Source: Opitutus sp. GAS368
GTDB lineage: Bacteria > Verrucomicrobiota > Verrucomicrobiia > Opitutales > Opitutaceae
Assembly: GCA_945871085.1 (NCBI GenBank)
Contig: CAMBVX010000018.1
Span: 1-39,738, forward strand
Reading direction: 5' to 3'
Length of the DNA: 39,738 nucleotides
The notes under the pieces were generated by a model that was not told the DNA's origin, searched no databases, and was given only the letters and a program-made list of their open reading frames with translations. Position 1 is the first letter of the stretch; each line of letters opens with the position of its first letter. The position numbers were made by a program, and so were the translations under genes. Positions 1 to 39,738 of the stretch are shown here, one piece after another.

Positions 1-1217
1 GCGGCGCGGAGTGCTTGGTGCGAAGGACCGCGCACGGAGTCGGCGGGGCCTTGCCACGGTTGCGCGGGCCGGCGGTTGAGCAGGTAGAGAAATCCCCCGG
101 AGCGCACCGACCGGCCGTGCGCCTCGTAGTCGTGCCAGTTGTGTTCGGAAAATGCGTGTTGGCGCACCGGGGTGGCCGGGTTTTGCAACACGGGCAAAAA
201 ACTTACACCTTGCATCGTGGGAGCGACCGGCACGCCGGCAGCGGTCAGCACGGTCGGCGCGACGTCGATCGCGCTCACGAGCGAAGCCGACGGTTGGCCG
301 GGCAGCGCGAGGCCGGCGGGCCAGTGGGCGATGAAATACGTCTTCATCCCCGAGTCGTGCAGACGCGTCTTGGCGCGGGGAAAGGCACGCGCGTTGTCGG
401 CCATCACGAGAATGAGCGTGTTGGCGAGCGTGCCTTCTTTTTCGAGCGCGGCGACGACCTGGCCGACGTAGTGGTCGAAGCGGGTGACTTCATTGTAGTA
501 AGAGGCGAGATCTGCGCGCGTCGCGGCGTCGTCGTGCAAATACGCCGGCACGCGGACGGCGGCGGGCTCGTGTTTTGGTCCGTAGAGTTTGGGTTGCCAC
601 TCGAGATCGCCGTCCCAGTCGCGATGGGCGTCGAGCGCCGCGAACCAAAAGAAAAACGGTTTATCCTTCGGGCGCTCTTGGACGACTTTCACCCAGTTTC
701 CGTGGCCGCCGCTGTTGCCGGGGATTTTCCCTGTGTCGACGTGGTCAAACGGTGCGGGCTGCGGCGACTCGCCGGCCGCAGGCGCCTCGAAGGTCATGTG
801 ATGTTTGCCGCTAAGGGCGGTGTAGTAGCCGGCGTCGCGGAGCAGGCGCGGAAACCACGGCAGGTGCGCGGCGATGGGTTGGTGGAGTTCGGAGGCGCGG
901 CCGTTGTTGTGCGGGTAGCGGCCGGTCACGATGCTGCTGCGGCTCGGGCTGCAACTGCTCGCGGTCAAATACGCAGCGTCGAAGCGGCGGCCGTTCGCGG
1001 CCAAGCGGTCGATGTGCGGCGTGCGCGCGGCGGGGTTGCCGGTGCAGCCGAGGTCGTCCGAGCTTATGTCGTCGGCGATGAAGAGAATCACGTTGGGGCG
1101 CTTGGCGGGGGAGGTGGTGGCAGCGACGGCGGAGGACGGAACCAAGGCCAGCAACAGGGTTGCGCAAAACAATCCGGCGCGAGCGAACGGGCGGCCCGAA
1201 AGGAGGGTGGGGTGCAT
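1..1217 (-). CDS. Secreted sulfatase (N-sulfoglucosamine sulfohydrolase-like), 3' end outside window
   Basis: Translation on the minus strand is open from the ATG at 1215-1217 to the window edge, about 405 residues without a stop. Residues 1-32 form a signal peptide ending in SSAVAA. PNVILFIADD (41-50) carries the first metal-binding aspartates. CSPSR (89-93) is the sulfatase signature whose Cys89 is converted to formylglycine. GYYTALSGKHHM and ILVMADNARAFPRAKTRLHD (the second metal site, with Ala where Gly is usual) follow, then HDSGMKTYFIAHWP, typical of family S1 sulfatases close to heparan N-sulfatase (SGSH). It should hydrolyse sulfate esters or sulfamates on polysaccharides outside the cytoplasm. 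It is divergent from the PSD1 gene at 1358, with 140 bp between. The C-terminal end is not visible and the exact substrate cannot be read from sequence. Confidence 0.93.
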   Translation of the reverse strand, partial: MHPTLLSGRPFARAGLFCATLLLALVPSSAVAATTSPAKRPNVILFIADDISSDDLGCTGNPAARTPHIDRLAANGRRFDAAYLTASSCSPSRSSIVTGRYPHNNGRASELHQPIAAHLPWFPRLLRDAGYYTALSGKHHMTFEAPAAGESPQPAPFDHVDTGKIPGNSGGHGNWVKVVQERPKDKPFFFWFAALDAHRDWDGDLEWQPKLYGPKHEPAAVRVPAYLHDDAATRADLASYYNEVTRFDHYVGQVVAALEKEGTLANTLILVMADNARAFPRAKTRLHDSGMKTYFIAHWPAGLALPGQPSASLVSAIDVAPTVLTAAGVPVAPTMQGVSFLPVLQNPATPVRQHAFSEHNWHDYEAHGRSVRSGGFLYLLNRRPAQPWQGPADSVRGPSHQALRA

Positions 1218-1357
1218 GGATGGCAATATTTCTGCCTTGGCACGGGCTTTCAAACTCCAATCTGCGCCAGCCGCTGATTCCAGCAGTCCGGCGAGTATTT
1301 TGAGGCGGAGGTAGACATGGCGGCAAAACGCCACTTAGTCTTTTCCTCACTGACCCC
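1218..1357. promoter_or_regulatory. Divergent intergenic region between sulfatase and first PSD1 gene
   Basis: This 140-bp gap must hold the start signals of both the sulfatase (minus) and the PSD1 gene (plus). No convincing -35/-10 pair or strong Shine-Dalgarno is visible. At 1238-1251 it contains the reverse complement of GAAAGCCCGTGCCA, a 14-mer that recurs at 39485-39498 in the chrA leader and may be a fragment of a dispersed repeat. Confidence 0.3.
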
Positions 1358-4300
1358 ATGGCTTTTTACCCAAAGACGAATTTCTCTGCGTGGACGATTG
1401 CTGGCCTGAGTTTTTCCCTGCTCGCTGCGACATCGGTTTCCGGAGCGGCGGCCGCGTCCGCCAAGATCGAGTATAACGCGCAGATCCAGCCGATCCTCGC
1501 CGAGAATTGTTTCTCGTGTCACGGGCCTGACTCCGCCGGCCGGAAGGCCAAGCTCCGCCTGGATCGCGCGGAGTTTGCGACGGCGGTGCGCGGCGAGCAC
1601 GAGGCGGCCATCATCGTGGGAAAACCCGACGCCAGTCCGTTGGTCGAACGCATTTTTTCCACCGACACGGAAGAGATCATGCCGCCCCCGGACTCGCACA
1701 AAACGCTCAAGCCCGAGGAAAAGGCGTTACTCAAGCGGTGGATCGCGGAGGGCGCATCCTATCAAGAGCACTGGTCCTTGCTGGCGCCGGTGCGGCCGGC
1801 GGTGCCGGCGGCAACCGGTGCAACGCAGAAATGGGCACGCAATCCCATCGATGCGTTGGTCGCTCAAACCCTCACGTCGGCCGGACTCAAGCCGAGTCGC
1901 ACCGAAGAGCCCGCGCGTTTGCTGCGGCGCGTGACGTTCGACCTCACGGGCCTGCCGCCGACGCCGGAGGACCTTGCGGCGTTTGTGCGCGATCCGTCGT
2001 CTGCGGCCTACGACCGTGCCGTGGATCGGCTGCTCACGACCGACGCGTCCGCCGAGCAGTTCACCCGGCAATGGCTCGACGCGATCCGCTACGCCGACAC
2101 GCACGGCATCCACATCGACAACTACCGCACGATTTGGCCGTTTCGCGACTGGGTGGTCGGCGCGTTTCGCCAGAATATGCCGTTCGATCAGTTCACGGTC
2201 GAACAGATGGCCGGCGACCTCCTGCCCAATCCGTCGCTGGAGCAAAAGGTCGCGTCCGGTTTCAACCGCTGTCTGCCGACGACGAGTGAGGGCGGCGCGA
2301 TCGCCGCCGAATACGAGGCGATCTACGCGAAGGACCGCGTCGAGACCATGTCCACGGTATGGCTCGGTCTCACGACGGGCTGTGCCGCGTGTCACGATCA
2401 CAAATTTGATCCGGTGAGCACCAAAGATTTTTATGCGCTCACGGCTTTTTTCCGCAACAACACGATGCCCGCGATGGACGGCAACGTGTCCGACACGCGG
2501 CCGAATCTGTTTGTCCCGGCGGTCGGGGATCGCGCGCGCTCTCACGCGCTGGAGGCGGAGATCGCTGCCGCGAAAGCGGCGGTGCAGGCCCGCGCCAGCG
2601 AAGCGGCGGTCGAGGCCGAATTCGCGCAGTGGCTGGAAACGGCCACGACGCTCACACCTGCCCCGCGCGACCGCACGATTAAGTTGCACGTGGCGCTCGC
2701 CGACGCGTTCGGGCCCGAGGGTGTGGAAGGTATTTACGGTCCCGCGCCCAAAATCAACGGCGTCGACCGCGTGCTCGGGCCGGCGGTGCCGTTTATGCGT
2801 GAGGGTGCCGAGAGTTTTGGGTTACTGGTCCGCATCGATGGCACGCCGAGCGGGACGTTGCTGTCGTCGTATGGCGAGGCGGGGAAGGGCACGGGTTGGG
2901 AACTGTTGCTGGAGAACGGGAAAATCGGACTCCACGTCGCGGACGGAACCGGTCGCGTCGAGGCGCGCGGGGTCGCCAATGCCGCGCTCTCGCCAGGTAA
3001 ATGGCATCACGTGCTCCTGAGTTTCGACGCCGCATCGCTGCGCAGCCGCACGATCGAAGTTTTCGTTGATGGCAAGGGCGTAGCCAACTCGACGGTGTCG
3101 GCGCACCTGCCGGTGGATATTGTGCCCATCGCGCCATTACGTCTCGGCGCGCGCACATCCGAGGCCGGCGGCGCGGCCGCGCAACTCACCGGCGGCGACG
3201 TGTGGGTGCAGGATCTGCGGCGTTATGCACGCGGGTTCATCGTCGCTGATCTCAAGCCGTTGTCCGAGGTGATCGACACGCACGCGGCCTTAAAAGCTCC
3301 GGCGGAGAAGCGCACGGCAGCGCAGAAGAAAACCCTGCGCGCGCATTACGTGGCCGCCAGCGATGCCCCTTCGCTGCCGCTCGCGGCGAAGCTGGATGGT
3401 TTGCTCGGCGAAGAGGAAACGCTGCGCCGTCGCGGCGGTGTGACGTTGGTCATGGAGGAGAAGAAAGACTCCGAGGCTTTCGCTCACGTGCTCACGCGGG
3501 GTGAGTATTCGCAGCTCGGCGAGAAAGTTTCCGCGACGACGCCGGCGGTGCTGCCGCCGCTCCCGGCTGACGCCCCGCGCAACCGCCTCTCGCTCGCGCG
3601 TTGGCTGGTCGACGCGAAGAATCCGCTCACGGCCCGCGTGACCGCGAATCGCGTGTGGCAGGGTTTTTTTGGCACGGGCCTCGTGGAGTCGGCCGGTGAC
3701 TTTGGCGTCACGGGGAGTCGGCCCTCGCATCCCGAGTTGCTTGACTGGCTCGCCGTGGAGTTTCGCGACGGAGGCTGGAACTACCGTCAACTGGTGCGGC
3801 TGATTGTGACGAGTGCGACGTATCGCCAGTCTGCCGTGGTATCGCCCGCGCTCCTCGAACGCGATCCCGCGAACCGACTGCTGGCCCGCGGGCCGCGCTA
3901 TCGCCTCGAAGCGGAACAACTCCGCGATCAGGCCCTCGCCGCGTCCGGTCTGCTCGTGGCGAAGCTCGGGGGCCGCCCCGTGCGCCCTTATCAGCCCGAA
4001 GGCATCTGGGAAGATGTTGCGATGAAGGAGTCGACCACGCGCTTCTATCGCACGGACTCCGGTGAAAATCTCTATCGGCGCTCGCTCTACACGCTGATCA
4101 AACGCACGGCGCTCGCCCCCGCGATGGACATTCTCAACGCTCCGAACCGCGAAGTTTCCTGCGTGCGTCGCGACCGCACAAACACGCCGCTGCAGGCCCT
4201 CGTGACGCTCAACGATCCGCTCTTTGTCGAGGCCTCACGTCAGCTGGCCTCGCGAGCCATGCACGCCGCGCCGGCGTTCGATGCCCGGCTCGACGTCGTG

Positions 4301-4525
4301 TCATTGCGCTTGCTGGGCCGGACGTTTTCCCGGGTGGAGCGCGGCATCGTGCGGCGCACGTTGGACGAGGCGCTCACGACCTATCGCCGTGATCCGGCCG
4401 CGGCGAAACAACTCTTGGCCACTGGAGAGTCTCCTGTGGATGAAAAGATCCCCGCGCCTGAGCTTGCGGCCTGGACGCTCGTCGCGAGCCAGGTGATGAA
4501 CCTCGACGAGTCTTTGACCAAGTAA
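1358..4525 (+). CDS. PSD1-type protein: cytochrome-like CxxCH domain, DUF1549, LamG-like domain, DUF1553
   Basis: Length is 1055 aa. A signal peptide (about 1-34) is followed by a planctomycete cytochrome C (PSCyt1) domain with CFSCH at 51-55, the haem c motif. DUF1549/PSCyt2 spans about 160-365, with FDLTGLPPTPEDL and a second CxxCH (CAACH, 342-346) followed by DHKFDP. A concanavalin/LamG-like region lies at about 480-630 (GKWHHVLLSFD, FVDGKGVAN). DUF1553/PSD1 runs from about 740 to the end (RNRLSLARWLVDAKNPLTAR, NTPLQALVTLNDPLFVEA). The family is abundant in Planctomycetes and Verrucomicrobia. Its biochemical role is not established; an exported redox or polymer-binding role is inferred. 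It ends 5 bp before its DUF1501 partner, so the two are probably cotranscribed. The ATG at 1358 is chosen because it gives a clean signal peptide. Confidence 0.95.
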   Translation: MAFYPKTNFSAWTIAGLSFSLLAATSVSGAAAASAKIEYNAQIQPILAENCFSCHGPDSAGRKAKLRLDRAEFATAVRGEHEAAIIVGKPDASPLVERIFSTDTEEIMPPPDSHKTLKPEEKALLKRWIAEGASYQEHWSLLAPVRPAVPAATGATQKWARNPIDALVAQTLTSAGLKPSRTEEPARLLRRVTFDLTGLPPTPEDLAAFVRDPSSAAYDRAVDRLLTTDASAEQFTRQWLDAIRYADTHGIHIDNYRTIWPFRDWVVGAFRQNMPFDQFTVEQMAGDLLPNPSLEQKVASGFNRCLPTTSEGGAIAAEYEAIYAKDRVETMSTVWLGLTTGCAACHDHKFDPVSTKDFYALTAFFRNNTMPAMDGNVSDTRPNLFVPAVGDRARSHALEAEIAAAKAAVQARASEAAVEAEFAQWLETATTLTPAPRDRTIKLHVALADAFGPEGVEGIYGPAPKINGVDRVLGPAVPFMREGAESFGLLVRIDGTPSGTLLSSYGEAGKGTGWELLLENGKIGLHVADGTGRVEARGVANAALSPGKWHHVLLSFDAASLRSRTIEVFVDGKGVANSTVSAHLPVDIVPIAPLRLGARTSEAGGAAAQLTGGDVWVQDLRRYARGFIVADLKPLSEVIDTHAALKAPAEKRTAAQKKTLRAHYVAASDAPSLPLAAKLDGLLGEEETLRRRGGVTLVMEEKKDSEAFAHVLTRGEYSQLGEKVSATTPAVLPPLPADAPRNRLSLARWLVDAKNPLTARVTANRVWQGFFGTGLVESAGDFGVTGSRPSHPELLDWLAVEFRDGGWNYRQLVRLIVTSATYRQSAVVSPALLERDPANRLLARGPRYRLEAEQLRDQALAASGLLVAKLGGRPVRPYQPEGIWEDVAMKESTTRFYRTDSGENLYRRSLYTLIKRTALAPAMDILNAPNREVSCVRRDRTNTPLQALVTLNDPLFVEASRQLASRAMHAAPAFDARLDVVSLRLLGRTFSRVERGIVRRTLDEALTTYRRDPAAAKQLLATGESPVDEKIPAPELAAWTLVASQVMNLDESLTK

Positions 4526-4530
4526 CCGCC

Positions 4531-6042
4531 ATGAATCCCCTCCCTCCCGCCTGGCAAAACACGTTCGATGCCTACAACGCCGCGCTCACCCGCCGGCAGT
4601 TTTTCCGCCAGACGGGCAGCGGTCTCGGAGTCGCAGCTCTCTCCGCACTCCTCGGTCAACGTGCTTTCGGCGCCGGTGCCGCGCCGACTGGTTCCGCCGC
4701 CGCGACGCTGAACACGGCGATGACGGAGCCCTGGAAAATCGCGCCGAAGGCGAAACGCGCAATCTACATTTCCCTCATCGGTGCACCGTCGCAGCTCGAT
4801 CTCTTTGACTACAAGCCGGCGCTGCAAGGTCGGTTCAAAGAAGACCTCAAGGGCTGGCTAGCGGGGCAGGGTGAGCGGCTCACCGGCATGACAGCCAACC
4901 AAGCGGCGTTTCCGCTCGCGCCCACGACATTCAAGTTTGCGCAGTATGGGCAAAGTGGGATGTGGATTAGCGAGTTGCTGCCGAATATCGCCAAGATGGC
5001 CGACGACCTGTGCTTCATCCGTTCGATGAAGACCGATGCCATCAACCACGAGCCGGCCAACCAGCTCGTCTACACGGGCTCGATGCAGAACGGCAAAGCG
5101 TCGATCGGTTCGTGGCTCTCCTACGGACTCGGCACGCTCAATAAGGATTTGCCCTCGTTCGTGGTCTTGCACGCAAAACACACGAGCCCCTTCTCCAACG
5201 TGCAGGCGATTTCGTCGCGGTTGTGGGGCAGCGGTTATCTGGAGGGTCGCCACGCGGGCGTTTCCTTCCGCTCGCAGGGTGATCCCGTGCTGTATCTCAA
5301 CGACGCGCCGGGCATCCCGCGCGACTTGCGCCGCAAGATGCTCGACGGCCTCGGCGAGCTGAATCGACGCAGCTACGAGCAAATCGGCGATCCCGAGATC
5401 CAAACGCGCACGCAGCAATACGAGTTGGCGTTTCGTATGCAGACGAGTGTGCCCGAGCTCGCGGACATGTCGGGTGAATCGCCCGCCACCTACGAACTCT
5501 ACGGCGAGGAAGCGCGCACGCGCGGTTCGTTTGCGAGTTCGGCGCTGATGGCGCGGCGGCTCGTGGAGCGCGGCGTGCGGTTCGTGCAAATTTTCCACCG
5601 CGGTTGGGACCAGCATGGCAGCCTGCCGCGCGACATCGCGTCCCAGAGCAAAGACGTCGATCGTGCGTGCTACGGTCTCGTGCAAGATCTGAAACAACGT
5701 GGCATGTTGGACGACACCCTCGTGATCTGGGGTGGCGAGTTTGGCCGCACGGTTTACAGCCAAGGCACGCTCACCGAGACCAACTACGGCCGCGACCATC
5801 ACCCGCGCTGTTTCACGATCTGGATGGCGGGCGGCGGCATCAAAGGCGGAGTGGTGCACGGCGAGACCGATGAGATGTCCTACAACATCGTGAAAGATCC
5901 GGTGCACGTGCGCGACCTGCACGCGACGATCCTGCACCTCCTCGGCCTCGATCACGAACGGTTGAGTTTCAAATTCCAGGGCTTGGACCAACGCCTCACG
6001 GGAGTGGTGCCGGCGCAGGTGGTGAAGGCGATTCTGGCGTGA
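4531..6042 (+). CDS. DUF1501 protein, Tat-exported, partner of PSD1 copy 1
   Basis: Length is 503 aa. The N-terminus carries a twin-arginine motif (TRRQFFRQ, about 20-27) and a hydrophobic stretch (GLGVAALSALL), so Tat export of a folded, possibly metal-bound protein is expected. The body has the DUF1501 hallmarks: IGAPSQLDLFDYKP, FIRSMKTDAINHEPA, GWDQHGSLP, WGGEFGRTVYSQG, YGRDHHPRC and a C-terminal KFQGLDQRLTG. DUF1501 has sulfatase/alkaline-phosphatase-like features, with His/Asp residues that could bind metal, but its activity is unproven. It starts 5 bp after the PSD1 gene. Confidence 0.95.
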   Translation: MNPLPPAWQNTFDAYNAALTRRQFFRQTGSGLGVAALSALLGQRAFGAGAAPTGSAAATLNTAMTEPWKIAPKAKRAIYISLIGAPSQLDLFDYKPALQGRFKEDLKGWLAGQGERLTGMTANQAAFPLAPTTFKFAQYGQSGMWISELLPNIAKMADDLCFIRSMKTDAINHEPANQLVYTGSMQNGKASIGSWLSYGLGTLNKDLPSFVVLHAKHTSPFSNVQAISSRLWGSGYLEGRHAGVSFRSQGDPVLYLNDAPGIPRDLRRKMLDGLGELNRRSYEQIGDPEIQTRTQQYELAFRMQTSVPELADMSGESPATYELYGEEARTRGSFASSALMARRLVERGVRFVQIFHRGWDQHGSLPRDIASQSKDVDRACYGLVQDLKQRGMLDDTLVIWGGEFGRTVYSQGTLTETNYGRDHHPRCFTIWMAGGGIKGGVVHGETDEMSYNIVKDPVHVRDLHATILHLLGLDHERLSFKFQGLDQRLTGVVPAQVVKAILA

Positions 6043-6098
6043 CGTGGCGGACGGAATCCGCCTTTGACTCTTCGGGTGCCGTCGACACGGTTTGTCTC

Positions 6099-6659
6099 AT
6101 GCCGCCCGTGACCGCCGCCGCTGAAATGCTGACCGTCGAGGACTACCGTGCCACGCCGGAAGGGACGCGTTATCAGCTCGTCGAGGGAGCGCTTTACCTT
6201 ATGTCACCTTCACCGAGATTCACGCACCAGGCGATCGTATGGAATCTGGTTGGCATCTTGAGCCGCTATCTGGAGCGGCACCCGGTGGGCCGCGCCTTTG
6301 TGGCCCCGTTCGATGTTTTCCTATCGGACAACGATGTCGTGCAGCCGGATGTTTTTTTCGTGGCCAATGACAGGTTGAAGGCGTTGCAGGATGACGGGGT
6401 TCACGGTGCTCCCGACTTGGTGATCGAGGTGCTCTCGCCCTCGACCGCCCAGCTCGACAAAAAAACCAAACGCCGCGTTTATGCGCAGGCGGGCGTGAAG
6501 GAGATGTGGCTCGTCGATCCGCTGCTGTCGCAAATCCAGCGCTACGATTTCGCGAGAGACACCGCGAAGCCGGTTGCGCTCATTGAGGAAAACGAGACGT
6601 TTTCGACGCCCCTGCTGCCGGATTTGACGTTATCGGCAGCGGAGATTTTCAAGCGATAG
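6099..6659 (+). CDS. Uma2 family (DUF820) PD-(D/E)XK nuclease-like protein
   Basis: Length is 186 aa from the ATG at 6099. An in-frame GTG at 6039 overlaps the DUF1501 stop and would add 20 residues without family character, so the ATG is preferred (Uma2 proteins usually begin about ten residues before LTVEDY). Conserved parts seen: YQLVEGALYLMSPSPRFTHQ (25-44), DVVQPDVFFV (79-88), APDLVIEVLSPSTAQLDKK (104-122) and YAQAGVKEMWLVDP (128-141). These match the PD-(D/E)XK fold, with putative active-site Asp84, Glu110 and a Lys around 121-122. The family is widespread in cyanobacteria, Planctomycetes and Verrucomicrobia, and its cellular role is unknown. It follows the first PSD1/DUF1501 pair but has no evident functional tie to it. 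Confidence 0.9.
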   Translation: MPPVTAAAEMLTVEDYRATPEGTRYQLVEGALYLMSPSPRFTHQAIVWNLVGILSRYLERHPVGRAFVAPFDVFLSDNDVVQPDVFFVANDRLKALQDDGVHGAPDLVIEVLSPSTAQLDKKTKRRVYAQAGVKEMWLVDPLLSQIQRYDFARDTAKPVALIEENETFSTPLLPDLTLSAAEIFKR

Positions 6660-6933
6660 GTGCGGTGGATCGTGGTGGCGGGTGTGCCGCCGCAAATTTC
6701 TCATCCTGTTCGCTGGCCGACAGCGGGAGCTTTCTCCGTCTTTCCCGAGAGGCACGAGCTCGTGCGTCGGCACCATCGCCCACATCGCCATCGAACGCCT
6801 TCTGGTAGAGATCGTAGGTCGCAGGCCGGTCAACCGTTGTTGGAATCCTCACGGAGGGCGGTCTCCGCGCAAAAACGAGGGATTGCCTCGGCGCGGCAAG
6901 GTGGCGCATTTTTCCCGCGCTGTGCCCCCTCTG
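6660..6933. other. Intergenic stretch before second PSD1 gene
   Basis: This 274-bp non-coding gap shows no clear promoter, terminator or repeat. Plus-strand translation stays open through it in frame with the next PSD1 gene (from an ATG at 6682), but that extension has no signal peptide or family similarity. A minus-strand reading frame across it looks like unconstrained sequence. Confidence 0.4.
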
Positions 6934-9432
6934 ATGAGCCGTCGGTTCGTTATCCTGCTGTTACCCCTGCTGTCATTTTGGCCGGCGTTCGGAGCGGACG
7001 TGCACATCCCTGCGCAGATCGAGTTTAACCGCGATGTGCGGCCGATTCTGTCGGATAACTGTTTTTCGTGTCACGGACCCGACGCTGCGCATCGCAAGGC
7101 CAAGCTTCGCCTCGACGTGCGCGAGGCGGCGCTCGCCAAAGAGGCCTTTTTACCGGGCAAGCCCGCGGAGAGCGAACTGATCGCGCGGATCCGCTCTTCG
7201 GACGAGGACGAGATCATGCCACCGCCGGACTCACACAAAAAACTCTCCGCGCGCGATAAGGCCGTGCTCGCGCGTTGGATCGCACAGGGCGCCGAATATC
7301 AGAACCACTGGGCCTACGAGCCGCCGGTGAAGGCGTTGCTTCCCGCGGGGGCGAACCCCATCGATGCGCTCATCGCGCGCCGGCTCACGGAGGTCGGGAT
7401 GAAGCCATCGCCCGAGGCCGATCGACGCACACTGATCCGGCGGCTGCGTTCCGATCTGCACGGTTTACCGCCGACCCCGGCGGAGGTGGCGGCGTTTGAA
7501 AACGACCGCGCGCCGGATGCCTACACGCGGCTCGTCGAGCGGTTGCTGGCGAGTCCGCACTACGGCGAGCGCATGGCGCTGGGGTGGCTCGATCTCGTGC
7601 GGTTTGCCGACACCATCGGCTATCACAGCGACAATCCGCGCAATGTCTGGCCGTATCGCGATTGGGTGATTGCGAGTTTCAATGCCAACAAGCGCTTCGA
7701 TCGCTTCACGCTTGAGCAAATTGCCGGTGATCTGTTGCCCGACGCGAGTGTGGAGACGCGCGTGGGTTCGGCGTTCAACCGGTTGTTACTCTCGACCGAA
7801 GAGGGCGGGGCGCAGCCGAAGGATTACGAGGCGCGGATGGTCGCGGACCGCGTTCGCGCCATCGGCACGGCTTGGCTCGGACAGACGACGGGCTGTGCGC
7901 AGTGCCACGACCATAAGTTCGATCCGATCACGCAGCGGGACTTCTACGCGCTGGGAGCGTTCTTTACCGATGTGAAGGAGGCGTCGGTCGGCCGCCGTGA
8001 GGAGGGGATGCTGGTCACCACGCCGGAGCAAGACGCGCGCCTCGCGCAACTCGACGCGGCGGTGACCGCAGCGCGCCGCGCGGTCGCGGATCGTGGTGGG
8101 GAGATCGATGTGGCGCAGACGGAATGGGAGACCGAGAGTGGGGGCGCAACGCAGGGTGCCCCTCGCGACGTCGCGACTGCGTTGAAGAAGGAAAAGGCGA
8201 CGCGCACCGCGAAGGAAAAATCGGCCGTACGCGATCACTTCCGCACCCAAGTCTCCACGGTCGCCCGGGCAGAACTCGACGCGCTCGCCGCCGCCGAGCG
8301 GACACGGAAAGAATTTGCCGACTCACTCCTGCATTGTCTCGTCACCGAGGCGTTGCCCGCATCGCAGCGCCGCACGGTGCGCCTGCTGCCCCGCGGGAAC
8401 TGGATGGACGAGTCGGGTGAAGTGATGAAACCCGCGGTGCCTGGCTACCTGCCACAGCCGAGGCTCGACGGGCGCGAGCCGACGCGGCTCGACCTCGCGC
8501 GGTGGCTCGTCTCGCGCGAGAATCCGCTCACGGCGCGCGCTTTTGTGAATCGCCTCTGGAAACAGTTTTTCGGCACCGCTCTCAGCCGCGTGCCCAGCGA
8601 CCTCGGCGCGCAGGGTGAGACGCCGCTCAATGGACCGCTGCTCGACTGGCTCACGTGCGAGTTTATGGACCGCGGTTGGGACGTGAAACACGTCGTGCGC
8701 ACGATGGTGGCAAGTGCGACCTATCGGCAAATCTCGCTGGCGCCTCCCGCCCAACTCGCGGCTGATGCGGACAACCGCGAGTTCGCGCGGCAGGGACGCT
8801 TCCGTGTTGAGGCGGAGTTGGTGCGCGACGCGGCGCTCGCCGCCGGAGGCCTGCTCTCGCCGCACATTGGTGGGCCGAGCGTGAAACCCTACCAGCCGGC
8901 GCGGTATTGGGAGATGTTAAATTTTCCCGCGCGAGACTACGCCACCGAGCAGGGCGAAGCGCAGTATCGGCGCGGGCTCTACGTCTGGTGGCAGCGCTCC
9001 TTTCTCCACCCGAGCCTACTTGCGTTTGATGCGCCGAACCGCGAGGAGTGCGTCGCCGAGCGCAACCGTTCCAACTTGCCCCAGCAGGCGCTCGTACTGC
9101 TCAACGATCCGACCTACGTCGAGGCGGCCCGCGGTTTGGCGACGCGCATCCTGGCCGAGGGTGCCGGCACGACGGAGGCGCGACTGACGTTCGCGTGGAG
9201 CCGTGCGTTGCAACGTGCCCCGCGCGCCGCGGAAGCGCGCATCGCGACCGCGCTGCTCGACGCCCACCTGCGCGCTTACCGCGCCGATGTGCCGGCGGTG
9301 GACGCGCTCCTCGCGACGGGTGATTCGCCTGTGCCCGTCGGGCTCGACCGCGAAGCCCGCGCCGAACTCGCCGCGTGGACGCACGTCGCGCGCGTGTTGC
9401 TCAACCTCCACGAATTTATCACGCGCGACTGA
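6934..9432 (+). CDS. PSD1-type protein without LamG insert (cytochrome-like, DUF1549, DUF1553)
   Basis: Length is 832 aa. The ATG at 6934 gives a compact signal peptide (MSRRFVILLLPLLSFWPAFG), whereas the upstream in-frame ATG at 6682 adds 84 unlikely residues. The PSCyt1 haem motif CFSCH is at 43-47. DUF1549 contains LHGLPPTPAEV and CAQCH (321-325) followed by DHKFDP. DUF1553 starts near 518 (LDLARWLVSRENPLTAR) and includes NLPQQALVLLNDPTYVEAA. A short helical, charged segment (about 365-460) replaces the LamG-like domain of the other two copies, explaining the smaller size. The role is presumed to be in the envelope, possibly redox or glycan-binding, and is unproven. The DUF1501 partner follows after 6 bp. 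Confidence 0.95.
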   Translation: MSRRFVILLLPLLSFWPAFGADVHIPAQIEFNRDVRPILSDNCFSCHGPDAAHRKAKLRLDVREAALAKEAFLPGKPAESELIARIRSSDEDEIMPPPDSHKKLSARDKAVLARWIAQGAEYQNHWAYEPPVKALLPAGANPIDALIARRLTEVGMKPSPEADRRTLIRRLRSDLHGLPPTPAEVAAFENDRAPDAYTRLVERLLASPHYGERMALGWLDLVRFADTIGYHSDNPRNVWPYRDWVIASFNANKRFDRFTLEQIAGDLLPDASVETRVGSAFNRLLLSTEEGGAQPKDYEARMVADRVRAIGTAWLGQTTGCAQCHDHKFDPITQRDFYALGAFFTDVKEASVGRREEGMLVTTPEQDARLAQLDAAVTAARRAVADRGGEIDVAQTEWETESGGATQGAPRDVATALKKEKATRTAKEKSAVRDHFRTQVSTVARAELDALAAAERTRKEFADSLLHCLVTEALPASQRRTVRLLPRGNWMDESGEVMKPAVPGYLPQPRLDGREPTRLDLARWLVSRENPLTARAFVNRLWKQFFGTALSRVPSDLGAQGETPLNGPLLDWLTCEFMDRGWDVKHVVRTMVASATYRQISLAPPAQLAADADNREFARQGRFRVEAELVRDAALAAGGLLSPHIGGPSVKPYQPARYWEMLNFPARDYATEQGEAQYRRGLYVWWQRSFLHPSLLAFDAPNREECVAERNRSNLPQQALVLLNDPTYVEAARGLATRILAEGAGTTEARLTFAWSRALQRAPRAAEARIATALLDAHLRAYRADVPAVDALLATGDSPVPVGLDREARAELAAWTHVARVLLNLHEFITRD

Positions 9433-9438
9433 CGAACC

Positions 9439-10884
9439 ATGAACATTTTTCCGACCCCGTTTCAAACTCGTCGTGCGTTCATCGGTCGTGTGTCGCAGGG
9501 CGTGGGCGGCGTGGCGCTCGCTTCGCTGCTGGAAAAAGGTGGCGCATCGCTCTTCGCCGCGCCTGCGCTCGCGGGCACCCGCGGCGTGATTCACCCGCTC
9601 CCGCTGCCGCAAAAAGTGAAGCGCGTGATCTGGCTCACGATGGCCGGCGGTCCGTCGCAGTTCGAGACCTTCGACCCGAAGCCGAAGCTCGCCGCGATGC
9701 ACGGCGAGGCGATGCCCGAGAGCTTCACGCGGGGCCAGCAACTCGCGCAGCTCCAGGGCCAGAAGCTCGTGTGCCACGGACCCCAGTTTCCGTTCGCCAA
9801 GTTCGGGGAAAATCAGACCGAAATCAGCACGCTGCTCCCGCACATCGGTTCCGTGGTGGACGACATTTGCCTGATCCGCTCGATGACGACCGACGCGATC
9901 AACCACGACCCGGCGCATATGTTTATGAACACCGGCGCGCAGATTGCCGGCCGCCCCAGCATGGGCGCGTGGATCAACTACGGGCTCGGCAGTGAGGCGG
10001 AGAACCTGCCCGGCTTCGTCGTGATGGTGACGACTGGCCCCGGGCGTTCGCCGCAGCCGATTGCCACGCGACAATGGAGCAGCGGATTTCTTCCGAGCAA
10101 ATTTCAGGGCGTGCAACTCCAGAGTCGCGGTGACGCGGTGCACTACCTCGCCAACCCCGGTCGCGTGTCGCGCGCGCAGCAGGGTGCCGACATCGGCGCG
10201 ATCAACGCGCTCAATCGCCAGCACGACGCCTTCGTCGCGGACCCCGAGATCGCCACGCGCATCGCGCAATACGAACTGGCGTTTCAGATGCAGGCGAGTG
10301 TGCCCGAGCTGACCGACCTGCGCGGCGAGGACGCGCGCACCCTCGCGCTCTACGGCTGCACGCCGGGCGATGGGTCCTTTGCGAGCAACTGCTTGCTGGC
10401 GCGTCGGCTCGCGGAACGCGGCGTGCGTTTCATCCAGCTCTACCATCGCGACTGGGATCACCATAGTCTGCTCAAGGAGGAGTTGCCCCTGCGCGCCAAG
10501 GAGACCGACCAAGCCTCCGCCGCCCTCATCACGGATCTCAAACAACGCGGGATGCTTGACGACACGCTGGTCGTGTGGACCGGCGAGTTTGGCCGCACGC
10601 CGATGTCGCAGGGCAACAAGGGTCCGACTGGCCGTGACCACCACAACAAGTCGATGTCCATGTGGCTCGCCGGTGGCGGCATCCGACGCGGGTTCGTCTA
10701 CGGTGCGACCGACGACCTCGGCTATGCCGCGACCGAAAACATCTGCAACGTGCACGATCTCCACGCGACGATGCTGCACCAACTCGGCATCCGCCATGAC
10801 GCGTTCAGTGTGAAGTTTCAGGGCCTCGATGCGAAGCTCACCGGCGTCGAGGGCGCGAGCGTGATCGAGGGAATACTGGCCTGA
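9439..10884 (+). CDS. DUF1501 protein, Tat-exported, partner of PSD1 copy 2
   Basis: Length is 481 aa. The N-terminus has a twin-arginine motif (TRRAFIGRV, about 10-18) followed by a small-residue hydrophobic stretch, as in Tat substrates. Family motifs visible: MAGGPSQFETFDPKP, LIRSMTTDAINHDPAHM, DWDHHSLLKEE, WTGEFGRTPMSQG, GRDHHNKSMSMWLAGGG and KFQGLDAKLTG. It differs from copies 1 and 3 in reading WTGEFGRTPMS instead of WGGEFGRTVYS and DWDHHS instead of GWDQHG or SWDQHS, so this pair is the most divergent of the three in both partners. The gap to its PSD1 gene is 6 bp. The catalytic function is unknown. Confidence 0.95.
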   Translation: MNIFPTPFQTRRAFIGRVSQGVGGVALASLLEKGGASLFAAPALAGTRGVIHPLPLPQKVKRVIWLTMAGGPSQFETFDPKPKLAAMHGEAMPESFTRGQQLAQLQGQKLVCHGPQFPFAKFGENQTEISTLLPHIGSVVDDICLIRSMTTDAINHDPAHMFMNTGAQIAGRPSMGAWINYGLGSEAENLPGFVVMVTTGPGRSPQPIATRQWSSGFLPSKFQGVQLQSRGDAVHYLANPGRVSRAQQGADIGAINALNRQHDAFVADPEIATRIAQYELAFQMQASVPELTDLRGEDARTLALYGCTPGDGSFASNCLLARRLAERGVRFIQLYHRDWDHHSLLKEELPLRAKETDQASAALITDLKQRGMLDDTLVVWTGEFGRTPMSQGNKGPTGRDHHNKSMSMWLAGGGIRRGFVYGATDDLGYAATENICNVHDLHATMLHQLGIRHDAFSVKFQGLDAKLTGVEGASVIEGILA

Positions 10885-11022
10885 GGGCGCCTGCCAACTG
10901 GGGGGGGCTGTAAAAAGAAGGGTGCTCTTCTGCGCCAAGTAATCGTCGTGGGCTTGCCAGTCAGCATTGAGGGTGTTCGCTATCTTTAATCGTCTTCGCG
11001 GTCTCGCCTTAAAATCTCCCCC

Positions 11023-14000
11023 ATGCGTCGTCTCCTTTTCCCCTCTGCCGTTGCGCTGGTATTGGTCCTGCCCTCCGTTCGGGCCGCCGCGCCGGCCGCC
11101 ACCAAGCTCTCGTTTAACACGCACATTCAGCCCATCCTCGCGGAGAACTGCTACACGTGCCACGGCATCGACGCGAGTTCGCGCAAGGCCGAGTTGCGCC
11201 TCGACCGGGTCGAGTTTGCCACCGCCAAGCGCAAAGACGGCGGGCCGGCGATTGTCCCGGGCAAACCGGAGCAGAGCCCCCTCGTCGAGCGCATCGAATC
11301 GAAGGACGAAAAGAAAATCATGCCGCCGCCCGAGGGGCACAAGACGCTCAAACCGGAGGAGATCGCCACGTTGCGCCGGTGGATCACCGAGGGCGCGGTC
11401 TATGAGGAGCACTGGTCTTTCATTGCCCCAAAGCGTCCGGCGGTTCCGGTCGTGGCTCGAGCGCAGTCGAAGCACGTGCGCAATCCGATCGATGCTTTTG
11501 TCGTCGCGCGTTTGGCCCGGGACGGACTCACGCCATCTGCTGAGGCGGATCGCCGCACGTTGATCCGCCGCGCGGCGCTCGATCTGACCGGGATCGTGCC
11601 CTCGCCGGAAGACGTGGAGGCGTTCGTGGCGGACAAGTCGGCGGACGCTTATGAGCGGGTGGTGGACCGGCTGTTGGCGAGCCCACGCTTTGGTGAACAC
11701 CGCGCGCGCTACTGGCTCGACTATGTGCGTTACGCGGACACGCACGGTATCCACTTCGACAACTATCGCGCCATTTGGCCGTATCGCGACTACGTGATCG
11801 GTGCGTTTAACTCGAACAAACGCTTCGACACTTTCGTGCGCGAGCAACTCGCCGGCGATTTGTTGCCGGCGCGGACGCTCGATCAATTGGCGGCGACAGG
11901 ATTTGTGCGCTGTAATCCCACGACCAATGAGGGCGGCACGATCACCGAGGAAGTTTCCGTGAACCAGACCCGCGACCGCGTGGAGGCGTTTGGCGCAACC
12001 TTCCTCGGCCTCACCACGGGCTGCGCGGCGTGTCACGATCACAAGTTCGATCCGTTCTCGCAAAAAGACCACTACGGCCTCGCCGCGTTTCTCGGGAATA
12101 CGGCGGAGAAACCGTGGGATCTCAATATCGCGGAGCCGCTGCCGGTGCTGCGTTTGCCCAAGCCGGAGATGACGGCGGCGGCGGAATTTGTGCTCGGACA
12201 GAAGGCGACTTTGCAGGAGAGACTCGACGCCCGCCGCGTGCGGGGTGTGGAATTGACCGCTGCTTGGCTGGCCGCCGGCAACAAACCAAAACCGGTCGAC
12301 GCCACCGGGCTTGAGCTGCGTCTCCGCCTCGATGAAGGGAAGGGCGAGGTCCTGAAAAATTCTGCACCCCGGGCGAAAGTGGCGGAGTTTAAGGCGGACA
12401 CCAACCCGCTGGTCTGGGGTGAAAATACGTGGTTCTGGCCCTCGATGCGCATGGATATTCTTTCGCGGATCAATCTGGGCGACCACGGCGACGTCGATCT
12501 TGGCGACAAGTTTTCCGCCGGCAGCTGGATTATGTTGCGCGCCAAACCCGGTGGCGGGGTGCGCACGGGCACGGGCAACGGCACGCTCCTCGCGCGCATG
12601 GGCGACGCGAAACGGAAGGGTGGGGCGGGCTGGGAAATCGCGCAGGAGAGTTTGCAGATTGTGTTCAGCCTGACGCCGGACGCGCCTCCGCCGAAACTCG
12701 CGGACGGGATCGCCGGGGTGGCCACGCCCCCCGCTGCGGGCACGGCGGTGGCCAAGAAAAAAGGGAAAACCGCGCCGGGCTCCACTCCGCCGGCGTCCGC
12801 GGCCACGCCGCCGAGGCGAGGCCTCCAAGTGGCGACCAAAATCGGGCAAATCACGCGCGACGAATGGCAGCACGTGTTCGTGACCTATGACGGTTCCAGC
12901 AAACCATCGGGCGTTAAAATTTATCTGAACGGCAAACTCGCCGAAATCGAGGTGAAGTTGGATTCCCTCGCAGAAAAAGACTCGATCCGCACGGATGCCG
13001 CGATGCACGTCGGTCGCCGCGACGACTTCAATCCGATGCGCGAAACTCGCTTTCAGGATGTGCGCTTCTACACGCGGGCGCTCGCGGCCGACGAGGTGGC
13101 GCGACTGCCGTATGAGGACGTCGCCGGTGAGATCGTGGCGCGACAACCCGATGGGAAAAAGTGGACCACGGAAGAGAAGTTCGTCGTCGTCGATCGTTTT
13201 TACCTCGGGAGCAAAGACGCCGAGACGACGGATTTGGCGGCGGCGGTCGCGGTGCATGACAACGCGTTTGACGTCCTGACGAAGGACGGCACGGCGACGC
13301 TGATCGCGCTGGAGAAATCGACGCCGGCCTTTGCCGATGTGTTGAAGCGCGGGGATTACTTCGCCCGCGGCGAACGGGTGGAACCGAGTGTGCCGCACTT
13401 TCTGAGCGACCTGCCGGCCGGTGCGCCGCGCAATCGCCGGGGGCTCGCGGAGTGGTTGCTCGCGCCGACGCAACCGCTGATGGCGCGAGTGACCGTGAAC
13501 CGGATGTGGCAGGAAGTCTTCGGACGCGGATTGGTCGAGAGCGCGGGCGATTTCGGCATTATGGGTGATCGGCCCTCGCACCCCGAATTGCTCGACTGGC
13601 TCGCGGTGGAGTTTCGCGACAGCAACTGGGACGTGAAGAAATTCTACCGACGACTTGTGACCTCGGCCACCTATCGGCAGTCGGCCGTGGCGACACCCGA
13701 GCGCCTCGCCAAAGATGCCAGCAACAAGCTCCTCTCACGCGGGCCGCGCTTCCGGATGGATGGCGAAATGTTGCGCGACAGTGCGCTCGCGAGCGCCGGC
13801 CTCCTCGTGGAAAAGATTGGTGGCGCCTCGGTGCGGCCGTATCAGGCGCCGGGAATTTGGGAAGAAGTGGCGATGCCGGAGTCGAACACGAAGACGTATG
13901 TGGCCGACAAGGGTGAGGGGCTCTACCGGCGCAGCGTTTATACGTTTTGGAAACGCGCGTCGGCCCCGGCGGCGTTGGAAACCTTCGATGCGACGTCGCG

Positions 14001-14376
14001 CGAAGTGGTCTGCTCGCGTCGGGCGCGCACGAATACGCCCTTGCAGGCGTTCGTCACGATGAACGATCCGCAGTGGGTCGAGGCGGCGCGGAAATTGGCG
14101 GAGCGGGCGATGAAGACGTCGGCGAAAACAGAGCAACGGCTCGACACCCTCGCGCGCCTGACCCTCGCGCGCGCGCTGGATGCGCGAGAGACGGCGGTGC
14201 TCACGAAGACGGCGGAGATGTTCCACGCGAAGTTCGCGGCGAACGATGCGGATGCGAAAGCCATTCTTTCCGTGGGTGAGTCGCCCGCCGATCCGACTTT
14301 GTCGGTCAATGAACTTGCGCCGTGGACCCTCGTCGCGAGCCAATTTCTCAACCTCGATGAATTTCTGACCAAGTAA
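11023..14376 (+). CDS. PSD1-type protein with LamG-like domain and Lys/Pro-rich insert
   Basis: Length is 1117 aa. The signal peptide MRRLLFPSAVALVLVLPSVR is followed by PSCyt1 with CYTCH at 43-47. DUF1549 has LDLTGIVPSPEDV and CAACH (334-338) followed by DHKFDP. A long LamG-like region (about 480-690) carries WQHVFVTYDG and KIYLNGKLAEIEVKL. DUF1553 begins near 801 (NRRGLAEWLLAPTQPLMARV) and includes NTPLQAFVTMNDPQWVEAA. Inside the LamG part, residues about 566-600 are low complexity (VAKKKGKTAPGSTPP), a probable disordered loop. The gene lies 138 bp after the previous DUF1501, so it may have its own promoter. Its 3' end is followed directly by a palindromic repeat, and its partner DUF1501 lies 85 bp downstream rather than about 6 bp as in the other pairs. 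Confidence 0.95.
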   Translation: MRRLLFPSAVALVLVLPSVRAAAPAATKLSFNTHIQPILAENCYTCHGIDASSRKAELRLDRVEFATAKRKDGGPAIVPGKPEQSPLVERIESKDEKKIMPPPEGHKTLKPEEIATLRRWITEGAVYEEHWSFIAPKRPAVPVVARAQSKHVRNPIDAFVVARLARDGLTPSAEADRRTLIRRAALDLTGIVPSPEDVEAFVADKSADAYERVVDRLLASPRFGEHRARYWLDYVRYADTHGIHFDNYRAIWPYRDYVIGAFNSNKRFDTFVREQLAGDLLPARTLDQLAATGFVRCNPTTNEGGTITEEVSVNQTRDRVEAFGATFLGLTTGCAACHDHKFDPFSQKDHYGLAAFLGNTAEKPWDLNIAEPLPVLRLPKPEMTAAAEFVLGQKATLQERLDARRVRGVELTAAWLAAGNKPKPVDATGLELRLRLDEGKGEVLKNSAPRAKVAEFKADTNPLVWGENTWFWPSMRMDILSRINLGDHGDVDLGDKFSAGSWIMLRAKPGGGVRTGTGNGTLLARMGDAKRKGGAGWEIAQESLQIVFSLTPDAPPPKLADGIAGVATPPAAGTAVAKKKGKTAPGSTPPASAATPPRRGLQVATKIGQITRDEWQHVFVTYDGSSKPSGVKIYLNGKLAEIEVKLDSLAEKDSIRTDAAMHVGRRDDFNPMRETRFQDVRFYTRALAADEVARLPYEDVAGEIVARQPDGKKWTTEEKFVVVDRFYLGSKDAETTDLAAAVAVHDNAFDVLTKDGTATLIALEKSTPAFADVLKRGDYFARGERVEPSVPHFLSDLPAGAPRNRRGLAEWLLAPTQPLMARVTVNRMWQEVFGRGLVESAGDFGIMGDRPSHPELLDWLAVEFRDSNWDVKKFYRRLVTSATYRQSAVATPERLAKDASNKLLSRGPRFRMDGEMLRDSALASAGLLVEKIGGASVRPYQAPGIWEEVAMPESNTKTYVADKGEGLYRRSVYTFWKRASAPAALETFDATSREVVCSRRARTNTPLQAFVTMNDPQWVEAARKLAERAMKTSAKTEQRLDTLARLTLARALDARETAVLTKTAEMFHAKFAANDADAKAILSVGESPADPTLSVNELAPWTLVASQFLNLDEFLTK

Positions 14377-14377
14377 A

Positions 14378-14453
14378 GTAGGGCAGGGTCTCTGCCCCGC
14401 CCTCTGCATCTCGCTCACTCTCCTCTGAGGGCGGGGCAAAGACCCTGTCCTAC
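14378..14453. repeat. REP-like palindrome, 'AGTAGGGC' family, copy 1
   Basis: Two 27-nt arms (14378-14404 and 14427-14453) are inverted copies with only two mismatches. The left arm begins GTAGGGCAGGGTCTCTGCCC. Each arm also folds on itself. The element starts one base after the TAA stop of the upstream PSD1 gene. Related copies lie at 29279, 30121, 34019 and 35891. It could act as an mRNA stabiliser or attenuator between the PSD1 and DUF1501 genes. No T-run follows it, so a simple intrinsic terminator is unlikely. Confidence 0.85.
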
Positions 14454-14461
14454 CTCACACC

Positions 14462-16009
14462 ATGAATCCCCACTCCTCCGATCACCCCCTGTGTTCCGAC
14501 CATGGCGGCGAGCATCCGACCGTCCTCGATTTGCCCCACGTGCCCCTCGGCCTGAAACGCGAGTGGCTCGATCTGGAGACGCGGCGGCACTTCCTCGGGC
14601 AAGGCGTCAAAGCCCTCGGTTGGGCCGGTCTCGCAACGCTGCTCGGGCGTTCCGCGCCGAATTTGTTGGCGAACTCACCGATCCCCGGTGCGCCGGCCTT
14701 CCTCCCGCACTACGCTCCGAAAGCGAAGCGCGCGATTTACCTCTTTATGGCGGGTTCGCCCTCGCAGTTTGAGACGTGGGACTACAAGCCTGCGCTCGCA
14801 GATTTGTTCGACAAAGATTTGCCGGAGTCGGTGCGCGGCGGGCAGACGCTCACGGGCATGACGGCGAGCCAGACGCGTTTTCCGATTGCGCCGAGTATCT
14901 ATAAATTTGCCCGGCATGGGAAAGCGGGCCGGTTTATTTCCGAGCTCTTTCCCTACACGGCAAAAGTGTCCGACGAGCTGTGCGTGATCAAATCGCTCCA
15001 TACGGACGCGATCAATCATGAGCCCGCGATCTTGCAGCTGACGACGGGCAACATGTTTCCCGGCCGGCCGTCGATCGGTTCGTGGCTCTCCTATGGCCTG
15101 GGCGCGATGAATGAGGAGCTGCCCACCTTCGTCGTGATGACGTCAAAGATGCCGCACCGCACGAACGTGCAGGCGCTCTCGAACCGGCTGTGGTCCTCGG
15201 GGTTTCTCTCGCCGGAACACGCGGCGGTGGCGTTGCGCTCGGGGAGCGATCCCGTGCTCTACCTCAACAATCCGAAGGGCGTCGAAAGCGATGTGCGCCG
15301 GGCGATGATCGACGGCGTCAACGACTTGAACCGCCAGTTGTTCGAGCGCGTCGGTGATCCGGAAATCAACGCCCGGATTTCTCAATACGAGATGGCGTTC
15401 CGCATGCAGACGTCGGTGCCGGAGCTCACGGATTTCTCGAATGAGCCGCAATCCACGTGGGATCTCTACGGGCCGAAAGCGAAGGAGCCCGGCACATTCG
15501 CCTACAACTGCCTGATGGCGCGGCGCCTTGCCGAACGCGGCGTGCGGTTCACGCAGATATTCCTCCGGAGTTGGGATCAACACAGCAACCTGCCGAAGAA
15601 CATCAAACTGATGGCCGAGGATTCGGATCAGCCGACCTATGCGCTTGTGACGGACCTCAAACGCCGCGGACTCTTGGACGACACCGTCGTGATCTGGGGT
15701 GGCGAGTTTGGCCGCACGGTTTATTCGCAGGGCACGCTCACCCCGACCAATTATGGCCGCGATCACCATCCCCGTTGCTTCAGCATGTGGATGGCGGGAG
15801 GGGGCGTGAAGCCCGGGATGTCCTACGGCGAAACGGATGATTTTTCTTACAACATCGTGAAAGACCCGATGCACATTCGTGATCTGCACGCGACGATCCT
15901 TCACCTCTTCGGCCTCGATCACAGCAAACTGTCGTTCAAGTTTCAGGGCCTCGATCAGAAACTCACGGGCGTCCTGCCCTCGAAAGTCATCAATGACCTC
16001 CTGGCTTAG
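14462..16009 (+). CDS. DUF1501 protein, Tat-exported, partner of PSD1 copy 3
   Basis: Length is 515 aa. An extended hydrophilic N-terminus precedes the twin-arginine motif (TRRHFLGQG, about 41-49) and a hydrophobic segment (GWAGLATLLG). Family motifs: MAGSPSQFETWDYKP, VIKSLHTDAINHEPAI, SWDQHSNLPK, WGGEFGRTVYSQG, YGRDHHPRCFSMWMAGGG and KFQGLDQKLTGV. It resembles copy 1 more than copy 2, suggesting pairs 1 and 3 share a recent duplication. It is separated from its PSD1 gene by a palindromic repeat and overlaps the start of the following cytochrome gene by 17 bp, so translational coupling is likely. Confidence 0.95.
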   Translation: MNPHSSDHPLCSDHGGEHPTVLDLPHVPLGLKREWLDLETRRHFLGQGVKALGWAGLATLLGRSAPNLLANSPIPGAPAFLPHYAPKAKRAIYLFMAGSPSQFETWDYKPALADLFDKDLPESVRGGQTLTGMTASQTRFPIAPSIYKFARHGKAGRFISELFPYTAKVSDELCVIKSLHTDAINHEPAILQLTTGNMFPGRPSIGSWLSYGLGAMNEELPTFVVMTSKMPHRTNVQALSNRLWSSGFLSPEHAAVALRSGSDPVLYLNNPKGVESDVRRAMIDGVNDLNRQLFERVGDPEINARISQYEMAFRMQTSVPELTDFSNEPQSTWDLYGPKAKEPGTFAYNCLMARRLAERGVRFTQIFLRSWDQHSNLPKNIKLMAEDSDQPTYALVTDLKRRGLLDDTVVIWGGEFGRTVYSQGTLTPTNYGRDHHPRCFSMWMAGGGVKPGMSYGETDDFSYNIVKDPMHIRDLHATILHLFGLDHSKLSFKFQGLDQKLTGVLPSKVINDLLA

Positions 16010-16967
16010 TCGCATATTTTCCGTAGCCCGCTTCGTGAGAAGTGGCAACGCATCGCCCTCTGCTCGTCGTCCCTCCCCGCTCTCACGAGTAGGGCGACAA
16101 GGCGTCGCGTTTTTGGCCATCGCGGTGTCCTCGGCCCGCGCCGAAGACACCTTCTTCGCGAAACGCGTCACGCCCATTCTCGAGCAGAAGTGCGTCGTCT
16201 GCCACGGTGCCGAAAAACAAAAGGGCAAACTCCGCCTTGATAGTTTTGCCCACCTCATGCGTGGCGGCGAAGGGGGACCGGCGGTGACGGCCGGTGATCC
16301 GAAGGGGAGCGAACTCTTTGTGCGCGTGACGTTGCATCCGGAGGACGAGGATTTTATGCCGGCCGACAGCAAGCCGCCGCTGACGCCTGATGAAGTGAAG
16401 GTGCTCGAACTCTGGATTGCCGCCGGTGCATCCGAGGTGATCGCGCTTGCCGCGATCAAGGGAGCGCCGGCGCTGGCGGCACCGAAGGCGGCGGTCCTTC
16501 CGCTTGCCCCCGACTGGCGCGCGCGCGCGCCGCAGATTGCCCAATTGGAAAAGGCTCTTGGAATTCGCCTCGTGCCACGCTCGATGGTGGCGACGGACGG
16601 ACTCGTGCTGCGGACCGCGAGTTCCCCGGGCCGCTGCGACGATACGACGCTCGCGAAACTCGCGCCCGTAGCCGACCTCATCGTCGAAGCCGAGTTGGCC
16701 CGGACGAAAATCACCGACGCCGGTCTGGCGGTCGTGGGGACGTTTGTGAATCTCCGGGTGCTCGACCTCACGCGCACGGCGGTCACGTCGACCGGTTTGA
16801 ACGACCTGTTGGCGTTGAAAAATTTGGAAACCCTCAACCTGACCGCGACCGCCGTGGATGATAGCGGTGTCGCCGCGCTGCGCCAGATGGCCTCGATCAA
16901 GCAGACGTGGGTATTTGAGACCAAAGCCGGCGGGGCCGACAACCCGACGGCGGCTGCGAAAAAATAG
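15993..16967 (+). CDS. Exported c-type cytochrome (PSCyt1) with leucine-rich-repeat C-terminus
   Basis: Length is 324 aa from the ATG at 15993, which overlaps the DUF1501 stop. The haem motif CVVCH is at 67-71, followed by KLRLDSFAHLMRGGEGGP as in planctomycete cytochrome C domains. The C-terminal half (about 205-310) is leucine-rich-repeat-like (ITDAGLAVVGTFVNLRVLDL, LNDLLALKNLETLNL). The signal peptide is unusual: MTSWLSRIFSVA and AFLAIAVSSARA would join into a normal leader but are separated by about 26 Arg/Ser/Pro-rich residues encoded by a palindromic element (about 16029-16106). It is probably a periplasmic partner of the PSD1/DUF1501 proteins. Whether the product is exported despite the insert is uncertain; a later start is also possible. 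Confidence 0.82.
   Translation: MTSWLSRIFSVARFVRSGNASPSARRPSPLSRVGRQGVAFLAIAVSSARAEDTFFAKRVTPILEQKCVVCHGAEKQKGKLRLDSFAHLMRGGEGGPAVTAGDPKGSELFVRVTLHPEDEDFMPADSKPPLTPDEVKVLELWIAAGASEVIALAAIKGAPALAAPKAAVLPLAPDWRARAPQIAQLEKALGIRLVPRSMVATDGLVLRTASSPGRCDDTTLAKLAPVADLIVEAELARTKITDAGLAVVGTFVNLRVLDLTRTAVTSTGLNDLLALKNLETLNLTATAVDDSGVAALRQMASIKQTWVFETKAGGADNPTAAAKK
16029..16108. repeat. Palindromic element inside a signal-peptide coding region
   Basis: TCGTGAGA (16033-16040) is inverted at 16081-16088. GCAACGCATCGCCCT (16045-16059) is matched, imperfectly inverted, by AGGGCGACAAGGCGTCGC (16091-16108). The order is B-A-B'-A', so the two pairings interleave. The element is in frame, adds about 26 residues rich in Arg, Ser and Pro, and interrupts an otherwise continuous hydrophobic leader. 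Confidence 0.65.
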
Positions 16968-16977
16968 TCCGCAGCGC

Positions 16978-17640
16978 ATGTCCTCGTGGATTTTCCGGCT
17001 GGTGGTGGGAGGGATCGTCTGTTCGGCGGTCGGGCTGTGGGCTGCACCCGCCTCGCGGGAGCCAGCCAACCTCGATCTGCTCAAACAGGAGATTGGGCGT
17101 TACGTGGAAGCGGGAACATACCGGGAGGACATCGCGGCCGTGGCGGCGGAGGCGACCGCGTGGTTGGAGCGCCGCGCGGCGCAGGGCGGCAAGCGCCTCA
17201 CCGTGGTCTTTGATCTCGACGAAACGCTGATCTCGAATTGGCCACACCTAAAGGAAATGGGTTTCGGCTACGTGCCCGACGTATGGACTGTTTGGGTGAA
17301 GTCAGCGCGCGGCCCCGCGATCGAGCCCGTGCGCGAAGTCTATCGCGCGGCGCGGCGGATCGGGCTCGAAGTCGTGTTTTTGACGGGGCGGACCGAGCGT
17401 GACCGCATCGGCACCGAGGAAAACCTACGCGCCATCGGCTGTGGCGACTATGTCATGTTGATTTGCAAGGCGGACGCGGCCAAAGAGACGACGGAGCAGT
17501 TCAAAACTGCGGCCCGGGCCAAGCTCGAAGCCGGAGGCCACGTTATTATCGCCAACCTCGGTGATCAGGACAGCGACTTGGTGGGCGGCCACGCGGAAAA
17601 AATCTTTAAGCTGCCGAATCCGTTTTATTTCACGAAGTGA
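16978..17640 (+). CDS. HAD superfamily acid phosphatase (PF03767-like), exported
   Basis: Length is 220 aa. The ATG at 16978 starts a signal peptide (about 1-22, cleavage near GLWAA). HAD motifs are clear: FDLDETLIS (motif I, nucleophile Asp79 and Asp81), FLTGRTE (motif II, about 134-140), Lys about 164 or 169 (motif III) and GDQDSD (motif IV, 195-200). The layout resembles class B/C acid phosphatases and plant vegetative storage protein-like phosphatases that remove phosphate from nucleotides or sugars outside the cytoplasm. It lies 10 bp after the cytochrome/LRR gene and is probably the last gene of this transcription unit. The exact substrate is not predictable. Confidence 0.9.
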   Translation: MSSWIFRLVVGGIVCSAVGLWAAPASREPANLDLLKQEIGRYVEAGTYREDIAAVAAEATAWLERRAAQGGKRLTVVFDLDETLISNWPHLKEMGFGYVPDVWTVWVKSARGPAIEPVREVYRAARRIGLEVVFLTGRTERDRIGTEENLRAIGCGDYVMLICKADAAKETTEQFKTAARAKLEAGGHVIIANLGDQDSDLVGGHAEKIFKLPNPFYFTK

Positions 17641-17944
17641 GCGTCGACGAAGGGCCGGTCGAAAGCGGGAAAAAAGAAAAGGGTGCCGCCCTGTTTCCAG
17701 TGGGTGGCCACCGGTGACTGCCATGCTCCGGTTCCCCGGCAATTCTTAGAGGTCTTGGAGTTCGTCAAGTTGTGACCGGCGGCGTCCCTGCCTGCCGGTC
17801 TGGCGGGCGTGTAGCCGAATCCCGCTACCCCGGGCCAAATCGCCAACCCATCGGAATCAGCGGGGAACCAAAATTAAACGAAAAAAAGCCACGCGAGAGG
17901 CTCGCGTGGCTCGGAAAGTCGGCCCGGACGGACGGGATCTCGCC
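17641..17944. other. Convergent intergenic region
   Basis: This 304-bp gap lies between the phosphatase gene (plus) and the coiled-coil gene (minus). It contains the terminator described at 17881-17911 and a weak GC hairpin around 17788-17808 (GCCTGCCGG against TGGCGGGC). No coding signal is seen in it. Confidence 0.5.
17881..17911 (-). terminator. Intrinsic terminator of the coiled-coil gene
   Basis: An 11-bp perfect stem AGCCACGCGAG / CTCGCGTGGCT (17887-17897 and 17901-17911) has a 3-nt loop. On the minus strand it is followed by a run of seven T (complement of 17880-17886), a textbook intrinsic terminator about 34 bp after the stop of the minus-strand gene. Confidence 0.9.
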
Positions 17945-18757
17945 TTACTTTTTTGGTGCCTGAGCTTGGATTTCGGCGAGACGCTTATCCAAATCGGCCA
18001 TTTTGGCGACGAGTTCTTCTTCGCGTTTCTTGCGTTCGCTGCTGTTCACGATGCTGAGGCTGGCAGCGTCTTTAATGACGTTGGCCGGGAGCGTGAGGAG
18101 GCGGGTGATGAGGCCCTGGTCCTTGAAGGAACTCAGATAGAGCGCGGTGATTTCGTGGGACAGCTTGAGTGAGTCTTGTGCGACGGTCTGGGTCGTCACG
18201 ATGTTGTTTTGGAGGACTTGGTTTTTCGCGAGTTCAGCCGTGAGGACGGTGCCCACCTGATTGGAAATGCGGTTGCTATATTTCTCGATGGAATCGCGCG
18301 TGAGATTTTGGTCCTTCGACATTTCGGCCAAGATGGGCTGGATTTTCTCGGCCATGCGGGTGGAAACCTTGTCCGACTGTTCGTTTTGCATCTTGTCGGC
18401 TTCCTCGGGTGATTTGGGGAGCGGATTGTAGGGTTGGACTTTCTTGGCGATGGCGTCGGCGAGGGCGTCCATGCGCTCAACGTTGAGCTTCTGGATCTCT
18501 TCATCGGTGCGGAACATATCGGCTTCGCGCTTCGAGATGGCGTCGCGGAGGAGTTTATTGGTGGCGTCGATCTGGCGACGGTTCTCTTCGGAGGCCGCTT
18601 TGAGCGCATCGTTTTGCTCGCGCAACGGGATGAGTTGGGAGCGCTGTTTGTCACTCAACTCGGAGACGGTCTGCTGGTGGACCCAGAAGGCCCCCGCAAT
18701 CACGAGGAGTGCGGTCAGGACGATGGAGGGAAGTTGGTCTTTGAATTTTTGCCACAT
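17945..18757 (-). CDS. Unrecognised membrane-anchored coiled-coil protein
   Basis: Length is 270 aa. One N-terminal transmembrane segment (about 11-28, SIVLTALLVIAGAFWVH) is followed by a long charged, heptad-like region (about 30-95) and a second helical stretch, ending in a Lys/Glu-rich coiled coil (SSERKKREEELVAKMADLDK, about 240-259). There are no cysteines and no enzyme motif. The topology suggests a cytoplasmic N-terminus and a periplasmic rod. It is well constrained as a gene (clean codon use, terminator directly downstream), but I cannot assign a family. Its upstream neighbour on the other strand is another unknown gene, 136 bp away. Confidence 0.85.
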   Translation of the reverse strand: MWQKFKDQLPSIVLTALLVIAGAFWVHQQTVSELSDKQRSQLIPLREQNDALKAASEENRRQIDATNKLLRDAISKREADMFRTDEEIQKLNVERMDALADAIAKKVQPYNPLPKSPEEADKMQNEQSDKVSTRMAEKIQPILAEMSKDQNLTRDSIEKYSNRISNQVGTVLTAELAKNQVLQNNIVTTQTVAQDSLKLSHEITALYLSSFKDQGLITRLLTLPANVIKDAASLSIVNSSERKKREEELVAKMADLDKRLAEIQAQAPKK

Positions 18758-18893
18758 AACGGGAATGGAATGGTTGGTTGGACGGTGGGGGCATTTAGCG
18801 GTGAAAAGGAGGCGAATGCAACGCCGCGGTGGGGCAGGGCGGGGCGGCGTTTTTTGCAGTTGTTATTGGCGAGGTGGTTCGCACGTTGGCGCG

Positions 18894-19229
18894 ATGAGCC
18901 TCAATCGCTGGGAGCAGAGAGTGTTTGATTACTGGCAGAGTCATCGTGACGAAAGACAGTTCTGGCAGGAAAAAGTTCGCGCCTTGGCGAAAGCCAGTGC
19001 GGATGACCATGCGGCGGCGACGCGGCTGGATCATGATTTTTGGCGCTACTATGAGGAGCGCAGCGGTGTGGTGGCCGTGTTTAAGGAGGCGGCGCGGCAC
19101 GAAGGACTCAAGCGGACGAGCATGAAGAATTTGGCCGAATTGGTGTTGCGGCTATGGGTCGAGCCGCGGCCGAAAAAAAAGCCCGCGGAAGGCAGCGGCG
19201 AAACTGGGCCCGCGCAGCCTTACGCATAA
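18894..19229 (+). CDS. Small unrecognised soluble protein
   Basis: Length is 111 aa from the ATG at 18894 (MSLNRWEQRVFDYWQSHRDE). It is rich in Trp, Arg and Glu in its first 90 residues (FWQEKV, DHDFWRYYEERSGVVAVFKE), suggests an all-helical fold, and ends in a Lys/Pro/Gly tail. An upstream in-frame extension exists but is antisense to the coiled-coil gene and lacks protein character. It has no signal peptide or membrane segment. I do not recognise the family. A plus-strand terminator lies 150 bp downstream. Confidence 0.7.
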   Translation: MSLNRWEQRVFDYWQSHRDERQFWQEKVRALAKASADDHAAATRLDHDFWRYYEERSGVVAVFKEAARHEGLKRTSMKNLAELVLRLWVEPRPKKKPAEGSGETGPAQPYA

Positions 19230-19310
19230 GCATGGCGCTACCGTGGCGTGCGGCGGCCTACTGGTGCGTGAAATTATTGCGTGGCGAATTGGAACTTTCA
19301 CGGAGCCGTG

Positions 19311-19372
19311 CTTACCTACCAGCAGTTCAATTTTCTCCTCCGCTTAGCGGGGGAGAATTGGGGTAAGTAAGA
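19311..19372. repeat. Imperfect palindrome, possible dispersed repeat
   Basis: TTCTCCTCCGC (19332-19342) and GCGGGGGAGAA (19347-19357) are inverted with an outer pair CTTACC (about 19311-19316) / GGGTAAG (about 19363-19369). It looks like a REP-type hairpin in the convergent gap. No second copy was seen in the window. Confidence 0.45.
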
Positions 19373-19379
19373 AAGTAAT

Positions 19380-19420
19380 GGACGGACCGCTTAGGGGTAG
19401 GCGGTCCGTCCTCTTTTTTT
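19380..19420 (+). terminator. Intrinsic terminator
   Basis: An 11-bp perfect stem GGACGGACCGC / GCGGTCCGTCC (19380-19390 and 19401-19411) has a 10-nt loop and is followed by CTCTTTTTTT on the plus strand. It ends transcription coming from the small gene at 18894-19229, protecting the convergent cysI. Confidence 0.88.
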
Positions 19421-19457
19421 GGTCTTTTCAAGCGCGCTGCGGTCAACGCGCTCCACC

Positions 19458-21233
19458 TCAGGCGATGGCGGCCGCCACGGGTTTGTCGGCCTTGTCGTGG
19501 TAATCGGCGGGAGTGCCCGTTGGTTTCACGTAGCCGGTGCGGATAACGAAGTCGCCGAAGCGTTCACCGGGGGTGCGCTCGAGGGCGTAGCGGCGGATGA
19601 TCGGGCCCAGGAGCGCGACGATGTCAGTGTCCAGCACGCTGGCTTTGTAGAGGATGTTCAGGCGGGAGCCGTTGAAGGCGGCGCCGAGATAGACGTTATA
19701 TTTGCCGGGAGCGCGACCGACGAAACCGATTTCGGCGAGGTAGGGGCGGCCGCAACCGTTGGGGCAACCCGTGATGCGGAGGGTGATCTCGTCGTGGCGG
19801 AGGCCGGCGGCTTCCATTTCGGTTTCGAGGTTGGCGACGAGCTCCGGGAGGTAGCGTTCGCTTTCGGCGAGTGCGAGGCCGCAGGTCGGCAGCGCGACAC
19901 AGGACATCGCGTTGAGGGCGAGGCCAGAGACGTTGTTGGCGGTATCCAGTTTGTGTTTGCGCAGCAGAGCGTCGATGACGGGCCGCTCGGCGGGCTGCAC
20001 GCTCGCGATGATGAGATTTTGATTCGCGGTAAGGCGGAAGTCGCCTTTGTGGGCGAGGGCGATCTCGCGGAGGGCCGTCTTGAGCTTGAGCTCGGGGGTG
20101 TCCTTCACGCGACCGCTCATGAGGAACAGTGTGTAGTGGCTCGTGCCGTTCTCGCCGTCGACCCAGCCGTAGCGGTCGCCCATGTGCGTGAATGCGAATT
20201 GGCGCGAAGAGCCGAGCCGGTAACCGAGGCGACGCTCCACTTCTTCGCGGAACCAGACGAGGCCGCGGTCCTCAATGGTGTATTTGAGACGAGCGTGTTT
20301 GCGGTCGGTGCGGTCGCCGAAGTCGCGTTGGACGAGCATCACTTTTTCCGCGACATCGACGGCTTGGCTGGCGGTGCAATAGCCGAGTAGGTCGGCGATG
20401 CGGGGGTAAGTTTCGACTTGGTTGTGCGACATCCCGAGTCCGCCGCCGACCGTGACATTGAAGCCGGCGATTTTCTGGCCGGTGGCGTCGGCGATGGCGA
20501 TGAAGCCGAGGTCATGCGCGAAGATGTCCACGTCATTGCTCGGCGGGATGGCCACGACGGTTTTGAATTTCCGCGGGAGATAGGTTGCGCCGTAGAGGGG
20601 TTCGGACTCAGGTTCGCCGCCGGCGACGAGGTCTTCGCCGATCCAGATCTCGTGATAGGCGCGGGTGCGGGGCGAGAGGTGGTCGCTGATGGCCTTCGCG
20701 GTGCGCAGGGCGTCGGCGTGCAAGGAGGACTGCTCCGGATTCGGGTTGCACATGACGTTGCGATTCACGTCGCCGCAGGCGGCGAGCGTATCGAGCAACG
20801 AGCGGTTCACGGCATTGATGGCGGACCAGAGATTGCCCTTGAGGATGCCGTGAAACTGAAAGGCTTGGCGGGTTGTGAGCTTGAGCGTGCCGTTGGCGTG
20901 GGTGTTGGCGAGGGCGTCGAGCGTGACCCATTGCGCTGGCGTGCAGACGCCGCCGGGGACACGGATGCGCGCCATGAAGCTGAAGGCTTTTTCCTTGTTC
21001 TCTTTGCGGCGCTGCGAGCGGAGGTCGCGATCATCCTGCGGGTAGATGCCGTGGAATTTCGTGAGCAGAGAACTGTCTTCGGTGATCGAGCCGGTCGAGT
21101 GATCGGCGAGGTCACGGAGAATATTTCCACGGAGAAAATTGCTCTCGGCCTTGATGCCCTCGTTTTTGGCGAGGGGCTTGGCGGCGGGAGCAGTGGGCGC
21201 GGTGGCGGGGGAGGTGGCGGGCGTGGAACTCAT
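19458..21233 (-). CDS. cysI: Assimilatory sulfite reductase hemoprotein
   Basis: Length is 591 aa. It reduces sulfite to sulfide using siroheme and a [4Fe-4S] cluster. The N-terminal part matches CysI closely: KNEGIKAESNFLRG, TKFHGIYPQDDRDLRSQRR, LTTRQAFQFHGI, CGDVNRNVMCNPNPEQS and YLPRKFKT. Cluster/siroheme ligands are Cys445 and Cys451 (CVALPTC) and Cys490 and Cys494 (CPNGC). The first 30 residues are Ala/Pro/Thr-rich and variable. It is the third gene of a minus-strand operon, overlapping the CbiX-like gene by 4 bp (ATGA). No cysJ lies beside it; the nearest CysJ-like flavoprotein is in the nitrate cluster at 34047-35858, so the electron donor (that protein or a ferredoxin) is open. Confidence 0.95.
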   Translation of the reverse strand: MSSTPATSPATAPTAPAAKPLAKNEGIKAESNFLRGNILRDLADHSTGSITEDSSLLTKFHGIYPQDDRDLRSQRRKENKEKAFSFMARIRVPGGVCTPAQWVTLDALANTHANGTLKLTTRQAFQFHGILKGNLWSAINAVNRSLLDTLAACGDVNRNVMCNPNPEQSSLHADALRTAKAISDHLSPRTRAYHEIWIGEDLVAGGEPESEPLYGATYLPRKFKTVVAIPPSNDVDIFAHDLGFIAIADATGQKIAGFNVTVGGGLGMSHNQVETYPRIADLLGYCTASQAVDVAEKVMLVQRDFGDRTDRKHARLKYTIEDRGLVWFREEVERRLGYRLGSSRQFAFTHMGDRYGWVDGENGTSHYTLFLMSGRVKDTPELKLKTALREIALAHKGDFRLTANQNLIIASVQPAERPVIDALLRKHKLDTANNVSGLALNAMSCVALPTCGLALAESERYLPELVANLETEMEAAGLRHDEITLRITGCPNGCGRPYLAEIGFVGRAPGKYNVYLGAAFNGSRLNILYKASVLDTDIVALLGPIIRRYALERTPGERFGDFVIRTGYVKPTGTPADYHDKADKPVAAAIA

Positions 21234-22081
21234 GCGAGGGTGGGAGCGTGGAGGTTGAAAAGGGTGTTGCGCAAGGCTGCGGCGAGCGCGGGCGCAGCGA
21301 GTGCGTGCGTGCCGACGAGATCAGTGAGGTGGCAGCACAGCGCCGGACTGGCGGCCTCGGCCGCACCGCAAATTTGAGCGATGTCGCCACCGGGACCGGC
21401 GTGGCGGCCGGGTGAAAGAAACAGCAAGGCGACCACGACGTCGGTGTGGGCGCGCATGGGCGAGGTGCCGGGGGAGGACAGGACCGCGAGGGCCTCCGCC
21501 AGGAGCGGCTGGTTGTGGGGGTGCGCGCCACCTTCCATCGAGGCGGCGGTGACCGACAAGACGTCGGAGCCGAGCAACGCACGAACTTCTCCGGCTAGGC
21601 GGTCGCGCAGCGCCGCAGACACGGGCGAGGGGCCGCCGTGGTCGACGACGAGGACGGGCGGGTGATCGAGGGACGCGACGTCGATGGTCGCGCGCACCCG
21701 GGCCGCCACGATTTGAGAAATCACGCCGGCCTCGGCCAGGCCGGTGGTAAAAGTAAACGTGAACGGCGTCTCGGCGTGTTCGTGTTGGAGTTTTTCGAGA
21801 TCGTGGCGGAGTGCGGAACCGATCGCTCCCTGGGCGCTAATAAAGAACGGGGCGAAAACAAAATGGCGCTCGCCGAGGGTCAGATGGCGGCGCACGAAGG
21901 GCGCGAGCGTGGTGCCGGGTAAATCGCCATCGAGCGCCGCGAGCGGGATGCGGTCACTGTGTTTCCACGACACCGCATGAACGGTCGTTGCAAGGATCAC
22001 GGACAACTCCGTGGCGACGACGCGGAGATTGCGCGTCGCGGCGGGCTCGAGCGAGCCGTTGTCGATCAGGGCGACTGTCAT
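21230..22081 (-). CDS. CbiX-like sirohydrochlorin chelatase
   Basis: Length is 283 aa. The ATG at 22081 overlaps the cobA stop by 4 bp; an upstream in-frame extension is out-of-frame cobA sequence and is discarded. Two homologous CbiX-like halves are visible. The first (LIDNGSLEPAATRN, FAPFFISAQGAIGSAL) lacks the usual metal-ligand histidines. The second (VLVVDHGGPSPVSAALRDRL, then LLFLSPGRHAGPGGDIAQIC) keeps the HG and SPGRH motifs. Sandwiched between cobA and cysI, it most likely inserts Fe2+ into sirohydrochlorin to make siroheme for CysI and NirA. The name sirB/cbiX is plausible, but similarity is moderate. Confidence 0.82.
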   Translation of the reverse strand: MTVALIDNGSLEPAATRNLRVVATELSVILATTVHAVSWKHSDRIPLAALDGDLPGTTLAPFVRRHLTLGERHFVFAPFFISAQGAIGSALRHDLEKLQHEHAETPFTFTFTTGLAEAGVISQIVAARVRATIDVASLDHPPVLVVDHGGPSPVSAALRDRLAGEVRALLGSDVLSVTAASMEGGAHPHNQPLLAEALAVLSSPGTSPMRAHTDVVVALLFLSPGRHAGPGGDIAQICGAAEAASPALCCHLTDLVGTHALAAPALAAALRNTLFNLHAPTLA

Positions 22082-22863
22082 GGGCTGGGCTTCCACTCCG
22101 TGCCGCTCGCGGCCACCGCTGATTCGAACCACGCGAGTTTGGTGGAGAGCGCGGCGACTTCGCCGATCACGACGATCGCGGGCGCGCCGAAGCCGGCGTG
22201 TTCGGATTCGAGCGCGACTTTGGCGACGGAGGTGAGCAGTTGGCGGTGGTCGCCGGTGGTCGCGGATTGGACTACGAGGGCGGGCGTCGCAGGGGAGAGC
22301 CCACCGGCCTGCAGACGGCGGGTGATCGTCGCGAGATTTTTCATGCCCATGTAGAGACAGAGCGTGGCGCCGAGTTTTCCGTAGTGCTCCCAATGAATCG
22401 CGGAGTCGGGTTTGTTCGGGTCCTCGTGACCGGTGAGGAAAACGACCGCCGAGGCGTGGGCGCGATGAGTGAGCGGAACGCCGGCGTAGGCGGCGGCTGC
22501 CAGCGCGGATGTAACGCCGGGCACGACCACGAAAGGGACGCCGGCTTCGACGAGCGCTTCGGCTTCTTCACCGCCGCGTCCAAATACAAACGGATCGCCG
22601 CCCTTGAGCCGCACAACGGTTTTACCCTCGCGCGCCAGACGGATCAAAATGCTTTCGATGTCACGTTGCGGGCAGCAGAAGCCGCCGCCTTTTTTCCCCA
22701 CGAAGATGCGTTCGGCGTCGGCGCGGGCGACAGTGAGAATTTCGGGCGCGACCAAATAATCGTAAACGATCACATCCGCTTCTCCGATGAGGCGGTGGGC
22801 CTTGCGCGTGAGCAACTCCGGGTCACCGGGGCCGGCACCGACGAGGTAGACCGTGCCGTTCAT
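22078..22863 (-). CDS. cobA: Uroporphyrinogen-III C-methyltransferase (SUMT)
   Basis: Length is 261 aa. It methylates uroporphyrinogen III at C2 and C7 with S-adenosylmethionine to give precorrin-2, the first step to siroheme. Typical motifs: YLVGAGPGDPELLTRKA (6-22), ADVIVYDYLVAPEIL, VRLKGGDPFVFGRGGEEAEAL (about 83-103), VVPGVTSALAAAAYAGVPLTHR, VFLTGHE and LYMGMKNL. It is a stand-alone SUMT (no fused CysG dehydrogenase/chelatase domain). It is first in the operon cobA-cbiX-cysI with ATGA overlaps, so siroheme supply is coupled to sulfite reductase. The dehydrogenase for precorrin-2 is not in the window. Confidence 0.95.
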   Translation of the reverse strand: MNGTVYLVGAGPGDPELLTRKAHRLIGEADVIVYDYLVAPEILTVARADAERIFVGKKGGGFCCPQRDIESILIRLAREGKTVVRLKGGDPFVFGRGGEEAEALVEAGVPFVVVPGVTSALAAAAYAGVPLTHRAHASAVVFLTGHEDPNKPDSAIHWEHYGKLGATLCLYMGMKNLATITRRLQAGGLSPATPALVVQSATTGDHRQLLTSVAKVALESEHAGFGAPAIVVIGEVAALSTKLAWFESAVAASGTEWKPSP

Positions 22864-23138
22864 TGCCGGGGAACGCGCCGCGCCGCCCAGGCCGTTCCCG
22901 GCTGACGAAACCTCGCTGAAGTGAACTGCCTTGAGTTAATCATGACATCTTTAGTAGATATGACTTGTTTTGATCTTTACCCTTTGGCTTACAGGTGCAA
23001 GCATTCTCCTTGTCATGTCTGTAAACCACCTCGCAGTTATGAGCCAGACGCCAAGTCTGACGCTCGATAAAATCGTCCTTAATCCCGTATTTTACGGGGT
23101 TTAGTCGCGCGAACCCAGGTCCGATATATTCGAATCCA
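22864..23138. promoter_or_regulatory. AT-richer divergent control region between cobA and cysH
   Basis: This 275-bp region is visibly richer in A+T than the flanking genes and drives the two divergent sulfur operons. Two small hairpins lie in the cysH leader: CAGAC-GCCAA-GTCTG (23045-23059) and AATCCCGT-ATTTT-ACGGGGTT (23081-23101). An 8-bp palindrome ATTCGAAT (23128-23135) sits immediately before the cysH start. A short symmetric motif with ATCT/AGAT arms lies at about 22948-22960. Any of these could be an operator for the Rrf2 regulator encoded downstream, but no known consensus was matched. Confidence 0.45.
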
Positions 23139-23825
23139 ATGACCCTGACTCCTGCTGAAATCATTCGTTTGAATAGCGAATTGCGCGCCAAGTCTCCCCT
23201 CGAGGTGGTCCGCTGGGCCGTCGCCCAACCCGGCGCTCGCGCGATCGTTTCGACGAATTTCCGGCCCTACGAAGCCGCGATCTTACACCTCGCGGTGCAG
23301 GCTCAGGCGGACATTCCTGTGCTCTGGGTCGACCACGGCTACAACCGTCCTGCGACCTACAAGCATGCGGAGGAGTTGAAGGCGCGCCTGAAACTTAATC
23401 TCAAGCCCTACCTGCCGCGCGTGACCGCCGCCCACCGCGATGCGATTTACGGACCGATTCCGACCACCGAGGACGAGGAGGGTCTGAAGAAATTCAGTGC
23501 CGTGATGAAGCTCGAGCCCTTCCAACGCGGCATGAAGGAACTCGCACCGACGGTGTGGATCACGGCGCTGCGCAAGGTTCAGAATCCAAATCGCGCAGGC
23601 CTCGACATCGTGTCACTCGACGAAAATTTCGGTGCCCTCAAGGTCAGTCCGCTCTTCTACTCCAGCGACGCCGAGCTCGACGCCTACCTCGCACAGCACA
23701 ACTTGCCCAACGAATGGGATTACTTCGATCCCGCCAAGGCCGACGAGAAGCGCGAGTGCGGGCTACATGCCGCTTGGGGTAAAACCGCAGCGCACAGCGC
23801 TGCGGTTTCGGAGTCTGGGGTTTAG
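23139..23825 (+). CDS. cysH: Phosphoadenylyl-sulfate reductase family protein
   Basis: Length is 228 aa. It reduces (phospho)adenylyl sulfate to sulfite with thioredoxin or glutaredoxin. The catalytic ECGLH motif is at 206-210. Earlier blocks fit the family (ARAIVSTNFRPYEAAILHLA, IPVLWVDHGYNRPATYKHAE, WITALRKVQNPNRAG). The CC...CxxC cysteines of APS reductases are absent, which favours PAPS as substrate. The residues after ECGLHAAW (GKTAAHSAAVSESGV) are encoded by a hairpin and the beginning of a heptamer array, so the natural C-terminus has probably been extended by an insertion. It heads the plus-strand sulfur operon. Confidence 0.92.
   Translation: MTLTPAEIIRLNSELRAKSPLEVVRWAVAQPGARAIVSTNFRPYEAAILHLAVQAQADIPVLWVDHGYNRPATYKHAEELKARLKLNLKPYLPRVTAAHRDAIYGPIPTTEDEEGLKKFSAVMKLEPFQRGMKELAPTVWITALRKVQNPNRAGLDIVSLDENFGALKVSPLFYSSDAELDAYLAQHNLPNEWDYFDPAKADEKRECGLHAAWGKTAAHSAAVSESGV
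23782..23808. repeat. Perfect hairpin at the 3' end of cysH
   Basis: A 12-bp perfect stem AAACCGCAGCGC / GCGCTGCGGTTT has a 3-nt loop. It lies within the last codons of cysH, directly before the heptamer array that flanks the four-helix-bundle gene. No T-run follows, so it is more likely a repeat boundary or mRNA-stabilising element than a terminator. Confidence 0.8.
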
Positions 23826-23844
23826 GATCAAGGGTCTCGGATTT
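23810..23844 (+). repeat. Left heptamer array flanking the four-helix-bundle gene
   Basis: Five units in exact period 7: GGAGTCT, GGGGTTT, AGGATCA, AGGGTCT, CGGATTT. The array begins within the cysH C-terminal codons and ends directly at the ATG (23845) of the inserted gene. It aligns, inverted, with the right array at 24205-24246, with roughly 29 matches over 35 positions by eye when two gaps are allowed. Confidence 0.8.
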
Positions 23845-24207
23845 ATGGGCGAACCATTTGAAAATACGGAGGCGTGGAAGTCGGCGCGGGCGCTGACGAA
23901 CGCCGTCTACTCGCATTGCCGCCGCGAGCAGTTATCTGGCGACTTCGGCTTACGTGATCAGCTCCAACGCGCCGCTGTTTCCGTGATGAACAACAGAGCC
24001 GAAGGTTGGGCGAGTTTGCACCTGCTGGAGAAGCGCCAGGCTTATAACATCGCCCGCCGTTCGTGTGGCGAGGTGCGTTCGATGACCAACGTGCTCGTGG
24101 ACAACCAGTATGTCACCCCAACTGAGCAGGCCGCGTTGTTGGCGCTTTGCCTCCATGCGGGAAAACTCATCACCGGCCTCATTCGGTCCCTCGACGCTCG
24201 TGCCTGA
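23845..24207 (+). CDS. Four-helix-bundle protein (23S rRNA intervening-sequence protein family)
   Basis: Length is 120 aa. The pattern PFENTEAWKSARALTNAVYS, then GDFGLRDQLQRAAVSVMNNRAEG, then RQAYNIARRSCGEVRSM is that of the IVP/S23 four-helix-bundle family (TIGR02436). Members occur in rRNA intervening sequences and as stand-alone genes, some related to retroelement accessory proteins. Its function is unknown; nucleic-acid binding is suspected. The gene has no sulfur-metabolism role and splits cysH from cysD, with heptamer arrays of opposite orientation touching its start and stop codons. This marks it as an inserted cassette. No Shine-Dalgarno is visible, since the array runs up to the ATG. 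Confidence 0.9.
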   Translation: MGEPFENTEAWKSARALTNAVYSHCRREQLSGDFGLRDQLQRAAVSVMNNRAEGWASLHLLEKRQAYNIARRSCGEVRSMTNVLVDNQYVTPTEQAALLALCLHAGKLITGLIRSLDARA

Positions 24208-24246
24208 ATCCAGACCCAGAGCCTAGACCCCAGACCCTATTTATTT
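24205..24246 (-). repeat. Right heptamer array flanking the four-helix-bundle gene
   Basis: Period-7 units on the plus strand: TGAATCC, AGACCCA, GAGCCTA, GACCCCA, GACCCTA. The TGA stop of the inserted gene is the beginning of the array. The array is the inverted counterpart of the left array (AGACCC here, GGGTCT there) and ends a few bases before the cysD ATG at 24251, replacing any normal ribosome-binding site. Confidence 0.8.
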
Positions 24247-24250
24247 TCCG

Positions 24251-25153
24251 ATGTCTTCCTACCATCTCGACCATCTTCAGCATCTCGAAACCGAGGCCAT
24301 CCACATTATGCGGGAGGTCGCGGGCGAATTTGAGCGGCCCGCGCTGCTCTTCTCGGGCGGAAAGGATTCCATCTGCCTCCTGCGCCTGGCGGAGAAAGCG
24401 TTTCGCCCGTCGGACCTGCCGACGCCCTTGCTCAACGTGGATACGGGCCACCACTTTCCCGAGCTCAATGAATTCCGCGACCGCCGCGCGAAGCAACTCG
24501 GGGCGAAGCTGATCGTGCGCACCGTCGAGGACGCGATTGCGAAAGGGATCGCCCAGCCCGCCCCGGGCGAGATCAGCCGCAACCGTCTGCAAATCCCCAC
24601 ACTGCTGGCGGCGATCGAGGAGTTTCGTTTCGACTGCTGCATCGGCGGCGCGCGGCGCGACGAAGAAAAGGCCCGCGCCAAGGAGCGCTTCTTTAGTTTC
24701 CGTGACAGCTTTGGCCAATGGGATCCGAAAAATCAGCGCCCGGAAATCTGGAATCTTTACAACGGTCGATTGAATCAGGGCGAAAACATGCGCGTTTTCC
24801 CGATCAGCAACTGGACCGAGATGGACGTGTGGGAATACATCCAACGCGAGCAGCTCGAAGTCCCGAGCATCTATTTCAGTCACAAACGCCAGTGCGTGCG
24901 TCGCGGCGGCCAGTGGCTGCCGGTCAACACGCTCGTGCCGCCCAAGGCCAATGAGGACGTGCGCGAGCTCGTCGTGCGCGTCCGTACCATCGGCGACATT
25001 ATCAGCACCGGCTGCGTAGAATCTCCCGCGACCACGACGGCCGATATCATTGCGGAAATCGCGGCGGCGCGGGTGACCGAGCGCGGCTCACGCGCCGACG
25101 ACAAGTCCTCCGAAGCCGCGATGGAAGACCGGAAAAAAGCCGGATATTTCTGA
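24251..25153 (+). CDS. cysD: Sulfate adenylyltransferase subunit 2
   Basis: Length is 300 aa. With CysN it makes adenylyl sulfate (APS) from sulfate and ATP. The PP-loop SGGKDS is at 35-40. Family blocks follow: LLNVDTGHHFPELNEFRDRR, CCIGGARRDEEKARAKERFFSF, PEIWNLYNGRLNQGENMRVFPISNWTE, SIYFSHKRQCVRRGGQW and DIISTGCVESPA, ending AMEDRKKAGYF as in typical CysD. Length and motifs are normal. The leader is an AT-rich tail of the heptamer array, without an evident Shine-Dalgarno. cysN starts 19 bp downstream. Confidence 0.97.
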   Translation: MSSYHLDHLQHLETEAIHIMREVAGEFERPALLFSGGKDSICLLRLAEKAFRPSDLPTPLLNVDTGHHFPELNEFRDRRAKQLGAKLIVRTVEDAIAKGIAQPAPGEISRNRLQIPTLLAAIEEFRFDCCIGGARRDEEKARAKERFFSFRDSFGQWDPKNQRPEIWNLYNGRLNQGENMRVFPISNWTEMDVWEYIQREQLEVPSIYFSHKRQCVRRGGQWLPVNTLVPPKANEDVRELVVRVRTIGDIISTGCVESPATTTADIIAEIAAARVTERGSRADDKSSEAAMEDRKKAGYF

Positions 25154-25172
25154 AAAATTTACCGAAGAAGCT

Positions 25173-26507
25173 ATGTCTCTCACTCCACTTTCCAGCGCCG
25201 CGCCGTTGCCCGTTGATATTCTCCGCTTTAATACGTGCGGCAGCGTCGACGATGGTAAATCCACGCTCATCGGGCGCCTCCTCTACGATTCAAAATCATT
25301 GATGGAGGATCAGATTGAGGCGCTCGAGCGCTCGGCCGACATCACCGGCGGCGGGCAGATCAATCTCGCCAATCTCACCGACGGCCTTCGTGCCGAGCGG
25401 GAGCAGGGCATCACGATCGACGTCGCGTATCGCTACTTCGCGACACCGCGCCGCAAGTTCATCATCGCGGACACCCCGGGCCACGTCCAATACACGCGCA
25501 ATATGGTGACGGGCGCCTCCTCGGCGAACCTCTCCATCGTGCTCGTCGATGCGCGCCTCGGCGTCATCGAACAAAGCCGCCGACACACGGCGATCGCGGC
25601 TTTACTGCGCATTCCTCATTTGGTGGTAGCCGTCAACAAGATGGATCTCGTGGGTTGGAGCGAAGCGCGTTTCTTGGAAATTCGCGCGCAGTTCGAGGAG
25701 TTCCTGCCGCGGCTCGATATCAAGGATGTGAAATTCATCCCGATGAGTGCGCTCAATGGCGACAACGTCGTCGATGCCTCGACCCACACGCCGTGGTATG
25801 GCGGTCCGACGTTGCTCAACCACCTCGAGACGGTGCACATCGCGAGCGATTGGAATCTCAACGGTTTCCGCCTGCCGGTGCAGTGGGTCAACCGGCCGAA
25901 CAATCCGACCGATGAATCGCTCCACGATTTTCGCGGCTTCAGCGGCCAGATCGCCGGCGGGATCGTGCGGACCGGGCAGAAGATCATCGCGTTTCCCGCC
26001 GGGATGGTGACCACGGTGAAACAAATCTGGACTTACGATGGCCCGGTGGTGGAGGCGTTTTGCCCCCAGTCCATCACGCTGGTGCTCGAGCACGACATCG
26101 ACATCAGCCGCGGCAGCATGCTCGTCGGGCTGGATCATTTGCCCGGCTCCAATACCGAGTTGCAGGCGGAGGTTTGCTGGATGCACGCCCGCGCGCTCCA
26201 GCCGGGAAAAAAATATTTCCTCAAACACACCACGCACACCGTGCAGGTGGTGGTCACGGAAATCGTCAACAAGCTCAACCTCGACACCCTCGAATCTGAG
26301 CCCGCGCCCGCCGAGCTGGGCGTAAACGATATTGGCGAGATTCGCCTGCGCGCGGCCAAGCCACTCGTGTTCGATGGTTATGCCATCAACCGGTTGACCG
26401 GCTCGTTTATTCTGATCGAGCAGGGCACCAACGCGACGGTCGCCGCGGGGATGTTGCGCCCACCGCGCGAAATCGTGAAACCCGAAAACGGGGACTATGT
26501 GATATGA
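25173..26507 (+). CDS. cysN: Sulfate adenylyltransferase subunit 1 (GTPase)
   Basis: Length is 444 aa. It is the regulatory GTPase that drives APS formation by CysD. The GTP-binding motifs are GSVDDGKS (G1, 23-30), the G2 region EREQGITIDVAYRYF, DTPGH (G3, 100-104) and NKMD (G4, 155-158). EF-Tu-like beta-barrel domains follow. The protein ends after the barrel domains (MLRPPREIVKPENGDYVI), so no APS kinase (CysC) domain is fused. It overlaps the next gene by 4 bp (ATGA). Confidence 0.97.
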   Translation: MSLTPLSSAAPLPVDILRFNTCGSVDDGKSTLIGRLLYDSKSLMEDQIEALERSADITGGGQINLANLTDGLRAEREQGITIDVAYRYFATPRRKFIIADTPGHVQYTRNMVTGASSANLSIVLVDARLGVIEQSRRHTAIAALLRIPHLVVAVNKMDLVGWSEARFLEIRAQFEEFLPRLDIKDVKFIPMSALNGDNVVDASTHTPWYGGPTLLNHLETVHIASDWNLNGFRLPVQWVNRPNNPTDESLHDFRGFSGQIAGGIVRTGQKIIAFPAGMVTTVKQIWTYDGPVVEAFCPQSITLVLEHDIDISRGSMLVGLDHLPGSNTELQAEVCWMHARALQPGKKYFLKHTTHTVQVVVTEIVNKLNLDTLESEPAPAELGVNDIGEIRLRAAKPLVFDGYAINRLTGSFILIEQGTNATVAAGMLRPPREIVKPENGDYVI

Positions 26508-26779
26508 AGGCTCCCGTCACCAACGAGGTTCGCGACTCCCATACGCGCAGCCTGCTCAAGGCGGTCAGTTGGCGCTGCGTGGGAACGGCCGACACGTTTC
26601 TCGTGAGTTTTTTCGTGCTGTCGTTTACCGGTGCGACGGGTGGCGACAAGTCGCACGCGGCGCAGATTTCCGGCAGTATTGCGGCGGTCGAAGTGTTGAC
26701 CAAGGTGGTTCTTTTCTACCTGCACGAGCGCGCGTGGTTGCGTTTCGGAATTGGACGGAAGCCGGCTGACGCGAAGTGA
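26504..26779 (+). CDS. DUF2061 small membrane protein
   Basis: Length is 91 aa. RSLLKAVSWRCVGTADTFLV and a following hydrophobic stretch (SFFVLSFTG), plus a second hydrophobic segment around 55-75 (SIAAVEVLTKVVLFYLHERA), match the DUF2061 family of two-helix membrane proteins. The function is unknown; members are often found beside sulfate-activation genes. It is translationally coupled both upstream (ATGA with cysN) and downstream (GTGA with the Rrf2 gene), so it belongs to the sulfur operon. A role in sulfate or sulfite movement is inferred from position only. Confidence 0.88.
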   Translation: MKAPVTNEVRDSHTRSLLKAVSWRCVGTADTFLVSFFVLSFTGATGGDKSHAAQISGSIAAVEVLTKVVLFYLHERAWLRFGIGRKPADAK

Positions 26780-27189
26780 AGATCTCGGTCAAAGTCGACT
26801 ATGCGTGCCGCGTGATGGCCGAGCTCGCGCGCCTCCACGGCTCGGGCGAACTCGCGCAGATCGACCATCTCGCGCAGACCGAGGCGGTGCCGGCGAATTT
26901 TTTGGCGCAAATCCTCCTCAAGCTGCGCGACCACGGTTTAATCACGAGCCGGCGCGGCAACCAGGGCGGCTACACCTTGGCGCGCGCGCCCGAGGAAATT
27001 TCACTCTATGATATCTTGCTGGCCGTCGAAGGAAAATGCCTGCACCTCAGCGGAAATTTCGACGGCCGCAGTGGACCCCGGGTGAAAAGAATTTGGGACG
27101 AGATCAGCGACGTCCTGGTGAAGAAGACAAAGACCTACACCCTCGATCGACTCGCGTCCAAAGGGACGGCGACGATGTATTATATCTGA
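26776..27189 (+). CDS. Rrf2 family transcriptional regulator
   Basis: Length is 137 aa from a GTG at 26776 that overlaps the DUF2061 stop. The winged helix is clear: MKISVKVDYACRVMAELARL, then VPANFLAQILLKLRDHGLIT, SRRGNQGGYTLAR (wing) and ISLYDILLAVEG. The three clustered cysteines that hold the Fe-S cluster in IscR are missing (only GKCLHLSG near residue 92), so it is more like CymR-type regulators of cysteine metabolism than like IscR. Encoded last in the cys operon, it probably autoregulates the operon and acts at the control region 22864-23138. The ligand or partner is unknown. Confidence 0.92.
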   Translation: MKISVKVDYACRVMAELARLHGSGELAQIDHLAQTEAVPANFLAQILLKLRDHGLITSRRGNQGGYTLARAPEEISLYDILLAVEGKCLHLSGNFDGRSGPRVKRIWDEISDVLVKKTKTYTLDRLASKGTATMYYI

Positions 27190-27212
27190 GGGAGTCGCGC
27201 AGTGGAGTAGAT

Positions 27213-27297
27213 TGTGATGGCGAGGAGCGCAGCGACGTGGCCATCCATCTGAAATTTCAGATGGATGGCCGCGCCCGCCGAGCCGGGCTCGCAATGA
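27213..27297. repeat. MITE/REP-like palindromic element
   Basis: The ends TTGTGATGGCGAG (27213-27225) and CTCGCAATGACAA (about 27288-27300) are near-perfect inverted copies. The centre is a perfect 32-bp palindrome (27239-27270) whose left arm is GGCCATCCATCTGAAA. GGAGCGCAGCGACGTGGCCA and the end sequence resemble a palindrome that recurs in many unrelated bacterial genomes. It lies in the convergent gap between the Rrf2 gene and ggt and may stop transcription from both sides, although there is no clear T-run. Confidence 0.75.
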
Positions 27298-27354
27298 CAA
27301 ACAAGAGCGAAAAAAGCGGCTTCTTGGGCGAATACGATTTCCAGTCCGCGCGCG

Positions 27355-29187
27355 TTACCAGCCGAAGATATAACGCTCGCGCCGCAGATCGGAGCCGCCG
27401 CGCAGGGTGCCGGTTTTTGGGTTCACGCCGACGGCTACGACGCCCGAGTTCATGCCATAGGGCGGGAGCACTCTTAGCACGTGGCCGCGCGCGCGCAGGT
27501 CGTCCTGCACGGCGACAGTGATGCGGCTTTCAAGGTCGAGCTGACCCGGCGCGTTCGGGTGATTGTCGAACGAACTGTGCGCGTGGTTCGAGTTGATGCG
27601 CGGTGCCTCGATGGCGATTTGGAGCTCTTGGTTAAAAATGATTACGTTGAGCAGCACGTTCAGCACTTGCTGATCCTGGCTGTCGCCGCCCGGCGTGCTC
27701 AGCGCGAGAAACGGTTGGCCGTCTTTGCGCACGATGGTCGGCGACAGGGTGGTGCGCGGGCGTTTGCCGCCGACGAGGACGTTGGGGCTCACCGGATCGA
27801 GGTCGAAGGCCTGCATGCGGTTCGAGAGAGGCACCCCGGTGTCGCCGGCGATGAACGCCCCGCCGAGCACCCAGCCGGAGCTCGGCGTCGCGCTGAAGAG
27901 ATTGCCCGCGCCGTCCACCGTGTTGACGCAAGTGGTGTCGCCACCGCTGTCCGGATTTTTCGTGCCCTGCGTGTGCGGCAGGTAGCGGACGGCGGGTGGC
28001 TTGACGTCCGGATCAAACGCGAACGGATCGCCCGGCCGGTAGTCCAGAAACGCCTGCGGTGTGATCAGCTTCCGGCGCTCGGCGGCATACGCTTTCGAGA
28101 GCAGCCCCTTGAGCGGCACCGACGCAAACGCGGGATCGCCGAGGAACGCGTTGCGGTCGTCGTAAGCGAGCTTGAGCGCCTCGTGCACGGTGTGGATGTA
28201 GTTCGCCGAGTGCAGGCCCATCGCCTTCAGGTCGAAGCCTTCGAGGATGTTCAGCGCCATGAGCATCACCGGGCCTTGGTTCCACGCGCCGGCCTTGTTG
28301 ATTTCGTAGCCGTGAAACAGCGTCGTCGACGGGGCCTCAATGGCGCCGTGGTATTTGGCAAGATCGTCGTAGGTGAACACACCGCCCTCGGCGCGGTTGG
28401 CGTCGACGATGCGGCGCGCGATGTCGCCCTGGTAGAAGGCATCGCGTCCGGCGCGAATGGCAGCGCTGCGATCGGGGTTCTTCGCCAGCGCAGCGCGTTC
28501 GGCGGCGACGAGGGCGCGCAGTGTGGCGGCGAGATTGGGCTGGCGGAAAATTTCACCGACCTCCGCGAGGCGGCCTCCGGCATAATAAAGGTGGCCCCAT
28601 TTGTAGGCTTCGGTCTGCTGGCGGTTGCTCACCATATTTTCGCGCAGCAGCGCATACATGGGAAACCCGTCGGCGAATTCGATCGCAGGCGCCATCACCT
28701 GTTCGAGGCGCATGGTGCCGAAGCGTTCGAGCACAATGGCCATGGCATCCATCACTGCGGGAATCGTCGCGCCGAGGGGGCCGTTGCCATCGAGTTTGCC
28801 CTTCGCCGCGAACAGCGCGGGCGTGGCGGCCTTCGGCGCGGGACCTTGGCCGTTGATCACGTAAACTTGTTTCGTCTTCGCGTCGTAGACCATCACCGGC
28901 GATTCGCCACCGAAACCGAAATGCGAAATTTCCACGATGGCGGCCGCGAACACCGTGGCCACGCCGGCGTCGATCGCGTTACCGCCCTGCTCAAGAATGC
29001 GGGTGCCGGCGGATACCGAGTAGTGGCGGCCGGCGGCGACGATGCCGCGCTGCCCGACGATTTCGGGACGCATCGTCTGCTGGCGCGGCGGTGGACGCGG
29101 AGGAGGCGTCGATGAAGCGGGGGGGGGCGTTTGGCCGGGCAAGGCGGCTGCGACCAAGAGGCTGAGGAAGGCGAGGCGGGACTTCAT
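27355..29187 (-). CDS. ggt: Gamma-glutamyltransferase, exported
   Basis: Length is 610 aa. It transfers or hydrolyses gamma-glutamyl groups from glutathione, normally in the periplasm. A signal peptide (about 1-19) is followed by a Pro-rich linker. Large-subunit motifs include GNAIDAGVATVFAAAIVEI, GFGGESPVMVYD and MAPAIEFADGFPM. Autocleavage should occur before Thr418 in GGDTTCVNTVDGAGN, giving the N-terminal nucleophile threonine. LTTLSPTIV-type (TTLSPTIVRKDG) and STPGGDSQDQQVLNVLLN follow. The residue after the nucleophile pair is Cys rather than His (TTC instead of TTH). Convergent with the sulfur operon, it may feed cysteine recovery from glutathione. Confidence 0.95.
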   Translation of the reverse strand: MKSRLAFLSLLVAAALPGQTPPPASSTPPPRPPPRQQTMRPEIVGQRGIVAAGRHYSVSAGTRILEQGGNAIDAGVATVFAAAIVEISHFGFGGESPVMVYDAKTKQVYVINGQGPAPKAATPALFAAKGKLDGNGPLGATIPAVMDAMAIVLERFGTMRLEQVMAPAIEFADGFPMYALLRENMVSNRQQTEAYKWGHLYYAGGRLAEVGEIFRQPNLAATLRALVAAERAALAKNPDRSAAIRAGRDAFYQGDIARRIVDANRAEGGVFTYDDLAKYHGAIEAPSTTLFHGYEINKAGAWNQGPVMLMALNILEGFDLKAMGLHSANYIHTVHEALKLAYDDRNAFLGDPAFASVPLKGLLSKAYAAERRKLITPQAFLDYRPGDPFAFDPDVKPPAVRYLPHTQGTKNPDSGGDTTCVNTVDGAGNLFSATPSSGWVLGGAFIAGDTGVPLSNRMQAFDLDPVSPNVLVGGKRPRTTLSPTIVRKDGQPFLALSTPGGDSQDQQVLNVLLNVIIFNQELQIAIEAPRINSNHAHSSFDNHPNAPGQLDLESRITVAVQDDLRARGHVLRVLPPYGMNSGVVAVGVNPKTGTLRGGSDLRRERYIFGW

Positions 29188-29227
29188 AAGATTACTGGAG
29201 GGAGCGGGGCGGCCGCGGCGGGAACAG

Positions 29228-29262
29228 AACGCTCAACGTTCAACGCCCAACGCTCAACGCTC
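29228..29262 (+). repeat. Intergenic heptamer array, AACGYYC type
   Basis: Five perfect-phase 7-nt units: AACGCTC, AACGTTC, AACGCCC, AACGCTC, AACGCTC. The same type occurs, degenerate and on the other strand, inside coding sequence at 33106-33129 and 34801-34835. Confidence 0.9.
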
Positions 29263-29278
29263 AAGTTTCGACCGCTTT

Positions 29279-29364
29279 GAAAGCAGGGCGGGGGCTCTGA
29301 CCCGCCCTCGGGGCGAACGCTCAGTGCGTGGGAGGGCGGGGCAGAGAAACCGCCCTGCTTTTTC
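29279..29364. repeat. REP-like palindrome, 'AGTAGGGC' family, copy 2
   Basis: The arms GAAAGCAGGGCGGG... (29279-29309) and ...CCGCCCTGCTTTTTC (29332-29364) are inverted with a few mismatches. The internal hexamer-rich core GGCTCTGACCCGCCCTC matches the other copies. This copy is upstream of ggt rather than at a gene end, and its outer bases read AGCAGGGC instead of AGTAGGGC. Confidence 0.8.
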
Positions 29365-29586
29365 AGCCGTGGCTGGGTGTCGCAGATGCGCTTCGCCGCC
29401 GCCGTATCTTGGGGCGCGTAGCTGAGAAAAAAGCGTGAGTGGTCAATCCGTGCGGGGAGGGGCGGCGGGCTCTCTGCGCTGAATGCTGCGGACGTCGCGG
29501 GTAAGCGCGAGGTGAACGCGGGGGTAAATTGCAGGAGCGCGACGATTGGACTCGATTGACGCGACGAACGCCTCAAGTTCCCAGCG

Positions 29587-30078
29587 ATGAACGAAGACAT
29601 CCTCAAATCCATCCACGAAGAATTGGTCGCGATCCGCCAGCTCCTGGCCGAGGCCAACAAAGCCCCGGCGCGCAGCACGCCGACGCGGGCGACGAGCTCA
29701 ACCTCGAGCTACTCCAGCAGCGGCGGCGGGGCCGACGAAGTGATTTTGCAGCCGACGGAAGTCATCCCGAACGCGGGGGACGTGCAGGTGCATTTTGGGA
29801 AGAACAACGGTGTGGCGCTCTCGAAGCTGGGCGAGCGCTCGCTCTCGTGGTATGCGACGGAGCAGCCACCGCGCCTCGACAGCAGCGGCAAGCCCTATCC
29901 GCCGCGGCCGCAGGAGACGACGTTGCGCAATGCAGCCCGCACGCTCTGGCATCAAAACAAAGGCACGCTCGGTCAGCCCGACGCACCGAGGAGCGCGGGG
30001 TCGGCTGCGGCGGCGACGCCGGCAGTGGCCACGGAGTCGGCGTCGCATTTGTCGGACGAAGAGAACGTGCCGTTCTGA
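29587..30078 (+). CDS. Unrecognised protein with SSB-like acidic C-terminal tip
   Basis: Length is 163 aa. A short helix (1-25, NEDILKSIHEELVAIRQLLAE) leads into a Ser/Thr/Gly-rich linker (28-48). A compact domain at about 50-125 contains VQVHFGKNNGVALSKLGERS and LRNAARTLWHQ; FGKNxGxxLxxL followed by SWY recalls the DUF3820-type 'FGKYKGK...YLxW' motif. A second low-complexity linker precedes the tail SHLSDEENVPF (153-163), which resembles the DDDIPF tip of single-stranded-DNA-binding protein used to recruit repair enzymes. A role near ssDNA is inferred only. It is followed by a strong terminator (30125-30151). Confidence 0.75.
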   Translation: MNEDILKSIHEELVAIRQLLAEANKAPARSTPTRATSSTSSYSSSGGGADEVILQPTEVIPNAGDVQVHFGKNNGVALSKLGERSLSWYATEQPPRLDSSGKPYPPRPQETTLRNAARTLWHQNKGTLGQPDAPRSAGSAAAATPAVATESASHLSDEENVPF

Positions 30079-30120
30079 GAGACGTGGCGCGGAAACCGGG
30101 TCGCCGAGATTGAGTTTGGG

Positions 30121-30198
30121 AGTGGGGCGGGGTCTTTGCCCCGCCCTTTTTGCGTGCCGCGTGAGCGATGGAGGGCAGGTCGAAGACCTTGCCCTACT
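30121..30198. repeat. REP-like palindrome, 'AGTAGGGC' family, copy 3
   Basis: Read on the minus strand it begins GGAGTAGGGCAAGGTC and ends in GGGCGGGGCAAAGACCCCGC, the same order as copy 1. Its AGTAG start provides the TAG stop codon of nasA (30194-30196). The other half forms the terminator at 30125-30151 for the convergent gene. Confidence 0.8.
30125..30151 (+). terminator. Intrinsic terminator made from the palindromic repeat
   Basis: The 8-bp GC stem GGGCGGGG / CCCCGCCC (30125-30132 and 30139-30146) with a 6-nt loop is followed by TTTTT on the plus strand, 47 bp after the stop of the gene at 29587-30078. The repeat copy has apparently been used as a terminator. Confidence 0.85.
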
Positions 30199-32467
30199 CC
30201 AAGCGTGCGACGGCGACGGCGCAGGCTTTGTAGCTGGGCTGGCGCGAGTGCGGGTCGAAGGACGGGAAGGTGAGTTTGTTCACGGTGCCGAAGTGCATCG
30301 GGAGGAAAATTTGGCCGGGCTGCACGGTGGGCGTGACGAGGGCGATGGCTGCGGCGGTGCCGCGACGGGAACGGACCGTCACGCGGTCGCCGGGGGAAAT
30401 GCCGAGGCGGGTGGCGTCTTCGGGATTGATTTCGGCGGTGAGGACCGTGGGCGCGAGTTTGCGGAGGACGGCGCTTTTGTCGGTGCGGGAGCCGGTGTGC
30501 CATTGCGCGGAGGAGCCGCGGCCGGTGAGCAAAATGAACGGGTAGTCGCCGTCGGGCGGCTCCGGCATGGGGCGCGGGGCGTCGAAGAGGAAGCGGGCGC
30601 GGGCGTCGGGAGTAAAAAATTTTCCGTCGGCAAAGAGGCGGCGCTGCTGCGCGGGAAGTTGAGAGGTGAGAGCCGAGAGCTGAGCGTCGGAAAGAGTCGG
30701 CTTGGTGGCGCTCGCCGCTACGGGGGAGTCGGCGTAGGGCCATTGGATGCCGCCGGATTCGGCGATGTGGGCGTAGTCGCGGATGCCCGTGAAATCGCAG
30801 GGTTGGCCGGCGGAGAGTTTTTTTAGGATTTGGAAGGTGGTCTCGGGCGAGCACCACTCCCGGAAGAGGTCGCCGCAGCCCCAGGCTTCGGCGACGAGTT
30901 TGAAGATGGCGAAATCGCTGAGGGCTTGGCCCGGGGCGCGGGAGACTTTTTTCGCGAGGGCGAGGCGGCGCTCGCTGTTGATGAGAATTCCTTCCTTCTC
31001 ACCCCAGCCGGCGGCAGGGAAAACGAGGTCCGCGAGTTGGGCGGTCTCGGTCGTGGCATACATGTCTTGCACGACAAGGAAATCGAGTTGGGCGAGGAGG
31101 TCGCGGGCGCGGTTTTGGTTGATCCACGAGTGCGCGGTGTTGGTGGCGATGACCCAGAGGCCGCGGATCTCGCCGCGTTCGATGGCGTCCAAAATTTGGT
31201 CATACGCGTAGCCGGAGTGGTCGGGAATGAGCGCGACGTCGAGGCCGAGGGTGGCGGCGACGTGGGCGCGATGGGCGGGGTTGGTGGTGTCGTAGCCGCC
31301 GAGGAGGGACGTGGCGTTGCCAAACAGGCGCGAGCCCATGGCGTTGCACTGGCCGGTGATGGAGTTGGCGCCGGTGCCGGGCCGGCCGATGTTACCGGTC
31401 ATCAACGCGAGATTGATGATGGCTTGCGCGGTGCGCGTGGCTTCGTGGCTCTGGTTGACGCCCATGGTCCACCAGAAAGACACGCGTTCGCGGGTGGCGA
31501 TGATGTCGACGAGGCGGTGGAGCGTGGCAACGGAGACGCCGGTTTCCGCGGTGGTGTGAGCGGCGGTGAACGTCGCGACGAAGGCGGCGAAGGCTTCGTA
31601 GTTGGAGGTGTGCGCGGCGATGAAGGCGGGTTTCACGGCACCGCGGGCGATGAGGAGATGGGCGAGGCCGTAGAGGAACGTGAGGTCGGATTTCGGACGG
31701 AGCGCGACGTGGAGCGTGGCGGCTTGCGCGGTCTCGGTGGCGCGCGGATCGACGACGACGATCTCGGGCGAGCGGCGGTTCATCATCACGCGTTGCCACA
31801 TGATGGGGTGGGCGATGCAGGGATTCGCGCCGATGAAAATGAGGGCGTCGCTCTCTTCAAAATCGGCGTAGGTGAAGGGCGGAGCGTCGAAGCCGAAGGA
31901 CTGTTTGTAGGCGACGTGGGAGGTGGCCATGCACTGGCGGGTGTTGCTGTCGCAGTGGAGCGCGCCCAGGCCGAATTTGAAGAGCGCGCCGAGCAGGGCC
32001 ATTTCTTCGGTCATGATCTGGCCGGTGCTGAGGAACGCGATGGAGTGGGGACCGTGTTTTTGTTGGATGGATTTGAAGCGATCGGTGAAGACAGCGAGGG
32101 CGGTGGGCCAATTGACGGGCGCGAGCGGGGTGCCGCGGGACGGGCGGAGGAGCGGGGTGGTGGCGCGGTCGGGGGCGGCGAGGGGGGTGAGGGCTTCCCA
32201 GCCTTTGGGGCAGGCCATGCCGAGATTGACGGGGTAGTCGGGGTCGGCGGAGAGGTTGATGGCTTGGCCCTCGGCATCGAGGTGGACGCGGAGCGAACAG
32301 CCGGTGCTGCAAAAGCCGCAGACGGTGTTGGTGGTCGCGACGGGAGCAAGGCGGGCGGGGACGCGGCCGAGACCGAGGTCGAAGGCGGCGGGGTGTTGCA
32401 CGAGCTCGGTCGTCATCGGACCGGTGCGGGCGTGGAGGAGATTTTCGAGGGCGGCGGGAGTTTTCAT
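30194..32467 (-). CDS. nasA: Assimilatory nitrate reductase catalytic subunit (molybdopterin)
   Basis: Length is 757 aa. It reduces nitrate to nitrite with a bis-MGD molybdenum centre. [4Fe-4S] ligands Cys50, Cys53, Cys57 and Cys86 lie in VCGFCSTGC and MACPKGWE. Further family blocks: [66 protein letters not shown] and a C-terminal MGD domain ([31 protein letters not shown]). No signal peptide, so it is cytoplasmic. The start at 32467 overlaps the upstream gene by 4 bp (ATGA). It lacks the second C-terminal cluster domain of longer NasA forms. Two repeat-derived segments (residues about 582-591 and 594-603) lie in frame before the C-terminal domain. Its TAG stop comes from a palindromic repeat. 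Confidence 0.94.
30661..30688 (+). repeat. Heptamer array inside nasA (GAGAGCT type)
   Basis: Four units in period 7: GAGAGGT, GAGAGCC, GAGAGCT, GAGCGTC. On the coding strand they encode the Ser/Leu/Gln-rich stretch around [10 protein letters not shown] (nasA residues about 594-603), in a variable linker. Confidence 0.78.
30697..30724. repeat. 28-bp dispersed repeat inside nasA, copy A
   Basis: The sequence starting TCGGCTTGGTGGCGCTCGCC matches 37566-37593 in nirA at 26 of 28 positions. On the coding strand it encodes [10 protein letters not shown] (about residues 582-591). Both copies lie in the same reading frame in otherwise unrelated proteins. Confidence 0.85.
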
Positions 32468-33999
32468 GCGGCGGGTAGGCCGGGCATTTTTGGGGAGTCG
32501 ACCGCGCGGAAGAAGAGGTAACGTTCGGCGAGTTCGCCAGTGAGGAGGAGCGGGAGTGTAACCCAATAGGTTACAAATTGCGGGGCGGCGGCGAGGAGGA
32601 CAATGGTGGCGAGGGCGAGGAGAACGCGGGTGAGAACGGCGCGGGCGAGGGGGCCGCGGAAGAGGCGCGAGGACGTGGCACCGTGAAAAAATGGGCGCGA
32701 CTCCCAGGCGAGTTTGAGGAGAAGGGCGAGGGCGGCGGCGCGAGGGGCGAGGGGAGCGAGGGCGACTACGGCGGCGGTGCCGAAGAAGCGCGGCGCGGTT
32801 TGTGCAAAGCGCCAAAATTCACGGCGCGTATCGACGTAGATCATCACGGAGCAGTAGAGGCCGAGGAGGCCGGTCGCCGCGGCGGCGACCGGCAAGGTCC
32901 AATGACCAAGGCCCAACGACCAATCAAGGAGGGGGATGGTGGCGGTGAGGGCGAACCATGGGCCGAAGACGAGGGCTTCGCGGCTCAGCCAGCTCTTGCG
33001 CCAGCCGAGAAAAATGCGCCAGGCGCGGAGCGGTTGGCCGAGATGGAAGAGGCTGGCGAAGAGACCGAGGCCGCCGAGCGCGGCCGCCGCGCTCGGCAGC
33101 CAGTGGAAGTTGAACGTTGAGCGTTGAAGGTCGGCGGCGGAGAGGAGCTGGGCGAGTTGGAGGCCGACGGCGGCGGGGAGGAGCGTGAGCATCACGACGA
33201 GCGGCCAGTGGGCGGGTTGGGGGCGGAGCGTCGTGGCGTCGGCGTGGGCGAGGTTCCGGGGGAGTTTTTTGGCGGTGACGTAGCGGGTTGTGGGCTGCGT
33301 ATAGGCGGGGTCGGGGGCGGTGGGGAGGAAGGATGAGGTGAGCGGAGAGTTGAGAGCTGAGAGCTGAGGGGCGGAAGTGAAGACGGTGACGATTTTGATG
33401 GCGGACGTGGGGCAGGCTTGGACGCAGGCGGGGGCTTCACCTTCGGCGAGACGGCTGTGGCACATGTCGCACTTGCGGATGATGCCGAGGCGTTCGTTGT
33501 ATTTCGGGACATCATACGGGCACTTGAGCACGCAGTATTGGCAGCCGATGCATTGATCATCGAGGTGGCGGACAATGCCGGTGAGCGGATCTTTTTCGTA
33601 GGCGAGGACGGGGCAGCCGTGCAGGCAGGCGGGATCGGCGCAGTGGTGGCAGGCGGTCGTGACGGTTTGGGAAAAGGGGTGGGCGCGGTCGCCGCCGACG
33701 AGGAGGCCGACGTCGCGCCACGTTTCTTGGTCGTCGAGGCCGTTGAGGGAGTGGCAGGCGGAGACGCAGGATTTGCAGCCGGTGCAGGAGTCGAGCTCGA
33801 CTTCGAACGCGTATTGTTCGCCGGGGCGGGGTTGGGTGAGGGGGATCAGAGAACGGAAATTTACGATTTCAGATTTATGATTCTTGATTTGCTCGAACGA
33901 TTGGCTCGCGTGGGCGACGGGGGTTTGCAGGCGCGATTGCTCGGCGAGGAGTTCGGCGATGAGGGCGAGGGTGGACTGCTTTTGTTTCGGAGCGACCAT
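32464..33999 (-). CDS. Fused DmsB-type ferredoxin / DmsC-type membrane anchor
   Basis: Length is 511 aa. The N-terminal half (about 60-205) is a four-cluster ferredoxin of the DmsB type: [11 protein letters not shown] (72-82), [14 protein letters not shown] (117-130), [12 protein letters not shown] (150-161) and CDMCHSRL...CVQACP (177-197). The C-terminal half (about 262-500) is a polytopic membrane domain of the DmsC/anchor type ([38 protein letters not shown]). Fusion of electron-transfer and quinol-side subunits suggests that the menaquinol pool supplies electrons to NasA, whose gene overlaps by 4 bp. The Ser/Leu/Pro-rich linker at about 206-225 and other spots (37-48, 291-298) are encoded by heptamer arrays. 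An alternative is a partner of another oxidoreductase, but the operon argues for nitrate. Confidence 0.9.
33106..33129 (-). repeat. Heptamer array inside the ferredoxin/anchor gene (AACGTTC type)
   Basis: Units on the plus strand GAACGTT, GAGCGTT, GAAG..., with a shortened first unit. It encodes QRSTFNFH (residues 291-298) in a loop between the first two membrane helices of the anchor domain. Confidence 0.7.
33333..33367 (+). repeat. Heptamer array in the ferredoxin-anchor linker (GAGAGCT type)
   Basis: Period-7 units ATGAGGT, GAGCGGA, GAGTTGA, GAGCTGA, GAGCTGA. They encode [13 protein letters not shown] (residues about 211-223), exactly between the ferredoxin and membrane domains. Confidence 0.82.
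33856..33890 (+). repeat. Heptamer array near the N-terminus of the ferredoxin/anchor gene (GATTT type)
   Basis: Units ACGATTT, CAGATTT, ATGATTC, TTGATTT in period 7 encode [12 protein letters not shown] (residues about 37-48), ahead of the first ferredoxin cysteines. The AT-rich composition stands out from the GC-rich gene. Confidence 0.8.
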
Positions 34000-34018
34000 G
34001 GGTCGGGAGCGAGACGGG

Positions 34019-34045
34019 GAGGGCGGGTCGGAGGCCCTGCCCTAC
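34019..34045. repeat. REP-like half element, 'AGTAGGGC' family, copy 4
   Basis: Read on the minus strand: AGTAGGGCAGGGCCTCCGAC..., directly after the TAA stop of the flavoprotein gene. TAAAGTAGGGCAGGG is identical at this gene end and at 14374-14388 after PSD1 copy 3. Only one arm is present. Confidence 0.75.
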
Positions 34046-34046
34046 T

Positions 34047-35858
34047 TTAATACACGTCGCGCTGGTAGCGCTTGGCGGTTTTGAGGGACTGGACGTAGGC
34101 GGCGGCTTCGGCGGGAGATTTTTTCCCGGCGGTTTCGATGACTTGGTGGAGGGCGGCCTCGACATCTTTGGCCATGCGGGAGGCGTCACCGCAGACGTAG
34201 AAATGCGCGCCGGCTTCGAGCCACGACCAGAGTTCGTCGGTGGCTTCGGTCATGCGTTGCTGGACGTAGATTTTTTCGGATTGATCGCGGGAGAAGGCGA
34301 GGTCGAGGCGGGTGAGGACGCCGGAAGATTGCAGGCCGGTGAGTTCGTCGCGGTAGAGGAAATCGGTGGCGGCGCGTTGGTCGCCGAAGAACAACCAGTT
34401 TTTGCCTTTGGCGCCGGTGGCGGCGCGTTCGGTGAGGAAGGCGCGGAACGGGGCGATGCCGGTGCCGGGGCCGACCATAATCATGGGTGTGTCGCTGGAG
34501 GTGGGCGGGCGGAAGGCATGGTTTGAATGAACGAAGATTCCCGCGGTGCCGTGGGCGAGCGCGCGTTCGGCGAGGAAGGTGGAGCAGGTGCCTTTACGGG
34601 CGCGGCCATCTTTTTCGTAGCGCACGGTGCCGACGGTGAGATGAACTTGGCCCGGCGCGGCGTGCGGGGAGGAGGAGATCGAGTAGAGCCGCGGCTGGAT
34701 TTTTTTCAGCGTGGGGATGAGAGCCGCGAGGGGGATTGGAGTTTTTCGATTGGAGATTTGAGAGAGGAGCAGCGCGTCGATGACGTGGTGCGGGGCGGCT
34801 GAAGGTTGAGCGTTGGGCGTCGAGGTTTGAGTGAGTGAAACAGCAGGAGGGAGGCAGAGGGCGAGGAGATCGGCGGAGGGTTTGCCGAGGTCGTAGTGGG
34901 CGGTGAGGGCGTGGCGGAGATTCGTGGCGCTGCCGTCGGGGGCCGGGACGGACTCCGCGCCGTCGCAGCCGAGGGCGGCGAGGACGTCGGCGACGAGGGC
35001 GGGGCAATTTTGCGGAATGACGCCGAGGGCATCGCCGGCTGCGTAGACGAGGCCGGAGTCGGCGAGGGCGAACTCGACGTGATTGACCTCTTTGGCGGAG
35101 CCGGGGGCGTTGAGGTTGCGGACGGTGAGGACGGGGGCGGGGAAGGGGTTTTTTTTGGAAAAAGTGTCGGCGGATGGGTCTGAGGGAGGAGCGAGCTGGC
35201 TCGCGAATGCGGAAGCGGAGGGAATCGCCTGCAAGCAGGCTCCTACCGGCTGAGCCGACAGCGCGGTGAGGGAGGTGGTGAGCCAGGTGGTGAAAGTTTC
35301 TTCGTAGTCGAGGTCGCAATCGACGCGGGCGTGGATGCGGGTGCCACCGAGTTTTTCGAGGCGGGCGTCGAAGTCTTTGCCGCATTGGCAAAAGAGGGTG
35401 TAGTGGGTGTCGCCGAGGGCGCAGACGGAATAGCGGAGGGAAGGAAGAGACAAACTAGGCTCGGATTTGGGATTGGAAATTTTAGCGGCGAGCGCGGAGT
35501 GGAGGGACTTGGCGCTGTCGGGGGGCTCGCCGTCGCCGTAGGTGCTGACGATGACGAGGAGGTTTTTTTCGGATACGAGCTGGGCGAGATCCGTCTGCGC
35601 CATGTCGAGGACGGTGGCGGCGAAACCGCGTTTGCCCGCTGTTTTGGCGGCTTTTTTCGCGAGGCCTTCGGCGGTGCCGGTTTGGGAGCCGAAAAGAATC
35701 GTCAGCGGGGTGAGCGCCGCTGGCGAAGGGTTTGTGGTCTGGGGGTCGGGGCCGAGGGAGGGGGCGCGGGAGAACAGGCCGGCGAAAAAGCCGTTGAGCC
35801 ACGCGCGTTGCTCCGGGCTGAAGGGAGCGGTTTCGGGAATTTGAGGGACGACGGACAT
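34047..35858 (-). CDS. CysJ-like NADPH flavoprotein reductase (FMN/FAD)
   Basis: Length is 603 aa. A flavodoxin-like FMN domain (about 52-195) carries LFGSQTGTAEGLAKK and STYGDGEPPDSA. An FAD/NADPH ferredoxin-reductase domain follows, with RLYSISSS (390-397), GTCSTFLA, VGPGTGIAPFRAFL (462-475) and the C-terminal KRYQRDVY. This is the architecture of sulfite reductase alpha subunit and nitrite/nitrate reductase flavoproteins. Lying between nirA and the ferredoxin/anchor gene, it probably passes NADPH electrons to NirA or NasA; it could also serve CysI, which has no own cysJ. The N-terminus PFSPEQRAWLNGFFAGL resembles that of NirA. Repeat-derived insertions occur at residues about 126-132, 205-225, 342-353 and 364-375. 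Confidence 0.9.
   Translation of the reverse strand: MSVVPQIPETAPFSPEQRAWLNGFFAGLFSRAPSLGPDPQTTNPSPAALTPLTILFGSQTGTAEGLAKKAAKTAGKRGFAATVLDMAQTDLAQLVSEKNLLVIVSTYGDGEPPDSAKSLHSALAAKISNPKSEPSLSLPSLRYSVCALGDTHYTLFCQCGKDFDARLEKLGGTRIHARVDCDLDYEETFTTWLTTSLTALSAQPVGACLQAIPSASAFASQLAPPSDPSADTFSKKNPFPAPVLTVRNLNAPGSAKEVNHVEFALADSGLVYAAGDALGVIPQNCPALVADVLAALGCDGAESVPAPDGSATNLRHALTAHYDLGKPSADLLALCLPPAVSLTQTSTPNAQPSAAPHHVIDALLLSQISNRKTPIPLAALIPTLKKIQPRLYSISSSPHAAPGQVHLTVGTVRYEKDGRARKGTCSTFLAERALAHGTAGIFVHSNHAFRPPTSSDTPMIMVGPGTGIAPFRAFLTERAATGAKGKNWLFFGDQRAATDFLYRDELTGLQSSGVLTRLDLAFSRDQSEKIYVQQRMTEATDELWSWLEAGAHFYVCGDASRMAKDVEAALHQVIETAGKKSPAEAAAYVQSLKTAKRYQRDVY
34734..34768 (+). repeat. Heptamer array in the flavoprotein gene (GATTTGA type)
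   Basis: Units GATTGGA, GTTTTTC, GATTGGA, GATTTGA, GAGAGGA in period 7; they encode LLSQISNRKTPI (residues about 364-375), just before the FAD motif. Confidence 0.78.
34801..34835 (-). repeat. Heptamer array in the flavoprotein gene (AACGTTC type)
   Basis: Degenerate period-7 units GAAGGTT, GAGCGTT, GGGCGTC, GAGGTTT, GAGTGAG; they encode LTQTSTPNAQPS (residues about 342-353) in a variable loop of the connecting domain. Confidence 0.68.
35185..35247. repeat. REP doublet inside the flavoprotein linker
   Basis: Two small hairpins of opposite orientation: GCGAGC-TG-GCTCGC (35191-35204) and GCCTGC-AA-GCAGGC (35227-35240). With their flanks, GGAGCGAGC... on the plus strand and GGTAGGAGCCTGC... 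on the minus strand, they look like a REP pair (BIME). It is in frame, encoding VGACLQAIPSASAFASQL in the FMN-FAD linker (residues about 205-225). Confidence 0.82.
35464..35484 (+). repeat. Short heptamer array in the flavodoxin domain (GATTTGA type)
   Basis: Units GATTTGG, GATTGGA, AATTTTA; they encode KISNPKS (residues 126-132) in a surface loop of the flavodoxin domain. Confidence 0.65.
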
Positions 35859-35890
35859 GAGGACGCGAGGCGGGGCGGCGGAAGTGGGCG

Positions 35891-35917
35891 GAGGGCGGGT
35901 CGGAGACCCTGCGCTAC
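35891..35917. repeat. REP-like half element, 'AGTAGGGC' family, copy 5
   Basis: Read on the minus strand: GTAGCGCAGGGTCTCCGACC..., with the TAG inside this start serving as the stop codon of nirA (35914-35916). It otherwise fills the short gap to the flavoprotein gene. Confidence 0.72.
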
Positions 35918-37776
35918 TGGCTGAGAATTTCCTGGAGCTCTTTCACGGAGTGGCGGCGGGCCCACGTGACGAAGGATTCGCCGCGTTTTTTTTGGGCTTC
36001 GTAGGTGATCAGAATTTTTTCGGACAGGGCGTTGATCTCGGTGGCGCGGAGGCCGCGGAAGAGTTCGCGGGCGATGCCTTGCTCTTGGTCCATGCCACCG
36101 CCGAGGACGAGGTGGTAGCCGTCGGCGCCGTCGGGGAGTTGGTGGCCGACGAAACCGAGATCGCCGCAGTAGTGTTGCGCGCAGGAGTTGGGGCAACCGG
36201 TGAAGTGGATGTTCACCGGCGAGGTAAGTGTGGTGTGTTGGCCGAGGTGTTGCAGGAGCGAGAGGCCCTGGGCCTTGGTGTCGGCGGCGGCGAATTTGCA
36301 GCCGCGGCGGCCGGTGCAGGCGATGATGCCGCCGGCGGCGAGCGAGGCTTCATAAAAACAGCCGAGGCGGACGACCGAGCGTTTTACGGTTTCGACAAAG
36401 GCGTCGGCGACGTGAGGGATGATGACGCTTTGCCAGACGGTGAGGCGGAGTTCGCCGGTGCCGAAATGGGTGGCGAGGTCGGCAAGCGTGTGGAGTTGCT
36501 TCGAGGAGAGGCGACCGACGGGGACGCCGATGCCGAGACTGTTGAGGCCGCGCTGCGACTGACGGGCGGGGCCGAGCCAGCCGTGTTTGATGACGGGGCG
36601 GCGCGGCTCGCAGGCGGCGAGGGGCAGGCGAACGAGAGGGAAGGCGAGTTTTTTTTGGGTTTCGGCGAGGAATTTATCGACGCCCCATTTTTCGAGCAGG
36701 TATTTGAGGCGGGCTTTTTTGCGGTTGGTGCGGTCGCCGTTTTCGGCGAAGACGCGGAGCATGGCGGCGGAGACGGCGACGGCTTCGGCGGGTTGGATGA
36801 GGAGTCCGGTGTCGCGGGCGAAATCGCCGTGGCCGGTGATGCCGCCGAGGTGGATGCGGAAATACACGCCCGCAGCGGGCGGAGTTGAGCGCGGAGAGCT
36901 GAGAGCTGAGAGTTCGGAAGCGGAGAGCGGAGATTTGAGATTTGAGAGAGAGGCGGCGGTGACCCTCGTCGCGAAGAAGCCGATGTCGTTGGTGTCGACG
37001 GCGGCGGAGAGGCTGCCGCCGTTGTCGAAGGCGATGTTAAATTTTCGCGGCAGGCCGTAGAGGTCGCGGTGATTCAGGATGTAGTGGTGAATCCCTTTCG
37101 CGAACGGGCGGACGTCGATGAGTTCAGCGGGATCGAAGCCGCTGTTGGGCGAGGCGGTGACGTTGCGGACGTTGTCGCAACCGGCACCGCGCGAGGCGAG
37201 GCCCAGTTCTTGAATACGCGTGAGAACTTGGACGATGGAGCGGGGCTTGAATTCGCGGATCTGGAAATTTCCGCGCGTCGTGAGGTCGACGAAGCCGTTG
37301 CCGAGATTCGTCGCGAGTTGGGCGAGGCCGTGGCATTGCGCGGCCGTGATTTCGCAGGCCGGGACGCGGATGCGGAGCATAAAGCTGTCCTGCGCGGGGG
37401 CGACGTAGAAGAGGCCGTGGAATTTGAAACGGTAGAGGTTTTCGGGGTCGGGGGCCTGGTCGGCGTCGGCGTGCGCGAGGAGGCGTTCCCACGCGTCGAG
37501 GGGATTCTCTTCGTATTTCCAACGTTCCTCTTTGCAGAGGTCACCGAGGGGGGTGCCATGGAAGGTCGGCTCGCTGGCGCTCGCCGCTACGGGTGCAGCA
37601 AGATTCGGCGTGGTGGAGGCGGAGGCGGAAGCGGTGAGCTGGCCGGTGGAAGTCGTGCCGACGAAGACGCCGCTGGCGGCGACCCCAGCCATGAAGCCGG
37701 CGAGGTATTCCTTCTGCCCCGGCGTGAAGGGCTGAGGCAGGGAGGCGGAGGAGGCTGTGGCGGACGCGACGGACAC
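35914..37776 (-). CDS. nirA: NirA-type assimilatory nitrite reductase
   Basis: Length is 620 aa, GTG start. It reduces nitrite to ammonium with siroheme and a [4Fe-4S] cluster. Ligands are Cys487 and Cys493 (CTGRRGC) and Cys528 and Cys532 (CPNSC). Family blocks: FMLRIRVPACEITAAQCHGL, DLTTRGNFQIREF, NVRNVTASPNSGFDPAELID, LPRKFNIAFDNGG, HLGGITGHGDFARDTGLL and TNRKKARLKYLLEKWG. The N-terminus PFTPGQKEYLAGFMAGVAASG matches that of the adjacent flavoprotein and may be a docking segment. Residues 62-71 (PVAASASEPT) and 276-299 are repeat-derived inserts. It is the first gene of the minus-strand nitrate operon; siroheme would come from the cobA/cbiX operon. Confidence 0.93.
   Translation of the reverse strand: MSVASATASSASLPQPFTPGQKEYLAGFMAGVAASGVFVGTTSTGQLTASASASTTPNLAAPVAASASEPTFHGTPLGDLCKEERWKYEENPLDAWERLLAHADADQAPDPENLYRFKFHGLFYVAPAQDSFMLRIRVPACEITAAQCHGLAQLATNLGNGFVDLTTRGNFQIREFKPRSIVQVLTRIQELGLASRGAGCDNVRNVTASPNSGFDPAELIDVRPFAKGIHHYILNHRDLYGLPRKFNIAFDNGGSLSAAVDTNDIGFFATRVTAASLSNLKSPLSASELSALSSPRSTPPAAGVYFRIHLGGITGHGDFARDTGLLIQPAEAVAVSAAMLRVFAENGDRTNRKKARLKYLLEKWGVDKFLAETQKKLAFPLVRLPLAACEPRRPVIKHGWLGPARQSQRGLNSLGIGVPVGRLSSKQLHTLADLATHFGTGELRLTVWQSVIIPHVADAFVETVKRSVVRLGCFYEASLAAGGIIACTGRRGCKFAAADTKAQGLSLLQHLGQHTTLTSPVNIHFTGCPNSCAQHYCGDLGFVGHQLPDGADGYHLVLGGGMDQEQGIARELFRGLRATEINALSEKILITYEAQKKRGESFVTWARRHSVKELQEILSQ
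36882..36951 (+). repeat. Ten-unit mixed heptamer array inside nirA
   Basis: Ten consecutive units in unbroken period 7: GAGTTGA, GCGCGGA, GAGCTGA (x2), GAGTTCG, GAAGCGG, AGAGCGG, AGATTTG (x2), AGAGAGA. Both the GAGAGCT and the GATTTGA types are joined in one array. It encodes about 24 residues (276-299) including LSNLKSPLS and SELSALSSP, a loop inserted between FFATRV and GVYFRIHLGG. Confidence 0.85.
37566..37593. repeat. 28-bp dispersed repeat inside nirA, copy B
   Basis: The sequence starting TCGGCTCGCTGGCGCTCGCC differs from 30697-30724 (nasA) at two of 28 positions. It encodes PVAASASEPT (residues 62-71), in a linker between the N-terminal motif and the catalytic body of NirA. Confidence 0.85.
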
Positions 37777-38027
37777 GTGGCCGGTTTAGCAGGCGTGGTG
37801 CCAGACGCGGGGTGCGTCGGATTAAGAATGTGAATTGTTTTGAATGGAAGGATGAGCGTCGTTCATGGGAGAGGCCGGGGCGCGAGTGAGGGCGTGGGTG
37901 AGTGCGGGAGAGCCGAGGGCGTCGGCTCCGACCGCCAGGCCCATTCAGCTCAGGTTGAAAGCCAATTGGAATTAGGTTAACGCTGATGGGTTCGATCCCG
38001 ATTCCGACCAAGGTCAAAAAACCGGGG
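37777..38027. promoter_or_regulatory. Upstream region of the nitrate operon
   Basis: This 251-bp gap lies between the nirA start and the end of the CNNM gene. It must hold the promoter of the nirA-flavoprotein-ferredoxin/anchor-nasA operon. An AT-rich patch (37830-37856, including TGTGAATTGTTTTGAATGG) is the best candidate, but no sigma-54, sigma-70 or known operator consensus is convincing. A tRNA-like motif at the other end is discussed under rejected items. Confidence 0.35.
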
Positions 38028-39353
38028 CTACAACGGCTGGGTTGACGCGGGGAGGTTTTTGAGGGGAAGGAGCAGGACTTTGTCGACGCGTTGGCCGTCG
38101 AGGTCGATCACTTCGACGAGGTAGCCGTGATAGTTGAACGACTCACCCTCCGTCGGGACGTGGCCGAGGTGTTTCACGATGAAACCGGCGAAGGTCTCGT
38201 AGTCGCGGGCGGCACCCGGGTGTAACGGAAAATCGGTGACGACGCGTTCGAACTCGGCAGCGTCGAGCAGGCCGTCGACGAGCCAGCGGCCATCGTCGCG
38301 GCGGACGGCTTTGGGTTTCAGGCGGTCGCCGAGGGAGGGCATTTCGCCGACGATGGCTTCCATGATATCGTGCAGCGAAATGAGGCCGCAGGTGGCGCCG
38401 AATTCATCGGTGACGAGGGCGTAGTGTTTGCCGGACTGTTTAAATTTTTCGAGGAGGGTGCTCGCGGGGAGCGACGCGGGCACGCTGAGAGCGGGGGTGG
38501 TGAGATCGCGGACGTTCACCGGAGCGCCTGCCGCGAGATTGGCGTAGATGGATTTGACGGTGACGAGGCCGAGGATCTGATCGCGGGAGCCCTCGTAAAC
38601 GGGAAACGTGGAGTGGGCGCTGACAACGATGCGGTGCCAGATGGTTTCGTGAGTGTCGGCGGCGTTGATCCAAATGATTTTCGCGCGGGGCGTCATCAAG
38701 TCGCGCACGGGCAGGCGGTCGAAGGACATGACGCTCTCGATCATGGCGGGTTCCTGCGGATGAAAAATACCGGCGCGCGTGCCCTCACGGACGAGGAGAC
38801 GGACTTCTTCCTCGGAAACCCGGGCTTCGGGCACGGGCTTGATGCGGCAGAGGGCGAGGAGGAGATCGGTGGAGCGACCGAGCAGCGCGATGATCGGAGC
38901 GCCGAGGCGCGAGAGGCGGTGCATGGGACCGGCGAGGAGGCGGGCGACGCCCTCGGGATTGCCGAGGCCGATGCGTTTCGGGAGGAGTTCGCCGATGACG
39001 AGGGTGAAGTAGGTGAGGGTGACGACGACGAGGGCGAAGGCGATTTTGTCGGCGGAGGGGGCGAGGGAGGGGAATTGGCGGAGGTAGGCGGCGAGCTGTT
39101 CGGAGATGGAGGCGCCGGAGAACGCGGCGGCGAGGACGCCGACGAGGGTGATGCCGACCTGGACGGTCGCGAGAAAGCTGTTGGGCGATTCGGCGAGGGT
39201 GAGGGCGAGGCGGGCGCGGGTATCGCCGGCGTCGGCGAGTTGGCGGAGCTTGGCTTTGCGCGAGGAGACGATGGCGATCTCGGCCATGGAGAAGAGGCCG
39301 TTGGCGAGCAGGAGGGCGAAGATGATGGCGAGCTCGAGGAAGACGGAATTCAT
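38028..39353 (-). CDS. CNNM/CBS/CorC-HlyC family membrane protein (hemolysin-C-like transporter)
   Basis: Length is 441 aa from the ATG at 39353; an upstream in-frame ATG adds 33 residues without a membrane character and is rejected. The N-terminal DUF21/CNNM domain (about 1-190) has [20 protein letters not shown], then helices around [21 protein letters not shown] and [13 protein letters not shown]. Two CBS domains (about 210-335) include [10 protein letters not shown] and [21 protein letters not shown] CorC/HlyC domain (about 350-435) closes with [19 protein letters not shown]. The family mediates Mg2+/Co2+ or Na+ movement; the 'hemolysin' name is historical. It is divergent from chrA. Confidence 0.93.
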
Positions 39354-39430
39354 GGGCGCAGGGAGCAGTGTGCGCCGGAAGATTTGGATTCCAAGTTGTA
39401 AGGAGGGAAAGACGGCGGTGGAGTGGCGGG

Positions 39431-39738
39431 GTGGAGCTGACGCGGGAAGCACAACCGAGGGGGAAGCCGGGCGGACCTGGGCTGGAAAGCCCGTGCCACG
39501 AAGGACCGGCGCGGCCGTCGTTTGGCGAGGCGCTGCGGTTTTGGGTGAAGCTGGGTTTCATCAGCTTCGGTGGGCCGACGGGGCAGATTGCGATCATGCA
39601 CACGGAGCTGGTGGAGAAGCGGCGGTGGATCGGGGAGGGGCGGTTTTTGCACGCGCTGAACTTTTGCATGCTGCTGCCCGGGCCGGAGGCGCAGCAGTTG
39701 GCGATCTATTGCGGATGGCTGCTGCATCGGACCTGGGG
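39431..39738 (+). CDS. chrA: ChrA chromate transporter, N-terminal part (cut by window end)
   Basis: About 100 residues are visible. [37 protein letters not shown] and [20 protein letters not shown] are hallmarks of the CHR family (FGGP and PGPxAQ motifs), which exports chromate and possibly other oxyanions. The open frame continues to the window edge. The start is uncertain: GTG at 39431 is the nearest in-frame start candidate and adds a hydrophilic N-terminus. That N-terminus is partly encoded by GGCTGGAAAGCCCGTGCCAC (39480-39499), a likely repeat fragment. Divergent from the CNNM gene. Confidence 0.85.

Follow-up and report, generated by a model that had tools for sequence, protein, structure and literature searches.

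An IVP gene between mirrored heptamer arrays in a sulfate-activation operon, and the enclosure of IVP genes by heptamer arrays across bacterial phyla

The S23/IVP proteins are a family whose structure was solved in 2006. Their genes have been reported in rRNA (PMC4990558; PMC11270868) and in cas loci (PMC3936711), and one relative, XCC0516, is a pentamer (PMC4990558). In the 23S rRNA intervening sequences (IVSs) of Coxiella and Leptospira, terminal inverted repeats form a stem whose loop contains an ORF of this family, and the Coxiella element carries tandem heptamers directly before the S23p ORF, inside the RNase III stem (PMC4990558). A second kind of system, REPIN-RAYT, consists of a resident gene beside its own repeat, which is dispersed through the genome as inverted doublets and singlets, with separate repeat groups tied to separate proteins within one genome (PMC3116915). 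Heptameric simple sequence repeats (SSRs) are also on record, namely GGGAATC in Xanthomonas, with 70–75 convergent close pairs, GGGGATT in Nostoc and TAACTGA in Beggiatoaceae (PMC4692102; PMC4679880). They were published as SSRs and G-quadruplex candidates (Xanthomonas, Nostoc) or as possible regulator sites (Beggiatoaceae), and the text available for these two papers makes no link to IVP: 'intervening' and 'four helix' occur in neither, 'xcc0516' does not occur in PMC4692102, and 's23' does not occur in PMC4679880. Among the open-licence papers listed, the one with both an IVP ORF and heptamers is the Coxiella IVS paper, whose accessible text notes the repeats in that element alone (PMC4990558).

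The window, that is, the whole stretch of 39,738 nt analysed here, comes from a 7.37-Mb assembly with 630 contigs, of which it is C18. On the tests applied, the unit found in it between cysH and cysD (Table 1) lacks a defining feature of the rRNA IVS, of REPIN-RAYT and of diversity-generating retroelements, is unproven as a transposon, and works most like REPIN-RAYT. With the rRNA IVS it shares the protein family and the ORF in the loop of an inverted-repeat stem; unlike the IVS, it sits between two protein genes and not in rRNA, its heptamers flank the ORF left and right, accompany the protein and also occur scattered in the absence of the gene, and its transcript fold is a prediction. An rRNA match was sought in the window and in 14 further IVP loci, 11 of which are the array-less ones, and none was found; an Rfam scan of the window likewise gave no match. 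The Coxiella heptamer, in the rotation CAGATGA, fits the NRGNNNN form described below, and its tandem arrangement before the S23p ORF in the stem suggests, by analogy, that the rRNA IVS may be a cassette of the heptamer-array kind. The unit differs from REPIN-RAYT in having a heptamer array instead of a palindromic REP, unrelated loops in the cases read, and an Avd-like four-helix bundle where RAYT is a tyrosine transposase of the HUH fold.

Table 1. Features in and around the cysH-cysD cassette and other heptamer arrays of the window
Feature	Position	Strand	Basis or remark
cysH (PAPS/APS reductase)	23139..23825	+	stop codon inside left array
Perfect 12-bp inverted repeat, 3-nt loop	23782..23808	.	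in cysH 3′ end, directly ahead of left array
Left heptamer array, five GGGTCTG-type units	23810..23844	+	final base adjoins IVP ATG
IVP / S23 / four-helix-bundle gene, 120 aa, Avd-like fold	23845..24207	+	PF05635
Right heptamer array, inverted copy of left (GGGTCTG on minus strand)	24208..24238	-	
cysD (sulfate adenylyltransferase subunit 2)	24251..25153	+	
Solo heptamer array AACGCTC	29228..29264	.	no IVP, no inverted partner within 1 kb
Solo heptamer array TGAGAGC	30657..30684	.	
Solo heptamer array TGAGAGC	33337..33368	.	
Solo heptamer array GAGAGCT / GAGATTT	36887..36947	.	

The presence of an IVP gene between cysH and cysD, claimed by an earlier sequence-only reading, was borne out by the ORFs and by profile matches to PF05635 (E 9.9e-23, 80.8 bits, cut-off 33.8) and TIGR02436 (79.3 bits, cut-off 24). 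The same reading had both arrays abutting the gene; this is exact on the left, where the array ends at the ATG, but on the right a few bases separate the TGA from the array, which Tandem Repeats Finder places at 24210–24237 (period 7, 4.1 copies). The left array reads GGAGTCT, GGGGTTT, AGGATCA, AGGGTCT and CGGATTT. That the two arrays are inverted copies also stood: positions 23813–23829 and 24219–24235 are 88% complementary over 17 nt, and the gapped arm alignment scored 16, a value matched by two of 2000 dinucleotide-keeping shuffles. Lag-7 identity was 0.61 on the left and 0.50 on the right, the highest among lags 3–12 on both sides. Taken by itself the left array is degenerate (best lag-7 score 6.0 against a threshold of 9; right side 9.4), and thus the case for this single locus rests on arm pairing together with the family-wide pattern. 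The cysH stop codon (23823–23825) falls within the left array, so that the cysH C-terminus is unlike that of empty-site relatives. A period scan of the whole window showed lag 7 to be over-represented, with three segments at threshold 14; at the same threshold lags 13 and 14 gave one each and lags 4–6, 8–12 and 15 none. The array-gene-array arrangement at cysH-cysD is real, and it is general.

By the tests made, the window protein belongs to PF05635. Its predicted structure (pLDDT 96.9) had 2GSC as best fold match; XCC0516 (TM 0.85) and BT_0352 were also matched, and the Avd protein of a diversity-generating retroelement (4DWL) gave TM 0.80 on the query, weaker by E-value. All good matches in this fold search were S23 and Avd proteins, with no known nuclease fold among them. 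The shared fold is matched by weak hits of the Avd profile NF033474 in two of three IVPs scanned, although at 29.2 and 17.9 bits these lie below its cut-off of 80, and the window IVP gave no match to it at E 0.01. Across 45 IVP sequences the residues S46, N50, A52, E53, G54, S73 and E76 are invariant. No PADLOC-DB family of anti-phage defence was matched by three IVPs.

Enclosure by matching arms is a property of the family. We pooled IVP loci from relatives, from many phyla (the best 80 of 544, hence biased toward the query subfamily), from the phylum (a profile search of 145 genomes, 100 with a match) and 38 more from multi-IVP genomes, after dropping four duplicates (L066, L171, L176, L198) and L003, which is the same locus as L006. 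Arms were called mirrored at a score of at least 12. They were present in 151 of 179 loci with usable flanks, across phyla, and went with a period-7 array in 113; 21 loci are mainly of period 8. Arms fell below the threshold in 28 loci, 11 of them being also without any array. In the same loci, mirrored arms were found at 113 of 134 IVP genes (84.3%) versus 10 of 166 other small ORFs (6.0%), and mirrored arms with a period-7/8 array at 92 of 134 versus 3 of 166 (control ORFs taken by a longest-ORF heuristic, loci under 3000 bases left out). The arms were mirrored in 119 of 141 loci versus direct in 32 of 141, one locus with a flank shorter than 80 nt having been left out (142 to 141). Arms taken from mismatched loci reached the threshold in 7.0% and an offset control in 3.4% of 529. 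In the all-phyla set a period-7 array lay on the left in 44, on the right in 47 and on both sides in 36 of 79 loci, against 3.6% of control windows; lag 8 followed with 10, 10 and 7 of 79. On the left, lags 6 and 9 slightly exceeded the control, with 6 and 7 of 79 loci, and lags other than 7 and 8 occurred on both sides in at most one of 79 loci. All five PF05635 matches of the present genome have mirrored arms, so that none of the IVP genes found in it goes without them, and this refuting case named by the sequence-only reading did not arise. Their repeats differ: GAACAGA, GGGTCTG, GAAAGCA, AATGTCT and a purine-rich period-8 type.

The heptamers share one form. It reads N-R-G-N-N-N-N on the coding strand, with A (0.64) or G (0.22) at position 2 and G (0.80) at position 3; left arrays are G-rich on that strand (G exceeding C in 80, the reverse in 10), and the right array starts a median of 6.5 nt past the IVP stop. 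Within this form the heptamer differs from locus to locus and between paralogs, several IVPs with different heptamers occurring in one genome, and it is tied to the protein among close relatives. Mean heptamer similarity was about 0.38 for protein pairs below 50% identity, 0.48 at 50–60%, 0.64 at 60–80% and 0.85 above 80%, and the covariation held with GC controlled (partial Mantel r 0.110, 0 of 1000 permutations; two loci with a stop or a short match left out, 113 to 111). The tie can cross phyla, as CAGTTTT accompanies a Neisseriaceae and a Verrucomicrobia protein that are 63% identical. Among proteins less than about 50% identical, heptamer similarity is no higher than background. The covariation thus shows heptamer and gene travelling together and not yet a protein that reads the heptamer, and it may only reflect linkage.

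Comparison of the cysH-cysD site among relatives (cysD found in 47 of 57, 30 loci read) showed that the unit can be absent. Four same-genus genomes (G005, G006, G007 and G002) have short cysH-cysD gaps with neither arrays nor IVP, the empty site for which the sequence-only reading had looked to related genomes; in a further congener, G004, cysD was sought and not found. Three others (G001, G003 and G008) have gaps of about 200 nt that hold array sequence and no IVP gene, with GGGTCTG-type units on the left, which reach array score in G003 and G001 and are degenerate in G008, and with CCAGAC on the right; tblastn of the IVP gene against these interiors gave no significant match, and a short C-terminal likeness is visible by eye. 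The simplest reading is that arrays and gene came to this site together and that the gene can be lost; array-gene-array behaves as a single unit. Elsewhere around cysD, IVP genes lie directly downstream of it in G023, G028 and G039, and between cysD and cysN, G032 and G030 have mirrored arrays without a gene, of AATGTCC or TTGGTCA type.

In the cases tested, the resident heptamer is also spread through the genome in a genome-specific way. Searches used three tandem units and counted overlapping 21-mers, with the flanks of the IVP itself included. With up to two mismatches allowed, GGGTCTG was found in six of 57 relatives, all of one genus, and in neither G005–G007 nor other genera: 17 matches in G000 (the cassette and about ten other sites), 5 in G004, 4 each in G001 and G003, and 2 each in G002 and G008, G002 thus having matches while its cysH-cysD site is empty. 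We further examined 151 genomes of the order of Dokdonella (Xanthomonadales), of which 52 have PF05635. GGCGAAT occurred in only two, its source G225 (46 matches) and G248 (5), both with an IVP flanked by GGCGAAT. ACGGGAG occurred in four, its source G299 ranking first (55 matches). GAGGGCT was found in eight genomes, with 187 matches in G238 and 41 in the source G252 (rank 2), and CGGGGCA in six, with 427 in G266, 38 in G259, 20 in G230 and 16 in the source G211 (rank 4). Hence the source genome is richest in its own heptamer for two of the four, GAGGGCT and CGGGGCA being commoner elsewhere; the two IVPs read in G238 have an AGGGCCC flank and an ACGTTTT-type flank. In all five systems tested (GGGTCTG, GGCGAAT, GAGGGCT, CGGGGCA and ACGGGAG) the repeat at the resident IVP is a repeat dispersed in that genome. 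Reversed patterns gave totals of 2 matches for GGGAATC, 13 for GGCGAAT, 31 for GAGGGCT and 4 for ACGGGAG, with none in the source genomes of the last three; for GGGTCTG and CGGGGCA this control is not independent, the reversals being rotations of the patterns themselves.

The published Xanthomonas repeat also follows the gene. GGGAATC occurred in 16 of the 151 genomes, and an IVP was present in 13 of these 16 versus 39 of the 135 others (p 7e-5 by Fisher test, overstated as kinship is not controlled). Of 42 IVP flanks read from 41 of the 52 IVP genomes, eight have a GGGA[A/T]TC left array (G191, G212, G232, G260, G261, G280, G301 and G341), and GGGAATC is also dispersed in seven of these eight genomes. 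For the six remaining GGGAATC genomes with an IVP, the single IVP read has another flank, and three of them (G251, G259 and G266) hold further, unread IVPs. When the five patterns were pooled and the four source genomes excluded, IVP was present in 20 of 26 array-bearing genomes versus 28 of 121 (p 4e-7, kinship again uncontrolled). Arrays also occur where no IVP match was found, in six of 30 array-bearing Xanthomonadales genomes (G221, G239, G245, G267, G291 and G310) and in G012 of the Verrucomicrobiota. In that phylum, 15 arrays in six of ten IVP genomes (nine of the arrays in G013) versus two in one of 11 IVP-less genomes is a contrast that is suggestive only (each group sampled in 20 stretches of 20 kb, two per IVP-less genome except for G054 and G015, which had one each; G013 and G021 were classed as IVP and G040 and G015 as IVP-less by protein search, the rest by profile search). 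The window's four other arrays have heptamers (AACGCTC, TGAGAGC) that differ from those of all five IVP flanks read in this genome, and the link that had been drawn between these arrays and the IVP family was not supported.

In 40 arbitrarily placed 20-kb stretches and the window, 9 of 23 arrays had a mirrored partner within 1 kb (7.0% for random stretches), and none of the nine encloses an IVP. In G225, six of eight fetched sites were convergent pairs, a GGCGAAT array followed after 40–111 nt by an ATTCGCC array, and two were single; three of the sites were chosen because they had matches on both strands, and three of the other five were pairs. Both gene-less sites fetched from G248 were pairs. 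Either strand of these eight pairs, read 5′ to 3′, has the G-rich unit first, the order also seen at the IVP gene. The loops are mutually unrelated, and the outer edges, which may be eroded, share words of 2–5 nt with no common length. The unrelated loops and the lack of a clear target-site duplication speak against the pairs being copies of a single mini-transposon. Of ten dispersed GGGTCTG sites examined in the present genome, nine reached the array threshold, each of them a single array. A comparison of 70 IVP genes from 18 genomes, covering part of the set of each, placed the nearest relative in a different genome for 64 of the genes; within genomes, identity had a median of 35% and a maximum of 67% over 113 pairs. 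Arrays multiply, gene copies do not. The mobile cassette suggested by the sequence-only reading stands in so far as the unit is absent from same-genus sites, but its simple form does not fit divergent IVP genes within genomes beside many gene-less arrays.

We consider it probable that the product of the IVP gene is the resident protein in a system of dispersed heptamer repeats, one that operates as REPIN-RAYT does but with other parts. One part would be the IVP ORF, closely framed by convergent arrays of a heptamer of its own as 5′-(NRGNNNN)n-ORF-(reverse complement)n-3′; the other would be that heptamer's numerous arrays without a gene elsewhere in the genome, as convergent pairs round short unrelated loops or single. 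We infer protein-repeat binding and mobility: the Avd-fold protein would bind its own heptamer as a single strand or hairpin, and the copying, extension or homogenisation of arrays would depend on it. No known nuclease fold turned up in the fold search, so the array chemistry is probably left to host enzymes of replication or repair. The repeats would spread selfishly, the gene being inherited or passed sideways in single copies, and a cassette of this kind that came to sit in a 23S gene would be what the rRNA IVS is. To a broader proposal we give roughly even weight, namely that IVP proteins are the trans-acting factors of bacteria-wide selfish heptamer arrays, each reading its own heptamer and driving array birth, extension or copying, which would cover much of the bacterial heptamer excess as well as the rRNA IVS. 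If this is true, a repeat-spreading system would be built on a pentameric Avd-fold protein, with no known nuclease and neither of the usual transposase folds; a heptamer-reading code could be derived from sequence, the heptamer of each protein becoming predictable; and the nature of rRNA intervening sequences would be explained. Two old puzzles, the role of S23/IVP and the excess of seven-letter repeats in bacterial genomes, would become one testable problem.

An RNA-level intervening sequence is an alternative that we regard as doubtful, and one that is compatible with the reading just given: the arms would pair in the polycistronic transcript, RNase III would cut the stem, the IVP segment would be removed or separated, and the insert would be tolerated in operons. 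The sequence-only reading had the transcript folding with the gene in the loop, and this is indeed what is predicted in silico, the cassette transcript folding arms-paired with z -4.08 (none of 100 shuffles as stable) versus z +0.68 for the ORF alone. RNase III cuts the Coxiella IVS within its heptamer-bearing stem (PMC4990558), and IVP neighbours are mostly codirectional with the gene (94 ++, 18 +-, 12 -+ and 5 -- of 129, by a longest-ORF heuristic). However, sense G.U is not favoured among arm mismatches (140 versus 187 A.C), so the arms bear no sign of a selected mRNA stem, and the processing of the cys mRNA that had been proposed found no backing there. One cassette (L256) lies antisense between two ribonucleotide reductase genes, and private heptamers and gene-less dispersal are left unexplained. 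RNA excision of the cassette is possible but unsupported.

We think it unlikely that IVP is instead a host regulator, binding RNA or DNA, with its own arrays autoregulatory and the dispersed arrays its regulon. The arrays do abut the ORF, as the short median distance from the stop to the right array illustrates, and MacGregor proposed a translational role for TAACTGA heptamers ahead of start codons (PMC4679880). Against a regulon speak the different heptamers of paralogs and of IVPs sharing a genome, dispersed sites that form convergent pairs round unrelated loops, and the absence of the unit from congeners.

A classic DNA transposon, with IVP as transposase and the arrays as terminal inverted repeats, would account for terminal inverted arrays and empty sites, and for arms that copy each other exactly, irregular units too. 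It is nevertheless very improbable, given no near-identical within-genome IVPs among those compared, no clear target-site duplication in the eight gene-less pairs, gene-less copies that share arrays and not interiors, and good fold matches that include no known nuclease fold. As the main mode, a gene-copying transposon is rejected on the divergence of the within-genome IVPs compared, part of the set of each genome, and the unshared interiors of gene-less pairs. Replication slippage with an IVP merely nearby, an account on record for the heptamer excess of bacterial SSRs (PMC4692102; PMC4679880) and one that arrays in some genomes without IVP would suit, is scarcely credible, because mirrored arrays enclose IVP and rarely other small ORFs, because both arms share one heptamer and are in some loci exact copies even in irregular units (L137, L111, L110), and because the heptamer follows closely related proteins and the genome.

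A search of a phage collection with one IVP query gave no match. Ten of the IVP loci read lie on plasmids, nine cyanobacterial and one of Riemerella. In the plasmids of Nostoc 53789 a and Aulosira there is a left array only, and the long arrays that flank the IVP gene of Pseudanabaena on either side do not mirror each other (score 7). The arm score was 12 in Trichormus, 17 in Picosynechococcus and at least 20 in five, those of Nostoc edaphicum, Nostoc C052, Nostoc 53789 c, Calothrix and Riemerella.

The gaps adjoining cysD are possibly a hot spot for IVP genes and mirrored arrays. IVP genes recurred in these gaps in the window's own genome (G000) and in G023, G028 and G039, and mirrored arrays without a gene were present there in G030 and G032, a count that ascertainment may inflate because the query was the cys-operon IVP itself. 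At the 3′ end of cysH in the window, a perfect 12-bp inverted repeat with a 3-nt loop directly precedes the left array; compared by eye, the congeneric cysH-cysD sequences lacked this repeat.

IVP genes were also found in other settings on cyanobacterial plasmids. One has cas10 and a cmr3-family gene as its neighbours within a type III-B CRISPR operon (L261), another is flanked by cas6 and cas4 (L262), and a third, in antisense orientation, by two ribonucleotide reductase genes (L256).

Positions of the features and loci described
Feature	Position or locus	Heptamer
Inverted repeat, cysH 3′ end	window 23782-23808	
Solo array	window 29228-29264	AACGCTC
Solo array	window 30657-30684	TGAGAGC type
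Solo array	window 33337-33368	TGAGAGC type
Solo array	window 36887-36947	TGAGAGC type
cysD-gap loci	L049, L058, L056, L057; G039:C26:36082-36342	
Three IVP genes	G185:C10:99681-103815 (L157, L200, L201)	different at each
Array of at least 427 nt	L372 175-601 (G232:C1)	GGGAATC

The heptamers of the window's four solo arrays had no match among this genome's five IVP flanks. An IVP flank of GAGCTGA type occurs in a genome of the same family (G128, L196).

Arrays were mainly of period 8 rather than 7 at 21 of the 179 IVP loci (L026, L166, L167, L172 and 17 more). One GGGAATC array spans at least 427 nt, reaching the end of the stretch read, and about 4.2 kb of G185 holds three IVP genes. The Beggiatoaceae heptamer TAACTGA, as given in PMC4679880, reads CAGTTAT on the opposite strand after rotation, which matches the form N-R-G-N-N-N-N.
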